Shown: piece after piece, positions 1 through 64,000 of the stretch | Position numbering within the stretch: the first letter of the stretch is position 1 | How the letters are laid out: every line of letters starts with the position of its first letter | Assembly: GCA_902826245.1 (NCBI GenBank) | Contig: CADEEA010000009.1 | Location: 1-64,000 of the forward strand | DNA length: 64,000 nt | Direction of reading: 5' to 3' | From: an uncultured Alphaproteobacteria bacterium | GTDB lineage: Bacteria > Pseudomonadota > Alphaproteobacteria > Caulobacterales > Aquidulcibacteraceae | Notes under the pieces: model-generated | Database searches by the model: none | The model's input: only the letters and a program-made list of their open reading frames with translations | What the model was told of the DNA's origin: nothing | Position numbers and translations under genes: made by a program

Positions 1-55
1 GATGCTTGATGCCGTTAATGTAGGGCAGCGCGGAGGTGATAAGATAGCGGGACAT
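1..55 (-). CDS. metG: Methionyl-tRNA synthetase, N-terminal fragment (runs off the window)
   Basis: Only the first 18 codons lie in the window, reading leftwards from an ATG at 53-55. They encode MSRYLITSALPYINGIKH, the typical start of class I methionyl-tRNA synthetases, where the ALPY(I/A)NG stretch opens the Rossmann fold and the HLGN signature normally follows at once. The enzyme charges tRNA-Met in the cytoplasm. The remaining 500 or more residues are outside, so integrity cannot be judged. It was recognised from the N-terminal motif alone. Confidence 0.85.
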   Translation of the reverse strand, partial: MSRYLITSALPYINGIKH

Positions 56-114
56 GGTGAGGCGCTTTTAGGGTGCGGGGCTAATCGGAAGCAAGCGCGC
101 GTCGCCGAACGGCC

Positions 115-576
115 TTAGTCAGATTCTTCCCGAGCGACCAGCCGACGCGCCAACTCAGCGGCCTCTTCCAAATTGAAATCCCCGCTGAATTGCAAGTGAC
201 CGCCCCTGATCGGCTCCACAATGATCGGCGCAGTCACCACGAAACCGTCCACTATGACGGCCAAGCGCTCTCCGACATGGTCGCTCGTGATGCGACCGAA
301 TCGCTCGCGATCGACGCTTGTCAGTTCGACAACAATGACGGGCGATGCTGATGTCTTGTCGATTTCCGCTTCGGCGTGTGCAAAGCGAAGCGCCATCAAA
401 AGCTCGGGAAGCACCGCTTCAAACTCGTCCCGACGCCGGTAGCGGACCCAGGCTGCGTCATCACGACCTTCGTCGATGACAAGGTAGATGCCATCCAGCA
501 GCGCGGATTGCTTAGCAGTGGCGGCGTTGGCCGCAGCCCATAAACCAAGAGCCAGGAGAGAGCGCCTCGTCGCCAT
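115..576 (-). CDS. Exported protein with SecD-head-like domain
   Basis: About 153 residues. The start at 576 was chosen because it gives a signal peptide (MATRRSLLALGLWAAANAATA) and sits 7 bp after the upstream gene; a longer in-frame start at 630 would overlap that gene. The C-terminal half (VDGFVVTAPIIVEPIRGGHL, then FSGDFNLEEAAELARRL) resembles the P1 head subdomain of SecD/SecDF, in which a strand with a 'DG...APxI' motif is followed by a 'GxFxxEEAxxLA' helix. There are no SecD transmembrane segments, so this is a stand-alone periplasmic head-like domain and not a translocase subunit. Function unknown. It probably forms a unit with the 121-aa gene upstream. Confidence 0.6.
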   Translation of the reverse strand: MATRRSLLALGLWAAANAATAKQSALLDGIYLVIDEGRDDAAWVRYRRRDEFEAVLPELLMALRFAHAEAEIDKTSASPVIVVELTSVDRERFGRITSDHVGERLAVIVDGFVVTAPIIVEPIRGGHLQFSGDFNLEEAAELARRLVAREESD

Positions 577-583
577 CGCCGCG

Positions 584-949
584 CTAAGCAAGGCGCACCA
601 ACGCCTTCTTGAATGCCTCGACCTCTTCATCCATCCAGGTATCGCCGCGGCTCCAGAACTCGAGCAGCGCTGCGCGATTGAGGTTCACCCACGCGATCAC
701 CTCCGGCGACATGCGCTTGACGACACGCTCGGGCAGGCTGTTGGCCACCACCTCTGGCGCTTCCGCGATCGACACCGAAAAGCTCGGCTGGTCGCTTCCA
801 GCCTTCTCGAAATATTTCACCCGCGGCCCATGCTTGGCAACGCGCGTGGAAATCCATACCACGCCGGGAATACCCGTGCGCGCTTCGGACAGGTTTGCCA
901 TGTCAAAGACTTCGTCCTCTTCGAGGTCGAGCGTGGATGCGTCTGCCAT
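584..949 (-). CDS. Hypothetical acidic protein, 121 aa
   Basis: Begins at the ATG at 947-949 (MADASTLDLEEDEVFDMANL) and ends 7 bp before the SecD-head-like gene, so the two are probably co-transcribed. No signal peptide or membrane segment is seen. The middle has a 'GVVWISTRVAKHGPRVKYF' stretch and the C-terminal third is helical and charged ('EVIAWVNLNRAALLEFW'). I do not recognise the family. A longer in-frame reading to 1270 runs antisense-like through the muramidase gene and is not believed. Confidence 0.6.
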   Translation of the reverse strand: MADASTLDLEEDEVFDMANLSEARTGIPGVVWISTRVAKHGPRVKYFEKAGSDQPSFSVSIAEAPEVVANSLPERVVKRMSPEVIAWVNLNRAALLEFWSRGDTWMDEEVEAFKKALVRLA

Positions 950-995
950 GGCGCTTTCATAGCATAAATTCGCGCTCCGCGAAAGCAGCCGCAAA

Positions 996-1805
996 TCACG
1001 CCACCGATCCGGGGTTCGCTTTGATCCGCGCATACGCCTGCGCCATTTTCGTATCGTACTGGTTCGCTGCGTAGCCCGGCCCGTTATAGCCGCTGGCGAA
1101 GCCGGCCCAGTTTTTGGCGCGCAGCTCGTCAACCAGAGAGTTGGCGCGCACGAAGCCCTCGAACGCGTCGAGTTGATCCTTCTCCGATTTCGCCAGCTTC
1201 GACACGTAGGTCTTGGCGTCCGGCATCGCGAGATTTGTGAAATTCTGGCCAAGCACCTGGAAGCGGCCATAGCTGGCGCTTTGCAGCGCTGCTTCCGGGT
1301 CGAGCGCGAACGCCTCCGCCAGTTGCGCCCAACGTTCGCCCTGCGTGCGCGGATAGCCGCCGGGCGTGCGGTTCGAGACGTTGGGATTGCTGGAATCGTA
1401 ACGGCTGTTGGTTTTGCGCGAGAACAAGTGGCGCTCGAACAGGATCACAGGCTTGCCGTCTTCGGTGAAGCCGCCGAGCCGCCCTGACTCCACTTCCGCT
1501 ACAGCCGCCACCGCTTCCCACTCGCAACTCAGTCGCGCTGCAACCGCCTCGTAATCGGCGCGCGATATCGGCGCGCGGCTGACGGCGCGAAGGCTCGCGA
1601 GATAATCCCCGACCGGTGGCGGTGGCGGCGGGGGCGCGGGGGGTGCGACAGGCGGAGGCGCCGGGGGAGCGGCAGGCGGCGGTGGAGGAGGGGGCGGCGG
1701 CGAAGACGGTCTCGGCGGCGGCGGCGCACGTGGCGGCGACGGAGGCGGCTTGCGCGCGCCCCGACGTCCGAACACCAGCCCAAACAGCGCGTCAAAAAAT
1801 CCCAT
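996..1805 (-). CDS. N-acetylmuramidase-domain protein with proline-rich linker
   Basis: 269 residues. Layout: a short hydrophobic/basic N-terminal motif MGFFDALFGLVFGRRG (1-16), a nearly pure proline/alanine linker (about 20-70), then an N-acetylmuramidase domain (PF11860 type, about 75-269). The domain shows the putative catalytic glutamate in 'AVAEVESGR', followed by 'VILFERHLFS', 'YGRFQVLGQNF' and 'ASGYNGPGY'. Family members cleave the glycan strand of peptidoglycan and are often phage endolysins, but no phage genes are nearby. There is no Sec signal; the N-terminal motif could be a membrane-binding amphipathic helix (inference). It is a paralogue of the gene immediately upstream, 12 bp away, and the pair is probably an operon. 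Confidence 0.8.
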   Translation of the reverse strand: MGFFDALFGLVFGRRGARKPPPSPPRAPPPPRPSSPPPPPPPPPAAPPAPPPVAPPAPPPPPPPVGDYLASLRAVSRAPISRADYEAVAARLSCEWEAVAAVAEVESGRLGGFTEDGKPVILFERHLFSRKTNSRYDSSNPNVSNRTPGGYPRTQGERWAQLAEAFALDPEAALQSASYGRFQVLGQNFTNLAMPDAKTYVSKLAKSEKDQLDAFEGFVRANSLVDELRAKNWAGFASGYNGPGYAANQYDTKMAQAYARIKANPGSVA

Positions 1806-1817
1806 CCCCTGCCCCGT

Positions 1818-3323
1818 CTAAGTCCCCTTCAGCCGGTTATATTCCGATTGCATGCGCGAGGAATAATACTCGACCTGCCCGGTGCCGTTATAGCCAGCCG
1901 CGAACGCCGCCCAATCCTTGGCGACAAGTGCGCCAACGAGATTGTTGCTCCGTACGAAATTCACGAACGCTCGCAATTGCTGCACCTGCGACCGCGCCAT
2001 GTCGGTCACCAATTCGCGCGCGCTGGCGAAGCCGCAGGGCTGGTAATTGAAGCCCATGATTTGCAGCAGGCCCCAACTGGCCGACTTGATCGCCGCTTCC
2101 GGGTTGAGCGCGTAGGCCTCCCGCAATTGCGCCCAGCATCCGTCCTGGGTGCGCGGGTACCGCGTTGGATCCCAAGATCGGTAAGAGATATTGGGGTGGC
2201 TGACATCGTACTGACGGTTGGTGAAGCCCGAGAATTTGTGCGGCTCAAACAAGATGGTGACGCGCCCATTGGCGTCGAATGCCCCCTGCCTGCCGCTCTC
2301 CACCGCCGCCACCGCCTGGATCGCCTCTGGCTCGCAGCCAAGTTCGGCGGCCACCGCAGCATAGTCCTCGCGCGTCAGCGGACGCGGGTCTTGCGCCCGT
2401 AGCGAAGCGAGGTACGGATCGTTGGCCGCAGTCAAAGTCGCGTAGGCGCGCGCGAGCGCTTGCGCATAATTGGCGGCGTTTGCATCGCCCTCGAACGCAG
2501 CAGCAAACGCGGCCCAGTCGCGGCTTTGCAATTCGTCGATCAGCTCCTTGCGTTGAGCGTAAGCCTCGAACGCCGCAAGTTGGCGTGTCTCAGACTGCGC
2601 CATATCCTGTACAAATAGGAATACGTTGGCGTAGCCGGCATCGTCGAAATAGCGCCCCGGCAGCTGAAACACGCCCCAGCTCGTCGCGCCAAGCGCAGCG
2701 TCGGGGTCAAGCGCATAAGCTTCCGCAAGCCGCGTCCAGCGTGAAGCCTGGCCGCCGCCCAGATAAGCGCGGCTGGCGCCGTTAGAAATCGCGGGGTGGC
2801 TGGCGTCGAAGCGCCCGCCCGTTGTTTGGCTGAACCAATAAGGCTCGAACGAAATCAGCGGGCGGCCGTCGGAGGCGAACCCGGGTCCCGCACTCTCCAC
2901 TGTCTGGATAGCGCGCAGCACGTTCTCTTCGACCCCATTGCGCTGGGCGGCCGCGACCAATTGCTCGTTACTAAGTCGTGTCGCGTCGCTAACGCGCAGA
3001 CTCTCCAAAGCAAAACCTGCGGGCGGGCCCGGCGGCGGCGTAGGCGGCGCCGGGGGTTCCACTGGCGGTGGAGGCTCTGCTGCTGGCGGCGGTGGCGGTG
3101 GAGGCCCCGCTGGCGGCGGCGGCGGCGGTGGTGGCGCCGGCGGTGGCTGCGCAGGCGGCGATGGTGGGGCCGCCGGTGGTGAAGGTGGCGGCGGCGGCGG
3201 GGCGGCTGGTGGTGGCGGGGGCGCCGGTGGCCGAGGCGGACTCGGCGGCGAGCTGCGCGGCGAGCTCGAACGCGAACCGCGCCGTCCAAACACGATCCCG
3301 AACACGGAGTCCCAGAAACCCAT
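1818..3323 (-). CDS. Double-domain N-acetylmuramidase with long polyproline linker
   Basis: 501 residues from the ATG at 3323, chosen because it begins with MGFWDSVFGIVFGRRG, nearly identical to the start of the downstream paralogue; a longer reading to 3458 adds unrelated residues. After this motif comes about 95 residues of proline-rich low-complexity sequence, then two tandem N-acetylmuramidase (PF11860-like) domains, roughly 118-285 and 305-500. Both keep a VES catalytic-type glutamate ('TVESAGPG' and 'AVESGRQG') and the 'WG(V/L)(F/L)Q' motif. The second copy is closer to the paralogue. Role in cell-wall hydrolysis is inferred from the fold. No conventional signal peptide is visible, so how it reaches peptidoglycan is unclear. 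Confidence 0.8.
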   Translation of the reverse strand: MGFWDSVFGIVFGRRGSRSSSPRSSPPSPPRPPAPPPPPAAPPPPPPSPPAAPPSPPAQPPPAPPPPPPPPAGPPPPPPPAAEPPPPVEPPAPPTPPPGPPAGFALESLRVSDATRLSNEQLVAAAQRNGVEENVLRAIQTVESAGPGFASDGRPLISFEPYWFSQTTGGRFDASHPAISNGASRAYLGGGQASRWTRLAEAYALDPDAALGATSWGVFQLPGRYFDDAGYANVFLFVQDMAQSETRQLAAFEAYAQRKELIDELQSRDWAAFAAAFEGDANAANYAQALARAYATLTAANDPYLASLRAQDPRPLTREDYAAVAAELGCEPEAIQAVAAVESGRQGAFDANGRVTILFEPHKFSGFTNRQYDVSHPNISYRSWDPTRYPRTQDGCWAQLREAYALNPEAAIKSASWGLLQIMGFNYQPCGFASARELVTDMARSQVQQLRAFVNFVRSNNLVGALVAKDWAAFAAGYNGTGQVEYYSSRMQSEYNRLKGT

Positions 3324-3564
3324 AAAAAACCACCCTGTTCGTGTTGGAAACCGAAAAGCTCCGGCGTGGCCGCGCACTCTGCGCCCCGCCGTTCGCATCC
3401 TGTCCCAGCTGCGGGTTAACCATAACGACAGCGGGCCGAAAGCGAAAGCGCTTCGCACGGGATGGAGAGGCTCTGGGCGCCCGGCCGACGCGCCGCTATA
3501 TGGACGACCACGATTTTGCCCGGAAGGATTTCCTGCGGGCTTAATCCATTGATTTTGTTACTAC

Positions 3565-3640
3565 GCCGCCATAGCTCAGCTGGTAGAGCACCTGATTTGT
3601 AATCAGGGGGTCGGGGGTTCGAGTCCCTCTGGCGGCACCA
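3565..3640 (+). tRNA. tRNA-Thr (TGT anticodon)
   Basis: 76 nt including an encoded CCA. The acceptor stem pairs GCCGCCA with TGGCGGC. The D-arm (AGCTCAGCTGGTAGAGC), an anticodon stem CCTGA/TCAGG with loop TTTGTAA (anticodon TGT) and the T-arm GGGTTCGAGTCCC are all canonical. Confidence 0.97.
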
Positions 3641-3652
3641 GCCGCAGCGCGC

Positions 3653-4612
3653 CTATATCCTGCAAATCCAGAGCGACTTCGGCACAGCGCTTGGATCGGC
3701 GGCGAAGACCGGACATGCCGCAGCGAGTTCTGAGCGGTGCTCGCACGCCAAATGATTTAGGGCGAGCTGGATTTTGAAGCTGCCGTTGAACGCCAGAAAG
3801 GCCTCCACCAGATATTGCTCGTTCCACAATCTTTGGTCTTCAAGCACCCATTTCTCAAGGTAGTCGCGCGGGGTGAAGATGTCGTGGATGTGGATGAGGA
3901 CGCCTGGTTTGAGCCGCCCCAACACCTCCAGCACTTCGTACAACACATCGCCCTGCGGTCGAATGACATGCGAAGAATCGATGAACAGGATGTCACCGCT
4001 CTCCAACTGATCGAACAAAGCTGGATCGCACAATTCGGCGCGCTTGCGTAGAATTTCGGCGCCGATCTCCTCCAGCCACGGCTGGTTGTACGGCTCGATG
4101 CAAAGGTGATGGCACCGATAGGCGGGATCTTCGGCGCTATTGCGCGCGATAGCCAAGCGCGCCATCAAAGTTGAGTGTCCGCTGCCTATTTCGAACATGC
4201 GCTTCGGTTTGGAGCGGCGGATCATGCTGTACAGTATTTCGGCGTCCCCGACTTCGAACGAGCCGTTGTAATAGCAAAACGACGCCCCCGCAGCCTTCTT
4301 GTCCTTGTGCAGCGGGATATCGCGGAGTTCCTCGCCGCAGCGGAGCTCGCGCAACAACGCGAGTTGCCCCTCTTCGTTGAGCTCAAGCCCCGGGATTGAG
4401 CGCTTCTGCGTGAGCGGGCGGTGGAGGTAATCGGCGAACACCACCGGCTCGTAATAGTGCTCGCGCAGGGGAAAAACACCTGCGGCGCGGAGGACCTTTC
4501 GGGTCAACGGCATGTAGCGCCACGCCCGCCTTGCGCGCCTCAAAAGAACACCGGCGGGAAACGCAAAGATGGCGATGATGAAATCGACGATCCCGCGCCG
4601 GAAGCTTTGCAT
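3653..4612 (-). CDS. SAM-dependent class I methyltransferase
   Basis: 319 residues starting at ATG 4612 (MQSFRRGIVDFIIAIFAFPAG); a longer reading to 5035 overlaps the glycosyltransferase and was discarded. The N-terminus has one hydrophobic helix (about 8-25), so the protein may be membrane-associated. The Rossmann motif I is 'MFEIGSGHSTLMA' (about residue 135), followed by 'CIEPYN' and 'DILFIDSSHV' and a 'HIHDIF' motif. These are typical of the Methyltransf_24 family. It is 20 bp downstream of a glycosyltransferase on the same strand, suggesting a role in modifying a cell-surface glycan or small molecule (inference). The substrate is unknown. Confidence 0.75.
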   Translation of the reverse strand: MQSFRRGIVDFIIAIFAFPAGVLLRRARRAWRYMPLTRKVLRAAGVFPLREHYYEPVVFADYLHRPLTQKRSIPGLELNEEGQLALLRELRCGEELRDIPLHKDKKAAGASFCYYNGSFEVGDAEILYSMIRRSKPKRMFEIGSGHSTLMARLAIARNSAEDPAYRCHHLCIEPYNQPWLEEIGAEILRKRAELCDPALFDQLESGDILFIDSSHVIRPQGDVLYEVLEVLGRLKPGVLIHIHDIFTPRDYLEKWVLEDQRLWNEQYLVEAFLAFNGSFKIQLALNHLACEHRSELAAACPVFAADPSAVPKSLWICRI

Positions 4613-4632
4613 AGTCGCCACTCTTGACCCCC

Positions 4633-5721
4633 CTATTCTGCACGGATCGCGGGCGACGCAGCACGCCGCGCCAGCAGCTCTATTTCTGATGAGAATTCCC
4701 GCCAAAACGCCTCCGCGCCATACCGGGCGTTGAGCGCGGTTCGCCCCAACTCCGCCTTGACGCGGAGGCCCGGCAAGTCGGTCAATGCAGCCTGCATGAC
4801 CCGTGCTAGCTCGGCAGAATCGCCGGCGGGAAACAAGGCGCCAAAAGCGCCTCCGCCCAGTGCATCGCGATGTACCATGATATCGCTCGCGACGATTGGC
4901 ACGCCATGCTGGAGCGCTTCGCGCACCACATAGGAATAGGACTCCCACGTCGATGGCAGCACCAGCAGATCGCCATGACCGAAGTGGGAGAACGGCGCAT
5001 CGAGCCAGCCAGCGAAGGCGATCGGACGCGCACAAGAGGCGGCAAAAGCGCGCAACTCCGCTTCGAGCGGGCCGGCCCCGATGACGCGCATCTCGGCGAG
5101 GGGCGGCAAATCCGCCGCCGCGAACGCCTTGAGCGCCGTCATGGGGTCCTTGAACCCCTCCAGGCGACCGAGAAAATTCACGCGGAGGCGTCCGCCTATG
5201 GGATCCTCCAAATTAGGCCCGCGCGCGTCGGGCGCCGGGGCGAACGGATTGCCCAATTCCCGGATGCGTTTCCCCGGAAGCGCCGCCAACGCCAGCACCT
5301 GTTGGGCCGGATTGAGCGTCACCACCAAATCGGCGCGCGCCTTGTGTTTGAGCTTGTCAGAATGACAGGGCGTGATCATGCATGCGCGTGGGAACAGCCG
5401 ACGCAAAGCCGGCAAGGCGCGATCGCTGTGGACGATGACCGCCAGTCGCTCGCCCCTTGCGCGCTCGAGCACTTCGGTACGAATACGCGAACGTTCCGGC
5501 GCGAATGCCGCCAGCGGGGATGTGAGAAGGCGCGGCGCAGCGATCATATCCGAGCCGCCTGCCCTCAATGCCTCGAATGAGGGGCCGCGAAACAACACGG
5601 CGGACCGAACACCCACGCTGCGGAACATGCGCTCATAATGGGCGACCGCCGTTGCGATCCCCCCGCTCCCTTTCACACTCGCGACCTGCAGGACGAACAT
5701 GTGCGCTCCCGCGGGCTTCAT
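4633..5721 (-). CDS. Glycosyltransferase family 4 (GT-B fold)
   Basis: 362 residues from ATG 5721. An alternative ATG at 5700 (MFVLQVASVKGSGG) has a better-placed CGGGAG ribosome-binding site and may be the true start. The N-terminal domain opens with a glycine-rich loop 'VKGSGGIATAVAHYERMF'. The C-terminal domain has 'RVNFLGRLEGFKDP', 'VIGAGPL' and the donor-binding 'SYSYVVREALQHGVPIVASD', with the E-x7-E-type pattern of GT4/GT1 enzymes. It would transfer a sugar from a nucleotide-sugar donor in the cytoplasm. Paired with the downstream methyltransferase, it probably belongs to a small surface-glycan pathway. Confidence 0.85.
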   Translation of the reverse strand: MKPAGAHMFVLQVASVKGSGGIATAVAHYERMFRSVGVRSAVLFRGPSFEALRAGGSDMIAAPRLLTSPLAAFAPERSRIRTEVLERARGERLAVIVHSDRALPALRRLFPRACMITPCHSDKLKHKARADLVVTLNPAQQVLALAALPGKRIRELGNPFAPAPDARGPNLEDPIGGRLRVNFLGRLEGFKDPMTALKAFAAADLPPLAEMRVIGAGPLEAELRAFAASCARPIAFAGWLDAPFSHFGHGDLLVLPSTWESYSYVVREALQHGVPIVASDIMVHRDALGGGAFGALFPAGDSAELARVMQAALTDLPGLRVKAELGRTALNARYGAEAFWREFSSEIELLARRAASPAIRAE

Positions 5722-5772
5722 AGGGCCTTAACGGGCCGGGGCAAGTATGACGCTGCGCCTCCGGCGGGGCGG

Positions 5773-6069
5773 TCAGACCCTGGTCAACGCCCCAGCGCCG
5801 ACCACGGTGGTCCACTCCCGCACGCGCCACGCGCTGACCACGCCATTGATCACGTAGGGATCGGCGTGCGCGAAGGCCTCCGCTATCTCGGCGCTCTCCG
5901 CTTTGAACAACAACATGCCCGCGGGGGGATCGTCGGCGAAGGCGCCGCCAAGCTGAAGCTCGTCGCGCGCGGCCGAGGCGTTGGCGTGGGCGATGTGCAT
6001 CGCCCGATGCGGCGCACGACGATCGCGGAAGTCGGCGGGGTAGTCGTAGAAGAGGAGGAAGTGCTTCAT
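5773..6069 (-). CDS. YCII-family protein
   Basis: 98 residues from ATG 6069, 4 bp after nuoF, so it is the last gene of the nuo operon seen here. 'MKHFLLFYDYPADF' and 'FADDPPAGMLLFKAESAEIA' followed by 'FAHADPYVINGVV' match the YCII fold: a ferredoxin-like alpha/beta domain with a conserved HxxDPF/Y-type motif near the C-terminus. Members are small cytoplasmic proteins of poorly defined enzymatic role. Nothing in the sequence links it mechanistically to complex I; only the operon does. Confidence 0.8.
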   Translation of the reverse strand: MKHFLLFYDYPADFRDRRAPHRAMHIAHANASAARDELQLGGAFADDPPAGMLLFKAESAEIAEAFAHADPYVINGVVSAWRVREWTTVVGAGALTRV

Positions 6070-6073
6070 TCCC

Positions 6074-7378
6074 CTACTCCGCCGCCACCATCCGCACCTG
6101 ATGCACGCCCTTTGCTGCGCGATAACGATCAATCCGTTCTTCGATATCGACGCGGAAATGGCGGATGAGGCCTTGTATCGGCCAGGCGGCGGCGTCGCCC
6201 AGCGCGCAGATAGTGTGGCCCTCAACTTGCGTCGTGACTTCCAGCAGTAAATCAATTTCCGAATGCTCAGCTTCGCCCTTGGCCATGCGCTCGAGCACCC
6301 GCCACATCCAGCCAGTACCTTCGCGGCATGGCGTGCACTGGCCGCAGCTTTCGTGCTTGTAGAAATAGGCCAAGCGCGCAACGGCGCGGATGAGGTCCGT
6401 GCTCTGATCCATCACGATCACCGCCGCAGTACCCAGCCCCGACTTCAGCGCGACGAGCGAATCGAAATCCATCAAGGCGGTCTCCGCCTCATGCGCCGGG
6501 ATCATGCGGACCGACGAACCGCCCGGGATCACGGCTTTGAGATTGCCCCAACCGCCGCGCACGCCCCCGCAGTGTGTCTCGATCAGCTCCTTCAGCGGAA
6601 TACTCATCGCCTCTTCGATGTTGCACGGCTTGTTCACGTGCCCGGAGACGCAGAAGACTTTCGTGCCGGTATTGTTGGCGCGGCCGAAGCCCGCGAACCA
6701 CTTTGCGCCACGGCGCAGAATGGTCGGAACCACCGCGATGCTCTCGACATTGTTCACAGTCGTTGGGCAGCCATAGAGCCCAACGTTTGCAGGGAACGGC
6801 GGCTTCAGGCGCGGTTGACCCTTCTTTCCTTCGAGACTTTCAAGCAGCGCGGTTTCTTCACCGCAAATATAGGCGCCGGCGCCGTGATGCATGTAGAGAT
6901 CGAAATCCCAGCCATGCACATTGTTTTTGCCGATCAGCTTGGTGTCGTAGGCCTCTTTAATCGCGCGCTCCATCGCCTCGCGCTCGGCCACGTACTCGCC
7001 ACGGATGTAGATGTAGCAGGCGTGAGCGGCCATCGCGAAGGACGCAACCAGACAGCCCTCGATCAGCAAGTGCGGATCGTGGCGCATCATATCGCGATCC
7101 TTGCAGGTGCCCGGCTCGCTCTCGTCGGCGTTGACCACCAGATAGTGCGGGCGATCCTTCACTTCCTTGGGCATGAACGACCATTTAAGCCCGGTCGGAA
7201 ATCCCGCGCCGCCCCGCCCGCGCAGACCGCTGTCCTTAACCTGTTGAATAACCCAATCGCGCCCAGCACCGATCATGTCGGCGGTGCCGTTCCAGGCGCC
7301 GCGCCGCTTTGCGCTTTCCAGGTCGGCGCCGTGCACGCCGTAGAGATTGAGGAAGATGCGATCCTTGTCGGCGAGCAT
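6074..7378 (-). CDS. nuoF: NADH-quinone oxidoreductase subunit F
   Basis: 434 residues, normal for NuoF. This peripheral subunit carries the NADH site, FMN and a 4Fe-4S cluster (N3) and passes electrons to NuoE and NuoG. Visible motifs: the NADH/FMN loop '[15 protein letters not shown]' near residue 65, '[13 protein letters not shown]', the FMN-binding '[14 protein letters not shown]', and the cluster ligands '[12 protein letters not shown]' plus '[13 protein letters not shown]'. It starts 3 bp after the small membrane gene. nuoG, which normally follows, is absent; a YCII gene takes its place. Confidence 0.97.
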
Positions 7379-7381
7379 GGC

Positions 7382-7633
7382 TTACTTTCTCGATCCCATA
7401 ATCATGAACAGACGCAACCCAAACCAGACCGCCCCGATTGCAGGTCCCGCAACATAGACGCTTGTCAGCGGCTGGCCCTGCACTGTGTAATTGTAAGCGC
7501 CAATCCCCGCCATCGCAGCGACGAGGACGCCATAGAGAAGTATTCCGCCCGAACGCAAACTCGAGCCAAACCCGATGGGCTCGAAGTGCGGCCGCTTCCT
7601 GGACGCTATCGGAGGGGGCGCTTCTTCGCTCAC
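7382..7633 (-). CDS. Small two-helix membrane protein inside the nuo operon
   Basis: 83 residues. Start ATG 7633 overlaps the nuoE stop by 4 bp, implying translational coupling. A basic N-terminal tail (about 1-28) precedes two hydrophobic segments (about 29-48 and 60-79, 'AGPAIGAVWFGLRLFMIMG'), ending in SRK. There is no catalytic motif and no recognised family. Its position between nuoE and nuoF suggests either an accessory or assembly role for complex I or a passenger gene; the sequence cannot separate these. Confidence 0.7.
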   Translation of the reverse strand: MSEEAPPPIASRKRPHFEPIGFGSSLRSGGILLYGVLVAAMAGIGAYNYTVQGQPLTSVYVAGPAIGAVWFGLRLFMIMGSRK

Positions 7634-8283
7634 GCCTTCTCGGGCAGATTCGGCAGCAACAATTTCTTCGCCAACGAACCATCATAAAGGGTGGGATCAG
7701 TGAGCACCTTGGGCCCACCTTCAGGCGCAGATGTCGTGCGGCCTGAAGTCGAGCCGGGCGTGATTGTCTCTCCGCGCGCGAGCCTGTCCATCAGCGCTTC
7801 CAAAGCGTCGGGCGTCAGGTCCTCGTGGTAGTAATCGTCAATCGCCACCACCGGCGCGTTCACGCACGCGCCAAGGCATTCCATTTCTTCCCAGGAAAAA
7901 TTGCCATCTGCGCTGGGCTGGTGCGCCTCGCCGATGCGGCGCTTGCAAACCGCCTTCAGCTCCTCCGCGCCGCGTAGCATGCACGGCGTGGTGCCGCACA
8001 CCTGGATGTGATGCTTGCCGACCGGGTGCAGGTGGAACATGGTGTAGAAAGTCGCTACTTCGAGTACGCGGATCGTAGGCATGACCAAGAGCTCCGCAAC
8101 CACACGGATCGCGGGCTCGCTCACCCACCCTTCCTGCTTCTGCACCAGCCAAAGAATCGGGATCACCGCCGATTGCTTACGGTCGGACGGGTATTTGGCG
8201 ATCCACCAGCGCACCTGCTCCATCGTCGCGGGGGCGAAGGCGAAGCTCGCGGGCTGTTCGTGGGCTAGTCTTCGGACGCTCAT
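7630..8283 (-). CDS. nuoE: NADH-quinone oxidoreductase subunit E
   Basis: 217 residues from ATG 8283, which overlaps the preceding stop by 4 bp ([16 protein letters not shown]); the longer reading to 8346 is not needed. NuoE holds a 2Fe-2S cluster (N1a) in the thioredoxin-like 24-kDa subunit. Its ligands are seen as 'CGTTPCML' and 'ECLGACVNAP'. The helical N-terminal part 'AVIPILWLVQKQEGW' is typical. The C-terminal extension of roughly 40 residues is Gly/Thr/Pro-rich and variable among alphaproteobacteria. Confidence 0.97.
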   Translation of the reverse strand: MSVRRLAHEQPASFAFAPATMEQVRWWIAKYPSDRKQSAVIPILWLVQKQEGWVSEPAIRVVAELLVMPTIRVLEVATFYTMFHLHPVGKHHIQVCGTTPCMLRGAEELKAVCKRRIGEAHQPSADGNFSWEEMECLGACVNAPVVAIDDYYHEDLTPDALEALMDRLARGETITPGSTSGRTTSAPEGGPKVLTDPTLYDGSLAKKLLLPNLPEKA

Positions 8284-8621
8284 GGCTCTCTCACGAAATC
8301 GACACGCACGATGCCCCGGTCTCTCACCGTATAGATCGCCGCACACCTAAAGCTGTTGCCCGGGGCGCGAACTACGTCTTCATGATCAATCACGACTTCG
8401 CCCACCGAGATCCGGTTCACCAGACGCGCCCGATTCTGCGGAAATTCGGAAAATAGCGCGCCGTAACGGGCGCGAATTGCCGCCAATCCATCGGACGTCA
8501 CCGCGCCATTTAGATCGGCAATCACGCAATCTGAAGAAAAACAATCACAATAAGCGTCGAGGTCCTGCGAATTGTACGCGTCCAGCTGCCGCTGGACCAC
8601 CCTCGCGTTCGCCTCACTCAC
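8280..8621 (-). CDS. SnoaL/NTF2-like protein inserted between nuoD and nuoE
   Basis: 113 residues. The start overlaps the nuoD stop by 4 bp and the stop overlaps the nuoE start by 4 bp, so it is fully embedded in the operon. The pattern '[21 protein letters not shown]', a central 'HEDVV' and a final 'VDFVREP' strand fits the cone-shaped nuclear-transport-factor-2/SnoaL fold (helix followed by a curved beta sheet). Such proteins are small-ligand binders, isomerases or hydrolases. No active site can be assigned. Confidence 0.75.
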
Positions 8622-9838
8622 CGGTCGATCTCCCCGAACACGATGTCGAGTGACCCGAGCACGGCGCTCACGTCAGCAAGCATGTGGCCCTTGCACAAAT
8701 AGTCCATCGCCGCGAGATGCGGAAAGCCCGGCGCACGGATTTTGACGCGATACGGCCGGTTGCCGCCGTCCGCCACCAGATAGACGCCGAACTCCCCCTT
8801 TGGCGCCTCAACCGCCGCGTAAGTCTCGCCCGCGGGCACATGAAAGCCCTCGGTATACAGTTTGAAATGATGGATCAGCGCTTCCATGCTCTGCTTCATC
8901 TCGGCGCGGCGCGGCGGCGCGAATTTGGAATTCTCCGGCAATACTGGCCCCGGATTTTTTCGCAACAAGGCCACGCATTGCTGCATGAGCTTCACGCTCT
9001 CGCGCATTTCCTCAATGCGGCACAGATACCGGTCGTAACAATCGCCGTTCTTGCCGAGAGGGATTTGAAACTTCAGTTCGTTGTAAATTTCGTATGGCTG
9101 GCTGCGGCGCAAGTCCCAGGCAAGACCGGAGCCGCGCACCATGACGCCGGAGAACCCCCATTTGAACGCGTCCTCCTGGGTCACCACGCCGATATCGACA
9201 TTGCGCTGTTTGAAGATTCGGTTCTCTGTAAGCAAACCCTCTATGTCGTCGACAACGCGCGGGTACTGCCCGCACCATTCTTCGATGTCATCGATGAGCT
9301 TCTCCGGAAGGTCCTGGTGCACCCCGCCAGGGCGCACGTAGGCCGCGTGCATACGCGAGCCGGAGGCGCGCTCATAAAACACCATGAGCTTCTCGCGTTC
9401 CTCAAACCCCCACGTGATGGGCGTCATCGCGCCGACATCCATGGCTTGAGTGGTGATGTTGAGGATGTGGTTCAGGATGCGCCCGAGCTCGGAATAGAGA
9501 ACGCGAATGATCCGCGCCCGGCGCGGAACCTCGATCCCGGCGAGCTTCTCTATGGCCAGGCAAAACGCGTGCTCCTGGTTCATCGGCGCGACGTAATCAA
9601 GCCGATCAAAATAGGGCAACGCTTGCAGATAGGTTTTGTACTCGATCAGCTTCTCGGTGCCGCGATGCAGCAAGCCGATGTGCGGATCGACCCGCTCGAC
9701 AATCTCGCCGTCCATTTCCAGCACCAACCGCAGCACGCCGTGCGCAGCCGGGTGCTGGGGGCCGAAATTTATCGTGAAGGTGCGCTTCTCCTCGGGTGAA
9801 GCGAGTGCGTTGGAACTGTCATCGGCCACTGGCGTCAC
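8618..9838 (-). CDS. nuoD: NADH-quinone oxidoreductase subunit D
   Basis: 406 residues, the usual length for the 49-kDa subunit. It forms the quinone-binding cavity with NuoB in the peripheral arm. Characteristic stretches: '[20 protein letters not shown]' at the N-terminus, '[20 protein letters not shown]', '[12 protein letters not shown]', and the C-terminal 'DIVFGEIDR'. The start overlaps the GFA gene stop by 4 bp. Confidence 0.97.
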
Positions 9839-10263
9839 CCATTCCCCGACGCCACGAATGCGGCGATGAATTCTGGCCCGGTCAAACGCTTGGCGTCATT
9901 GGCGAAGCAATAATTCGCCGGCTGCTCGTCGACGAAAATTTCACTGACGAATTTGAAGGCGCCGGGATCGTCAAACGCTTGCGCGGAAACGACGTGCAGT
10001 GCGCCGCCCTGCAGGCGCCAGAACAGCGTGGCGCCGCAAGTCGTGCAGAAGCAGCGTTCGCCATAACCAGAAGATTTGTAGGCCGTGACTTGGCCTTCAT
10101 CCCCGACTTTGACGTCGGATCCGCACTGCACCCCCATGAAGACGCCGCCCGACCATCGCCTGCACATGCTGCAATGGCAGACCCCCATCTCCATGCGCGA
10201 TGGCGCCGCGGTAAATTTCACCGCGCCACAAAGGCAATGGCCCCGCAATGGGATCGCGCTCAT
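9835..10263 (-). CDS. GFA-family zinc-binding protein inserted between nuoC and nuoD
   Basis: 142 residues. The cysteine pattern 'CLCGAVKF', '[12 protein letters not shown]' and '[10 protein letters not shown]' is diagnostic of the GFA (glutathione-dependent formaldehyde-activating enzyme/centromere protein V) fold, which binds two zinc ions. The founding member condenses formaldehyde with glutathione, but most homologues have unknown substrates. It overlaps both nuoC and nuoD by 4 bp, so it is co-translated with complex I subunits. No functional connection is visible beyond this arrangement. Confidence 0.85.
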
Positions 10264-10868
10264 GGCTTCGCCGCCTCCGGCTTCTCATCGTCGGCCGCTT
10301 GATGAGTCATCCCCTCCCAAGGTGAGAGAAAATCGAAGCTGCGAAACGCCTGCATCAGCTTCACCGGCTCATATACGACGCGTTGCTGCTCAGCGTCGTA
10401 GCGCACTTCGACGTGGCCGGAGAGCGGGAAATCCTTGCGCAGGGGAAAGCCTTGGAAGCCGTAATCGGTGAGGATGCGGCGCAAATCCGGGTGGTTTGAA
10501 AACACGATGCCGTACATGTCAAACGCCTCGCGCTCGAACCAGTCCGCGCACGGAAAAATGGAGGCGATCGAGGGAACGGGGTTTTGCTCTTCGGTTTCCA
10601 GCTTGATCCGGACGCGGTGGTTCAAGTGCATCGATAGTAAATGATAGACCACATCGAAGCGCCTCGCGCGCTCGGGGTAATCGACGCCGCAGATGTCGAT
10701 CAGAGTCGTGAACCGGCAACGCGGATCGTCGCGCAGGAATGTGATCAGCGAGAGGATGCCGGAAGCGTTTGCGCAGACTGTGAGTTCGCCTTGCGCCACA
10801 GAATGCGAAAGCGCCGCGCCGGGTTGCGACGAAACAATATGCGCGCCCAAGGCGTTCACGTCGCTCAT
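10260..10868 (-). CDS. nuoC: NADH-quinone oxidoreductase subunit C
   Basis: 202 residues from ATG 10868 ([12 protein letters not shown]), overlapping the nuoB stop by 4 bp. The 30-kDa subunit signature is clear: '[12 protein letters not shown]', '[14 protein letters not shown]' and '[20 protein letters not shown]', then 'VRYD'. NuoC packs against NuoD in the peripheral arm. It is separate from nuoD, unlike the fused nuoCD of enterobacteria. Confidence 0.97.
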
Positions 10869-11416
10869 CGTTCGATATTTCCTTCGCGACGAATTTTGCG
10901 CTGTAATTGCAGCACGCCATACACCAGCGCCTCCGCCGTAGGCGGGCAGCCCGGGATGTAGATATCGACCGGTACAATGCGGTCGCATCCGCGCACAACA
11001 GCGTAGGAATAATGATAATAGCCCCCGCCATTGGCGCACGATCCCATCGAAATCACGTAGCGCGGATTGGGCATCTGGTCGTAGACTTTGCGCAAGGCCG
11101 GGGCCATCTTGTTGGTGAGCGTGCCGGCCACGATCATAACGTCGCTCTGCCGCGGCGAGGCGCGCGGCGCAAAGCCAAAGCGCTCAAGGTCGTAACGCGG
11201 ATTGCCGGCCTGCATCATCTCGACCGCACAACAGGCCAACCCGAACGTCATCCACATCAGCGAGCCCGTGCGCGCCCAGGTGATGAGATCGTCGGCGGCG
11301 GCGACGAGAAAGCCCTTGTCCGCGAGTTGGTTCGACAGACCCGTATAGAACGGATCGTCCTCGCGAACGGGATACCCGCCCTCAACGCCAGCCTTTGCAG
11401 GTGAGGTCACTCCCAT
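10865..11416 (-). CDS. nuoB: NADH-quinone oxidoreductase subunit B
   Basis: 183 residues from ATG 11416 ([14 protein letters not shown]), preferred because an AAGAAGGG ribosome-binding site precedes it; an in-frame ATG at 11437 would add seven residues. NuoB binds cluster N2 next to the quinone. Ligands are visible in '[11 protein letters not shown]', 'MGSCANGGG' and '[10 protein letters not shown]'. It overlaps the end of nuoA by 10 bp and nuoC by 4 bp. Confidence 0.96.
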
Positions 11417-11784
11417 TCGAGCGCGCCCTTCTTCCATTCATAGACAAAACCAACTGTCAGCACACCGAGGAACGCCATCATCGACCAGAACGTGAACTGA
11501 GCAACTTCCGGCGCCAGGTGCTTGAGCGATAGCGCCCAGGGAAAAAGGAAAGCCACTTCCAAGTCGAAAATAATGAACAGGATTGAGACCAGGTAAAACC
11601 GTACATCGAACTTCATGCGCGCGTCATCGAAGGCGTTAAACCCGCATTCGTAGGCCGACACCTTTTCCTTGTCTGGCGATTTCGGCGCCACAACCCAGGC
11701 TGCAATCAGGAACCCCGCGCCCAGGGCGGTGGCTATCGCGAAGAAAATGACGATAGGGAGATAGTCGGTGAGATCGAGGCCCAT
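11407..11784 (-). CDS. nuoA: NADH-quinone oxidoreductase subunit A
   Basis: 125 residues from ATG 11784 ([15 protein letters not shown]). Three transmembrane helices are visible (about 8-32, 68-88, 95-115) with the conserved loop '[20 protein letters not shown]' between the first two. NuoA is the first membrane subunit and helps connect the membrane and peripheral arms. It is the first gene of the operon. The 122-bp gap upstream separates it from an XRE regulator on the same strand and should hold the nuo promoter, though no convincing boxes stand out. Confidence 0.96.
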
Positions 11785-11906
11785 TTTTTCTTTCCCGGCG
11801 CTCCACCTAAGCCGCGTCGGCGCCACGCGCCAGAGCCCAGGCGCCGCACCCGCGAAATCGGCGCGGAAGCTAGTGGCGCTCGTCGGGGATGGCAACCTTG
11901 CCCGAA

Positions 11907-12296
11907 TTACCCGGGCGTGTTTCGCAGCGCGCTCGACGACGTAAGCGCGGCAGCGAGGTCGATAAGGACTTGCCGCCCAGCAGAATTCAGCCGGGGAAGA
12001 TGTTCGGCCAGCGATTTCAACGTGAAATCGTCGATCTCAGGCAATGAGGCAGGCGCCGCAGAACCCGGCACGAAGGCGCTCACTTGGCTGCGGAGCACTC
12101 CAGCGATCCGCACGAGGGCGGCCGCCGACACCCTGTTGGCGCCCTTCTCATATTTCTGGACCTGCTGGAAACTGACCCCGATTGCTTCCGCCATCGCCTC
12201 CTGGCTCAGGCCGATCGCCATCCGCCGGGCGCGGACTTGCAGCCCAATATATCGATCGATCTCGGTCGCCGCTCGGGGATTGTCGTCAGCCGCCAC
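11907..12296 (-). CDS. XRE-family helix-turn-helix regulator
   Basis: 129 residues. A cro/CI-type HTH occupies about 14-70: '[19 protein letters not shown]' leads into '[20 protein letters not shown]', a strong XRE signature. The C-terminal part is a helical tail without a known ligand domain. It lies divergent to a second HTH gene; an inverted repeat TGGGGT-N6-ACCCCA begins 11 bp upstream of its start, suggesting autoregulation (inference). It precedes nuoA on the same strand, so it may influence or be co-transcribed with nuo. Confidence 0.85.
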
Positions 12297-12306
12297 GCGC
12301 TTGGAA

Positions 12307-12324
12307 TGGGGTCTGTATACCCCA
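12307..12324. promoter_or_regulatory. Candidate operator 1: TGGGGT-N6-ACCCCA
   Basis: A perfect 6-bp inverted repeat with a 6-bp spacer (CTGTAT), 11 bp upstream of the leftward XRE gene. The same TGGGG-N-CCCCA architecture recurs at 12366-12383. It is probably a regulator-binding site overlapping the promoter or leader of the leftward gene (inference). Confidence 0.5.
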
Positions 12325-12331
12325 ATGTCAA

Positions 12332-12358
12332 GGGCGCCAGTCTCGGCTTCTGGCGCCC
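12332..12358. promoter_or_regulatory. 9-bp inverted repeat between divergent regulators
   Basis: GGGCGCCAG and CTGGCGCCC are perfect inverted copies separated by TCTCGGCTT. They lie midway between the two TGGGG-type palindromes in the 86-bp divergent spacer. This could be a hairpin in the leader RNA or a second operator class. Confidence 0.45.
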
Positions 12359-12364
12359 GCGAAG

Positions 12365-12384
12365 ATGGGGCATACCCGCCCCAT
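12365..12384. promoter_or_regulatory. Candidate operator 2: ATGGGGC-N6-GCCCCAT over the start codon
   Basis: A perfect 7-bp inverted repeat with a 6-bp spacer (ATACCC). Its right arm runs into the ATG (12383) of the rightward HTH gene and it covers the ribosome-binding region. Core and spacing match the element at 12307-12324, about 59 bp away. The geometry suits repression of the rightward gene by a dimeric regulator. Confidence 0.5.
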
Positions 12385-12769
12385 GGGAGTCGTTGCCGAC
12401 CGCATCCGCACCCGGCTCAAGCTGCTGGGGCTTAGCCCGCGCGCGGCTTCGCTGCGCGCTGGGCGCCAGCCCTTTGCCGTGCGCGATATCCTCGCTGGCC
12501 GCAATGAAAACCCGAAGTCGGACTTGATCCTCGATCTGGCGCGCGCCCTGGTTTGCTCCACGGACTACCTTCTTGGCCTCAGCGACAAACCGGCGAGTGC
12601 GCTCTCGGCAATCGATATTGACCCCAAACTCATCGGCGCGCTTCGGCGCATTCCAGCCTCGGAGCAAGGCACCGTGCGGCGTATGCTTGAGGGCGTCGCT
12701 GACGCCGCCCACGCCGAATTCGACGCCGACAGTGCGTTGAAGCCAAAGAAACCGCTCAAACCCGGCTGA
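12383..12769 (+). CDS. Helix-turn-helix (XRE-like) protein, 128 aa
   Basis: Starts at ATG 12383 (MGVVADRIRTRLKLLGLSPR); an upstream in-frame ATG at 12365 is possible. The HTH spans about 5-58: 'LGLSPRAASLRAGRQPFAVR' then 'DILAGRNENPKSDLILDLARALVCSTDYLLG', the pattern seen in phage-repressor-like XRE proteins. The C-terminal half (about 65-128) is helical with a lysine/proline-rich end and no known sensor motif. It is divergent from the other XRE gene and shares palindromes with it. Confidence 0.75.
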   Translation: MGVVADRIRTRLKLLGLSPRAASLRAGRQPFAVRDILAGRNENPKSDLILDLARALVCSTDYLLGLSDKPASALSAIDIDPKLIGALRRIPASEQGTVRRMLEGVADAAHAEFDADSALKPKKPLKPG

Positions 12770-12933
12770 CAAATCGGCGACATCTGCGGCGTCAGCACTA
12801 AATCAATGTCGAGCGTCCGCGTCGCCGCCCCCATCAGAGCAAGCGCCAACACTGGACCAACAGCACGTCGCATTTTCATAGCCCCGCGCTATAGCCCGCG
12901 ACTATTGCTGCTGTATTTCGTTGAACCGCCAAA

Positions 12934-13010
12934 TGGCGCGAGTGACGGGGCTCGAACCCGCGACCTTCGGCGTGACAGGCCGACGCTCTAACCAACTGAG
13001 CTACACCCGC
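12934..13010 (-). tRNA. tRNA-Asp (GTC anticodon)
   Basis: 77 nt including an encoded CCA, read leftwards from 13010. The acceptor stem is GCGGGTG/CACTCGC (one G-T pair), with D-arm AGCTCAGTTGGTTAGAGC, anticodon stem TCGGC/GCCGA with loop CTGTCAC (anticodon GTC), and T-arm CGGGTTCGAGCCCCG. Confidence 0.97.
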
Positions 13011-13248
13011 GTTCCGCAGGGCCTAGCGGCCCCTGCACGAGACGCGAGGGGTTAGGACAAGCGCCGCCATCGGTCAAGACCGCGTCCGGGCCCACTGTAT
13101 CACTGTCGGAGGGGCTCGTTACCCATGGGATCATGATCGTGGATGCTTGATCCGGCGATCGCGCACGCGGCGCTAGGCCGCGTCAGCTCTGACTTGATCA
13201 GGCGCCTGAGCGGCGGGAGAGTACCCCGGTCTGTGGAAGGTGTTCTTC

Positions 13249-13734
13249 ATGCGTCAGCTTATCCTTGCAGCGATTGTGGCCCTTGCTGCATGCAGCCCGC
13301 CTGCGCCATCTTCCCCAACGAGTTCGACCGCACCAGACGCCGGCGAGGCGCAGGCGCTCGCCGCCGCGCTCCAGGCCAAGGTGGCAGCACTCCCCAAACC
13401 CTATGACGGGGCCGACTACGAGGCAGGCCGACGCGCCTTCGGCCAATGCCGCTCCTGCCATTCGATCGACGCTGACGCGCCCAGCCGGGGAACTGGGCCG
13501 AACCTCCATGGGATCATCGGCCGCAAGATCGGCGCGGAGGCCGATTTCGAATACTCCCAAGCAGCAGCGTCGGCCGATTTCACTTGGGATGCAGCCAATC
13601 TCGACCAATGGCTGACGAGCCCGCAGGCATTTCTGCCTGGGAACCGCATGAGTTTTGTCGGCGTACGCAACGAGAAGCAAAGACGCGACCTGATCGCCTA
13701 CCTGATGGTGGCCTCAGCCGAGCCGAAGGAATGA
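13249..13734 (+). CDS. Lipoprotein c-type cytochrome
   Basis: 161 residues from ATG 13249, chosen over an in-frame GTG at 13240 because a GGAAGG ribosome-binding site lies 8 bp upstream. The lipoprotein signal MRQLILAAIVALAAC has its lipobox cysteine at 15. A short Pro/Ser/Thr linker precedes a class I cytochrome c domain with the haem motif 'CRSCH' and a distal methionine in 'GNRMSFVGV'. It resembles membrane-anchored cytochrome c552-like electron carriers that feed terminal oxidases. It converges on the RND pump gene with no gap. Confidence 0.85.
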   Translation: MRQLILAAIVALAACSPPAPSSPTSSTAPDAGEAQALAAALQAKVAALPKPYDGADYEAGRRAFGQCRSCHSIDADAPSRGTGPNLHGIIGRKIGAEADFEYSQAAASADFTWDAANLDQWLTSPQAFLPGNRMSFVGVRNEKQRRDLIAYLMVASAEPKE

Positions 13735-16700
13735 TCACTCAGCGGCGTGGCCCGCCGCCTCGTTCTGCTCAAATTCCTTGATGGCGCGGGCCGCACTTTC
13801 CGGCGACTTGGTGTAGCGCGCGAGCAGGTCGTAGAACACCGGCGCCACAAACAGCGTCAACATCGTTGCGAGCGTCAGCCCAAAGAAGGTCACCACGCCG
13901 ATGGGCAGTCGGCTTTCCGCGCCCGCCCCGTGGCCAAATATCAACGGAATAGCGCCGGCCACAGTCGCAACGGACGTCATCAACACGGGGCGAATGCGCA
14001 AATCCGCCGCCTCAAGGATCGCTTCCCGGGCCGTTCGCCCCTGATCGCGCAATTGATTGGCGAACTCCACGATCAGGATGCCATTCTTGGCGGCGAGCGC
14101 GATCAGGATGATCAATCCGATCTGGCTGTAGATGTTAAGCGTGCCGCCGAACAGGTAGAGCCCAAACAGCCCCCCTGTCAGCGCCATCGGCACCGACAGC
14201 ATGATCACCAGCGGATGGATGAAGCTCTCGAACTGCGCCGCCAGAACCAAAAACACCACCACCAGCGCGAACCCGAATGCAAAACCTACGGCGCCCGTCG
14301 ATTGTTTGAACTGCCGGGCGGCGCCGGAATATTCGATGCTCACCGCGTCACCAGCGATTTCCTCGCGCGCCAATGATTCCAATTGCTTCAACGCGTCGCC
14401 CAAAGGGTATTTTCCCGCAATCGACGCCGAAACCGTGACCGCAGCTTGCCTGTTCATGCGCCGCCGCTCAGCGGAATCGCCGATGGTGCGCATCGTCACC
14501 AGGGTCGATAACGGCACGAGTTCGTTAGTGCGGTCCGAGCGGACGAATTTGTCGCCAAGATCGGCGATGTCGGAGCGTTCGTCGCGCTCGGCCTGCAAAT
14601 AGACGTTATATTCTTCGCCACGGTCGGTGATGGTGTTGATGCGCCGGGCGCCCATAGTCGCCTCCAGCGTGCGCCCGATCGATTGCACGGAAACCCCAAG
14701 CGCAGCGGCGCGTTCGCGGTCGATATCGATCATCACCCGCGGCGAGGTGGGTTCGAAATCCAGACGCGGGCGTTGGAAGTTTGGGTTGTCGCGCAGGCGA
14801 TCGACAATGCGTCCGGCAATCCCGCTCAATTGCTCATAGGTCGATCCCAGCAGTACAATTGAGGCCGCCTCGCCGCCGCCGCGGCCTTGGAACGGGCTCT
14901 GGCCGCGGACGCGAATAGTGGCGCCGGGGATTTGCGAAAGCCGGCGATTCAGTTCTGTCTCGATCTCGGCGGCGCTCCGCGAGCGATCTTCCCAATCGGC
15001 GAGGAGGATGCGTGCTATGCCGCCGGAAAATCTGCTGCTGTCGCCGAAGCCGGGCGCCATGGCGGTCACACGCTGAGCTTCACCGCTTTCGACGTAGGAG
15101 AGCAGCACCTCTTCCACTTGCCCCATTATACGGCTGGTGTAGTCGAAACCCGCTCCTTCCGGCGCGCTCACCACGACGCCAAGAACGCCGCGGTCTTCAG
15201 GGGGCGTAAGTTCCGAAGAGAGCTGGACGAAAATTAGCCCGCCCAGCACTGCGACGCCGCCCGCGACTGCAAGAACCGCCAGCTTAGCCGCCAGCGCCGC
15301 CTCCAAAGAAGCACGATAGGACGCACGCAAAGAGGTGAGCGCGTTATCGACGAAGCGGGTTAGCCGTGTACTCGACTTGATCGGCTTCATCAATTTGGAA
15401 CACATCATCGGCGAGAGCGTGAGCGACGCGAAGGCCGAGATCACGACGACACCTGCGATGGTGACCGCCAACTCGACGAAAAGCCGGCCGACAAATCCAC
15501 CCACAAACAGCAGCGGCACAAAGACCGCCACCAGCACCGCGGATGTCGCTACAATCGCGAAGAAGACTTGCTCGGTCCCGCGCTCAGCCGCGATCAGGGG
15601 AGGCTCGCCAAGCGTATCGACCCGGCGCTGACCGTTTTCGAGCACGACGATACTGTCGTCCACCACCAAGCCGATCGCCAGGACCAGAGCCATCAGCGTC
15701 AAGAGATTTATCGAAAATCCAAACATAGCCATGATCCCGAACGCGCCGATCAGACACACGGGGATCACGGCCGCCGGTACAAACGCCGCGCGCCAGGAGC
15801 CGAGAAACAGGAAAATGACAAGGACGACGAGCGCCGTCGACTCCAGCAGCGTGCGCCCAACTTGGGCGATGGCGCGGTCGATGAACAAAGTCGCGTCGTA
15901 GGTGAGGATGAGGTTCGTACCCTCCGGCAGCGACGGTTTCAGCGCCTCGATTTCGGCCTTCACGCGCCGCGCGACATCGAGCGCGTTCGAACGCGACTGG
16001 CGCACGATCCCAAGCCCGATCTGGTCTACGCCATTGCCGCGGAACATCCGTCGCGTTTCCTCTGGCGCAATCTCGATCCGGGCGAGGTCCCCGAGGCGCA
16101 CCGCCGTCTCGTCCCCAGCCTGCGCGCGTAGAGGCAACCGCGCGAATTCCTCGGGCGTCTCGAACGTCCGCGCGACACGCAATTGATAGTCCCGTTGCTG
16201 GCTTTGCACATAGCCAGCCGGCGACTCGACATTCTGCGCCCGAAGCGCATTTTCAACATCCTGCACCGTGATCCCACGTGCGGCCATGGCGTTGGTGTCG
16301 AGCCAAATCCGCAGCGCGCGCCGATAACCGCCGCCAATCTGCACGTTGGCCACGCCATCAAGCACCGCGAGTCGGTCGACAATATATCGGTCCGCGTAAT
16401 CCGTGAGCGCTATGCGGTCGAGCGTACGTGACTCAAGGCTGAACCAGATGATCGCCTCTGCGTCGGAATCCGCCTTTCGGATAACAGGGTCGGTGAGATC
16501 GGCTGGCAATTGCCCGCGTGCTCGGTCCACAGCATTGCGAACGTCGTTGGCGGCATCTTCGATGTCGCGGCTGAGCATGAATTCAACATTGACCGAGGCG
16601 CGTCCGTCGCGGCTGGAGCTCGAAATGGCGTCGACGCCGTCAATGCCGGAGAGCTGGTCTTCGATTACGCGCGTGATCTGATTTTCCACCACCTGCGCCG

Positions 16701-16863
16701 AAGCGCCCGGATAGGAGGCGTCGATGGACACTACGGGGCGATCGACATCAGGCAACTCGCGCAACGGCAAAGAGCCCAGCGCCACCGCGCCGAAGACCAT
16801 TATCAGAATGGAAAACACCGTGGCCAAAACCGGCCGCCGCACAGAGATGCCTGAAAGCGTCAT
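13735..16863 (-). CDS. RND efflux pump inner-membrane transporter
   Basis: 1042 residues, the normal AcrB-family length. The N-terminal helix 'SGISVRRPVLATVFSILIMV' and 'LPLRELPDVDRPVVSIDASY' are hallmarks; the proton-relay aspartates lie in 'LAIGLVVDDSIVVLEN' (TM4). Two copies of a 6-TM plus large periplasmic loop module are evident. The family exports drugs, dyes or lipids using the proton gradient. It overlaps the adaptor gene by 4 bp. No outer-membrane factor is adjacent; the TolC at 51-52 kb belongs to another operon. Confidence 0.93.
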   Translation of the reverse strand: MTLSGISVRRPVLATVFSILIMVFGAVALGSLPLRELPDVDRPVVSIDASYPGASAQVVENQITRVIEDQLSGIDGVDAISSSSRDGRASVNVEFMLSRDIEDAANDVRNAVDRARGQLPADLTDPVIRKADSDAEAIIWFSLESRTLDRIALTDYADRYIVDRLAVLDGVANVQIGGGYRRALRIWLDTNAMAARGITVQDVENALRAQNVESPAGYVQSQQRDYQLRVARTFETPEEFARLPLRAQAGDETAVRLGDLARIEIAPEETRRMFRGNGVDQIGLGIVRQSRSNALDVARRVKAEIEALKPSLPEGTNLILTYDATLFIDRAIAQVGRTLLESTALVVLVIFLFLGSWRAAFVPAAVIPVCLIGAFGIMAMFGFSINLLTLMALVLAIGLVVDDSIVVLENGQRRVDTLGEPPLIAAERGTEQVFFAIVATSAVLVAVFVPLLFVGGFVGRLFVELAVTIAGVVVISAFASLTLSPMMCSKLMKPIKSSTRLTRFVDNALTSLRASYRASLEAALAAKLAVLAVAGGVAVLGGLIFVQLSSELTPPEDRGVLGVVVSAPEGAGFDYTSRIMGQVEEVLLSYVESGEAQRVTAMAPGFGDSSRFSGGIARILLADWEDRSRSAAEIETELNRRLSQIPGATIRVRGQSPFQGRGGGEAASIVLLGSTYEQLSGIAGRIVDRLRDNPNFQRPRLDFEPTSPRVMIDIDRERAAALGVSVQSIGRTLEATMGARRINTITDRGEEYNVYLQAERDERSDIADLGDKFVRSDRTNELVPLSTLVTMRTIGDSAERRRMNRQAAVTVSASIAGKYPLGDALKQLESLAREEIAGDAVSIEYSGAARQFKQSTGAVGFAFGFALVVVFLVLAAQFESFIHPLVIMLSVPMALTGGLFGLYLFGGTLNIYSQIGLIILIALAAKNGILIVEFANQLRDQGRTAREAILEAADLRIRPVLMTSVATVAGAIPLIFGHGAGAESRLPIGVVTFFGLTLATMLTLFVAPVFYDLLARYTKSPESAARAIKEFEQNEAAGHAAE

Positions 16864-18038
16864 CCGCGCGGCCGCAAATTGCTGGGCGCGGGATTGCTTG
16901 GCGCAGCTCTCGCTTGCGCGCCATCGCCCGACACACGCACCGGCTGGCCAGGCCGCACGCTCTGCACGCCTTCGGTGATGACCAAATCGCCTTCGCTCAA
17001 TCCGCCGAGAATTTCGATCATCCCGTCGCTGCGCAGCCCCGCTTGCAGACGCACCAATTCGGCAGCGCCAGCACCGCCTTCGCCTGGGCTGACCCGATAG
17101 GCATAAGCGCCGTCGGCTCGATCTAGAATTGACATTTCCGGGATCGCCAATGCTTCGCGCGGATTGGATCGCACCTCCACGGTGAGCAGCATCCCTGCGC
17201 GCAACGCGCTATCCTGGTTCGGCAGCATGGCCCGCACCCGCACCATTCGGGTCGTTGAATCTATGCGGCTATCGACATGGGCGATTGTTCCAGAGAAGAT
17301 CCGCTCTGGAAACGCCGCGCTATGGGCGACGATGGCCACGCCTTGGCGCAAACGCGCGAGCTGTGTCTCTGGAACATCGAAATCGAGTTTGATCTGCGAC
17401 AGGTCGTCGAGCGTGGCGATCTGATCGCCGGGACGCACATATTGGCCTGGGCTGGCGCTGCGAAGCCCGACGACGCCGGCAAAGGGCGCGCGCAAGGTGC
17501 GATCTTCAGCGCGTGAAGCGCCAGCATTAACCCGCGCCGACGCCGCATTGGCGGCAGAGCGCACCGCGTCGAGGCGCGCCTGAGAAGCGAAGCCGCGATC
17601 GTAGAGTTCCTGGAAACGGCGCATTTCTTCCTGTGCGGCGTCGTTGGCGGCCTGCGCCTCTGCGAGCGAGGCGGCCTGCTCGACGCTCGACATCTCTACC
17701 AGCACTTGCCCCGCGCGCACCCGATCGCCGCTGTCGAAACGCAACACCCGGATCGTGTCAGCGGCCTTAGGGGTAATGACGATGCTCTCGCGCGCCTGCG
17801 CCGTGCCAATAGCTTGAATGGCGTCGCTGAATTGGCGGCGTTCGACGGCAACCGCCACTACGCCGGGGACGCCGCCACGCTCGCCAGTTCGACCGCCCCG
17901 CGCCGTGGGCGCGCCATGGTCGCCGCCGCCTGCGAAAAGCGTCTTCCCCACGACCACAAGAGTCATTAGCGCAAGCACGGATACGATCGTGGCGGCAAAG
18001 CCAAAACGTTTGAAAAAGGCGAGCATCGCGCCGACCAT
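16860..18038 (-). CDS. RND efflux periplasmic adaptor (membrane fusion protein)
   Basis: 392 residues from ATG 18038 (MVGAMLAFFKRFGFAATIVS); the reading continues to 18326 without a better start. One N-terminal TM anchor (about 10-30) precedes a lipoyl/barrel-sandwich domain ('VLRFDSGDRVRAGQVLVEMS'), a short coiled-coil hairpin (about 120-170), and beta-barrel segments ('VRVRAMLPNQDSALRAGMLL'). The protein bridges the RND transporter and an outer-membrane channel. The Gly-rich linker after the anchor is unusual but not disruptive. Confidence 0.92.
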   Translation of the reverse strand: MVGAMLAFFKRFGFAATIVSVLALMTLVVVGKTLFAGGGDHGAPTARGGRTGERGGVPGVVAVAVERRQFSDAIQAIGTAQARESIVITPKAADTIRVLRFDSGDRVRAGQVLVEMSSVEQAASLAEAQAANDAAQEEMRRFQELYDRGFASQARLDAVRSAANAASARVNAGASRAEDRTLRAPFAGVVGLRSASPGQYVRPGDQIATLDDLSQIKLDFDVPETQLARLRQGVAIVAHSAAFPERIFSGTIAHVDSRIDSTTRMVRVRAMLPNQDSALRAGMLLTVEVRSNPREALAIPEMSILDRADGAYAYRVSPGEGGAGAAELVRLQAGLRSDGMIEILGGLSEGDLVITEGVQSVRPGQPVRVSGDGAQARAAPSNPAPSNLRPRG

Positions 18039-18085
18039 AGAGCGGAAGTTTTTCAAAGATATGTCTTTTCCCCGCGCGCCTGGTC

Positions 18086-18796
18086 TCAGTCGCCTGGCCG
18101 ACCCCATAGGCCAAGCACAAGCGCCGGCTCCGCGTCCTCCCCGTCCACGCGTGCACGCAGGCCAAGTTGCAAGCCCCGGCCGCTTTCGCCGAAATGCACC
18201 AGAGTGAGCTGTGCCTTGATGCTCGCCTCGCCCCGATTGGAATCGTCGGAAAACACCTGACCCATGAATAGCCAGTCTTCGTTGGGACGGTATCCCAACG
18301 TCAGGTCTAGCTTCTGGGATGCACACCCGCCGCTCAACAACCGGCCTGCCGCTTCCAAATTAACGAACCCACGTTCGCCTAGACTGCGCCCAACCAGTAC
18401 ACGCCCCTCTCCGCCGCCTTCGCTGCAGACGCCGGGTTCGGAGGCCCAGAAGGCCCCAGCTTGCACCGCCAGCGCGCCGCCCCCCTCGCCAGTCCAGGCG
18501 TGCTTAACCCCGAGGGTCGCTTCGCCGCGCCAACCGGCCTCGGTCTCGTAGCTCTGCTCAACCCAAGGCGCGACGACAACCGACCAGTCCCGCGCGACCG
18601 GCGCCTCCCAATAGGCGGCGCTCTCAAAATAGGATTGTTCAGCGCGCTGGCCGGCGATTGTGGTCAGGATTTCCTGGCCGCCTTCCGGCGCGATCCAGGC
18701 GCCAGCCAAGGCTGGCGTCGGCGTCAGTGCGAACGACGCCGCTAGGTATCGTAGCCCGGCAGATGCCGGTCGAGCTTTCGCTTCAGCCCCGGCCAA
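18086..18796 (-). CDS. Probable exported outer-membrane-type beta protein
   Basis: About 236 residues if translation begins at TTG 18796. This start is uncertain: no ATG is available between the aldolase stop and a plausible signal peptide ('RYLAASFALTPTPALAGA'), and an upstream ATG would overlap the aldolase by over 100 bp. The mature part alternates hydrophobic and polar residues with many aromatic ends ('WSVVVAPWVEQSYETEAGW', 'GLQLGLRARV', 'ALVLGLWG'), as in small beta-barrels or porin-like proteins. I do not recognise a family. It lies between the aldolase and the RND operon on the same strand. Confidence 0.55.
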   Translation of the reverse strand: MAGAEAKARPASAGLRYLAASFALTPTPALAGAWIAPEGGQEILTTIAGQRAEQSYFESAAYWEAPVARDWSVVVAPWVEQSYETEAGWRGEATLGVKHAWTGEGGGALAVQAGAFWASEPGVCSEGGGEGRVLVGRSLGERGFVNLEAAGRLLSGGCASQKLDLTLGYRPNEDWLFMGQVFSDDSNRGEASIKAQLTLVHFGESGRGLQLGLRARVDGEDAEPALVLGLWGRPGD

Positions 18797-19506
18797 GCAA
18801 GTCCCGACACCATCCCCAGGCCCGCCGATTGCGAGCGCGTTTCCGCTTGCGCCGCTTCCGGCGCGATCAACACGCATTGCCGCCCCCCGCTCATAGCGTT
18901 TACCTGCTGTGCGCACGCGCGCTCAAGGAAGAAGATGCCAATGAACGCCTCCGCCGCGCTCGCGCCCAGCGCCAGCGTGCCATGATTGCGCAAGAGCATC
19001 AGCTTTTTTGTCCCTAGATCGGCCACCAGGCGCTCGCGTTCCTCGAGATTAAGCGCAACGCCTTCATAGGCGTGGTGTGCGAGCTGCGGTATGACCAGCA
19101 GCGAATTCTGCGAAATGGGCAGCAATCCTTCCTGCTGCGCCGACACGCCAACGCCCGCATCGGTGTGCAGGTGGATGACACAGAGCGCATCTTCGCGCGC
19201 GGCGTGGATGGCCGAGTGGATCGTAAAGCCCGCCGGGTTGATGTAATAGGTTGTGGGCGCGACGATATTTCCCTCGAGATCGACCTTCACCAGCGAAGAG
19301 GCGGTCATCTCCTCGAAGAACATCCCGTACGGATTGATCAAAAAATGGTGCTCTGGGCCAGGCACGCGCATCGAGATGTGCGTGAAAATCATGTCGTCCC
19401 AGCCGTGCAGCGCGACCAGACGATAAAGCGCCGCGCAATCGACGCGCGCTTGCCATTCCTCCGCGCTCACCCGGCTCTTGAGATTGGCGCCTGCGTCGTC
19501 GGCCAT
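18742..19506 (-). CDS. Class II aldolase/adducin-family protein
   Basis: 254 residues. The domain is complete: 'LVALHGWDDMIFTHISMRVP' near the start, the metal-binding histidines in 'VIHLHTDAGVGVSAQ' and 'HHAYEGV', and 'LLRNHGTLALGASAAEAF' near the end. Class II aldolases use zinc to cleave or epimerise sugar phosphates such as fuculose-1-phosphate or ribulose-5-phosphate, but many alphaproteobacterial members are uncharacterised. No sugar-catabolism genes flank it, so the substrate is open. Confidence 0.88.
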   Translation of the reverse strand: MADDAGANLKSRVSAEEWQARVDCAALYRLVALHGWDDMIFTHISMRVPGPEHHFLINPYGMFFEEMTASSLVKVDLEGNIVAPTTYYINPAGFTIHSAIHAAREDALCVIHLHTDAGVGVSAQQEGLLPISQNSLLVIPQLAHHAYEGVALNLEERERLVADLGTKKLMLLRNHGTLALGASAAEAFIGIFFLERACAQQVNAMSGGRQCVLIAPEAAQAETRSQSAGLGMVSGLAWPGLKRKLDRHLPGYDT

Positions 19507-19582
19507 GATCGCTCCTTGACCGCCACACTAGACCTGACAGAAGCCGCGCTCAACCGATTTGCCTATCCCGCGGCGCGCGCCT

Positions 19583-22500
19583 CTAGCCCCCCAATCGCGC
19601 CAAGGCGGCCCGGTAATTCGCGAGTTGAGCGGACAGGTATTGCGGCGCCTGCCCCGCATTCTGACGCCGCGCCTCCAACGCCTTTTCCTCCGCCGTCTGT
19701 TCCTTCGCGTTAGGGTGAAGCAGGGCCTCATAGGCTTGTCGCACGATGGAAACGGCCGCGCTAAGCTCGGCCTTTGTCCTCGCCAATCCCGCCTTCGTGT
19801 CCAATTTGAGATCGGCGGCAAGCAGGCCAAGACCGAAATTCTTGAGCGCGCCTTTCGCCTTCGAATTGGCCGCAATCAAGCCGGGCTCGAGCCCCAAGCC
19901 AGCAAGCGCGTCGCGCCCTTCGCGCCCGCTTTCGAGCCGCAGCGCCCGTCCCTCCCGCGGCGTGAGCTTGAGCCGATCAGCGCCGTTCTCGCGCACGATC
20001 TCGGCGCGACCGGAAGCGCCGATGGCGCGATTGATCGCGCCGGCAATCGTTGCGAGACTATCGGTAGCGCCAATTTTGATTGTGCTTAGCCGCCGCCCAT
20101 CGGCGCCGATCCTGAGTTCATCGCCCGCGCGCAATGCGCTGCGGCTCACGAGCGGCGCAGTATCGAGTGCAGCGACAATTCCGCGCGGCAACCCAAGCAC
20201 GTCGAGCGGGGAGGCGCCGCCGGCGTCCACCGTGAGCCCGGCCAAGCTGAAAGCGCCCCCCGCCGACTTGAAGCTGCGCACCCATGCTGCTTCGCCATTG
20301 GCGTCTAGGCGCGCCAGGAAGCCTGATTTGGCGTTCGAAGCGCCTTGTCCAGCGAGCACGCCGCCGGCAACGCCGGCCGCGTAGAGTTCCCCATCAACAA
20401 TCGCCAGTCCTTTGACGGCGTCTTGCTGCGCCGACCCGAGATAGCTCGAGCGATCCAACCCCGTTGAAACAAGATCCATGTCGAGGCGACCGACAAAACC
20501 CTCGCTCCCCGCGACGGCCGCGCGTCCCACCGCGCCAAGGTTCAAACGATCGGCGCCGATCTCTCCACCCACATATAGCGCCGAACCATCGGCGGCGAGC
20601 GCATTGATCGCCCCGTCGCGAAGATCGCCGATGTCGCGAACCGCGCCCGCCGCAAATCCGGCGGCCGACGAATAAGTGAAGCGCCGCAACACGCCGCGCT
20701 TATTCTCCACGCCGCCGGTGACGATCTCCGCGCCGCCCGAGCCATCGTCGCGCACGAGCAGCGCGCTGGCGCGATCGTCGTCGGCGGTTCCGAATTGTCT
20801 GCTGAATAATTCCACGCCGCTTGCTGAATAGCCACGCACATAAGCGTCGGCGCCCCCGAGCGCCAATGCGGGACCGAGCGCGGAATCGGTGCGGCCGGCG
20901 ACGATGACCCCACCGTCGGGCGCGAACGCGAGCGCCCGCGCTTCGTCATCGGCGACAGCGCCGCGGCGCGCGGTCCAGATTTCGCTCCCCCCGCCGTCGA
21001 ACAAGGTGACAAACGAATCTGCGCCGCCGCTGGCGAGGCCAGCGTTGGAGAGCGCCCCGGTGACGCTCCCCGCCACTGCGACCTTTCCCTGCGCCGACAC
21101 TGCGAGCGCAAATCCGCTCGCGGCGCCGGCTGCTCCCAGCATGCGGGTGAACGCGAGTTTCCCAGCAGAATCGTACTTCATGAGCGCCACGTCGCGTACG
21201 CCCTTGATAGCGCTGGTGGCGGAATCGCCGTCGAGATCGGCGAGCACGTAAACCGAACCGTCGCTTGCAGCGGCAACCGCACGCGCCACCGCCACCTTGG
21301 CGGCGCCGCCGACTCCGACATCGAATGCGCGGCCAGGAAACCACCCTGCGGAATTGGCGCTGGGCGCAACGAAACTCGAGGTCGATGCGCCGGTCTCGGT
21401 GGCTGCGGCCCCACGGGATGCGCGAGCCGCCACCCGCTCCACGCCGATCGGATCGTCAGCACGGCTAACGGAGTCGATCGGATCGAGTGTGAACGCGTGA
21501 ACCTCACCACCCAGCGTGACGCCATCAACCGCACGAATCGTGTGGGAGGGGCCGGCGACAACGCGCAAGCCCGCCCCACCGCTTGCCAACGCCGTCGCGA
21601 CGACCCCCAGATCATAGCCTTGCGTCGCCAGCGCCTCACTAAGCCGCAACGCCGCGCTTTCCAACGTCTGCGGGTCGCCGGGATCGAGGAACGCTGACAC
21701 CGTGCGTTCACCCCAGATCGTTGCGAACGAGATCGCTACGCTTGTGTCGCTGGCAAACGCTGAGACAAGATCGCTTATTCCGCTTGCCGCCTCTGCGCTC
21801 GTGAAGCTGCGCTCGACAGAGAATGCTCCGCCAATGCCTAACCCAGGCGCCGTCGCTTCCAAAGTCAGTGCATCGCCATTGATGCTGACCGAAGCGATGC
21901 GGTGGCCGGCAGTTTCCGCGGCCGTCCAATGCGCGAGGTCGGCGCCGCTTACGCCTACATAGACGCCCGCAGCGTTCAATGCCGCGTCGAGCCGATCTTG
22001 AAACGCGCTGCTCCATTCTCCAGGTGATGGGTCTGGATCGTTGGCGCGCTCTGTTGCACTGACCGAAACCGAGACGGTCTTGGCGCCCGCCGGGGTATCG
22101 ACGACCACCTGCAGATCGATCGCGCCTGCATAGGTCAGGAGCGGGCTTCCTCCCGCTACATCGAATGCGCGCACGCCATCGCCGAACGGCTGTCCCGCGC
22201 TTGAGGCAGGCAGCCCGCCGATCGCCCAGGCGCCGGGCGCTTGCAACACGCCATCGTGCTCAACTTCATTGAGGGTCGCGCTTAACTCTACCATGTCGTG
22301 CAGCGCGTCGATGCGCAGCGTCAGCGCGCCGCCTTCATCAACCAGCGACGCCGCCGCCGCCAAGCCTCTCTTGCGCAACTCGTCATTGAGCGCACTGGCC
22401 AATGCCGTCGCATCGAGGCCGTCATCGCCGCCATCAATAGTGATCGCGTGAGTCTTCTGTCTGGTCGTCAAAACGAAGGTCTGATCGCTCACAAACAGAG

Positions 22501-24022
22501 CGCCTGTCGCGGCGACGTTGGCGGCTTCAAACCGCCGTGCGAATACGCCATCGCGTAGGCCGCCAACCATGCCGGGCGGGTCTATCGTCTCCAAATTGGC
22601 GCTGCGACCGCTAATGGAGAGGCTCTCTACTGACACGAAATCGCCGCTGAGCAGCGAAAAACCGCGCTCGTCGCCATCTTCCCAGACATCGACGCCCGCG
22701 GCCACACCCTGTTCGTGAAGCAATTGCGAGAGCCGCTCGGCCAGATCGTCTAAGATGGCGCGGTCCTCGTTCTCGCCGCTGCGCACCCGCCATGCCTCCA
22801 GATCGTCGCTGCGCCATGCGGTTGTCACAGCCAACCTGCGCCCATCGGCGAAGCGCAAGCTCATGACCGCTTCGCCGGGCGCGCGCAGCGCATCCTCGAA
22901 CGAATTCGGGCCGTTGCCGGCGAGCGCGTTGGTGCGCTGTTCATAGACGCCGGCGGGCGGGGAAACATAAGGAGCGCCTGGACCAAACCAGCCTGTGGCG
23001 ACGTTCGCGCCGATCGGGTCCGCACTTGCCCCAGGCCGCGCCAGCAGAGCCGGCAGACCGGCCTCATCGCTGACGTCTTCGAGCTTGATAAGCCGTGCGC
23101 CGTTGGCGACTTGCCCGATCGCGTAGAAGGCCGGCGTCGCAGCGGCAGCCTCGAACGCCACACGCTCGCCAGCCCGAACATCCACCTTCAGTGCATATTG
23201 CTTAGGACCGGTGTATCGGTTGGTTATGGTTTGTGCGCCGATCTTGAGCGTGCTGGTTTTCGGCGTCTGGTCGACCGCTTCGAGCCGCGATGCCGCGCCC
23301 ACAGCCGCGAGCTTGGTATTGACGAAGCTCACAACCGCGCCAAGAGATCGCGGGATCGAACCCATCTCGGCAAGGTCAATGGCAACTCGACGTTCCGTGC
23401 CGGTGGACGATGTTGCAACAATCTCAAAAGTCGCGTTCGTTGCTAGGCCCGCGACCGTCGCCGATAGGCTTCCGCGGTGAATCACGCCCGTCAGATAATC
23501 CTCCGAGCGCGTGGGCAGCGCCAATGTGGTCTGCGCGCTGTCGACGCGATCACCCTGGGCCAGGCGAACATCCTCGAATTGCTGCTGGTTAAAGAACGCC
23601 GCTAACTCGCCAAGGCCGCGTCCAAACTGCGCCTCGACGCGCGCGCGCTGGGCCGGGGGCGCCTTGTCGTCTTCCGCTGCGCGCGCCAGCGCCTGCAGCG
23701 TGGTCAATCCCGTATGCAGCGCAAACAGACGCCGATAATCGCCAGTAGCGCCTAGGTCGGAGTATAATTTAGCGCCGACGTCGAAAAACGACTTGCCGGA
23801 GAAGCTGCGCGCGAGCAGCGCCGCGCCGCTGGGAGACACGCCTGGCGTCCACACAGGCGCGAGCGGAGCGTTCGGGTCGGCGCCAACATCCTGCACGTCC
23901 GCCCCAACCCCGCTGCGAATGGCCGCCAGTGAGGCGAGCGTGCTCGCGTCAATGCCGGCGGTCGCGCTCTGCGTCTGGGTGAGGAAGGCCAACGCCACCC
24001 GGGAATTGATCGCATCGACCAA
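19583..24022 (-). CDS. Giant SBBP/beta-propeller and flagellar-type protein (FlaEY-like?)
   Basis: 1479 residues with no signal peptide. The N-terminus (MVDAINSRVALAFLTQTQSATAG) and C-terminus (about 1330-1479) are helical and flagellin/hook-protein-like; around 1340-1400 'LSTIKIGATDSLATIAGAIN' resembles the hook-IN repeat found in FliD and other flagellar hook proteins. The central region, about 930-1240, has repeated 'G(A/G)ADAYV..Y..G.E...RQFG' units matching SBBP beta-propeller repeats. Between are several Ig-like or hook-type domains with 'TAxxxAxALNxxL' helices. Caulobacter FlaEY, annotated as a flagellar regulatory protein, is the best resemblance I can offer from memory; confidence is modest. 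There are no flagellar neighbours here. Confidence 0.55.
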   Translation of the reverse strand: MVDAINSRVALAFLTQTQSATAGIDASTLASLAAIRSGVGADVQDVGADPNAPLAPVWTPGVSPSGAALLARSFSGKSFFDVGAKLYSDLGATGDYRRLFALHTGLTTLQALARAAEDDKAPPAQRARVEAQFGRGLGELAAFFNQQQFEDVRLAQGDRVDSAQTTLALPTRSEDYLTGVIHRGSLSATVAGLATNATFEIVATSSTGTERRVAIDLAEMGSIPRSLGAVVSFVNTKLAAVGAASRLEAVDQTPKTSTLKIGAQTITNRYTGPKQYALKVDVRAGERVAFEAAAATPAFYAIGQVANGARLIKLEDVSDEAGLPALLARPGASADPIGANVATGWFGPGAPYVSPPAGVYEQRTNALAGNGPNSFEDALRAPGEAVMSLRFADGRRLAVTTAWRSDDLEAWRVRSGENEDRAILDDLAERLSQLLHEQGVAAGVDVWEDGDERGFSLLSGDFVSVESLSISGRSANLETIDPPGMVGGLRDGVFARRFEAANVAATGALFVSDQTFVLTTRQKTHAITIDGGDDGLDATALASALNDELRKRGLAAAASLVDEGGALTLRIDALHDMVELSATLNEVEHDGVLQAPGAWAIGGLPASSAGQPFGDGVRAFDVAGGSPLLTYAGAIDLQVVVDTPAGAKTVSVSVSATERANDPDPSPGEWSSAFQDRLDAALNAAGVYVGVSGADLAHWTAAETAGHRIASVSINGDALTLEATAPGLGIGGAFSVERSFTSAEAASGISDLVSAFASDTSVAISFATIWGERTVSAFLDPGDPQTLESAALRLSEALATQGYDLGVVATALASGGAGLRVVAGPSHTIRAVDGVTLGGEVHAFTLDPIDSVSRADDPIGVERVAARASRGAAATETGASTSSFVAPSANSAGWFPGRAFDVGVGGAAKVAVARAVAAASDGSVYVLADLDGDSATSAIKGVRDVALMKYDSAGKLAFTRMLGAAGAASGFALAVSAQGKVAVAGSVTGALSNAGLASGGADSFVTLFDGGGSEIWTARRGAVADDEARALAFAPDGGVIVAGRTDSALGPALALGGADAYVRGYSASGVELFSRQFGTADDDRASALLVRDDGSGGAEIVTGGVENKRGVLRRFTYSSAAGFAAGAVRDIGDLRDGAINALAADGSALYVGGEIGADRLNLGAVGRAAVAGSEGFVGRLDMDLVSTGLDRSSYLGSAQQDAVKGLAIVDGELYAAGVAGGVLAGQGASNAKSGFLARLDANGEAAWVRSFKSAGGAFSLAGLTVDAGGASPLDVLGLPRGIVAALDTAPLVSRSALRAGDELRIGADGRRLSTIKIGATDSLATIAGAINRAIGASGRAEIVRENGADRLKLTPREGRALRLESGREGRDALAGLGLEPGLIAANSKAKGALKNFGLGLLAADLKLDTKAGLARTKAELSAAVSIVRQAYEALLHPNAKEQTAEEKALEARRQNAGQAPQYLSAQLANYRAALARLGG

Positions 24023-24089
24023 CGCGCATGCTCCCTCGGCGCAGCCGGAGGACTACGCTTTCGCAAGTCTGCATGATCGGAATAATTCG

Positions 24090-24983
24090 TTAACGGAACG
24101 CGAGCGCCTGCATGACACGCTGGACCACGGGCTCCTCCAGCAATTGCGGCCACAGACGCACGCCCTGCCAGATCGAAAGCGCAATGACCAGCAAGGCCGC
24201 GGCGCTCAGGAGCCAACGTGGGGGCGCCACTTTGGTAACATACCCCGCCAAGGGCGCCGCAACCAGACCGCCTAAAACCAAGCCCAGCAGAGCGGCGATC
24301 CCCTGGGCGATTTGGTCGTCGCCGCCAAGATCCATTCGCCCATTCATCATCGCCCATACGAATGTGGCCGAGATTGCAACAGTCACAAAGAATTCCGCCG
24401 CGTTGACGCTGCCAATGGCGTAGCGCGGCGCGTGGCCGCGCCCGAGCAAAGTGGAGGTCACCACGGGTCCCCAGCCGCCGCCGCCGCTCGCGTCAAGAAA
24501 TCCGCCCACCACCCCAAGCGGCACGACGTGGTTGAGGTGCGGCGGCTCGTCCTTTTGCGGTCCGAGCGCACGCCACAACATCAACAATCCCATCGCCCCT
24601 AAATAGGCGACGACTACCGCCTTGATGAAGGTCGGATCGAAGCCGGTCAGCAAATAGGCGCCGATCACCCCGCCGACGATGCCAGCAGGCGCCAGCCTGA
24701 AAAACAGACGCCAGTCGACGTTGCGGTGGGTAATATGAGAAAGGCCCGAGGCGCCTGTAGTGAAGCACTCGGCGGCGTGGATCGTGGCCGAAGCCTGCGC
24801 CGGGGGTACGCCAAAGAACAGGAGCACGCTCGATGAAATGACGCCGTAGGCCATGCCCACCGCGCCATCGACCAATTGGGCGAAGAAGCCGACGGCCAGA
24901 AACAGGCCGAAAGTCAAAGCCAAGGCAGGCCAAAGGTCTGGGCTGACTTCCAAATCACCCTCAAATAAGTAAGCGTCGGCCAC
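24090..24983 (-). CDS. TauE/SafE-family sulfite/anion exporter
   Basis: 297 residues with eight or so hydrophobic helices. The repeated TauE motif is seen in 'VDGAVGMAYGVISSSVLLFF' and in the second half 'GVVGGFLDASGGGGWGPVVT', both glycine-rich re-entrant segments of this family. Members export sulfite, sulfoacetate or related C2 anions across the inner membrane. The gene stands alone, about 57 bp from the next gene, so the substrate cannot be inferred from context, although a cysteine synthase is 3 kb away. Confidence 0.88.
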   Translation of the reverse strand: MADAYLFEGDLEVSPDLWPALALTFGLFLAVGFFAQLVDGAVGMAYGVISSSVLLFFGVPPAQASATIHAAECFTTGASGLSHITHRNVDWRLFFRLAPAGIVGGVIGAYLLTGFDPTFIKAVVVAYLGAMGLLMLWRALGPQKDEPPHLNHVVPLGVVGGFLDASGGGGWGPVVTSTLLGRGHAPRYAIGSVNAAEFFVTVAISATFVWAMMNGRMDLGGDDQIAQGIAALLGLVLGGLVAAPLAGYVTKVAPPRWLLSAAALLVIALSIWQGVRLWPQLLEEPVVQRVMQALAFR

Positions 24984-25039
24984 AGGTTACCCCGGCAACG
25001 CCCTCTCCCGCCAGAGCCGGCGGCGCCCGTTAACTACAC

Positions 25040-25630
25040 TTATTCAGCCGCAAGCAGGCCAAGGCGCTGCTCGACACGGGCAATCCAGGCGCGAACATGA
25101 GCATAGGGCCCGAGGTCAAAGCCGCCCCGGTGCGCTACCCGCGTATAGGCAACGAGCGCGATATCGGCCAAGCTGAACGCCGCTCCCGCCAGGAACGCCG
25201 TTTGCTTGAGCTGCAGCTCCATGCGCCCCAAGGCGGACTTGCCCTTGGCGAGCAAGGCGGGATCGAGCTCTTCTTCCGGCGTCTTCAGATAGAAGCGCCG
25301 CGCGATCCTCACGGCGATCGCCGGCTCATGGCTGTATTGTTCCCAGAACATCCATTCTAACATCTTGGCGCGCTCATAGGCGTCGTTCGGAATGAGCGGC
25401 GATCCCTCCGCGAGGAAGAGCATGATCGCGTTCGACTGCGCGAGTTCGCGGCCATCCTTGAGCACAACGACAGGGACCTGCCCGGCTGGATTGATCGCCA
25501 GGAATTCCGGCGTGCGCGTGGCGCCGGAAAATGTGTCGACCTCTATCCACTCAAATGGAACGCCGAGCATCTCGGCGGTCCACTTGACCTTCAAGCAATT
25601 GCCGCTCTGCGAACTGCCATAGACCTTCAT
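25040..25630 (-). CDS. Glutathione S-transferase family protein
   Basis: 196 residues from ATG 25630 (MKVYGSSQSGNCLKVKWTAE), overlapping the M28 peptidase stop. The N-terminal thioredoxin-like domain has 'SGNCLKV', 'INPAGQVPVVVLKDG' with the conserved cis-proline, and 'LAQSNAIMLFLAEGS' for glutathione binding. The all-alpha C-terminal domain includes 'FSLADIALVAYTRVA', the usual N-capping box. It is likely cytosolic detoxification. It is co-transcribed with the peptidase. Confidence 0.9.
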   Translation of the reverse strand: MKVYGSSQSGNCLKVKWTAEMLGVPFEWIEVDTFSGATRTPEFLAINPAGQVPVVVLKDGRELAQSNAIMLFLAEGSPLIPNDAYERAKMLEWMFWEQYSHEPAIAVRIARRFYLKTPEEELDPALLAKGKSALGRMELQLKQTAFLAGAAFSLADIALVAYTRVAHRGGFDLGPYAHVRAWIARVEQRLGLLAAE

Positions 25631-27399
25631 CACCGCCCTGAAGCCGTGCGCGCTGCGCGGAACTCCGCAGTCGCGCGCCATTGCGGCCAGCGATCAGAGT
25701 CAGCGAGGCCTCGTCCCACTGCGTAGAGCGCTTCTAGATCTTGCGCCCCACCAGACATATTCCAGTCGGGCGTCACTTCATCGGAAGGCTTATGATAATT
25801 GTTGGCGATGTAGGCTTGGTTGAGCGCCTCTCCGCGCGCAACGCCGCCCTCTACCAGATCGACGCCGTTAGAGGTATAGAGCACCGGAATGCCCAATTGC
25901 GCGAGGTGAAGCTGATCGGAACGATAGAAGGAGCCATGCTCAGGCGTTGAATCTGGCACAGCACGGCGGCCCTGCGCGGCAAGCGCTTCAGCGACCAGAT
26001 CGTCCATTTCGCTCTTGCCGAAACCCACGATCTCCATGTCGCGCGTCGGTCCTACATAATTGAGGCCGTCCATATTGATCGCGGCCACCGTGTTGCGCGC
26101 GGGGAACACCGGGTTGTCGCGATAATAGAGTGCGCCGAGCAATCCCTGCTCTTCGGCGGTGAAAGCGATGAACGCCATCGAGCGCCGCGCGCGCCCTGCC
26201 GTCGCCGCCCGGCGCGCAAGTTCTATCAGCCCTGAGATTCCGGTCGCGTTGTCGAGCGCGCCATTGCAGATGTCGTCGCCATCGATGGCGGGGCAGCGGC
26301 CGAGATGATCCCAATGGGCGGTGTACAGCACGTATTCGTCGCTGCGGTCTCCCGGCAGCACGCCTGCAGCCGGCAGCACTTCGCTAACGCCAGGAATACG
26401 GCTCGCCGCATTTACGATGGCGCCGCCGCTCCCTGGCAGCACGCCGACGACATTGTAGGTCGTGCGCTGCTCGATGCGGGTGTCGAGCGCCAGCGAGGCG
26501 GTCATGTTCATACGAACCGCTTGAAACCCGCGTCGCTGCGCGCGCGCTTTCAATTCGTTGAAGTCGAGGCGGGCGCGGCGGAAGGTCTCCATCGCCACCT
26601 CATTGTTTATCCAGCCTTCGAAATTGGCGCGGCTCATGCCGCGGTCCGGACGCACGATGTCCCAGCGTGCGCTGCCGGTCGACGACTGGATCACCGCCCA
26701 GGGATACGCCGCGGGCGCCGTCTCGTGGATGATGATGACGCCGGCTGCGTGCTGACGCGCGGCCTCCTCGTACTTGTAGGTCCAGCGCCCGTAATAGGTC
26801 ATGGCGCGGCCGCCGAAGCCACGGTCGTCGCCGGTTTCGAAGTCGGGATCGTTGATCAGGATCACGGCGATCTTGCCGCGCATGTCAACGCCTTCGTAAT
26901 CGTTCCAATTGAGTTCAGGCGCGTTGATGCCATAGCCCACGAAAACGAGCGGGGCGTTCGTGACCTCGACATGCGGCTCGACGCGGCGGGTCCAAGCCGA
27001 GAATTGGGTCGCATAGGCGTACTGGCGCGCACCGTCGCGACCATTGATCGTCAGCGTCGGCGGGCTCTCCAGGGTGGCGGCCACGAGCGACGCCTCCTGC
27101 AGCCAAGAACGCTCTCCCGCAGCATTGCGAACGCCAGGCTCCAACCCTGCCGCGGCGAAGGCGCGGGAGATGTAGTCCAGCGTCAGACGCTCGCCGTTTG
27201 TGCCAGGCGCGCGGCCCTCGAACTCGTCGGAGGCGAGCACATTGACGTGCGCCAGCAATGCCTCCGCAGAAAGAGGGGGGTGTGCGAACGCGGCGATTTG
27301 CGGCGCCTCCGCCTGGGCATTCGTCGTTTGATCTGACGAAGACGCGCAAGCGCTCAGCGCGATCGCGGCTCCTGCCGCCAGTATTTTCCTGATGTTCAT
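25630..27399 (-). CDS. M28-family zinc peptidase lipoprotein
   Basis: 589 residues from ATG 27399 (MNIRKILAAGAAIALSACAS), with lipobox LSAC. A PA-like inserted domain (about 130-300) precedes the catalytic domain. Zinc ligands are visible as 'YTAHWDHLG' (HxD), 'NGALDNATGISGLIELA' (D), 'FIAFTAEEQGLLG' (EE) and later 'SEMD' and 'HKPSDEV' (H). M28 aminopeptidases release N-terminal residues from peptides, here probably in the periplasm or at the outer membrane. Its stop overlaps the GST start. Confidence 0.92.
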   Translation of the reverse strand: MNIRKILAAGAAIALSACASSSDQTTNAQAEAPQIAAFAHPPLSAEALLAHVNVLASDEFEGRAPGTNGERLTLDYISRAFAAAGLEPGVRNAAGERSWLQEASLVAATLESPPTLTINGRDGARQYAYATQFSAWTRRVEPHVEVTNAPLVFVGYGINAPELNWNDYEGVDMRGKIAVILINDPDFETGDDRGFGGRAMTYYGRWTYKYEEAARQHAAGVIIIHETAPAAYPWAVIQSSTGSARWDIVRPDRGMSRANFEGWINNEVAMETFRRARLDFNELKARAQRRGFQAVRMNMTASLALDTRIEQRTTYNVVGVLPGSGGAIVNAASRIPGVSEVLPAAGVLPGDRSDEYVLYTAHWDHLGRCPAIDGDDICNGALDNATGISGLIELARRAATAGRARRSMAFIAFTAEEQGLLGALYYRDNPVFPARNTVAAINMDGLNYVGPTRDMEIVGFGKSEMDDLVAEALAAQGRRAVPDSTPEHGSFYRSDQLHLAQLGIPVLYTSNGVDLVEGGVARGEALNQAYIANNYHKPSDEVTPDWNMSGGAQDLEALYAVGRGLADSDRWPQWRATAEFRAARTASGR

Positions 27400-27462
27400 G
27401 TGTTGTCGCCTCATGCCAGATACCTAGACCACTGGCGCCCATGAGGGAAGCGTCGCCTGTGG

Positions 27463-28461
27463 CTAGGCCAGCCAAGGCGGCGTTGGCAGCGCTCTGGAAC
27501 GCAGGAATTCCGGGTTGAACAGCTTCGACATGTACCGGTTGGCATAGTCGCAGAGCACGGTGACGATAGTTTTCCCGGGGCCAAGCGTACGCGCCAGCTC
27601 CATGGCCCCCACGACGTTGAGCGCCGAGGAGCCGCCAAGGCACAATCCCTCCTCCTGGATCAGCCTATAAAGGACAGGCAGCCACACGCCGTCCTCGATC
27701 CGGTACGCCTCGTCCACGGCGACGCCTTCCAGATTGGCGGTTATTCGGCCCTGGCCGATGCCCTCTGTGATGGAAGTTCCTTCGGCCTTGAGCTCGCCGT
27801 GCTTGTACCAATTGTAGAGGCCAGCTCCGCCGGGATCGGCGATCCCAATCCGCACATTTGCATTCCGCTCTTTCAACGCGAGCGAAACGCCCCCAAGCGT
27901 GCCTCCCGACCCGACAGCGCAAATGAACCCATCCACCTTGCCGTTAGTTTGCGCCCAAATTTCCGGTCCGGTGGTTTGGTAATGGCCTTGCCGGTTGGCG
28001 ACATTGTCGAATTGGTTGGCCCAGATCGCGCCAGTGGGTTCGGTGCGGTTCTTCTCTTCGGCGATGCGCTTGGCGACCTTGGGGTAATGGTCCGGGCTGG
28101 AAGCAGGTGCTGCGTCCACCTCCACCAATTCAGCACCCAGCGCGATCACCGCGTCTTTCTTTTCCTGACTTTGCGTGCGCGGCATCACCACGACAACGCG
28201 ATAGCCTTTGGCGGCGCCGACCAGCGCGAGCCCGATGCCGGTATTGCCTGCGGTGCCCTCCACGATCACGCCGCCTGGGCGCAACTGACCCTTGGCTTCT
28301 GCATCTTGCACAATCGCCAGCGCCGCGCGGTCCTTCACGCTCTGGCCCGGGTTCAAGAACTCCGCCTTGCCAAGGATGGTGCAGCCCGTCTCTTCGGAGG
28401 CACGTTTAAGCTTGATCAAGGGCGTGTTGCCTATGGAATCAAGAACGGAGGTGTGGATCAT
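27463..28461 (-). CDS. cysK: Cysteine synthase A
   Basis: 332 residues. A PLP-dependent enzyme of the OASS family converting O-acetylserine and sulfide to cysteine. The Schiff-base lysine is in 'LNPGQSVKDRAAL' (about residue 45), the substrate loop is 'EGTAGNTGIGLALV', and the phosphate loop is 'GSGGTLGG'. The C-terminal extension 'NRYMSKLFNPEFL' is common in alphaproteobacterial copies. Just beyond its start, at 28472-28566, is a long palindromic repeat. Confidence 0.92.
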   Translation of the reverse strand: MIHTSVLDSIGNTPLIKLKRASEETGCTILGKAEFLNPGQSVKDRAALAIVQDAEAKGQLRPGGVIVEGTAGNTGIGLALVGAAKGYRVVVVMPRTQSQEKKDAVIALGAELVEVDAAPASSPDHYPKVAKRIAEEKNRTEPTGAIWANQFDNVANRQGHYQTTGPEIWAQTNGKVDGFICAVGSGGTLGGVSLALKERNANVRIGIADPGGAGLYNWYKHGELKAEGTSITEGIGQGRITANLEGVAVDEAYRIEDGVWLPVLYRLIQEEGLCLGGSSALNVVGAMELARTLGPGKTIVTVLCDYANRYMSKLFNPEFLRSRALPTPPWLA

Positions 28462-28471
28462 TCCGCGTCCC

Positions 28472-28566
28472 CTTGGACCGCCGGCGTCCTCGCCGGCCCC
28501 TTGGTTTGTAAATGCTGCGGCGGCGCGTGGCAGTCGCTACGCCAGCGAGGACGCCGGCGGTCCAAG
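28472..28566. repeat. 95-bp palindromic element with perfect 22-bp arms
   Basis: The left arm 28472-28493 (CTTGGACCGCCGGCGTCCTC...) and right arm 28545-28566 are perfect inverted copies around a 51-nt centre. The centre contains a second imperfect stem, GCGTGGC/GCTACGC. The right arm abuts the stop codon of the ferredoxin reductase gene (28568). The GGACCGCCGGCGTCC core looks like a dispersed REP/MITE-type repeat (inference); it could also act as a transcription terminator for the upstream gene. No open reading frame or target duplication is evident. Confidence 0.85.
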
Positions 28567-28567
28567 A

Positions 28568-29644
<1,077 letters not shown>

Positions 29645-29727
29645 TCACTCCTAAGGTTGGCCGGCGCTTATAGCGGGGTCGATGCGTTTCGTCTTCACTC
29701 CGACCGGGCGTTTTGTCGCGACTGGCG

Positions 29728-30159
29728 CTAGGAGCGGCGCGGCGCTCGCAACAATGGCATGAGCGCAAACGCGACCAGGCAGGCAGCATAAATGGCCCCG
29801 GCTGGCGAATTGAAATAAGTGAGTTGGTCGACGAGGGTCGCGCCGCGCAGGCCGAACGCCAGCGCGAGGTCGGCCAATTGCTGCAGCGCTAGGGCGAGTA
29901 ATCCAATCGCTAGCAACGCGCCGCCGCCGGCATGCTGGCCTGCCCAGCGCGGCGCCGCCCGCGCCGCAAACCACATCGCCAAGATCAGGACGGGCGCCTC
30001 GACCGCCACGGCGAGCACCTTGCCCAGGCGGGGCTCAAGCCACAGCGTTCGCGGCGCGCCAAGGATTACTCCAACGCCAAAAACAAGCGAAAAATACAAG
30101 AACGCCGCGCGCACGATGGCTGACCCCGCTCGCGCTGGCGTCCCGTCGACGCTGGTCAT
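29728..30159 (-). CDS. Four-helix membrane protein, unknown function
   Basis: 143 residues from ATG 30159 (MTSVDGTPARAG), 2 bp downstream of the universal stress gene. Four hydrophobic stretches at roughly 14-35, 45-65, 75-95 and 115-135; short loops, one with 'YFNSPAGAIYA'. No catalytic motif or family is recognised. Co-transcription with the Usp gene is the only context. Confidence 0.65.
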   Translation of the reverse strand: MTSVDGTPARAGSAIVRAAFLYFSLVFGVGVILGAPRTLWLEPRLGKVLAVAVEAPVLILAMWFAARAAPRWAGQHAGGGALLAIGLLALALQQLADLALAFGLRGATLVDQLTYFNSPAGAIYAACLVAFALMPLLRAPRRS

Positions 30160-30161
30160 AG

Positions 30162-30998
30162 CTAGTGGCACAGCAGCAGCGGCAGCGGCGTCTCCGCCAG
30201 CAATTCGCGCGTCACGCCGCCGAATAACATCTCCTGCGCGCGAGAGCGCCCATACGCGCCGATGACGATGGCGTCCGCCCCGACCGCGACAGCCTCCTCG
30301 ATCAGCGCACGATGGGTGGGCCGCCCGAGGCCATCGACATTGCGGAGCTCGACGGAGATGTCATGCCGAGAGAGGTGTTCGGCGAGATCGCGCCCGGGGA
30401 CGCCCAGATGTTCCGGACCGCTCAGCTTGGCATCGATGGTGGCGACCACAACTTGTTCGGCTTGCTTCAGCAACGGCATCGCCGCGCTCACCGCGCGCAT
30501 CGCTTCAGCTTTGCCGTTCCAGCCGATCAGCAGACGCTTCCAGCGGCGCTCCTGAACCGGCGCGGCGGGAACCAGCAATATCGGGCGCCCGGCCTTGAAC
30601 AACACACGTTCGATGAACATCCGCCGCGCACGCTTTGCGCCTTCCGCCTGCGCACAGACGACAATATCGGCGACGCGAGCGTGCGCTTCCGCCTCACCCT
30701 GTTCCACCGCGCCCTCAACACAGACATCGCGCACCTCGAAGTCGTGGGGCGCGCCCTCGAGCCAGGCCAGCACCCGCTGGCGCTCCAGCGCCGCTTCCGA
30801 GCGCGATCCCGCGGCGATGTCGGCGAGAACATCGGAGAGCGTGTGCGGGGCATCCGAATAGTCCGAGGCCAGCTGCACCGCCACGATCAAAGCGGTCGCG
30901 CGCGCATCGAACATTGCCGCGATTTCGCCGGCCGCAACCAATGCCGCCTCATCGTCGCTCAGCTTGAAAACAGGGGTGAGGATGTCTTTGAAGGCCAT
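30162..30998 (-). CDS. Universal stress protein (tandem UspA domains)
   Basis: 278 residues, about twice a single Usp domain. Half 1 (about 1-145) begins 'FKDILTPVFKLSDDEAALVAA'; half 2 (about 150-278) begins 'RWKRLLIGWNGKAEAMRAV' and ends with the nucleotide-binding pattern 'GADAIVIGAYGRSRAQEMLF', the G-x2-G-x9-G-type loop of ATP-binding Usps. The first half is degenerate in this loop. Likely a cytoplasmic stress factor; partner unknown. Confidence 0.85.
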   Translation of the reverse strand: MAFKDILTPVFKLSDDEAALVAAGEIAAMFDARATALIVAVQLASDYSDAPHTLSDVLADIAAGSRSEAALERQRVLAWLEGAPHDFEVRDVCVEGAVEQGEAEAHARVADIVVCAQAEGAKRARRMFIERVLFKAGRPILLVPAAPVQERRWKRLLIGWNGKAEAMRAVSAAMPLLKQAEQVVVATIDAKLSGPEHLGVPGRDLAEHLSRHDISVELRNVDGLGRPTHRALIEEAVAVGADAIVIGAYGRSRAQEMLFGGVTRELLAETPLPLLLCH

Positions 30999-31056
30999 GC
31001 ACGCTTGTAGGCCCCCTGCACGGCCTTATCTTTGCGCCGGCTCAAGCGCAGCGCGT

Positions 31057-31701
31057 TCAAGGCGGGGGGTCCGGGACATGCTCGGCGAATGCCGCCAGAG
31101 CGCGGCGCCAGTCCGCGCCGGCATCAGTCTCGATCTGCACGGCGTCGGCGATGGGGCCTGAGACCACCTGTTGAAGGAACCACCCCTTCGCCTCGGCCAT
31201 TGCGACGCGCAGATAGCTGGGCGCGCCGTTCACGTTCGCCTGGAACCGCGAAATTCGAAAATGCGGTAAGCCGTCGGGCGAGGCCTTGTCAGCAGTGCTC
31301 GGTTCGCCAGTCCATGGCTGAGGAGAGGCTTGCCCCGCACTGGCCGCGAGCGCTTGGGAAAACGCCGTGTCGATATCGACAGTCGCGCCGTAAAATACCG
31401 CCACGAAACTGCTGACGACTTCTCCCTCTGAACGGGCGCAATAAACACCGGGGTGCGTGGCGGTTGGCGGAAATACCTCAAGCGAGAAACCCCCGGTTAT
31501 CGGCGCCACACACTCCAATCCGCTTGGCTTGTGGCGAACCAGGGCCAGCTCGCGCGTGCTGGCGTCGACGAATGTGTCGGATGCGACACGACGCAACACT
31601 TCTCTCGCGCGCGAACGGTTTGCGTCGAGTTCGGGATTAGCGCAGCTGCTGACGAAAATTACGAGAAGGCCAGCCAACAGAAACCGCAGCGAGACCATCA
31701 T
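31057..31701 (-). CDS. Lipoprotein of unknown function
   Basis: 214 residues from the ATG at 31701 (a Met-Met start preceding VSLRFLLAGLLVIFVSSC), a clear lipobox ending in cysteine at about 20. The mature domain has 'CVAPITGGFSLEVFPP' and 'SRFQANVNGAPSYLRVAMAE' and no motif I can assign. The upstream 251-bp intergenic region contains the divergent acidic-protein promoter. Probably anchored to the inner or outer membrane facing the periplasm. Confidence 0.65.
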   Translation of the reverse strand: MMVSLRFLLAGLLVIFVSSCANPELDANRSRAREVLRRVASDTFVDASTRELALVRHKPSGLECVAPITGGFSLEVFPPTATHPGVYCARSEGEVVSSFVAVFYGATVDIDTAFSQALAASAGQASPQPWTGEPSTADKASPDGLPHFRISRFQANVNGAPSYLRVAMAEAKGWFLQQVVSGPIADAVQIETDAGADWRRALAAFAEHVPDPPP

Positions 31702-31862
31702 GTGCCTGTTAATCATCTGAAGTGCATATCCCGCTGGAGCGGCGCGAACATTTCATCCCGGAAAATATTCCCTGCCGCAGTGATTTTCATGTCAGCCAAA
31801 CGCCTGACGATCCTGATTGTGCTCAATTCGGCACACCGAAAGCAGCGCTAACATTTATTCAT

Positions 31863-31888
31863 GGAATAACCGAGCCACTCGCTCGTAG
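31863..31888 (+). promoter_or_regulatory. Possible ECF-type promoter GGAAT-N16-CGTAG
   Basis: GGAATAA followed 16 bp later by CGTAGTT, about 65 bp upstream of the acidic-protein start at 31953. This is close to the alphaproteobacterial ECF pattern (GGAAC-N16/17-CGTT). The match is imperfect and short, so it is only a candidate. Confidence 0.25.
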
Positions 31889-31952
31889 TTGATCCGTGCG
31901 CCCACTCCTGCGCAAGCAAGATAGTTATCCACATCCTCCCGGAGACACCCCA

Positions 31953-32534
31953 GTGAAGATAGACAAAAACTCCGTACTCACCGCTCTAGCCTCAGTCCTC
32001 GCACTGAGCGCCTTTAGCGTGGCGTCGACCTTTACCGTCGTTACGGACGCCGCCGCGGACCCCAATTGCTCAGCCACCAGCGAGCAATGCGATGACCGTT
32101 CCGGCAGCAATTCTGGCCGAGGCGAAAACAGCGGCCACAATGACGATGACGACAATGGCAATTCCGGTCACGGCGGCGGCGATGACGACGATGATGATGA
32201 GGACGAAGGCGAATCCGACGATTCCGGCCAGGATGGCGACGGCGATGATGACGGTGACAATTCCGGCTCGGGCGGCGGCGAAGACGATGATGAGGGCGAG
32301 ACCGACGATTCCGGCGAGGACGGCCCCGGTGATAACGATGGCGACGAGGGCGAAACCGACGATTCCGGCATGGATGGCCCCGGCGATGACGACGGCGACA
32401 GCTCCGGCTCGGGCGGCGGCCTAGACGACGGCCCCGATCATGACATTGACGACGATCATGGCGGCGACAACGACCATGACGATGACGGCCCGGACGACGA
32501 GGACGACCACGGCGGCAATGGCGGCCCAGGCTGA
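31953..32534 (+). CDS. Secreted Asp/Gly/Ser-rich acidic protein
   Basis: 193 residues from GTG 31953, chosen for the GGAG ribosome-binding site 8 bp upstream and because it begins a signal peptide (MKIDKNSVLTALASVLALS to about residue 36). The mature protein is low-complexity, dominated by Asp, Gly, Ser and Glu, with an 18-aa repeat ('ETDDSG(E/M)DGPGD...') and a final His/Asp-rich segment. It is not an RTX nonapeptide array. Such polyanionic tails usually bind Ca or other divalent metals (inference). The subtilase at 38.3-40.0 kb carries a similar region. It is followed by a perfect hairpin and a beta-barrel gene. Confidence 0.75.
   Translation: MKIDKNSVLTALASVLALSAFSVASTFTVVTDAAADPNCSATSEQCDDRSGSNSGRGENSGHNDDDDNGNSGHGGGDDDDDDEDEGESDDSGQDGDGDDDGDNSGSGGGEDDDEGETDDSGEDGPGDNDGDEGETDDSGMDGPGDDDGDSSGSGGGLDDGPDHDIDDDHGGDNDHDDDGPDDEDDHGGNGGPG
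32298..32405 (+). repeat. Two tandem 54-bp units in the acidic-protein gene
   Basis: Units starting at 32298 and 32352 encode ETDDSGEDGPGDNDGDEG and ETDDSGMDGPGDDDGDSS. A related, more diverged copy (ESDDSGQDGDGD) begins near 32211. The spacing keeps the reading frame, consistent with expansion by unequal recombination. Confidence 0.7.
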
Positions 32535-32562
32535 TCGCCCAGGCAGCGAATGTAGGTGAAAA

Positions 32563-32592
32563 GCGGGCCCAGGAACTCCATCCTGGGCCCGC
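32563..32592 (+). other. Perfect 12-bp hairpin between acidic-protein and barrel genes
   Basis: GCGGGCCCAGGA and TCCTGGGCCCGC are perfect inverted arms around ACTCCA. It begins 29 bp after the acidic-protein stop and ends 20 bp before the barrel start. There is no following T-run, so it is not a standard intrinsic terminator. It may stabilise the upstream mRNA or attenuate the downstream gene (inference). Confidence 0.6.
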
Positions 32593-32612
32593 ATGTTTCG
32601 AGGGGAGACTCC

Positions 32613-33416
32613 ATGAAGAAGCACTTTGTCGCCGTTGCCGGCGCGGCTGTGGCGGCCTGTATGGCGGGCGCGGCCAATGCCGACACCCGCGTCAGCTTCG
32701 CCACCGGCCTGGATTATTCCTCCGGTGATTATGGCGATACGACCGACACCGAAGTGATCTCCGTGCCGCTCAGCGCGCGGATTACCTCCGGCGATTGGTC
32801 GTTCCGGGCCTCCGTCCCCTATCTGTCGATTACGGGGCCTGCCGATGTCGCCGACACCGAAGGCGGGGGCGACGGCGGGGACGGTTCTGGGGGCGGGACT
32901 GTTATCCGCACCGGAACAGAAAACGGGATTGGCGATACCACGCTGACGGTCACCCGCTCGTTCCGCCGCCTCGGCGGCTCGAAAGCCTATTTCGACCTGA
33001 GCGGGCGGGTGCGGCTGCCGACCGGGGACGAGGATCGGGGGCTGGGCGTCGGCGCGACCGACTACAGTGTCTTGGGTGAAATCGGGAATTCGGGCGACGC
33101 TGGTGGGGTTTATCTGTCCGCCGGGCACAGGTTCCTTGGCGATCCCGACGGCGCAGATCGCCAGGACGGCTGGCAAGGCGCTCTGGGCGGCTGGCTTCGC
33201 GCAGGCGAGAAGACCCGCGTCGGGGGCTCCTATTGGTGGCGCGAGGCGTCATTCGAGGGCAACAAAGATCCGAGCGGCGTCAGCGCGTACGTCTCCTATC
33301 GCATGTCCGATAATCTCCGCGTCGCCCTCAATGCCGGCGCAGGGCTCAACGAGGCGACAGCGGACTACAGCGCCGGCGTGCGGTTCACCTGGCGCTCGGA
33401 GGCGATCAACCGGTAG
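32613..33416 (+). CDS. Outer-membrane beta-barrel-like protein
   Basis: 267 residues from ATG 32613 with a GGGGAG site upstream. The signal peptide MKKHFVAVAGAAVAACMAGA cleaves near ANA-DT. The mature sequence has alternating strands with terminal aromatics ('DWSFRASVPYLSIT', 'KAYFDLSGRVRLPTG') and a last strand 'YSAGVRFTWR', as in transporter-type or MetA-like outer-membrane proteins. A Gly/Asp-rich loop 'EGGGDGGDGSGGG' lies near residue 95. It probably makes a channel or surface receptor; ligand unknown. It shares the transcription direction of the acidic protein. Confidence 0.7.
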   Translation: MKKHFVAVAGAAVAACMAGAANADTRVSFATGLDYSSGDYGDTTDTEVISVPLSARITSGDWSFRASVPYLSITGPADVADTEGGGDGGDGSGGGTVIRTGTENGIGDTTLTVTRSFRRLGGSKAYFDLSGRVRLPTGDEDRGLGVGATDYSVLGEIGNSGDAGGVYLSAGHRFLGDPDGADRQDGWQGALGGWLRAGEKTRVGGSYWWREASFEGNKDPSGVSAYVSYRMSDNLRVALNAGAGLNEATADYSAGVRFTWRSEAINR

Positions 33417-33461
33417 ACGAGCCTTAGCGGCGCATGTTCTGGAAGACGCGGCGTCTGCTGC

Positions 33462-34412
33462 TTAGCGGCCCGCGCCTTCCCTGCGTCCGCCGTTGCTTGT
33501 CGCCTGGTCCTGGCGACCCAGATACTCGACGATCGCTTCGGCTTCCGCCTCATTCAGGCTCAAATTCGGCATCGGCAGATTGCGGTAGCGCGCCAACAGC
33601 GACAACGCGGTCGGATCGCGCTCGGCGATCATGCGGTCGGGCTCGCGAATCCAGCGCGTCAGCCAGGCATGGTTGCGGGTGCGCGACACGCCCGCGAGAT
33701 CAGGGCCAAGCCGGTCGCCCTCGCCGATCGTGTGGCAGGACTGGCAGCGGGTGCGGAACAGATAATAGCCTTGCGTGCGGTCGGTGACTTCGCCGGCGGC
33801 GGCATAGGACAGCCGCGTGGAAGGGCCCTGCGAGGCGTAATTAAACAATCGCCGCCCCAGCAAGTCGGCCAGAAGATTTGGGTTCTCGTAGGCGGTGCGC
33901 TTGATCCACTGACCTGTGCGCTCATTGCCCATGATAATGCTGGCGTCGTGTTCGCGCAGACTGTTTTCGTCGACCGGACGCAGCCCCAAGCGCCGCTGCA
34001 GCAATTGCACGTCCGCGGCTGAGCCGGTCAGGAACGTCCAGCCCGGGCCGACATCGTAGGTGCGCATGAATTGGCGCAATTGCTCGGGCGTGTCGCGCGA
34101 GGGGTTGAGCGAAATTGTGACCATATGGATGTCGCGCCCGACCCGGTCGCCGAGGATTTGCTGCACCTGGCGCAATTGCGCGGTGTCAAGCGGGCATAGC
34201 TCGGTGCACGTCGTGTACACGAAATTGATCGACACGACTTTGCCGCGGATTACGTCGTCGTAGAAACGCAGCTCGCGACCATTCTGATCGCGCAGCACGA
34301 CATTTGGGAAGTAGTCACGCCCCCATTGCTCCTGCGCCGGAGCGCGGGGAGCGAACAAGGCGGCGGCCATCGCCAGAACGACGGCCGCCAGCATCCTCAC
34401 TCGCTTCGACAT
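33462..34412 (-). CDS. SCO1/SenC domain fused to a cytochrome c domain
   Basis: 316 residues from ATG 34412. After a signal peptide (MSKRVRMLAAVVLAMAAALF) a SCO/thioredoxin-fold domain (about 30-190) shows the copper-binding 'CTELC' and the distal histidine in 'LREHDASIIMG'. A class I cytochrome c (about 215-310) follows, with 'CQSCH' and methionine ligand 'LPMPNLSL'. SCO proteins deliver copper to or reduce the Cu site of oxidases; the fused cytochrome provides electron transfer. It lies 42 bp downstream of the multicopper oxidase on the same strand, so it is a likely copper-loading or electron-accepting partner (inference). Confidence 0.85.
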   Translation of the reverse strand: MSKRVRMLAAVVLAMAAALFAPRAPAQEQWGRDYFPNVVLRDQNGRELRFYDDVIRGKVVSINFVYTTCTELCPLDTAQLRQVQQILGDRVGRDIHMVTISLNPSRDTPEQLRQFMRTYDVGPGWTFLTGSAADVQLLQRRLGLRPVDENSLREHDASIIMGNERTGQWIKRTAYENPNLLADLLGRRLFNYASQGPSTRLSYAAAGEVTDRTQGYYLFRTRCQSCHTIGEGDRLGPDLAGVSRTRNHAWLTRWIREPDRMIAERDPTALSLLARYRNLPMPNLSLNEAEAEAIVEYLGRQDQATSNGGRREGAGR

Positions 34413-34454
34413 GGGTGGCACTCCCTCGCCATGCCCTCGCAACATCTACGCCAA

Positions 34455-36737
34455 TCAGGGCCGGTTCGGATCGTCGCCATCCTGGGGAAGATCGTAGGTC
34501 GGCTCATAATAGACGCCTTCCCATTCCGGCACCGGCGTCGGGATCGCAACCACTTGGCCCGGCGAACGAGCGTCCCACCGCAGCAGCATGGAATTGTCCT
34601 CGTGCTGGGTGTTGTGGCAGTGCTCGACGAACGTGCCCAGGAACTCGCGGAAGCGGATCAGCACTTCCACTTCGCCGCTGGCATGGCCCGTCGGGTCATC
34701 GCCAACCCGGAACACGTCCTTGCGTGCGCCGCGCTCCCATACCGGCGGCGGCGCACCGTCGCGGGTGAGAATACGCCCCTCTTCGAAGTGGATGTGCACC
34801 GGGTGCTGCCAGCCGCCGCCCGAGTGCAAGCGCCAGATTTCCCAACGGCCGACTTCCGGCGCCGCCGACACGCGGTGCAGATCGGTGGGAAGGCCGTTGC
34901 CGCCATTGGTGCGGATAGTCCACGGCTCCTCGTCCGTACCGCCAGAGCGGGCGAACTCGAAATCACGGCGAACCGCAATTTGCTGGACGTTCGCAGGAAC
35001 CTCCGGGCGTGGGATCATCACGCGACGGCCTTCCTCATAGTCGGCTGGATTCATGCTCTGATCGACGCCGAAATGCGGCATGACCCGGAATTCCATGATC
35101 CTGCCAACCCCGGGATCGCCGCGATAACGGCCGCTCAGAACGTCGGCGAGCGGGATCGTACGGGTTGGGCCACGACCGTCTCTCGATTCAAGCAGGTTCA
35201 CAAAATAAAGCTTGGTTCCTGGCGCGAAGCTGCGGAAATCGACGACGATGTCGTAGCGTTCGGCGATCGCTTGCTCCGGCAAGTCCTGTGATTGCGCGTT
35301 GGGGAAGCGAACCGCGTGCTCCATGATATTGCCGTCGTTGGCCACCATGTGGAACGGAACCCGCACGCCCGACGACGTCACCAGCGCGAGCTGGAAGTTA
35401 CGCGAGACCGCCCCGTTCAGGATGCGGAAGCGATAGCGGCGCCCGCGCACTTCAAGGTACGGCTTCCAAGTCCAATTCACCAATACCTGGTCGCCGAGGA
35501 ACCCATCGGTGTTGAAGATATTAAAGAACAACTGCCCCGCGGCGTTCCATGCTTTGTCCGCGATAACAAGGTTCACGTCGTAATCGCGATTGCCCCAGTC
35601 GAGGTCGGTGCCGGAGGGCAAGCACAGGTTCGGATTGCCGGCGTTCGAATAATGGCACTGGAAGCCTTCGCGGCCGCGATCCACCGACGAATAATAATTC
35701 ATCATCGCAGCGTTGCCCTTGTACACGTTCTGAGCCGTGTAATCGAGCATGTGGTCGTGGAACCAATGCGTGGAAGCGATCTCGCGCCAGTCGCCGCGGA
35801 TACGGGTGATGCCGCCCGCGCCGTCGGGACGTCCCGCGCGTGGATCGCTCGCGTCAGTGTTGATCGAGTCAGCGCCGGCAAGCTGCATTGGCCAGTGATA
35901 GTCGTAGAATTGGCCCGGGAAGAAGAACGCGCCGGCGAAGCCGTCGCTCTCGGCGGGGTTATGGCCGTTGTGCTCGTGCGTGGTGATCGTGTGGGCGCCA
36001 AAGCCATTGTTCGCGGCCGGATCGACCGGAAGCGTGTTGAAGTGACGGAACAGGATCGGTTCGCCAACGCGCGCCTGCAGCAATTTCGGCGGCATCGTGC
36101 CGTCGAACGTCCAGACCGAGTTCGGCTGCTGGATCGGGAAACTCGGGTGGAAGCGAACGCTGATGCCGCGGGTCGTGCCGCCGCGATAGTACAATTGGCC
36201 GTTTGCGAATTCGCCGCGGATGTAGCCGTGGCGCTGCCAGCGATCGCGGAGGCCGGTGTTGACGCGCGATCCCGCCTGGGCGCTTTGGAAATAGACTTGC
36301 GGATAGAACTCGCTCCAGCGTTGGTGGGAGAACCATTCTCCGGGCGGGCGGCCCTCCACCGCGCTGGTGGCCAACGGACGCACACAAGTCCCCACTCGAG
36401 GCGCCCAATAATTACCGCGCGTGGTGTTGGCGGCTTCGGTGGGCATCGGCCAGAGCCGCTGACGCAGGAACGTGTCCAGCGCCGGACCTGTCGGCCCGGC
36501 GGTGCACGATTGCGCTTGCGGCAGCGGCTGGCAGGTCGGGCAGGTCCCGGTGGGCATCGGCTGCAAGCCGAACTCTTCGAACAGGAGCACGGGCTGGGTC
36601 CACTCGCGCGCGCCGAACAACGGGCTACGCGGCGCCCCCGTGGGAATGTCAAATTGCGCGAGCGCCGCGGGCGCGGCCATGAACAACACGCCGATCAATG
36701 CGGCGGCTCTCAAAACAGACGCGCGAAGCTTCGCCAT
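34455..36737 (-). CDS. Multicopper oxidase, CotA/bilirubin-oxidase-like
   Basis: 760 residues from ATG 36737 (MAKLRASVLRAAALIGVLFM), giving a signal peptide ending near ALAQ; an ATG at 36767 would add ten residues. All four copper motifs are present: 'TTHEHNGHNPAESDG' and 'STHWFHDHMLDYT' (first cupredoxin), 'WQHPVHIHFEEG' and 'FVEHCHNTQHEDNSML' (last), supplying type 1, 2 and 3 ligands including the cysteine between HxH residues. The spacing is like CotA and bilirubin oxidase rather than CueO with a Met-rich insert. Such enzymes oxidise phenols, metals (Cu, Mn, Fe) or pigments while reducing oxygen to water. It probably shares regulation with the downstream SCO-cytochrome gene. Confidence 0.93.
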   Translation of the reverse strand: MAKLRASVLRAAALIGVLFMAAPAALAQFDIPTGAPRSPLFGAREWTQPVLLFEEFGLQPMPTGTCPTCQPLPQAQSCTAGPTGPALDTFLRQRLWPMPTEAANTTRGNYWAPRVGTCVRPLATSAVEGRPPGEWFSHQRWSEFYPQVYFQSAQAGSRVNTGLRDRWQRHGYIRGEFANGQLYYRGGTTRGISVRFHPSFPIQQPNSVWTFDGTMPPKLLQARVGEPILFRHFNTLPVDPAANNGFGAHTITTHEHNGHNPAESDGFAGAFFFPGQFYDYHWPMQLAGADSINTDASDPRAGRPDGAGGITRIRGDWREIASTHWFHDHMLDYTAQNVYKGNAAMMNYYSSVDRGREGFQCHYSNAGNPNLCLPSGTDLDWGNRDYDVNLVIADKAWNAAGQLFFNIFNTDGFLGDQVLVNWTWKPYLEVRGRRYRFRILNGAVSRNFQLALVTSSGVRVPFHMVANDGNIMEHAVRFPNAQSQDLPEQAIAERYDIVVDFRSFAPGTKLYFVNLLESRDGRGPTRTIPLADVLSGRYRGDPGVGRIMEFRVMPHFGVDQSMNPADYEEGRRVMIPRPEVPANVQQIAVRRDFEFARSGGTDEEPWTIRTNGGNGLPTDLHRVSAAPEVGRWEIWRLHSGGGWQHPVHIHFEEGRILTRDGAPPPVWERGARKDVFRVGDDPTGHASGEVEVLIRFREFLGTFVEHCHNTQHEDNSMLLRWDARSPGQVVAIPTPVPEWEGVYYEPTYDLPQDGDDPNRP

Positions 36738-36801
36738 TTTCCCGACCCCGATACCCAAAGTCTCCATGGCCCCATGCATGGAGGTTTTTCAGCAGTTCAT
36801 T

Positions 36802-36847
36802 TTGGAATAATGCTGGCGAATACCAATATCGTTCCCCCACTGGGGGA
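36802..36847. promoter_or_regulatory. Two inverted repeats upstream of the multicopper oxidase gene
   Basis: One is perfect: TCCCCC-ACT-GGGGGA at 36833-36847. The other is imperfect: TTGGAAT (36802-36808) against ATACCAA (36820-36826). They lie 65-110 bp upstream of the start at 36737. On the oxidase strand a GGAAC (36835 to 36831) overlaps the perfect palindrome, so an ECF promoter could be covered by a regulator (inference). Confidence 0.35.
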
Positions 36848-36989
36848 GCCGACGAGCTCATACGGCTCCTGGGAAGACTGCGTTCAGGTAATATCGGACC
36901 GTAAGGCGATCACCGCGCCGCCATTTCCGCTTTCGCAGCTCAGTTTTTGGGTTCCGCCCAACGCCGAGCCGCCCATCCCTAAATGAGAG

Positions 36990-37655
36990 TCAGTCGGCTG
37001 ACCAGCGCTTCGCGATGAGCACTTGCTCTTCTTCCGCGCTAAGCACGCTTGCGCCGCCCATGCGCTCCACCGCTGCAGCGATCGGATCGTTCGCGGCGGC
37101 CGTGCGGTAACCTTGATCCTCCACCGCCGCCTGCACCGCGATGCGCCATGCGCCATCCCCGCGGCAAGCGATCGAGTCTACCTGTTGCCGCGCAGAAGAT
37201 GTCCGGTATTGGCGGCAGACATCGCCGCCATCGCTGCGGAACGTCAGCGCCATATGCATTTCACCGCCGCGCACCGATACTCGGTCCCCGCTCGGCGCAC
37301 GCTCTAGCGCCGCCGCCATATCGGCCGACAAGTGCATCCCTGGGCCCAAATTGGGCCCGGTCAGCTGCGCGCCAAATACGCCAAGCAAGCTCGCAGCCGC
37401 GATGGCGCCGCCGATCCAGTACTTCCTCAACGAAGGGCGCTTGGGCCAACCGCGGCGCACCAGCTCTGCGAGGTTGTCTTCCTTCTCGCCGGCGCCTGCG
37501 CCGAAAGCGTGACGCAGAGCGGAATCGCCCGCACGCATACGCTGCAGACGCATCCGAGCGCCAGGGCTCTCCTGCACCAAGCGCTCGACTTCAGCCTTCT
37601 GGCCTGCGCCGAGTTCGCCATCGATGTAGGCGCCGAGGAGTTCGTCGTTCAGCAT
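36990..37655 (-). CDS. Anti-sigma factor, single membrane span
   Basis: 221 residues, with its ATG overlapping the sigma-factor stop by one base. The N-terminal 75 residues form the anti-sigma domain ('LLGAYIDGELGAGQKAEVER' then 'LVQESPGARMRLQRMRAGDS'), without the zinc-binding HxxxCxxC motif. A hydrophobic segment (about 78-98, 'IGGAIAAASLLGVFGAQLTG') crosses the membrane, and the C-terminal 120 residues would be periplasmic with two cysteines, 'DVCRQYR' and 'SIACRGD'. It should bind and inhibit the upstream ECF sigma factor and sense an envelope signal. Confidence 0.85.
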   Translation of the reverse strand: MLNDELLGAYIDGELGAGQKAEVERLVQESPGARMRLQRMRAGDSALRHAFGAGAGEKEDNLAELVRRGWPKRPSLRKYWIGGAIAAASLLGVFGAQLTGPNLGPGMHLSADMAAALERAPSGDRVSVRGGEMHMALTFRSDGGDVCRQYRTSSARQQVDSIACRGDGAWRIAVQAAVEDQGYRTAAANDPIAAAVERMGGASVLSAEEEQVLIAKRWSAD

Positions 37656-38188
37656 TAATTGTGTTTCCTCAGCGGCGTCAGCGGCGTCAGTATTGCGGGG
37701 CCACGCACCCTCGCCGCAACATTGGCGCGTGCGCGGGCGAGCCGGCTCATTACCGTACCAATCGGAATGTCCAGCGCCTCAGCAGCCTCTGCATAAGAGG
37801 CGCCGTCGAGTACGACAAGCGCCATAACGGCGCGCTGGTCATCCGGCAGTTGGGAGAACGCCTCGCGTACAAGACGAAGTTCTTCCCTCGATTCCACGAT
37901 GTCGCGACCATCCTCGCCCTGGGTATCGGGGGATTCAACGTCCTGGACCGGCGCACTCGCGATGGCGCGGCGCGAATCAATCCACAAGTTCTGCATGATC
38001 TTGAACATCCAGGATTCGAGGCGCCGCGTTTCGTCATAGGCCTCGCTTCGCATGAGCGCCCGCTCAATCGCCGATTGCAGCAAATCCTCCGCGCCATCGC
38101 GCGATCCGGCAAGCGCGCGCGCGAATTTGCGCAGGCGGGGCAACAGCCCCACTAATTCCTCACGAAACTCAGCTTCTCGACCAACCAT
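37655..38188 (-). CDS. ECF RNA polymerase sigma factor
   Basis: 177 residues. Region 2 is 'LLPRLRKFARALAGSRDGAED' with 'LMRSEAYDETRRLESWMFKI' and 'DSRRAI'; region 4 is 'FSQLPDDQRAVMALVVLDG' with 'TVMSRLARARANVAARV'. It recruits RNA polymerase to ECF promoters and is held by the co-transcribed anti-sigma. It is divergent from the acidic subtilase, and the spacer between them has a GGAACT box facing the subtilase. Its regulon probably includes the flanking oxidase and acidic genes (inference). Confidence 0.92.
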   Translation of the reverse strand: MVGREAEFREELVGLLPRLRKFARALAGSRDGAEDLLQSAIERALMRSEAYDETRRLESWMFKIMQNLWIDSRRAIASAPVQDVESPDTQGEDGRDIVESREELRLVREAFSQLPDDQRAVMALVVLDGASYAEAAEALDIPIGTVMSRLARARANVAARVRGPAILTPLTPLRKHN

Positions 38189-38223
38189 CGTGTGCGCCCA
38201 AGTCGCAACCAGACCCGGTTACT

Positions 38224-38262
38224 GGAACTCTAATATTCACAATATCCCAGCCTGTGCTAGGG
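38224..38262 (+). promoter_or_regulatory. Candidate ECF promoter/palindrome before the subtilase
   Basis: GGAACT at 38224-38229 resembles an ECF -35 element, followed by the palindrome ATATT-CAC-AATAT (38233-38245). A GCTAGGG site lies just upstream of the ATG at 38269. The region also contains the leftward sigma-factor promoter. A -10 box cannot be fixed by eye. Confidence 0.35.
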
Positions 38263-38268
38263 TAAACT

Positions 38269-40017
38269 ATGCAAAAGGAAAAGCCTACGCGCCCTTCCCC
38301 TCTGGGGAGAAGTTTATTGGGAGCGCTCGCGCTGATAGGCGCAAGCACCACCTTGGCCGTGGCGGGCGCCCCGGGATCGGGCGGCGCCGACGATTTCGAC
38401 GATCATTTCGAAGACAGCGCGAGCGATACGCCGGATGCTGTCGATGAGCCTGATGTCGCGGAGACTGATTTCAGCGCGTCGGATGATGCAAGCGAAAGCA
38501 CCGCGGCCGAAGAAGATCACTCGGGCTCGGGGGGCGGGGGCGATGCGGACACAGTCGGCTCGGAAAGTGACGACACAGCCGACCAGGCCGACGATTCCGG
38601 CGGTGATGACAGCAACGGCGCCGATGGAGGCGGCGATACCGGCGAAGATAATTCAGGTCCCGGCTCAAACGATGACGGCGGGGGCGATATCGACGACGAC
38701 AGCGGCGAGGCCGGCGATAACAGCGGCAATTCAGGCAGCGGCGATGACGACACAAATTCCGGGTCGGGTTCTGGCGACGATGACGGAGGCAGCAATTCGG
38801 GATCGGGCGGCGGTAACTCGGGCTCCGGCTCTGGCGGCGACGGCGAAGATGACGAAGACGACAATTCCGGTTCTGGCTCCAGCGGCGACCATAATTCCGG
38901 ACATGGCGGCGACCACGCTTCGGGATCGAATTCCGGCTCCAATTCCGGCTCAGGCAGCGCCCATGGCGGATCCGACGACTCTGGCGGGCGCGCTTCCTAC
39001 GCCGCCATGGTGGAGCACGATGAACACGGCAACGAGCGTCTCTCCGGCGAAGCGCTGCTGACCGGCACGCAAGCGGAGATCGAGGCTGCGATACACGCTG
39101 GTTACACGCCGATCTCGCAGCAAGCGCTGCCTTCGATGGATTGCTACATCGTTCGTCTTGCCCTCCCAATCGGCACAGGCGTCGACCAGGCCGTGGCGGA
39201 GTTGCGCGCGCTCGCCCCCCAAGCAATCGTGGCGCCCAACAACGTCTATCACAGCTCGGAAGCCAGCATCTCAACAGCACCCGCCAGTCGCCGCGCACGT
39301 CCGGTACGCGCCCGCGGAACCATGGGCATCATCGACACTGGCGTAGACGCCGCAGCATTTGGCGAAGGAGTGGTGGTGAACCAGCGCGCATTCGCCGCCG
39401 CCGCGCCGACAACGCGCGCGCATGGCTCGGCGGTTGCCGCGCTCGCCGCCGAGCACGGCATGCGCCTGCATGTCGCAGACGTGTTCGCCTCAAGCGCGAC
39501 GGGCGAGCAGATCGCATCGGCAGAGAGCATTGCTGCCGCGCTCGACTGGATGATGGGCAACAATGTCGCCGTCATCAATGTCAGCATCGAAGGCCCCAAC
39601 AACCCGGTGCTGCAGGCATTGGTGCGGCGAGCATTCGAGCGCGGTTTTGTAATCGTAGCGGCTGCCGGCAACGGCGGCCCATCGGCGCGCCCGGCCTTCC
39701 CCGCCGCGTTCGACGGCGCCTTGGCAGTGACAGCTATAGATGAACGGGATCGGCCCTATGTTCGCGCCAACCGCGGCGAATATATCGACTATGCGGCGCA
39801 CGGCGTCGATATCAGCGTATCGACTGGGAGTGAAAACCTCGTCGTTTCTGGAACGTCGTTTTCCGCGCCATTGGTTGCAGCCCAAATCGCTGCGCGGTTG
39901 ACCACGCCCTCGCCGGAGCGCGCACGCACCCTCGTCGCCGAAATGCAGAGCGCCGCCGTCGATCTAGGCGCGCCAGGCCACGATCCGATTTTTGGCTGGG
40001 GCGCGGTTCGCGACTAA
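38269..40017 (+). CDS. S8 subtilase with Asp/Ser/Gly-rich N-terminal region
   Basis: 582 residues. Signal-like N-terminus (basic then 'LGALALIGASTTLAVAGAPG'), then about 35-240 of low complexity dominated by Asp, Ser and Gly ('NSGSGSGDDDGG' type), then a prodomain-like stretch and a catalytic domain. The triad is visible: Asp near 355 in 'GIIDTGVD', His near 385 in 'HGSAVAAL', Ser near 530 in 'SGTSFSAP'. Subtilases act outside the cytoplasm. The polyanionic N-terminal region resembles the secreted acidic protein at 32 kb. It is divergent from the ECF sigma gene. Confidence 0.88.
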   Translation: MQKEKPTRPSPLGRSLLGALALIGASTTLAVAGAPGSGGADDFDDHFEDSASDTPDAVDEPDVAETDFSASDDASESTAAEEDHSGSGGGGDADTVGSESDDTADQADDSGGDDSNGADGGGDTGEDNSGPGSNDDGGGDIDDDSGEAGDNSGNSGSGDDDTNSGSGSGDDDGGSNSGSGGGNSGSGSGGDGEDDEDDNSGSGSSGDHNSGHGGDHASGSNSGSNSGSGSAHGGSDDSGGRASYAAMVEHDEHGNERLSGEALLTGTQAEIEAAIHAGYTPISQQALPSMDCYIVRLALPIGTGVDQAVAELRALAPQAIVAPNNVYHSSEASISTAPASRRARPVRARGTMGIIDTGVDAAAFGEGVVVNQRAFAAAAPTTRAHGSAVAALAAEHGMRLHVADVFASSATGEQIASAESIAAALDWMMGNNVAVINVSIEGPNNPVLQALVRRAFERGFVIVAAAGNGGPSARPAFPAAFDGALAVTAIDERDRPYVRANRGEYIDYAAHGVDISVSTGSENLVVSGTSFSAPLVAAQIAARLTTPSPERARTLVAEMQSAAVDLGAPGHDPIFGWGAVRD

Positions 40018-40026
40018 CGCCTACGC

Positions 40027-42450
40027 CTATTCAGCGCCCTGTGCGGCATGTCCGCGGGCGGCCAGAATTTGCATGCGCTGCGGTTCCGACGATGGGGTCT
40101 GCTCGTCAGCGCTTGGTGCAGCCACAGGCGGGGCGCCTTGCTGTACAGCGGGCGCTGGCGCGGGACGCGCTGCGGCAGGACGATTGAGCCCCTCCACAGC
40201 GTGGTCGCGCACCCCGGCAAACGGCGACTGCCAGGGATACATCGTGTACACTTGCGTACCACGGTGCCGGAAGGCGCGGTTCACCGAATTGGTCATCGCG
40301 CTTGTAAGCTCCGCCATATCTTCGGCGTCGCGGATAATGTACGGCGTCACCAGGATCACCAGCTCCGTTTTATCGCCGCTGACGCTGTCATTGCGGAACG
40401 CAGCGCCGATCAGGGGGATATCCTTCAGGCCAGGTATGCCGCCCTGTTCGCGGGTGTAATTATCCTGCATGAGCCCGCCTATGACGGCCGTCATACCTTC
40501 CTGCAGCGACAATTGTGTCGTCACGCTGCGATTGAGTATCAACGGGCTGTTGATGTCGGCGCTGTCATTGGGTTGTTCGCTCGACACTTCCTGGTAGAGC
40601 TCAATGTCGATGCGTCCATCGCCATAGACGGTCGGTCGCACGTTCAAAATCACGCCAGTCTGGCGGTATTGCACGGTTTGAAGGACATCCGTATCGCCGC
40701 CGCTCTGACTGTTCGAAGCGCGCTGCGAGGTAATGACCGGAACATCGGTGCCGACCACGAACTCGGCCGGCGCACCCGAGCGGGTGACGATCCGCGGGGT
40801 GGAGAGGATGTTGATGTTGCGGTTATTGGCGAACGCGTTGAACGCGGCCTCCACGGTGCCGCGCGAGAACACGTGCGTGGCGCTAATACCCAGTCCGCCA
40901 GGCTGGCGCACCGTGCCGCCTGCGGTCGTCGCCGTAAAGTCGGTGGAATTGCCGAGCCGCTCTAGCGTCCACTCAAAGCCAAACTGGGTCTCGTCGGTGA
41001 GCGTCACCTCCGCGACGGTAAGCTCAATCAAAACCTGTTGCGGCGGCACGTCGATCTGTTCGAGCAAAATACGCAAGCGCTCGAAATCGCTCGGCGTGCC
41101 GCGGTACAAGAGGCGATTACCGCTCGGATCGATGGTGATCCCGCCAGCAGTAGTGGGAGCGCCGGTAGACTGAGCCGGACGCGCGCCAATGCGCTCGCCA
41201 TTGATGCGACGCACGGCGACTTCCGGAGGATTTTGCGCCGGCGTCTGGTTGGTGTCCGCGCCATTGGCTTGGGTGACCAACTGACCCAATTGTTCAGCAC
41301 TCGCGTAACGCGCGTTGTACACGAACAAGCCTTCACCGCTGCCCATCGCAGAGGCGCGGTCCAGCTGGCTCACCCAATAAAGCGCGCGGTCGAATACCGC
41401 TGCGTCATTGGCGAACACCAGCATCTGGTTGGTGTTCGGCACCGAAAGAAGATTGATCGAACCAGGCCTGCCCTCGACCGGGTTCGACACCCGATAGCCT
41501 TCGGTCGCCAACACCCGCGTCAATGCATCGGCCAATTGGTCAGTTGAAAGAAAGATCGGCTCCACGCGCGCGATCTGGCCGTTGGCGAAATGCGGACGAT
41601 CGAGCTCGGCAACCACCGCCGCCGCGGACGCCACTTCCCGCGCGCTTCCGCTAATCAGCAAGGTGTTGGTTTCCGGTTGCGGCGTGAACCGCACGGCGCC
41701 CCGATTTGGATACGCCTGATCCAAGAGCCCCACCAGGGACGCAACATCGAGCGTCGACACCGAGAAGAACTGCATCACCGGGCGCGAGCCGTTCGGCGTG
41801 TCAGGCAGAGTGCGGCTCCTGATGAACACCGGCGACTGGCCGCTGAGGACGGCATCCTGGAGCACGCGAACGCTGCCGTTCTCGATCACCACGGCGACGC
41901 CGTATTGCTGCAACGCCGCTTGCGCCATGGCGAAGAATTGCCGGTTTGAAATCGTCGACGGACCGCGCAGCGCAATCATCTCGCGCCGCTGCGCTACGCC
42001 CGGCCCGGTCGAGTACGGAACCTGCAACACGCCGCCAAACACCGTGTCGATGAATTGCGGCAGCGGTTGCGGCGGCAGCGCCACTTGTACGTCGCGCTCC
42101 GTCAGCAATTGTTCGACCTGCGCGAGCGTGGCGCCAGAATAGGTCTCCGTCGCCTGTACGGGCGCGTTTTGGTTGGCGCCGCTAAGAACCTGTACTGCCG
42201 CCGATGGCCGCTGACCTGAAGCTGGTCGGTACTCGCCGGCGTCACTGTTTTCGCGCGGCCCTGCGCTGACAGGCACGCGCAGCGCTGGAAACGAAGCGCA
42301 GCCGCCAAGCGTCGCAAGTGCGGCGACGCTAATAATAAATGGCGAAGGTCTCGCGGTGGTCGGCGTACTAATCTTGCGCACGGACTTGTCCCCCGCGTTA
42401 ACTCTAACCCAGCGTCGCGCGACGCGCGAGAAAAATCCTGCAAGTCCCAT
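40027..42450 (-). CDS. gspD: Type II secretion secretin
   Basis: 807 residues from ATG 42450. A GTG at 42381 is an attractive alternative because it gives a lipoprotein signal (MRKISTPTTARPSPFIIS to LGGC) and has a GGGGGA site. N-domains (about 110-450) contain the repeated ring-building motif ('FFSVSTLDVASLVGLLDQAY'). The secretin domain has 'VPVITSQRASNSQSG', 'VILNVRPTVYGDGRIDIEL' and 'TQLSLQEGMTAVIGGLMQDN'. It forms the outer-membrane pore for folded proteins. The C-terminal tail is Pro/Ala-rich. It is the last gene of the leftward T2SS operon. Confidence 0.93.
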   Translation of the reverse strand: MGLAGFFSRVARRWVRVNAGDKSVRKISTPTTARPSPFIISVAALATLGGCASFPALRVPVSAGPRENSDAGEYRPASGQRPSAAVQVLSGANQNAPVQATETYSGATLAQVEQLLTERDVQVALPPQPLPQFIDTVFGGVLQVPYSTGPGVAQRREMIALRGPSTISNRQFFAMAQAALQQYGVAVVIENGSVRVLQDAVLSGQSPVFIRSRTLPDTPNGSRPVMQFFSVSTLDVASLVGLLDQAYPNRGAVRFTPQPETNTLLISGSAREVASAAAVVAELDRPHFANGQIARVEPIFLSTDQLADALTRVLATEGYRVSNPVEGRPGSINLLSVPNTNQMLVFANDAAVFDRALYWVSQLDRASAMGSGEGLFVYNARYASAEQLGQLVTQANGADTNQTPAQNPPEVAVRRINGERIGARPAQSTGAPTTAGGITIDPSGNRLLYRGTPSDFERLRILLEQIDVPPQQVLIELTVAEVTLTDETQFGFEWTLERLGNSTDFTATTAGGTVRQPGGLGISATHVFSRGTVEAAFNAFANNRNINILSTPRIVTRSGAPAEFVVGTDVPVITSQRASNSQSGGDTDVLQTVQYRQTGVILNVRPTVYGDGRIDIELYQEVSSEQPNDSADINSPLILNRSVTTQLSLQEGMTAVIGGLMQDNYTREQGGIPGLKDIPLIGAAFRNDSVSGDKTELVILVTPYIIRDAEDMAELTSAMTNSVNRAFRHRGTQVYTMYPWQSPFAGVRDHAVEGLNRPAAARPAPAPAVQQGAPPVAAPSADEQTPSSEPQRMQILAARGHAAQGAE

Positions 42451-42464
42451 GCTGGGCGGCCTTT

Positions 42465-42932
42465 TCACTGAGATACGTCCTCTTCCGGCGGCGGAGCGTA
42501 GACGTCGATCCGGCGCGTTTCTGTGCGTTTGCGCAATTCCACGGTTTGATTTTCGATCTCTGAAACCCGCCATCCATCGCGATATTCCCCTCCGCGGTGT
42601 ATCGCGCGGCGACCACTCGCCTGGTTCCAATCGACAACCCAGACGATCGCGCCAGAGGCCGTATTTTCGATCGCGGTTAGTTCGCGACGGAATGTCACCG
42701 CGATGTCGGGCGGCGGCGGCGCCTGAGGAATTTCAACGGGTGGTGGCGCTGCGAAGCTGACGGCGGCCAATCTCTCGGCGGCGTTCGCCGCGAGCGCGCC
42801 GCCATGCATCGGCGCCAAAGTGTGTGCGTCTGTCCGAGGCGCGGCGACGCGCGGCGGCATTGCGGTAAGCGCGCCAACTAAGGCGCCAGCTGCAACGCCT
42901 GCGCCCAACATGAGGAGCTGACGCTGGATCAC
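42465..42932 (-). CDS. GspC/N-like T2SS inner-membrane component
   Basis: 155 residues from GTG 42932, overlapping the gspM stop in a GTGA arrangement. One N-terminal TM ('LLMLGAGVAAGALVGALTAM'), then a proline-rich periplasmic linker, then a homology-region-like beta domain ('ASGRRAIHRGGEYRDGWRVS' and 'IENQTVELRKRTETRRIDV'). This is the layout of GspC without a PDZ domain. In T2SS this protein links GspD to the inner-membrane platform. Short, so the assignment is by position and domain shape. Confidence 0.7.
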   Translation of the reverse strand: MIQRQLLMLGAGVAAGALVGALTAMPPRVAAPRTDAHTLAPMHGGALAANAAERLAAVSFAAPPPVEIPQAPPPPDIAVTFRRELTAIENTASGAIVWVVDWNQASGRRAIHRGGEYRDGWRVSEIENQTVELRKRTETRRIDVYAPPPEEDVSQ

Positions 42933-43492
42933 TCGCGCTCCTCCTGCACAAAGGGAACCCGAACGCCGACGCTCAGGCTCTGCGGCGGGCCCGGCGTGAC
43001 GTCCACCGATCGCACAGCGAAACTCAGCTCCGAACCCTCCATCGCGCGTAGGAGATTTAGGAAAGTCTGCCAATCAAAGTCCGCATTGAGCGTGAGGTCG
43101 ATGGCGTTAAGCCGATTTGCGGTTTCCTCAACCTCCGCGGCGACGACAGAGACGTTGGCCAGACCCGCGCCAAGCGCCAAGTTCTCCAATTGTGTGCTGG
43201 CTTCCGCACGGGCGACGCCGGCGGAGGGCTCCACCACCGACCAGCGCCACACCTTGCCAGCGGCGAGAGCCACCTCTTCCTGGAAAGCCTTCTCGTCAGC
43301 GCGCGCCGACGCGGCCACGGCCACTGCACGCGACCTTGCGGTTTGCTCGGCATCGGCACGGGCGTTCAAAGCCCAATCGAAGGCGTTGAGCGCCAGCGCC
43401 GACGCCGCGAGTGCGGCCAACACCATCAGCCCGGCGCGTTCGCGCGCGGTGAGGTTGCTCAGTTTCGCAAGCAGGGAGGAGAACGCGCTCAT
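42929..43492 (-). CDS. gspM: Type II secretion protein M
   Basis: 187 residues. A short cytoplasmic start ('LSNLTARERAGL') is followed by one TM helix (about 20-40), a coiled coil (about 40-90), and a ferredoxin-like periplasmic domain containing 'NRLNAIDLTLNADFDWQTFL' and 'ELSFAVRSVDVTPG'. GspM partners with GspL in the inner-membrane platform. It overlaps gspL and the GspC-like gene by 4 bp each. Confidence 0.85.
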   Translation of the reverse strand: MSAFSSLLAKLSNLTARERAGLMVLAALAASALALNAFDWALNARADAEQTARSRAVAVAASARADEKAFQEEVALAAGKVWRWSVVEPSAGVARAEASTQLENLALGAGLANVSVVAAEVEETANRLNAIDLTLNADFDWQTFLNLLRAMEGSELSFAVRSVDVTPGPPQSLSVGVRVPFVQEERE

Positions 43493-44523
43493 GGCGCCGC
43501 CTCGCAGCTTAGTGACGCGGATATATCGATCACGCCGGCGCCGAAGGCAGGCTCAACGCCGCAAAGGCTGGGCGTGTTTTCGATCGCCGCCACAACTTCG
43601 CGCAAGGGAAAATCGCCGGCCTCCCCGCGCACGCTCAAGTGCAATTGGTCCTGGTTGACGCTCCAGGCTTCGGGGACAAGGGCGAACTGACCGAGCACAG
43701 CCATGGCGTCGGTCGCTGCGCCTAGAACATCGACGCCCTGCGCGCCCTCCTGGTATTGCTGCAGCAAGGCCGTGCGCTCGCGCACGCGGCGTAGATCCTG
43801 ATCACGGTTCATTCGGGTGTCGATTGCGCTGGCGGCGGCGCGATTGGCGTTTGCCTCGCCCTGATAGCGCCAGGCCTGAGCGGTGAAGAACGCCGCCAGC
43901 GCCGTTACGCAAATGATCGCGGTAACGAGCGCTGATTCCGCATCGCTCCAAGTAAGGGGCGCCTTGATCTGGCTGCGCCGCCAATTCCCGCTCCAATTGA
44001 GCCGCGCGTCTTCGGCATCCGGCGGCAGATCGGGCGGCGCTATCGCGGGCGCCTCTAATCCAAGCGCGAACGCCGCCCATTGTTCGCGCGTGAAGGCGCC
44101 CCGGCGCCAGCTCGAGCCGAGCAACGCGCCGGCCTCCCAATATTGCGCCTCGAACCCCTCTTCGCAGCGTATGATGCGCCATCCGTCGGCGGCAGCACGA
44201 AGAACAGTCTCAGGCACAGCTTCGCGCGGCGGCTTGCCAGCGCAGGCAAGCGCCACTCGCGCTTGGTCCCACCACCACACGCCGACGCCCAGCGGCGTAC
44301 GCAACAACAACGAACCGCTCTGTTCGAACGGTGCGTGCGCTTGTGCGAAGGTGCGCGCCGCACTCGCCAATTGCCCGCCCCGGAGCCCGGGCGGCGCACG
44401 GAAAAATCTGTAGCGGCAGAGCGCGCGGCTCAGCGCGAGCGCCCCTCCGCTTCGTCTTGCCGGTGCGGCGGAATCCGCTTCAAGGAGCATAGAGAGCGCC
44501 GCTGAGCGGAAGAGGCTCGACAT
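43489..44523 (-). CDS. gspL: Type II secretion protein L
   Basis: 344 residues from ATG 44523. The actin-like cytoplasmic part (about 1-205) includes 'TPLGVGVWWWDQARVALACA'; one TM segment (about 215-235, 'VTAIICVTALAAFFTAQAW') and a periplasmic ferredoxin-like end ('GEAGDFPLREVVAAIENTPS') complete the GspL layout. It recruits the ATPase GspE to the membrane. It overlaps gspK by 44 bp, unusually long for this operon. Confidence 0.82.
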   Translation of the reverse strand: MSSLFRSAALSMLLEADSAAPARRSGGALALSRALCRYRFFRAPPGLRGGQLASAARTFAQAHAPFEQSGSLLLRTPLGVGVWWWDQARVALACAGKPPREAVPETVLRAAADGWRIIRCEEGFEAQYWEAGALLGSSWRRGAFTREQWAAFALGLEAPAIAPPDLPPDAEDARLNWSGNWRRSQIKAPLTWSDAESALVTAIICVTALAAFFTAQAWRYQGEANANRAAASAIDTRMNRDQDLRRVRERTALLQQYQEGAQGVDVLGAATDAMAVLGQFALVPEAWSVNQDQLHLSVRGEAGDFPLREVVAAIENTPSLCGVEPAFGAGVIDISASLSCEAAP

Positions 44524-45532
44524 CGATCTCCCTGTCCTGTTCGAGCGCCGGTCGCCGGCGCAGCTCCCGCCAATAGAACGGGCGCTCGGCCTCCCCATCG
44601 GCGAGCACCAATTGGCTCTCCATTTCCTGTCGCGGTCGGCCGCGTTCGACGAAACCGACAATTAACCGGAAACTCGTTCCAGGCTGGCCAGCAAGAACTA
44701 CGCCATCCGCGCCCGCATTAACCCCATCTAAAGCTCCCGATAATCCCCCTGCGCCATTTTGCTCGCGTTGGCGCACCAGCGCGGCGGCTCTGCCTCCATC
44801 GCTGAGTACCGCACTCAACACCTCCACCGGCGCGGTGTTCACGTTAACACCGACGCCAACACGGCCAGCATTAGTCAATCGCCAGAGCGCCTCTTGCTGC
44901 ACCATGTCTAGATTGTTCCCCCATCCGAGCGCATTGCGCGCGCTCCAGCGATTGGGCAATCGCCGGTTCAACGGCGGCGCCAATCCGGAGCGGCGGTAGA
45001 GATCGCGCTCGGCGCCATGCAAACGCGCGAGATCGTCGCCGTCCACAAAATCGTTAAGGCTCGCGGCCAAGCGATCCGCCAAAACCGCCCCCACGCCGGC
45101 CTGACCGAGCAAGGCGCTCAAGCTGCGGTCGTCGCCGGCATTGAGGTTGAGCAGGCCGTTTTCATCTTGCAGGGCCGCTAGCACCAAGAGGTTGTCGTCA
45201 CGCCAAGCCTCGTAGAAGCGGCCATCGAGCCTTAACTCCCGCAGCGGCGCCGAGCGGCCCCGGGTCATAACGACATTGGCCGCGCCCTCGCGATCGCCGC
45301 CGACCTTGATGGAACGCGGCCCGATCGGCTCCGTCAGCAGCAAAAATGCTGTTTGCGCCGCGAGACTGTGAGTGTAGCGCGCCTGAGCTGCCTCGCGTTG
45401 CTGGCGCTGCAGCGCTGGGGAAAGCTGGGCTTGTGCGCCGGCGGCTGTGAGGAGCACCACTGACACGATGGTTAACACCATCAGAACCAGCAGCATGACA
45501 TAGCCGCCTGAAGTTTGGCGGAGCGCGTTCAT
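44480..45532 (-). CDS. gspK: Type II secretion minor pseudopilin K
   Basis: 350 residues from ATG 45532. The prepilin N-terminus 'TSGGYVMLLVLMVLTIVSVV' lacks the usual Glu5, as is typical for GspK, which caps the pseudopilus tip. The large globular part carries 'QDENGLLNLNAGD' and 'LNDFVDGDDLARLHGAERDL', both typical GspK stretches around the SAM-like domains. It would be processed by the prepilin peptidase encoded nearby. Confidence 0.88.
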   Translation of the reverse strand: MNALRQTSGGYVMLLVLMVLTIVSVVLLTAAGAQAQLSPALQRQQREAAQARYTHSLAAQTAFLLLTEPIGPRSIKVGGDREGAANVVMTRGRSAPLRELRLDGRFYEAWRDDNLLVLAALQDENGLLNLNAGDDRSLSALLGQAGVGAVLADRLAASLNDFVDGDDLARLHGAERDLYRRSGLAPPLNRRLPNRWSARNALGWGNNLDMVQQEALWRLTNAGRVGVGVNVNTAPVEVLSAVLSDGGRAAALVRQREQNGAGGLSGALDGVNAGADGVVLAGQPGTSFRLIVGFVERGRPRQEMESQLVLADGEAERPFYWRELRRRPALEQDREIDVEPLPLSGALYAP

Positions 45533-46125
45533 TGGGTCAGTTCCGCGTCTAAGCGCGTTGGCTCGCTCCAACCCGCTGCGGCGACCCAGACGTTCTCGGC
45601 CCCAAGCTCGAACCGAACCAAAGGCGGCGTGTGACCGGGCGGCGGCGCGTCGTTCAGGGGCGGCTCATTCCAACTCGCCACCCAACCTGAACCGACATTG
45701 TAGCTGAACCGGGCGCGCCCCTGGGGCCAGCGCAGCAATTCCCGCCGCGCCGCGCTTTCGCACAACAGCGCACCGCCGGATTCAAGTTCGATCACGCTCA
45801 AACGCACAATCGCTGGCGCACCGGGCTCTACGCACGCCGCAGCAACCGCCGGGCTGGCGGCGAAAACGAGCGAGGTTTGCCCGCCTGCAAATCGGACCTG
45901 CGGGTCCTGCACTGCGGAGGCAAGCACCGCACGAAATTCACTCTCCGCGTTAACCAGGTCGGCGGCGGCGATCGCGTGTTTGACGCGGGAGAAATTCCGC
46001 GCCCCGACATTCGACACCATCGGCAGCAGCAGCAACGCCATCATCGTCGTCAAGGTGACGACGATGAGAGCCTCCATCAGGCTGAGGCCGCGCTCCTGCG
46101 AGCGCGCTTCACGGAGCGGCGCCAT
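45529..46125 (-). CDS. gspJ: Type II secretion pseudopilin J-like
   Basis: 198 residues from ATG 46125. The prepilin leader 'QERGLSLMEALIVVTLTTMM' has Gly-1 and Glu at +5. The C-terminal part is a beta-rich globular domain with cysteines and 'RFSYNVGSGWVASWNEPP', as in GspJ. It sits between gspG and gspK in an operon order where gspH/I/J are usual; the gspI candidate lies in the other transcription unit. Confidence 0.8.
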   Translation of the reverse strand: MAPLREARSQERGLSLMEALIVVTLTTMMALLLLPMVSNVGARNFSRVKHAIAAADLVNAESEFRAVLASAVQDPQVRFAGGQTSLVFAASPAVAAACVEPGAPAIVRLSVIELESGGALLCESAARRELLRWPQGRARFSYNVGSGWVASWNEPPLNDAPPPGHTPPLVRFELGAENVWVAAAGWSEPTRLDAELTQ

Positions 46126-46570
46126 TGGAAATGTCCGCTGCGAGCCCGGTACCGCCTTCTGCGCCATCGGCGCCCAGGCTCTTGATGATCGGGCGGGCGA
46201 ACGCCGCCTGCGGCGGCAAATAGAGATAGGGCCGCCCCCACGGATCGTTGGGCAGCGCCGCGTTGAGGTAGCCCTGCCAAACCGCGCGCTCACCTTCAGA
46301 TGCCGGCGGCGTCACCAGCAGCGCCAATCCCTCCTGCGCAGTCGGGTAACGCTGCAGATCGATACGCATTTCGTCGAGCGCCGCAGCAAGGGTTTCAATC
46401 TGGACCTGCGCCGCCTTTACCTTTGAGCGATCGAGTTGCGCCATCAGACGCGGCCCAACCAACGCAGCGATCAACGCAATAATCGTGAGCACGATCAAGA
46501 CTTCGAGCAAACTGTAGCCCGCCTCGCCGCGGCGATGCGACTTAACCTTGATTTGCCCAGCGCGTTTCAT
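46109..46570 (-). CDS. gspG: Type II secretion major pseudopilin
   Basis: 153 residues from ATG 46570. The leader ends 'RRGEAG', followed by the conserved 'YSLLEVLIVLTIIALIAALV' helix with Glu5. The C-terminal domain has 'RYPTAQEGLALLVTPP' and 'NDPWGRPYLYLPP', the GspG calcium/loop signature. It forms the periplasmic pseudopilus shaft. It is the first gene of the leftward operon, and its stop region overlaps gspJ by 17 bp. Confidence 0.94.
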   Translation of the reverse strand: MKRAGQIKVKSHRRGEAGYSLLEVLIVLTIIALIAALVGPRLMAQLDRSKVKAAQVQIETLAAALDEMRIDLQRYPTAQEGLALLVTPPASEGERAVWQGYLNAALPNDPWGRPYLYLPPQAAFARPIIKSLGADGAEGGTGLAADISNGAAP

Positions 46571-46655
46571 GACTGAGACTCTATCATTGCAGACGGGCGG
46601 CGCGCAAACGCCTCTCACCGTGCGGGTGTGTTGTTCTCCCACACGCAGCAAAGCC

Positions 46656-46674
46656 ATTAACACACGACGTTAAT
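46656..46674. promoter_or_regulatory. Palindrome in the divergent gspG/gspE spacer
   Basis: ATTAAC and GTTAAT are perfect 6-bp inverted arms around ACACGAC within the 195-bp spacer between the leftward and rightward T2SS operons. It is a plausible regulator site for both. The arms look like CtrA half-sites, but the TTAA spacing is 9, not the 7 of the CtrA consensus. Confidence 0.3.
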
Positions 46675-46765
46675 TGCAAGCCCCTAATGCCTGCAGCGAG
46701 AAAACATCGCCTGGCGATTGCCGCTATTGGCGGCGACAGCTACGACGCACTAGTTTACGGAAACC

Positions 46766-48439
46766 ATGGCCATGACAGAAATGAGCCGGCTCGGCCAATT
46801 ACTGAAAGACCGCGGCCTGATCACCGATCAGGATTACGCCGCGGCCGAGGCGTTACGCCGCGACAAGGGCGGCGCCATGGGCCCGACCTTGGTGCGCATG
46901 GGTGCGGTGACCGAGGACGCATTACTGCAAGTCCTGTCCGAGCAATTAGGCATTCCGCTGCTGAACGCCGCCGCAGCGCCGACAGAAGCTGAGGTGCGTG
47001 AGACGGCCGCGGCGCTGGGCGTTCCCATTTCATGGCTCATCGACAATGAAACCATTGTCTGGCGTGCTCAGAACGGAACCCTTCAAGTCGCAGGCCCGCG
47101 CGTGCACGATGCGGCGATCCAGGAGGCCATCGAGCAATGGAGCGACGGTCCGACACGCCTCTACCTTGCCCGCACCGCCGCGCTCGAACCGGTGCTGCTG
47201 GCGCTGCGCGGCTACGAGAGCGTGCGCGCTTCCGCGCTGGGCGCTGATCGCCTGCTTGAATTGGCCGAGGAAGCCCCTGTCATCGACTTCGTGAACTCGG
47301 TGCTGGCCGAGGCGCTGACCAGCCGCGCCAGCGATGTGCATTTCGAGCCGTTCGAGGACAAATTGATCGTGCGCCTTCGGGTAGACGGCGTCCTCACGCA
47401 ACGGCGCGTGGTTTCGCGCGACATCTTCGACGCGGTCGCATCGCGGATCAAATTGCTCTCGGGCATGGACATCGCCGAGCGCCGCTTGCCGCAGGACGGG
47501 CGCCAGAGCGTGCGCGTCGCCGGGCGCGAGCTGGACGTGCGGGTGTCGACGCTGCCGACGACATGGGGCGAATCCATCGTCGTGCGCCTGCTCGGCAATA
47601 CCCGCCACATCCCCGAGCTCGAAGCTTTGGGCCTGAGCGCGCCGCAGCGCGCAATTCTGCTGGACGCCATTGCCCAGCCGAACGGCCTGGTGCTTGTGAC
47701 CGGCCCTACCGGCTCAGGCAAAACCACCACCGTCTACCGATTGATCTCCCGGCTTAATGACGGCGTGCGAAAGATCGTCACCATCGAAGACCCGGTCGAA
47801 TTCGATCTCCCCGGCGTGCTGCAAATGAACGTGCGCGCCGACATCAAGCTCGATTTCGCCACCGGCCTGCGCTCAATCCTGCGCCAGGATCCGGATGTGA
47901 TTTTCGTAGGCGAAATTCGCGATGCAGAAACCGCACGCACGGCGGTGCAAGCGGCTTTGACCGGGCACTTGGTCATCTCCACCGTACACACCAATTCCGC
48001 GTTTGCGGCGGTCTCGCGGCTGCTTGACTTAGGCGTGGAGAAATTCCTGCTGGCGGACGTGCTGCGTGCGGTGATCGGTCAGAGGTTGGTGCGCACGCTG
48101 TGCAAGCGCTGCGCTGCGCCCGACCCTGATCCCGCGCATGAAGCGCGGATGCAGGCGATGATCCCGCCAATTCTGCGCACCAATACTGCTCAATTCAAAC
48201 GGGAGCGCGGCTGTCAGGCGTGCGAAAAATCCGGTTTCCAAGGTCGGGTCGGCGTCTACGAAGCCGCGCGCATAGATGCAACCCTCCAAGGCGCCATACG
48301 CGCCGGCGCCGCCGAGTCAGAACTCATCGCGCTCGCTCGTTCGCACGGCTTTACTAGCTTGATCGAGAATGGCCTGGCCAAGGCGCGCGCGGGCGAGACC
48401 ACCATCATGGAAGCGCTGCGCGTGCTCGGGGCCACATGA
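46766..48439 (+). CDS. gspE: Type II secretion ATPase E
   Basis: 557 residues. The N-terminal N1 domain (about 1-150) binds GspL. The ATPase core has Walker A 'GPTGSGKTTTVYRLI' (about residue 312), the Asp box 'VTIEDPVEFDLPGVLQMNVR', Walker B 'DPDVIFVGEIRDAETA' and His box 'GHLVISTVHTNSA'. A four-cysteine zinc module is present ('LCKRCAAP' and 'GCQACEKSGF'). It drives pseudopilus assembly from the cytoplasmic side. An in-frame ATG two codons further is also possible. Overlaps gspF by 4 bp. Confidence 0.95.
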   Translation: MAMTEMSRLGQLLKDRGLITDQDYAAAEALRRDKGGAMGPTLVRMGAVTEDALLQVLSEQLGIPLLNAAAAPTEAEVRETAAALGVPISWLIDNETIVWRAQNGTLQVAGPRVHDAAIQEAIEQWSDGPTRLYLARTAALEPVLLALRGYESVRASALGADRLLELAEEAPVIDFVNSVLAEALTSRASDVHFEPFEDKLIVRLRVDGVLTQRRVVSRDIFDAVASRIKLLSGMDIAERRLPQDGRQSVRVAGRELDVRVSTLPTTWGESIVVRLLGNTRHIPELEALGLSAPQRAILLDAIAQPNGLVLVTGPTGSGKTTTVYRLISRLNDGVRKIVTIEDPVEFDLPGVLQMNVRADIKLDFATGLRSILRQDPDVIFVGEIRDAETARTAVQAALTGHLVISTVHTNSAFAAVSRLLDLGVEKFLLADVLRAVIGQRLVRTLCKRCAAPDPDPAHEARMQAMIPPILRTNTAQFKRERGCQACEKSGFQGRVGVYEAARIDATLQGAIRAGAAESELIALARSHGFTSLIENGLAKARAGETTIMEALRVLGAT

Positions 48440-49635
48440 GCGCGCGCCGCTTTCGCTACCGCGCGCTGGACGCCGCTGGCGTAACGATTGCCGACACGCT
48501 CATGGCCGAGACGCGCGCCGACGCGCTGCGCCGCCTTGCCGGTGAGAAGAAGACTGTGCTCGAACTAACCGAAGTCGGGGCGCAGGGGCCCGGCCCAGCG
48601 CGAACATCGAGCGAAGGCGCTGTGCTCGTTCTACGCCAACTTGCGGTGATGACCAAAGCGGGCGTCGACCTCCTCGAAGCAATCGAGATCATCGCTTCCT
48701 CCCTGCCGGAAAAGACCATCGCCGACGCATTGCGCGCCGCAGCGGTCAGTCTGCGCCAGGGCGATCGCCTGGCCAAAGCGCTGGAGCAGAACGCGCCTTT
48801 CTATCCGCCATACGTGTACGCGCTGGTCCGTGCAGGCGAGGCGAGCGGTCGCCTACCGCTCGTGCTCGAAGAAGCGGCGAGGCAAATGACGTTCGAGAAG
48901 CGCGTCGCCCGCGACATCCAGAACGCGCTCACCTACCCGGCGTTCTTGGTGCTGAGCGGTTTGGCGAGCGTCGGATTTCTGTTCTACGTGGTAGTGCCGA
49001 AATTCGCCGACATGCTGCGCAATGCGCGCGCCGATGTCGGCGGCCTGTCGGGCGCGGTGCTGGACGCGGGCGTTTTCTTTCACGACAACGCGCTTCTGGT
49101 GCTGGGAATCATCGCCGCGATCGTGGGCCTGCTTGCCGCCTTCGCTGCGACCGTGCAGGGCCGGCGCACTCTGGCCGCCATCGGCCACGCGACACCGGGT
49201 TTGCGGCGATTGCTGATAACGCGCCAGCGGGCGGCATGGTCGCGGATCATGGCGCTCGCACTGGCCGCAGGCGTCGACATCCTTGAAGCCACCAATCTCG
49301 CCAGCCAGTCGCTGCCGGAGGGGAAGATCAAGGCCGACGCCTCCGCCGCGATCCCCATGTTGCGCGCCGGGCGCCCGGTCGACGAAGCCTTCCTGAAGTC
49401 CAACACGCTCGCACCCGTGGACGCCAGTCTCGTGCGTGCTGGTCAACGCTCCGGCGCGCTTGGCGAGATGTTCCGTGCTGTCGCCGACCGCAACGACGAA
49501 GACATGCGCGACGCCATGAAACGCTTCACGCTCGTGCTCGAGCCGGCGGCCATTGCCTTGGTGGCTGGCTTCGTCGGCCTGATTGTGCTCGGCCTCGTCT
49601 CGGCGCTCGCCAGCATCTACGATGTGGTGGGTTGA
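48436..49635 (+). CDS. gspF: Type II secretion inner-membrane platform protein F
   Basis: 399 residues. Two GspF domains of about 120 residues with three TM helices. Signature stretches: 'VLRQLAVMTKAGVDLLEAIE', 'YVYALVRAGEASGRLPLVLE' and, in the second half, 'LALAAGVDILEATNLASQSL' followed by 'LVRAGQRSGALGEMFRAVAD'. It anchors the ATPase complex in the membrane. It overlaps gspE by 4 bp and the prepilin peptidase gene follows after 1 bp. Confidence 0.93.
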   Translation: MSARRFRYRALDAAGVTIADTLMAETRADALRRLAGEKKTVLELTEVGAQGPGPARTSSEGAVLVLRQLAVMTKAGVDLLEAIEIIASSLPEKTIADALRAAAVSLRQGDRLAKALEQNAPFYPPYVYALVRAGEASGRLPLVLEEAARQMTFEKRVARDIQNALTYPAFLVLSGLASVGFLFYVVVPKFADMLRNARADVGGLSGAVLDAGVFFHDNALLVLGIIAAIVGLLAAFAATVQGRRTLAAIGHATPGLRRLLITRQRAAWSRIMALALAAGVDILEATNLASQSLPEGKIKADASAAIPMLRAGRPVDEAFLKSNTLAPVDASLVRAGQRSGALGEMFRAVADRNDEDMRDAMKRFTLVLEPAAIALVAGFVGLIVLGLVSALASIYDVVG

Positions 49636-49636
49636 G

Positions 49637-50254
49637 ATGGGACTGGGCGCCTGGGCTTTCGTCGCCATCGCACTCCTCGTCGGCGCGCTGACTGCACTTG
49701 CGGTGCGCAGGGATTTGGGCGTGCCGCTGCGCTGGGGGGCGCCCCTGACGTTCGCGACCATAAGCTTGACCTACGCGCTCGCCCTCACACTTGGCGCCGC
49801 GCAGACGCAGGCGCTTGCATTCGCGTCCGTGGCCGCAGCCAGCGTGGCGATCGCCGAGATTGACCGGCGTCATTATCTCATTCCGGATCTTCTCGTGGCG
49901 GCGCTGATGTGCGTCGCATTGTTGTTCCCATTCGTTACCCCGGCCGAGGCTTTGACGGGCGCGCTCTGCCTTGGGGGTTTGTTTCTAGCCGTGCGCCATG
50001 GGTTCGCGAACACCGGGCGGGCCGAGGCGCTAGGTTTGGGCGATGTGAAGCTCGCTGCCGCGATGGGCGCGCTGCTCGGGCTGCAATTCGGCCTGATCGC
50101 CGTGGCGATTGCGGGCGTCGCAACACTTGCGGTCGCAGCTCCCGCGGCACTGAGGGGGGGCGGGAGCGCGACCCAGATCAAGACCCCATTCGGAATTGGC
50201 TTGGCGACAGCGCTGAGCGCGACCGCCCTCATGTGCACCTGGAGCGGCGCATGA
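49637..50254 (+). CDS. Prepilin peptidase (A24 family, short form)
   Basis: 205 residues from ATG 49637. Several TM helices, with the catalytic aspartates in 'EIDRRHYLIPD' and 'LGLGDVKLAAAMG', the diagnostic GxGDxK motif. The N-terminal N-methyltransferase domain of full GspO/PilD with its cysteine zinc site is absent, as in the shorter CpaA-like peptidases. It should cleave the leader of GspG, J, K and I; whether it also N-methylates is unlikely. Co-transcribed with gspE-F and gspI. Confidence 0.88.
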   Translation: MGLGAWAFVAIALLVGALTALAVRRDLGVPLRWGAPLTFATISLTYALALTLGAAQTQALAFASVAAASVAIAEIDRRHYLIPDLLVAALMCVALLFPFVTPAEALTGALCLGGLFLAVRHGFANTGRAEALGLGDVKLAAAMGALLGLQFGLIAVAIAGVATLAVAAPAALRGGGSATQIKTPFGIGLATALSATALMCTWSGA

Positions 50255-50652
50255 CGCGGGAGCGCCAATCAGGCTTCAGCGTGATCGAGGCCCTCGTCGC
50301 CGTGGCGATTATGGCGGCGGCGATATTGCCGCTCGCCACGCTGCAAGGGCAGGTCTCGCGCACGGCCGCGCGCCAGCAGCAAATGCAGGCAAGCCTCGCC
50401 GCCGAACGCAGCGCGATGGCGATGCTGCGCGACGCCAACATGATGGAAGCGCCGGAGGGCGCGTTCGATCTTGGCGGCGGAAGCGTTCTGCGCTGGCAAG
50501 CCCGGCCGATTTCGCGCGCGGCGACGACCAATGCCGGTGGGTTCAGCGTCGCCCTCTACGCTATCGACGCACGCGTCATCGATGGAAATGGCCGCGAGAT
50601 CGTGAAATTCTCGGTGGACCAGATAGGTTGGCGACGCGCCGACGCGCGATAG
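50251..50652 (+). CDS. gspI: Type II secretion pseudopilin I-like
   Basis: 133 residues, ATG overlapping the peptidase stop by 4 bp. Leader 'TRERQSG' then 'FSVIEALVAVAIMAAAILPL', with Gly-1 and Glu5, followed by 'ARQQQMQASLAAERSAMAML', a GspI-typical helical neck, and a short beta domain with 'GREIVKFSVDQIGW'. It would form the pseudopilus tip with J and K. It is the last gene of the rightward operon. Confidence 0.8.
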   Translation: MTRERQSGFSVIEALVAVAIMAAAILPLATLQGQVSRTAARQQQMQASLAAERSAMAMLRDANMMEAPEGAFDLGGGSVLRWQARPISRAATTNAGGFSVALYAIDARVIDGNGREIVKFSVDQIGWRRADAR

Positions 50653-50653
50653 T

Positions 50654-51220
50654 TCAAGTCTCAGGCGCCGTTATACCGGCCAAAGCGCGAAGTCGGCTCT
50701 GCACCACTTCCGGCGGCGAACCATAAGCGACAACATCGGCGACACGCCCCTGCGCGTCGAGCAGAAACACCGTCGCGGTATGGTCCATGGTGTAGTCGCC
50801 GTCTTCAAGCTCCTGGCGCTTATAGGTCACCTGGTATGTACGCGCCAGGCGCGCAATCGCATCGGGCTTGCCCGTATAGGCACGCACGCGCGGGCCGAAA
50901 CCTGAGAAATATTCTCCGAGCCGCTCGGGCGTATCGCGCGCAGGATCGACGCTGACGAAATCGATATACAAAGTGTTCTCGCCAATCTTCTCCATGGCGT
51001 CCGTGAGTTCAAACACAGTCACCGGGCAAATCACGGGGCAATGGGTAAACCCAAAGAACACTGCCCGCGGCGCGCCGTTGAGCGAACTCCAACGCACCTG
51101 CTCTCCCAGATGATTCGTAAGCGTGACCTCTTCGGTCCTGCTTTTTCCGCACGCTGCGAGGACACCTGTCGCGACCGCGCCCGTCAACAGCAATCGCCGC
51201 GTTGGACGCGCTACTATCAC
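50654..51220 (-). CDS. SCO1/SenC-family lipoprotein
   Basis: 188 residues. Signal and lipobox in 'RRLLLTGAVATGVLAACGKS'. The thioredoxin-like fold has the copper-binding 'GFTHCPVICPVTV', 'DFVSVDPARDTPERL' and the distal histidine in 'YTMDHTATVFLLD'. It overlaps tolC by 4 bp at the end of the T1SS operon. It would bring copper to, or reduce thiols in, periplasmic proteins. Its pairing with a type I secretion system is unusual. Confidence 0.88.
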   Translation of the reverse strand: MIVARPTRRLLLTGAVATGVLAACGKSRTEEVTLTNHLGEQVRWSSLNGAPRAVFFGFTHCPVICPVTVFELTDAMEKIGENTLYIDFVSVDPARDTPERLGEYFSGFGPRVRAYTGKPDAIARLARTYQVTYKRQELEDGDYTMDHTATVFLLDAQGRVADVVAYGSPPEVVQSRLRALAGITAPET

Positions 51221-52560
51221 CGCGCCGACGCGCCCTGCCCCACCAGGGCGCTGGTCAAGCCGACAGAGACCGCAAGCGCCCGTTCGGCGATCATCAGATC
51301 GCGTTCGGCGTCCGCCACGCCGATGCGTGCGCTCAACAATTCCTGCTCCTGATTGAGCACGTCGATCATCGAGCGCTGGCCGAATTGCTGCTCGCGGCGA
51401 ACGCCGCGGCTGGCGAGCTCCGCCGCCTCCAGCCGTATGCGTTGGGATTCGACGCGGGCGCGTGATGATTCAAGCAGCGAGAACGCAACCGTAACCCCTT
51501 CGCGCACGCGCCGCTGCGTGTCGGCCATGTCGAAGTTCGCCGCATCGCGCAGATGGCGCTGCTGACGCGTGCGCGAGCGGACCGAGCCGCCGCTGAACAG
51601 CGGGATCGAGACGCGCAGACTGACCGATTGCTCGGTCTCGTAGTCGGGGCCGCCGGCCCGTTCTAGGTCGATGATGTTGCGATCAATGTAGGACTGCATC
51701 ACGTCCAGGCGCGAATGGCTGGTCTCAAGAAACACCCGCAAGCGGCCGTTGGCGGCCGCAGCATCCACCGATGCTTCTGACGCCGTGATGTTGGCCGCGG
51801 CCGCGACCAACCTCGGGTGGTCGGCGGCAATCTCGAGCGCCTGCTCCAGAGTTTGCGGTAAACCAGCCATCGCCGCGGGCGCCTCCAAAGCGCCGGGTGG
51901 GCGCCCAGTGATGCGCATATAGGTTTCGTCGGCCTGGATGACACGCACCCGGGCGCGCGAAAGATCCGATCGGGCCTGCGCAACGCGAGCCTCCGCTTGC
52001 GCCACATCCGTGCGCGTGAGGAAGCCCTCGCGCTGGTTGGCGCGGGCGAAACGCTCCTGCTCCTGAAGATTGGCCAGCAATTGCTCTTGCGCTTCTAGCG
52101 AAGCGCGCGACGAACGCGCCTCTCCGTAGGCTTGCGCCAGTTCGAGCGCGAGGTTTTGCACAGCGTCCTGATAGAGCGCGACCGCCGAGGCGATCTGCGC
52201 GCGCGCCAGTCGCGTCGAAGCCCAAACCCGTCCCGAGCCGAACAACAATGTGGACGAACGCAGCGTCGCCACCCAATAATCCGGAAGCTCCCGGATCGGG
52301 GTCGCGAGATTGATGGGCTTCGGCAGCTCGCTGCGATCGGAATCCACCGCAGCGCCTTCAAGCGTGATCTGCGGCAGCAATTCTGACCACGCCTGCGGCC
52401 GCGCCTCGCGCACAGCCTCCAACCGCGCGCGCTCAGCGCCTAGAGCCGGGCTGGTGACGATCGTGGCGCGCGTTTCCTCTTCGAGCGTCTGCGCATAGGC
52501 AGGCGCCGCCGCCACGACGGCGATGACCGCCAAACCCAGCATCAAGTCGGATTTGCGCAT
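51217..52560 (-). CDS. TolC-family outer-membrane channel
   Basis: 447 residues. Signal peptide MRKSDLMLGLAVIAVVAAAP to YAQ. Two repeats of the OEP domain with long helices ('LAQAYGEARSSRASLEAQEQ' and 'LEAAELASRGVRREQQFGQR') and beta segments ('SVSLRVSIPLFSGGSVRSR'). This is a T1SS-type TolC that docks onto the HlyD and ABC proteins encoded just upstream. It lies 3 bp after hlyD and overlaps the SCO gene. Confidence 0.92.
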   Translation of the reverse strand: MRKSDLMLGLAVIAVVAAAPAYAQTLEEETRATIVTSPALGAERARLEAVREARPQAWSELLPQITLEGAAVDSDRSELPKPINLATPIRELPDYWVATLRSSTLLFGSGRVWASTRLARAQIASAVALYQDAVQNLALELAQAYGEARSSRASLEAQEQLLANLQEQERFARANQREGFLTRTDVAQAEARVAQARSDLSRARVRVIQADETYMRITGRPPGALEAPAAMAGLPQTLEQALEIAADHPRLVAAAANITASEASVDAAAANGRLRVFLETSHSRLDVMQSYIDRNIIDLERAGGPDYETEQSVSLRVSIPLFSGGSVRSRTRQQRHLRDAANFDMADTQRRVREGVTVAFSLLESSRARVESQRIRLEAAELASRGVRREQQFGQRSMIDVLNQEQELLSARIGVADAERDLMIAERALAVSVGLTSALVGQGASAR

Positions 52561-52563
52561 GGC

Positions 52564-53904
52564 TCAATTCTCTCTGAATGACCGCCAAACCGACTGACCC
52601 AGCGGCTCAAGCAAGTATTGCAACGCCGTCCGTTTACGTTGCGGGATGACGACTTCCACGGGAAGGCCCGGAAGCAGCGTGAGTTGCCCAGTCTGCGAGG
52701 CGCGCGCGAGCCGCTCGATCTCGTCGTGGGACACGCGGATTTCCGCCGTGAAATAATGGCTGCCGCTGCGTTGGTCTTCGAAGCGGTCGGCCGACAGGCG
52801 ATGCACGACGCCGCGGGCATACGGCATCTGCCGCCCCTCGAACGCCGATAGGCGCACATTGGTTTCCTGGCCGACGCGGACATTGTCGGCGTCCATCGGG
52901 CGAATGTTGACCTGCATGATCATGTCCTGCTCGTCAGGCACGATCTCGAGAATGCGCTCGCCGGGGGAGATCACTGCGCCCGAATTAAACACAGCAAGGC
53001 CCACGACCAAGCCGGCCGTCGGCGCGCGTACGCGGGCGCGCTCCAATTGCACCCGCACGGTCTGCAGGCGCGGCTGCACTTCGCCGAGCTGAGTTTCGAC
53101 GATGCGCAACTCTTGCGCGATCTGCTGAGCGCGATCCTCACGGATTGAGAGCGATTGCATCTGCGATTCGCCGATCCCCTCGCGGGTCTGTTCAATCAGC
53201 CCCAGCATTTCGGCGCGGCGGCCTTCTAGTTCCGCCGCAGTGCGTTCAGCTGCGCGAACGCGGGTCTCGGGCGCGAACCCTTCCGCGTGCAGCGAACGTA
53301 GGCCGTTCAATTCCTCGCCCACCAGCGCCTGCTGATGCTCGATCGCGGCGATTTGTTCACGATAGCCGGCGATGCGCGCGCCCATCTGCGATTGGCGCTG
53401 CCCCTGCACGCCGGTCTGCGCGAAGACCGCCGAGCGGCGTGCGCGCAATTCGTCTTGCTGGCGCTCGAGCACCGCAGCGGCCAGTTCGACATATTCGGGC
53501 GGCAACGCATCCCAAGTTACGGGGCGCGTGATTTGATCCTGCCGCGCGCTTTCCGCAATCAGCCGTTCGCGCGAAGCTTCCAGCTCGATCGATTGCACGG
53601 CGAGGCCGCGCTCCTGCGCGACCAGTTCGATCGCTGAGAGCTCGACCAGAATTTGATTGGCGGCCACGTGGTCGCCTTCGCGAACCGCAACGCGCGAGAC
53701 CACCCCGCCGTCGCGATGCTGCACCACCTGGCGATTGCCGGAGACTTTCACCTCGCCGTTGGCGACAACGCCGGAATCAAGCGGCGCAAACGCCGCCCAA
53801 AGTCCGAACACGCCGAAAAACAGGCCCATGACAATGAGACCGAGCCGGCCCTCCGCCCAGGGGCCGTCGTCCTTGCTTGCGCTCTTTGCGTCTTGACTGC
53901 TCAT
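52564..53904 (-). CDS. Type I secretion membrane fusion protein (HlyD family)
   Basis: 446 residues from ATG 53904 (MSSQDAKSASKDDGPWAEGR), overlapping the ABC gene by 4 bp. One TM anchor (about 22-42), a lipoyl motif ('VSRVAVREGDHVAANQILVE'), a long coiled-coil hairpin (about 110-290), and beta-barrel with 'ARVRAPTAGLVVGLAVFNSG' and 'GERILEIVPDEQDMIMQVNI'. The final 'LTLLPGLPVEVVIPQRKRT' is typical of PrtE/HlyD adaptors. It connects the ABC transporter to TolC. Confidence 0.93.
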   Translation of the reverse strand: MSSQDAKSASKDDGPWAEGRLGLIVMGLFFGVFGLWAAFAPLDSGVVANGEVKVSGNRQVVQHRDGGVVSRVAVREGDHVAANQILVELSAIELVAQERGLAVQSIELEASRERLIAESARQDQITRPVTWDALPPEYVELAAAVLERQQDELRARRSAVFAQTGVQGQRQSQMGARIAGYREQIAAIEHQQALVGEELNGLRSLHAEGFAPETRVRAAERTAAELEGRRAEMLGLIEQTREGIGESQMQSLSIREDRAQQIAQELRIVETQLGEVQPRLQTVRVQLERARVRAPTAGLVVGLAVFNSGAVISPGERILEIVPDEQDMIMQVNIRPMDADNVRVGQETNVRLSAFEGRQMPYARGVVHRLSADRFEDQRSGSHYFTAEIRVSHDEIERLARASQTGQLTLLPGLPVEVVIPQRKRTALQYLLEPLGQSVWRSFREN

Positions 53905-55883
53905 TGCTGCGCCCCCGCTACAATGCTCGGAACCTGAGTTTTCCCTACTGCGCTGAGCTTCGCAAGTACCCCATGCCGTGGCCCGCATTCTACAATGCGA
54001 CTTTCCTGCATCACTATGAGCTTGTCGGCGACATTGATGACGCCCGCCCGGTGCGCGATCACGAAAACCGTGCCGCCCCGGGCCTTCACCGCCTCGATCG
54101 CGGCCACCAGAGCGACCTCTCCGTCGGCATCCAGGTGGGAGTTCGGCTCGTCGAGCACCATAAGGATCGGATCGCCGAACATCGCCCGCGCCAGCGCGAT
54201 CCGCTGCGCTTGGCCAGGGGAAACGCCGCTGCCGCCGAAGCTCAGTTCTGTCTCGTAGCCCCTGGGCAGCCGCAAGATCATCTCGTGCGCACCGGCCAGG
54301 ATGGCCGCCTGGACGATCTTCTGACCAATCTGCTGGGCGTTCTCCGCATCGGCTTGGGCGAAGCAGGAGATGTTCTCAGCTATGGTTCCGTCGAAGAGTT
54401 CGATGCGTTGCGGCAGATAGCCGATGTGTTTGGCGAGTCCGGTCTCGTCCCAATCGGTGTAGCGCGCGCCATCGATCCGCACAGCGCCAGCTTTGATTAC
54501 AGCCGCATTGGCCAGCACCCGTGCGAGCGTGGTCTTGCCAGCGCCGCTTGGCCCAATGACGCCGATGACCTCGCCAGGTCCCGCCGTAAACGACGCGTTC
54601 TGCATTGAAACCGTTCGTCCATCCGGCGCGAGCGCAGAAACCGCCTCAAGTTGGATGCGCCCTTTCGGCTCCGGGAGCGGCGTGTGCAAGACCGCCGGCT
54701 TTGCTGCTGCAAAAAGCTTACGCAGCCCCTGATAAGCCGTCACCGCCATGCCGATCTGGCGCCAGCCGCCGACAATCTGCTCGACCGGCGCGAACGCGCG
54801 TGCGGTCAAAATGGTGGCGGCGATAATCGCGCCCGCCGAAATTTCTTGTTCCACCGCCAGATACGCGCCGAGCCCAAGCGCCGCCGATTGCAGCAGCATC
54901 CGCACCACTCTGGTCGCGGCGGAATAGGTCGCGCCCTTGAATGCTGCGTCAGTCTGCAGATCGACGTAATTCGCGCGTGCAATGGCGCGCCGATTGCGCA
55001 TTTTGGCGCTGGAACCGAGGGCGTTGATGGTTTCCGCTGAGTTAAGATCGCCGTCGTGGGCGACATAGAAGATCGCGGCTTTCGCGGACAATTGCGAAAG
55101 CGCGCCCCTGGTTGCGCGCTCATTGATCAGCGCCAGCGCCGTAATCAGCACCGCTCCGCCAAGAGCGAGAATGCCGATCCAGAAATGGATGACAAAGCAG
55201 ATGCCGATAAAAAGCGGGGTCCAGGGGATGTCGAGCAGCCCGGTCGCCGCGGGGCTGGTGACGCCCTGGCGCAAAGTGTCGATGTCACGAGCAGTGGCGA
55301 GCGGGGGCACGCCCTCGCGGCGCGCCCGCATGTTCTCGGCGATCACCGCGTCGCACGCCAGGCGCTCAATGCGCAGAGCCGCGCGTGTCAGCAGCCGCGC
55401 GCGCACCGCGTCCAATACGGCCATCACGCTCAAGCTGACGACCAGGACCACGCTCAACAGAATTAGCGTGATAATTCCACCCGTGGGGATCACGCGATCA
55501 TAGACCTGAAGCATGTAAAGCGAGGGCGCGAGGTAAAGAAGGTTAATGGCGCCGCTGAAGAGCAGGATGAGCTTGAAGTGACCAGCCAGACCCTTCTTGC
55601 CCTCAGCCAACACTTCAGAAGCCCGCAGCGCTTCGCTGAATTCTTGGGCGGTGCGCGCGCCCTTTTCCCAAGCAGACATTAACCGTTTCGCAGGCCCAGA
55701 CTCCGCCGCCTTGCCCCACAGGGCGCGCGCGCCCTCAAAGCGCGGACTGTGCCAAATTCTGCTTGCCCAGCTGCCGGCGGCCTCGTCCGAGCCGGCCGCA
55801 GGGCCACCAGAGCGATCTTCACGGGGATCGGCGTCCCTGTTCCGAACAAATCGACCGACCAGCGGGAAACGAGAGAAGTCCAT
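53901..55883 (-). CDS. Type I secretion ABC transporter/permease (PrtD/LapB-like)
   Basis: 660 residues. The first ~95 residues are charged and non-conserved with no C39 peptidase domain. A six-TM region (about 105-390) follows with 'LYMLQVYDRVIPTGG', typical of PrtD-type exporters. ATPase motifs: Walker A 'GPSGAGKTTLAR', Q-loop 'GYLPQRIELFDGTIAENI', signature 'LSFGGSGVSPGQAQR', Walker B 'PILMVLDEPNSHLD'. It energises export of RTX-type substrates with C-terminal signals; the giant peroxidase immediately upstream is the obvious candidate. Confidence 0.93.
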   Translation of the reverse strand: MDFSRFPLVGRFVRNRDADPREDRSGGPAAGSDEAAGSWASRIWHSPRFEGARALWGKAAESGPAKRLMSAWEKGARTAQEFSEALRASEVLAEGKKGLAGHFKLILLFSGAINLLYLAPSLYMLQVYDRVIPTGGIITLILLSVVLVVSLSVMAVLDAVRARLLTRAALRIERLACDAVIAENMRARREGVPPLATARDIDTLRQGVTSPAATGLLDIPWTPLFIGICFVIHFWIGILALGGAVLITALALINERATRGALSQLSAKAAIFYVAHDGDLNSAETINALGSSAKMRNRRAIARANYVDLQTDAAFKGATYSAATRVVRMLLQSAALGLGAYLAVEQEISAGAIIAATILTARAFAPVEQIVGGWRQIGMAVTAYQGLRKLFAAAKPAVLHTPLPEPKGRIQLEAVSALAPDGRTVSMQNASFTAGPGEVIGVIGPSGAGKTTLARVLANAAVIKAGAVRIDGARYTDWDETGLAKHIGYLPQRIELFDGTIAENISCFAQADAENAQQIGQKIVQAAILAGAHEMILRLPRGYETELSFGGSGVSPGQAQRIALARAMFGDPILMVLDEPNSHLDADGEVALVAAIEAVKARGGTVFVIAHRAGVINVADKLIVMQESRIVECGPRHGVLAKLSAVGKTQVPSIVAGAQQ

Positions 55884-55971
55884 GGCGGCCCCTATGCTTA
55901 TTTCGTGCCTCGCAAGAAACCGCCCTGGAGAACCGGCGCAACAGGACTTGCCCAGCAGGCGTCAAATGCAA

Positions 55972-56001
55972 GCGTGGCGCGCATTTAACTGCGCGCCACG
56001 C
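55972..56001 (-). terminator. Perfect 11-bp hairpin after the RTX peroxidase
   Basis: GCGTGGCGCGC and GCGCGCCACGC are perfect inverted arms around ATTTAACT. It begins 51 bp past the peroxidase stop and ends about 90 bp before the ABC transporter start. The following T-run is poor (TTGCATTTG). It probably ends or attenuates transcription so that the abundant substrate and the exporter are made in different amounts (inference). Confidence 0.55.
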
Positions 56002-56052
56002 CTTACGTCTTGATTTGGGTCAGCTGGGCCGAATGGCCCAACCCCCTGTTCA

Positions 56053-59000
56053 TCACGGCCCGAAGATGAAGTCGGACGAGGTGATGACGGTCGCGTCGCC
56101 CAGGCCAACCAGCACGAAGGAATTAGCCCCGTCGATGGTGACCCGAGTGCTGGCGCCGATGTCCTGGATAATGATCCGGGTGCCGATATCGGCCGCAGTC
56201 AGGCCGGCGAAGGCCGTCACGTCGAGCAGATCCTGTCCGCCGCCGCCTGCGTCGGCGTCGAACCCGTTGATCTGGTCGTTATTGCCCGAGCCGGGCGCAA
56301 AGACGAAGAAGTCGTTGTCGTTGCCACCGTTCATGATGTCGTTGCCGGCGCCGCCGATCAACGTATCCGAGCCGTTGCCGCCTTGGAGGTTGTCGGCGCC
56401 GCCGCGACCATCGAGAACGTCAGCTCCGCCGTTGGCGCCACCCTGGAGGATGTTGTTTCCGCCGTCGCCGAAGATGAAGTCGCTGCCCGAACCGCCGGTC
56501 ACATTGTTCACGCCAGCGATCGAAGTGAACCCGCTCGCCGTGCCTGCAACCAGATCGACGCTGACTGAGTTCGCCGCCAGCGTTCCGGCATAGCTCAACA
56601 AATCGCCCCCATCGACGCCGAGATCGGCAGTAACCGATTCGATGTTGGAGAGCGTCACGCCATTGAAGCTGGCGAGCGCCGCCCCGTTGTAAACAACGGT
56701 GAGGTTGTTGCCCAGGATCGTGCCGTTGATCTGGAGTTCGTCGTTGTCGGCGCCGCCGTCGTAGCTGGCGTCGTTGCCGTGACCGAAATTGTAGATGATC
56801 ACATCGTCGCCGGCATCGCCATTGACAACGTCAGCATTGCCGACGCCGCCGAGCAACGTGTCGTTGCCGCCGCCGCCATTGATGACATCGCCGCCTGCGC
56901 CGTTAGCGCCGCCGTCGATGCGGTTGTTGTTGGCGTCGCCGGTAATGACATCGGAGCCGCTAGACCCAATTACATTCTCTATACCGCTCAGGGTGTCCGA
57001 ACCGGTCGCTGCGCTGCTCGATGTCCCGGCGACGAGGTTGACGATAGCCGCCGTACTGGTTCCACCCAGCGTGTAGGTGTCGACACCCAGGCCACCGATG
57101 TACTGGTCGTCGCCATCGGTGAGCGGACCTCCGCTTGGGGGGGTGGCGCCGAAGATGTCGTCGCCGCCGCCGCCATCTACGCTGTCGTTGCCCATGGAGC
57201 CGTTGAGGCCATTGGCGCCGCCGTCGCCGACGATGGTGTCGTTGCCGGCGCCGCCGACCACGTTCTCAATGCCGGCAATATTGGTGAAGCCGGAAGCCGT
57301 GCCGGTGGCCAAATTCACCGCCACCGCGACAGCCGCGAGCGTCGTCGAATAGTTCAGCACATCGACGCCGCCGCCAAGATTGGCGTCGATGCGTTCGACA
57401 TTGCTCACCGTTCCGCCCTCGATGCGATCGATCGCGGTCGACGAAGAGGCACGCACGTCAAGCGTTTCGTTGAGCGCGCCGCCGCTGATCAGGATAGTGT
57501 CGAAATCCGCGCCGCCGTTGATCGTGTCTTGGCCATCGCCCATCACGTAGAGGATGGTGTCGTTACCGGCATTACCTTGGACCGTATCCGCACCAGCGTT
57601 GCCGTTTAGAATGTCGGCGCCGTTGCCGCCATTAAGCGTGTCGTTGCCGGTGTTGCCGGACAGGACGTCAGCGCCGTCACCGCCGTTAAGCGTGTCGTCG
57701 TTGCCGCCGCCGTCGAGACGATCGTTGCCGCCCAGGCCGTTCAGCGTGTTGACGCCAACACCGCCGAAGATGTTGTCATCGAACGCCGTACCGCCGATCA
57801 CGGCCGCGTTTGAGATGATCAGGCTGCCGACATTGCCAGAGGCCGCCGAGGCGATGCTGTTGGGGAACCCAAAGTCATCGTCGTAGCTTACAACCACCCG
57901 CACAAGCTGGCCTTCAACTTCGGCTGGGACCACAAGCGTCGGATTGACCTCGCCGCCGATATCAACCCAGTCAACGCCGTCAAACGTCTGCCACTGGTAC
58001 ACGAAAACCGCACCGTGGATGCCGTCCGCATCAGAGAACGCGAGTTGCGCGCTGATCGTGTCGCCGACGGTCGGGGTCGGGTCGCTGAGGAGGACCGCGC
58101 CGACCGGGGCGTCGTTAACACCGGCAACCGCATCGGTCTGCGCCGAGAACACGGTCTCGGCTACGCCGTTCTGATCGACGTAATTCATGCGCACGCGGAT
58201 CGGGGAGTTCGCCTGGTCTTGGCCGACTGTGAAGGTCAGGCCTGTTGCCGGGATCGGAACTTCCGACCCGTTTACTCCAGGAACCATGATGTCCGACCAG
58301 AGCCCGGATTCGCCGTCCTGCATCTGCCAAGTGATAAGGACAGTACCGGTGATCGCGCCGCCCGTGGCTGTGTTGTTCGGGTCGGAGACGCCAGCGAATT
58401 CCGCAGTCAGCGTCTGGCCTTCCGCCGGCGAGGTATCGTCGATGGTGGGCGCGCCGACCGGCAGCGAGTTAGAGAACCCTGCAATCTCCAGCGTGACGTC
58501 GTTGAACTGCAGCCGCTCGATATTGCGCAGCAGGTCGATGCCGTCGACGCCAGCTTCACCGGGAACGATGTTCCCTTGGGCGTCGCGAGCGAAGTGCAGC
58601 ACACGGATGAAGCCGTCGCCGTCTTGATCGCTGATGCCTTCGGCCGTGCCTTCACCTTCGATGGAGTAATCGGCGCGAACACCCGTGTACACTGCCGCGT
58701 CAACATCCGAGTTTTCCGCGAGAGTTAGAATCTCACGAACGATGCCCAGCTGACCCGGGTTGAGCGCGCCGGAAAGCATTTCTGCTTCGATGTCCATCAT
58801 CCAATTGGCGCGTTCGTTGAGATCGTCGAAATCGCCGTCATTGTTGCGGTCCACGCCGATCGCAACATGGAGTTGAGCGTCGCCATCGATGATGTCGTTG
58901 CCGCCGCGGCCTTCGATGATGTCGGAGCCCGCGCCGCCAAGGATGATGTTGCCGCCAGTGAACATGTCGTCGCTGCCGGCGACATTGCCATCGATCACGC

Positions 59001-62000
59001 CGTTAACACCGGCGCCTGCCGAACCGAGGAACGCCTGCATGCCGTCGATGCGCGCAATGCCGGCCGCCGTCAGCTCGTGGTTGGTCATGGTCAGCTCGGC
59101 TTCGAGACCCGCCTCAACACGGCGATGGTCGCCGCGCAGGACGTCGTTGAATGCCGACCCGGAAAGACCTTCCGTATTGTCGAAGCGGTCAAGCGTGGCG
59201 TTCGGATCCCCGCCCGGGTGCGGAACAGGGCGAATGGTCATATCCGCTTCCGCGCCGCTGGTGGCGTTTTGGTAGCTGCCCCAATCGAAGCCAACGAAGC
59301 CTTCGTACCGTTCGGTGCCGGCGCCGCTGACCATGATGTCGTCGCCGCCGAAGGAGTCGAAATCGGTCGGGCCGCCGCGATTGATCAGAACGTCGTGACC
59401 GCCATTGGGGTCGTTGTCGCCGAAGTTCAGCACCGAGCCGTCGACGTCGGCGTTGTCGCCGGTGAGGAAGCTGTTGCCGAAGCCTGCTTCCAGCCAATCG
59501 TCGCCGAAGCCGCCGACCAGGCCGATCAGCGTGCCATCGGACCTGACGAAGTCATTGCCAAGACCAGCGAACGCTTCGCCGGATTCGGAGCCGATATCGA
59601 TGAAGTCGTTGCCGCGGCCGCCGATAACCAAGTCGATGCCGTTGCCGGAATGGATGACGTCGTTGCCGTCATTGCCCTTGATATTGTCGTCGAAGGCAAG
59701 GTCGGTGATGATGTCGTCGCCGTCGCCGCCATTGAGGATGTCGGCGCCGTTGCCGCCTTCGATGCGGTCATTGCCGCCGTCGCCCCAGATGGTGTCGTCG
59801 CCGATGCCGGCGATCAGGGTGTCATTGTTGTCGGTGCCGCCCAGCACGACGTGGCCGCCGCCATTATAGCGGAGATAATTGCTGTCTGGCCCCGCAGTCG
59901 ATGGATCGTTGCGTGAGACGAGCGGAGCGAACGGATTGGACGCTGCATCTTCGTCCGCATAGGTCGGGTCGGCGCGATCGACCGGTTGGACGCCATGCGT
60001 GAGCCCAGTGAACTGCGCATTCTGGTCGATCTCAAGCGTCCAGGTTGGCGTCGCGAAGACGTCGCCCGGCAAATGCTTGAGTTCGGTGTTGCGCATGATC
60101 AGCGAGGCGAACGAATTGCCTTCGAGTTCGGCCAGGAAGTTCTGACCCGAGAAGCGCGCCAGATAGTAGAAGCGGTCGCCGTTCTGCAGGTTCTCCATCT
60201 GCGTTTCGAACACGAACGCGAAGGTCGAGCCCAACATGCCGCCGAACGCCGGCGCCAATTCCGCAAGACCGCCGATCCAGAGATCGACAAGCTCCAGCCC
60301 GCCAAGGCTGCCGCCAGCATAGTCGCCGGTGGCGTTGAGGAAGTCCAACGAGTCGTTGATGCCCGTCACGGTATTGATGTGCGTGCCCGCAGCAATGTCG
60401 AACGCCACCGCGCGCTTGTCAGCCATCGTCGTCGCGTTGACGATATCCACGTGTGTGCCGTAGGCGGCGATGAAATTGATCACCGATGCCGGGTGCTTCA
60501 CGTTCTGCGCGAAATCGACCCAGCTCGTGTACGGCGTCAACAGACTGTCGCCGGTGGCTGCGAAGAATTGCCGGCGCGCCTCGTTCAGCCCGGGAACGCC
60601 GGTGTCGCGACCGCGCGCCAAGTTGAGCACCGGAAGGTCAAGCGGCAGGCCGACCAGGTTGTTGCGCAGCGCTTCGGTGACGAATTCGTCGATCGCGTTG
60701 CCCGACTGGCGGGTCATGCCGCGAATGATGTTTTCGGTTGCTTCCGCCGCATCCACGCCGCTGGCGACGAATTCAAGCGGGTTCAGGAATGCGGCGATCA
60801 AGCCGATCTGATCGGTCTCGGGAGTTTCCGGTCTGCCGTCGCTTCCAACCAGCCCGAAATTCGCGTCGAAGCGGTCAACGGTTTCGGTCAGCATCGAGTG
60901 GCCGAAGCGGTACACGACGTGCGCGAACTCCGCGAAGATCGCCGGATTGATCGTCATGTCGATGTTGATGAACACATCGATGTTCGGTTGGATCTTCCGC
61001 GCGAATTCTTCGAACACCAAATGCTGGTATTGCATTTCGGTGAACACTTTCGCGGCCTGGAACAGACGCTCGCCATTCCACACATAATCGGCAGGATCGC
61101 TCGACGGCGCCCCAGCCACCGGCTCCAACAGCCACTGATTGAGGAAATCGATGTCAGCCGGCATGCCGTCTGTGCCTTGGGCGACTGCGAGGACCTGGGC
61201 CTGCACCGATTCCACGAGCCGGTTGTGCTCGGAGTGGAAAATGGTGTGAACGGCAGTCAGACCGATGTTTTCGTTGCCGCGGCCGTCGCCGGTGGCGAAG
61301 TGCGCGTCCAACAGCTCGTTGTCATAGACCCAAGCCGGCTTCAGGAATTCGCGGTTGACCACTGCCGTTGGCGGTTGGCCGCCGTCAGGAGCAAACAGCG
61401 GGTTCACCGCCACTTGCGGGGTGAGCTCGAGCAAGTTTGTCTCAGGCCCAACGTGCAAGGGGTTGTAGTTCGGGTTGACGATCAGCGCGATGCCAACCGC
61501 TCCATCTGCGTCGGCGATGTCGTTGACCGCCGGGGTCGCCGGGTTGCCGTCATGATTGAACGTGCCGGGCGCCGCCGCGTGGGCGATGTCATCGAGGAAC
61601 GCGTGATCGGTGCGAACGGTGACGCCGGTGGTGTCAGCAGAACCAGCCGCGATCAACGCCGCAGTGACGGCCGCCGGCGAGTTGATGTCGAGACCGCCGG
61701 GAATGCCTTCAACGTAAACTATCACGTCGTCGGCGGTATTGGAGATGCCGTCGGCGCCGTTGTCGACGCGGATGGCCACCTGCGCAAAGCCGTTGGCGCC
61801 CGGAATGAAGCGGCCATAATCGTCAGTCAGCAACAGCGGCACGTTGTGCACGTCATGATCGCTCAGCTGGATGCCGAGCATCGAGGCCGCTTGAGCTTTC
61901 ACGTCCGCCCAAGTCGCCAAGCCGCCATGGGCGCCGTCCAGCAATTTGCCGGTCGACACTGCGTTGCCCAGGCCATTCGGCGCATACTCGCGGAGGAACA

Positions 62001-62838
62001 CCTGGTGCGAGGGGTGCGAAGTATAGGTCTGGTTCTGGTCGATGAACGGCGTGGTTTGGTTGTTTTGCTCGTGGATGTCGTCCAAGCTCTCGTCGATGCC
62101 GATGGTGGCAGGGTTGTCGCCGCGCACGCCGTCGGGACCCGGGTCGTTCGAGGCCCGCGTCAACATCATGAAATTGGCCGCGTCATCATCGGTACCGAAG
62201 ATATTATCCAGGCCGTCGAGGTCAGGATTGAACAGCGGATCGTCCGGCGCGAGCGGGATGAACACGGTGCCCGAGCCGCCCTTGTTCACCAGATCGAGGC
62301 CGTGATCGAAGAACTGGCCAAATAGGGTGAACCAGGAATTGAACGGCGCCGAAAGACCTTCATCTGGCGCGGTATTGGGGATGAAGAATACATCGCGGTC
62401 GTCGTTGAGGCCGGTGAGGGGGTTGACGCCAAAGATACCGTCAAGACCGGGGCTAACAGCGATTGGGGCGCCGCCATTGGCTTCGACTGCAGCGTGGTTG
62501 TTCGCGGTCTGATCGACGATCAGGTTCGAGATCATGCGCAGATCGGCGTCGAACACGAAACCCTTGGTTTGGAGGTAACTGGTGGACGAGCCGACGGCCT
62601 GGCCGGGAAGGCCAGCCAGGGTGACCGCGCCCGCGTCGCGCCACACCGGATCCAGCAAGCGGATGAAGTTCTGGTCCGCGGCGCCCCAGGTCTCCTGCCC
62701 AGGGATCACGTGGTTGTTGGTGCCCGCCGTTTGGCGCAGGCCCCATGGATGGAACGCTGTCGGCGGCAGATTGCCCGATTCAGCCAGCAGGATCTGGTCA
62801 AGAATGAACTTCAGATCGACGCGAAACAGCTGCACCAT
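56053..62838 (-). CDS. RTX haem peroxidase, giant secreted protein (MopA-like)
   Basis: 2261 residues without a signal peptide. An animal-type haem peroxidase domain spans about 90-950: distal histidine in 'FGQFFDHGLDL' (His179), 'DQNQTYTSHPSHQVFLREY', the conserved 'HTIFHSEHNRL', and proximal histidine in 'VVYRFGHSMLTETV' (His647). RTX nonapeptides ('GGNGADILNGGDGDDIITD') follow at about 995-1115, Ig-like domains at 1460-1690, and further RTX arrays up to about 2190. The C-terminus ends in hydrophobic DFIFGP, suiting a T1SS signal. Related proteins such as MopA oxidise Mn(II); others oxidise halides. Secretion by the adjacent T1SS is likely. Confidence 0.92.
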   Translation of the reverse strand: MVQLFRVDLKFILDQILLAESGNLPPTAFHPWGLRQTAGTNNHVIPGQETWGAADQNFIRLLDPVWRDAGAVTLAGLPGQAVGSSTSYLQTKGFVFDADLRMISNLIVDQTANNHAAVEANGGAPIAVSPGLDGIFGVNPLTGLNDDRDVFFIPNTAPDEGLSAPFNSWFTLFGQFFDHGLDLVNKGGSGTVFIPLAPDDPLFNPDLDGLDNIFGTDDDAANFMMLTRASNDPGPDGVRGDNPATIGIDESLDDIHEQNNQTTPFIDQNQTYTSHPSHQVFLREYAPNGLGNAVSTGKLLDGAHGGLATWADVKAQAASMLGIQLSDHDVHNVPLLLTDDYGRFIPGANGFAQVAIRVDNGADGISNTADDVIVYVEGIPGGLDINSPAAVTAALIAAGSADTTGVTVRTDHAFLDDIAHAAAPGTFNHDGNPATPAVNDIADADGAVGIALIVNPNYNPLHVGPETNLLELTPQVAVNPLFAPDGGQPPTAVVNREFLKPAWVYDNELLDAHFATGDGRGNENIGLTAVHTIFHSEHNRLVESVQAQVLAVAQGTDGMPADIDFLNQWLLEPVAGAPSSDPADYVWNGERLFQAAKVFTEMQYQHLVFEEFARKIQPNIDVFINIDMTINPAIFAEFAHVVYRFGHSMLTETVDRFDANFGLVGSDGRPETPETDQIGLIAAFLNPLEFVASGVDAAEATENIIRGMTRQSGNAIDEFVTEALRNNLVGLPLDLPVLNLARGRDTGVPGLNEARRQFFAATGDSLLTPYTSWVDFAQNVKHPASVINFIAAYGTHVDIVNATTMADKRAVAFDIAAGTHINTVTGINDSLDFLNATGDYAGGSLGGLELVDLWIGGLAELAPAFGGMLGSTFAFVFETQMENLQNGDRFYYLARFSGQNFLAELEGNSFASLIMRNTELKHLPGDVFATPTWTLEIDQNAQFTGLTHGVQPVDRADPTYADEDAASNPFAPLVSRNDPSTAGPDSNYLRYNGGGHVVLGGTDNNDTLIAGIGDDTIWGDGGNDRIEGGNGADILNGGDGDDIITDLAFDDNIKGNDGNDVIHSGNGIDLVIGGRGNDFIDIGSESGEAFAGLGNDFVRSDGTLIGLVGGFGDDWLEAGFGNSFLTGDNADVDGSVLNFGDNDPNGGHDVLINRGGPTDFDSFGGDDIMVSGAGTERYEGFVGFDWGSYQNATSGAEADMTIRPVPHPGGDPNATLDRFDNTEGLSGSAFNDVLRGDHRRVEAGLEAELTMTNHELTAAGIARIDGMQAFLGSAGAGVNGVIDGNVAGSDDMFTGGNIILGGAGSDIIEGRGGNDIIDGDAQLHVAIGVDRNNDGDFDDLNERANWMMDIEAEMLSGALNPGQLGIVREILTLAENSDVDAAVYTGVRADYSIEGEGTAEGISDQDGDGFIRVLHFARDAQGNIVPGEAGVDGIDLLRNIERLQFNDVTLEIAGFSNSLPVGAPTIDDTSPAEGQTLTAEFAGVSDPNNTATGGAITGTVLITWQMQDGESGLWSDIMVPGVNGSEVPIPATGLTFTVGQDQANSPIRVRMNYVDQNGVAETVFSAQTDAVAGVNDAPVGAVLLSDPTPTVGDTISAQLAFSDADGIHGAVFVYQWQTFDGVDWVDIGGEVNPTLVVPAEVEGQLVRVVVSYDDDFGFPNSIASAASGNVGSLIISNAAVIGGTAFDDNIFGGVGVNTLNGLGGNDRLDGGGNDDTLNGGDGADVLSGNTGNDTLNGGNGADILNGNAGADTVQGNAGNDTILYVMGDGQDTINGGADFDTILISGGALNETLDVRASSSTAIDRIEGGTVSNVERIDANLGGGVDVLNYSTTLAAVAVAVNLATGTASGFTNIAGIENVVGGAGNDTIVGDGGANGLNGSMGNDSVDGGGGDDIFGATPPSGGPLTDGDDQYIGGLGVDTYTLGGTSTAAIVNLVAGTSSSAATGSDTLSGIENVIGSSGSDVITGDANNNRIDGGANGAGGDVINGGGGNDTLLGGVGNADVVNGDAGDDVIIYNFGHGNDASYDGGADNDELQINGTILGNNLTVVYNGAALASFNGVTLSNIESVTADLGVDGGDLLSYAGTLAANSVSVDLVAGTASGFTSIAGVNNVTGGSGSDFIFGDGGNNILQGGANGGADVLDGRGGADNLQGGNGSDTLIGGAGNDIMNGGNDNDFFVFAPGSGNNDQINGFDADAGGGGQDLLDVTAFAGLTAADIGTRIIIQDIGASTRVTIDGANSFVLVGLGDATVITSSDFIFGP

Positions 62839-63524
62839 TTTCTTGATCCCCCAAAATCAACGGAAGTCCGTCGACGAAACGCCTCGACATGCGCCTCGCG
62901 CACATCAGCCGAATCTAGGGATGCTCTCTTCTTTCGCGTCTCTCAATTACAGGCACGCAAGGCGAGCAAGGAATTTTGTTAATTCACCTGAGGCGCGAGT
63001 AAGTGTTAAGAGCGCACATCATTATTCCGCGCAAACGGCTCTTTTCACAGCTTATTAGGCATAAGCCGCCCCGCCCCACGCGTTGGCGCGGCGACGACGA
63101 ACATCATGACCGTTCGCTCGGCAACTTAATTCGAGCGCGCTGGGCCAAGTCCGGCTCTCAATGTGCTCCGCACGCCACACCCGAATGCGGCAGTTTGGAA
63201 TTCAGACTCCAAGGCTGAGGTCGAGCGCTCGCTTCTGAAATCTGAATTACGCTTGCGTAGCAGCGCGGGAGCGCGTCCTCCGTGCAGGCGCATTCATGGA
63301 TAACGAAATCTGCCGCGACGCTGGTCTCGTAATTTTTTCGCAGCGACCGCCACGCTCAAGCGGCGTTAACCACATCCCCGGCGCCGAACTTGAATAGCTC
63401 AACACACCTAACACGAACGACGCTGAAACAGATGCTCGCGCCGTGGGCGTGCGCACTCAAGACTTGGCAAGTTGTGAGTTAGAGGTGAGGAAAGCGTGGC
63501 GCTAAGGGCAAGGGGACTGGGACT
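62839..63524. other. 686-bp intergenic region between divergent surface-protein genes
   Basis: No credible gene is seen; small ORFs here lack ribosome-binding sites and family features. The first 200 bp beside the peroxidase are AT-rich relative to the rest and should carry its promoter. Weak dyads occur, such as TTGGA-N8-TCCAA near 63194-63211. A TGGGACT site lies close to the ATG at 63525. Regulatory function is expected because two large exported proteins diverge here, but no specific box can be named. Confidence 0.5.
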
Positions 63525-64000
63525 ATGAGTGCAGTTGATGATTTCTTCGACATCTCCGAAGACGACACCATTTCGGGCAACTTGTTCGATGATAATGGCC
63601 TCGGCCCCGATGTCGGCACGCTGAGCATTATCGAAATCGACGGCGTATCGTCGAATGTCGGCGCCCTGATCATCTTCGCCTCCGGCGCCCTGCTCACAGT
63701 GGAAGCCGACGGCTCGTTCGCTTTCAACACCAACGGCGTCTACGACTCGCTTTCGGTCGGCGAGAGCATCACGGAGATCTTCTCCTACACCGTCGAAGAC
63801 ACCGTAAACGGCGGCCCCCCCAGCACCGCTTTCGTCACGATCACCATCAACGGCGCCAACGACCTCCCCCTTGCGTTCGACGACGCCTTCAGCACCGATG
63901 AGGACACGCCCCTGTCCGCCAGCGTGCTGATCGACAACGGCTTCGGCGCAGACTCCGATGTCGACGCCCTCGATGTCCTCACGGTCACGGAAGTCGATGG
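63525..64000 (+). CDS. VCBS/cadherin-like surface protein, N-terminal part
   Basis: The window holds the first 158 codons from ATG 63525 and the frame stays open to the end. There is no signal peptide (MSAVDDFFDISEDDTISGNL). The sequence shows tandem Ig-like VCBS/cadherin domains: 'DGSFAFNTNGVYDSLSVGES' with 'FSYTVEDTVNG', then 'VTITINGANDLP' which ends the first domain and opens the second ('AFDDAFSTDEDTPLSASVL'). Proteins starting this way are usually giant repeat adhesins with RTX ends exported by T1SS, so it may be the second substrate of the nearby exporter (inference). Confidence 0.85.
   Translation, partial: MSAVDDFFDISEDDTISGNLFDDNGLGPDVGTLSIIEIDGVSSNVGALIIFASGALLTVEADGSFAFNTNGVYDSLSVGESITEIFSYTVEDTVNGGPPSTAFVTITINGANDLPLAFDDAFSTDEDTPLSASVLIDNGFGADSDVDALDVLTVTEVD

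Follow-up and report, generated by a model that had tools for sequence, protein, structure and literature searches.

The 86-bp spacer (12297-12382) that separates two divergent HTH genes in a 64,000-nucleotide stretch of an uncultured alphaproteobacterial genome (hereafter, the window) is probably the control region of a stand-alone phage-type repressor switch. The rightward gene, P0002 (12383..12769, + strand), encodes a 128 aa repressor-like HTH protein without an S24 domain. The leftward gene, P0001 (11907..12296, - strand), encodes a 129 aa XRE/HTH_3 protein that begins with GTG and takes the place of the second regulator of phage immunity regions. The spacer runs from the P0001 GTG (12296) to the P0002 ATG (12383), and both genes lie in a block of ~1.03 kb (11897..12930, unstranded) between nuoA and tRNA-Asp; homology with the congeners breaks off near 11896 and returns near 12931. 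Under the reading that we favor, P0002 is a short member of the P22 C2/S24 repressor lineage and would repress both itself and P0001, with control running mainly one way; the proposed operator binding by P0002 and the proposed direction of control are read from the DNA sequence. A phage-type repressor and its control layout appear to persist here without a phage, over a regulator of a family common to bacteria and phages. If the wiring is real, the locus would be a compact case of phage switches turning into host regulatory parts.

Two palindromes were read directly in the spacer. O1 (12307-12324, unstranded) is TGGGG TCTGTATA CCCCA, in full TGGGGTCTGTATACCCCA, and O2 (12366-12383, unstranded) is TGGGG CATACCCG CCCCA, in full TGGGGCATACCCGCCCCA; read in the same orientation, the two are TGGGGTATACAGACCCCA and TGGGGCATACCCGCCCCA. 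They are offset by 59 bp from start to start, and 8 bp separate TGGGG from CCCCA in both. We also found a 9-bp inverted repeat, GGGCGCCAG-N9-CTGGCGCCC, between them (12332-12358, unstranded). All three elements share a symmetry center at 12345, around which the 35-nt arms are 74% complementary. O2 overlaps the A of the P0002 ATG (12383) and spans 12365-12384 when 7-bp arms are counted. The first-pass annotation of this DNA had described two palindromes about 59 bp apart that adjoin two divergent HTH genes, the second reaching over the rightward start codon, with a separate 9-bp repeat in between, and each of these elements was present in the sequence. Its equal 6-bp spacers were not: the pattern TGGGG-N6-CCCCA has 0 matches in the window, and a 6-bp spacing is true only when each arm is extended by the next complementary base.

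Exact TGGGG-N8-CCCCA sites number 4 in the whole assembly (3.2 Mb, 104 contigs), 2 of them in the spacer, and the control pattern, which is the same motif read backwards, has 2. The search for more TGGGG-N-CCCCA sites, a step proposed along with the earlier description, added two exact sites to the pair in the spacer; both lie within ORFs, a location that speaks against them as further P0002 targets in the genome. When one mismatch was allowed, the tighter form TGGGGNATANNNNCCCCA was found in the genome only at the two spacer sites and at the C28 one of the other two exact sites, and the middle repeat, in its inner form with 8-bp arms, occurs a single time. Chance was modeled with 20,000 first-order Markov 89-mers that had the composition of the block itself. 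Two identical palindromes with 5-bp arms and an equal gap arose in 24/20,000 samples, a 9-bp inverted repeat arose in 176/20,000, and the paired palindromes together with a 9-bp repeat arose in 3/20,000.

We infer one promoter for each gene within the spacer. The predicted P0001 promoter joins the leftward -35 hexamer TTGACA (12326..12331, - strand) to a weak -10 hexamer, CATTCC (12303-12308, - strand), over 17 bp, and O1 is located between the two. The predicted rightward -10 hexamer, CATACC (12371..12376, + strand), is weak and was assigned from its position, 6 nt before the P0002 ATG; the P0002 transcript is probably leaderless. About where CATACC sits, three of the repressor loci compared below have GATAAT (L118), TAGAAT (L146) and TAATAT (L097). 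A promoter scan found no promoter in the spacer.

In the proposed mechanism, a P0002 dimer would bind both TGGGG-N8-CCCCA operators. At O1, in the spacer of TTGACA-N17-CATTCC, it would shut off P0001, and at O2, over CATACC and the ATG, it would limit its own level. The targets of P0001 probably lie elsewhere in the genome, so that control is expected to run mainly one way. As for the middle repeat, it may be a site for a second factor or an aid to looping, or it may be incidental; no counterpart at a fixed place was found among the loci of repressor homologs.

In sequence, P0002 is similar to the DNA-binding half of S24-type repressors from Alphaproteobacteria. Its best homologs are 38-45% identical over the HTH, repressor families of PHROGs match it at E about 1e-4, and among PDB entries the P22 C2 repressor matches it best (E 0.013). 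Pfam gave only a weak HTH_31 match, with no match to the Peptidase_S24 domain, which was found in 7/10 scanned homologs (ten picked mostly for layout). The S24 domain has a role in repressor dimerization. Among named phages, 115 records reached E 10, with E 0.009 as the lowest value in the 20 that were listed, and the best named plasmid match reached E 5e-9. A Microvirga plasmid encodes a related protein that is similarly short (126 aa), with an upstream layout unlike that of the window. Counting the window's own genome each time, P0002 has matches at E 0.01 or better in 19/398 genomes of the order and 62/385 genomes of the class, and at E 0.001 in 2/101 genomes. Two congeners match in the order-wide search (E 0.004 and 0.0098, 33-34% identity). 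Pattern scans found no P0002 ortholog in the genome contigs and viral contigs searched, among which records near the window's genome are possibly absent. The fold of P0002, predicted without an alignment, has low confidence (mean pLDDT 49.6). For the P0002 switch as a whole, we infer a phage origin.

We had 52 repressor-like loci in hand for comparison of the upstream regions, and counted the 42 with a local match at E 0.01, leaving out ten. A subset of the repressors has a common layout, in which an operator is followed by TGTCAA (the leftward -35 TTGACA) and then by ~50 bp to the repressor start. GTCAA, complementary to the TTGAC of a leftward -35, precedes the start by exactly 50 or 51 bp in 7/42 loci (L118, L101, L137, L138, L140, L146 and L124), of which L137, L138 and L140 belong to a single genus and L124 has an uncertain start; the distance to the P0002 start in the window is 51 bp. 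The operator positions tested were chosen after the loci were viewed, with the window's position as the reference, and by this measure an inverted repeat is centered -12 to -10.5 from GTCAA in 6/13 loci with GTCAA 35-75 bp upstream of the start (the O1 center is at -11), a count that never rose above 3 in 2000 base shuffles. With the start codon as the reference point, 8/42 loci have a repeat at the O1 position, against at most 5 in 500 shuffles. The O2 center lies at -8 relative to the ATG, a value also seen in L137 and L140 (-9 in L101), and this position, matched in 3/42 loci, is suggestive only, because 45/500 shuffles also reach 3. Operators of like form, TGCGG-N8-CCGCA, are present in the relatives L118, L137 and L140. 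A subset of the repressors agrees with the window in the place and shape of the operator and differs in its sequence, and most of the 42 loci are without the layout. The phage-like character noted in the first-pass annotation was supported both by the kinship of P0002 to S24-type repressors and by the occurrence of the spacer layout upstream of a subset of them.

In six scanned repressor loci, the leftward gene encodes a small partner, 70-83 aa long. A match to phrog_7669 was found for 4/6 of these partners, with E values no higher than 3.3e-4 for three of them and E 0.039 for the fourth, and no match to it was found for the other 2/6. The three loci from one genus (L137, L138 and L140) keep the operator layout, but their leftward gene is another one, of ~78-80 aa; in L137, the only one of the three scanned, its product weakly resembles DUF6103 at E 0.0064, which falls short of the cut-off.

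Like the control regions of S24-type repressors, such as the one on Sinorhizobium medicae plasmid pMl3 (L146), the window combines a repressor HTH, an operator in the spacer of the leftward promoter, GTCAA 51 bp before the start and a repeat at the start codon. However, P0002 has no S24 domain, and its partner is a PraR/CdxA-type regulator instead of a small phrog_7669-type protein. In the lambda/P22 immunity region, the repressor diverges from a second regulator, several operators are present, three of them alike, and the repressor transcript is leaderless. The window likewise has a repressor-like gene divergent from a second HTH gene, operator-like palindromes in the spacer that separates the two and a probably leaderless repressor transcript, and P0002 appears homologous to phage repressors by the PHROGs and P22 C2 matches given above. 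In contrast to the three alike operators of the lambda-type region, the window has two matching palindromes and one unlike repeat, and whereas Cro binds the shared operators, P0001 is not predicted to do so.

P0001 appears to belong to the PraR/CdxA/TgrL XRE family. Both membership features, the HTH_3 domain (PF01381, E 7.4e-12) and the family recognition helix, are present, and the helix FQQVQKYE is common to P0001 and the phiCbK homolog (CbK_gp216), which is presumably tgrL. Family matches were found in 101/101 genomes searched (the window's own included), and relatives are present in many alphaproteobacterial genomes among the matches listed and also in phages (67 records, including phiCbK) and plasmids (751 records). 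According to PMC10688885, the family comprises CdxA, CdxB, RtrA, RtrB and phage TgrL in Caulobacter and phiCbK, together with rhizobial PraR, and it affects adhesion, gene transfer agents and phage yield in Caulobacter. PMC5527310 gives the PraR consensus as CAAC-N5-GTTG and describes natural PraR sites at one promoter with two or three substitutions; PMC4149787 gives TTGCAA as an alternative motif and describes repression by PraR of its own gene in R. leguminosarum. Judged against these sources (PMC10688885, PMC5527310, PMC4149787), P0001 is alike to the PraR/CdxA/RtrA/TgrL family in sequence and recognition helix. Its gene faces a phage-type repressor, and no P0002-like neighbor was found at 118 homolog loci.

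The block that holds the two genes is lineage-specific. DNA like it is absent from 28/28 congeneric nuoA loci compared, and a DNA search in 29 other genomes of the genus gave short stretches only, mostly the HTH part of P0001 paralogs. The distance from nuoA to tRNA-Asp is 1150 bp in the window. ARAGORN placed the congeners' tRNA-Asp 36-344 bp from nuoA in 16/28 loci and 964 bp away in one (L067); a contig end cuts it in 1/28 loci, and none was found within at most 1.5 kb of nuoA in 10/28, although a 48-bp tRNA-like match lies ~1.3 kb from nuoA in L059 and L063. The closest relative by NuoA is G022 (99%). As a separate observation, tRNA-Asp has the opposite orientation at the locus of this nearest relative (L048) and at L051, L058 and L072. 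The G+C content of the block (63.4%) equals that of the window, so nothing in its composition points to a recent origin. The block ends within ~10 bp of the tRNA-Asp 3' end and ~160 bp after the P0002 stop, and the tRNA is the sole structured RNA in 10000-15000. Neither direct repeats of 12 bp or more in 11800-13050 nor 10-bp copies of the tRNA-Asp end in 11801-12900 were found, and tRNA-guided integration was rejected on this basis. We also observed an ORF with a signal-peptide-like beginning (12565-12879, - strand) that overlaps the 3' part of P0002 and may be what remains of a gene that the insertion interrupted.

The divergent layout, the Cro position of P0001 and the third repeat between two operators are also what a full lambda-like double-negative switch would offer, in which P0001, acting as Cro, would bind the spacer as well, perhaps at the middle 9-bp repeat, and repression would be mutual. 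The reported self-repression of PraR fits this explanation, and because natural PraR sites lie 2-3 bases off the consensus, P0001 could still bind the spacer, where a 3-mismatch site (12291-12303) touches the left end. However, this is the sole such site. No CAAC-N5-GTTG with fewer than 3 of 8 mismatches was found in the spacer, sites with 3 or fewer mismatches occupy 1/98 positions touching it versus ~2.9/98 expected from the window, and TTGCAA is absent from the block. With the match to the PraR site no better than chance and TTGCAA missing, binding by P0001 is unsupported, though it may still occur. The palindromes and the middle repeat were absent upstream of 109/109 P0001 homologs, which is indirect evidence against P0001 as a palindrome binder. 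An earlier suggestion of a switch between two HTH proteins, both binding the palindromes, was not supported for P0001. We consider mutual repression unlikely, and one-way control by P0002 is the likelier of the two, because the spacer is without a good P0001 site. The HTH kinship of P0002, the GTCAA spacing, the O1 position and the like-form operators in relatives all argue for the P0002 switch that we propose, and the lack of a P0002 ortholog and of an S24 domain, the weak -10 hexamers and the weak matches to named phages argue against it. A bolder and less likely reading has a phage lysogeny-type switch rewired, with a host-lifestyle regulator of the PraR/CdxA/TgrL kind as its output gene. 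If this is true, inactivation of P0002 would flip an adhesion or phage-response program and would not induce a phage.

Could the locus instead be a decayed prophage remnant without present function, two genes and their operators left of a larger element? A lineage-specific block beside a tRNA gene, with just two recognizable genes and a signal-peptide-like short ORF (leftward from 12879) that is perhaps a relic, would fit this history. But both ORFs are intact, the operators are exact palindromes, and the searches for direct repeats and tRNA-end copies were negative, which makes a remnant quite improbable. Least probable by far is a toxin-antitoxin pair with an autoregulating antitoxin. P0001 has weak matches to YdaS (E 5e-5) and to a HipB-like model (E 5e-10), but both fall under the cut-offs, which only plain HTH models reach. 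No toxin domain was found in either gene, and the two are divergent, not in a tandem operon, and both encode HTH proteins. The toxin-antitoxin style once proposed for this locus found no backing, with every toxin or antitoxin model falling short of its curated cut-off. PADLOC, whose output has no cut-offs, gave matches to RmrA and capH.

Phage-type immunity switches and orphan repressors are already known kinds, and the unusual point of the switch that we propose for P0002 is the exchange of the partner gene, which rests on one genome. P0001-like genes were found in 2/52 repressor-like loci, in both cases downstream on the repressor's strand and not divergent. No neighbor of P0001 homologs resembled P0002 better than E 0.066 in 118 loci (109 distinct places). 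By title and abstract opening, none of the open-licence papers that our searches listed dealt with a P0002-type repressor paired with a PraR-type gene. Outside the block, we observed two small ORFs on the - strand among the nuo genes, at 8280-8621 and 9835-10263, which we take to be SnoaL-like and GFA-like, respectively; they are unusual company for a nuo cluster.
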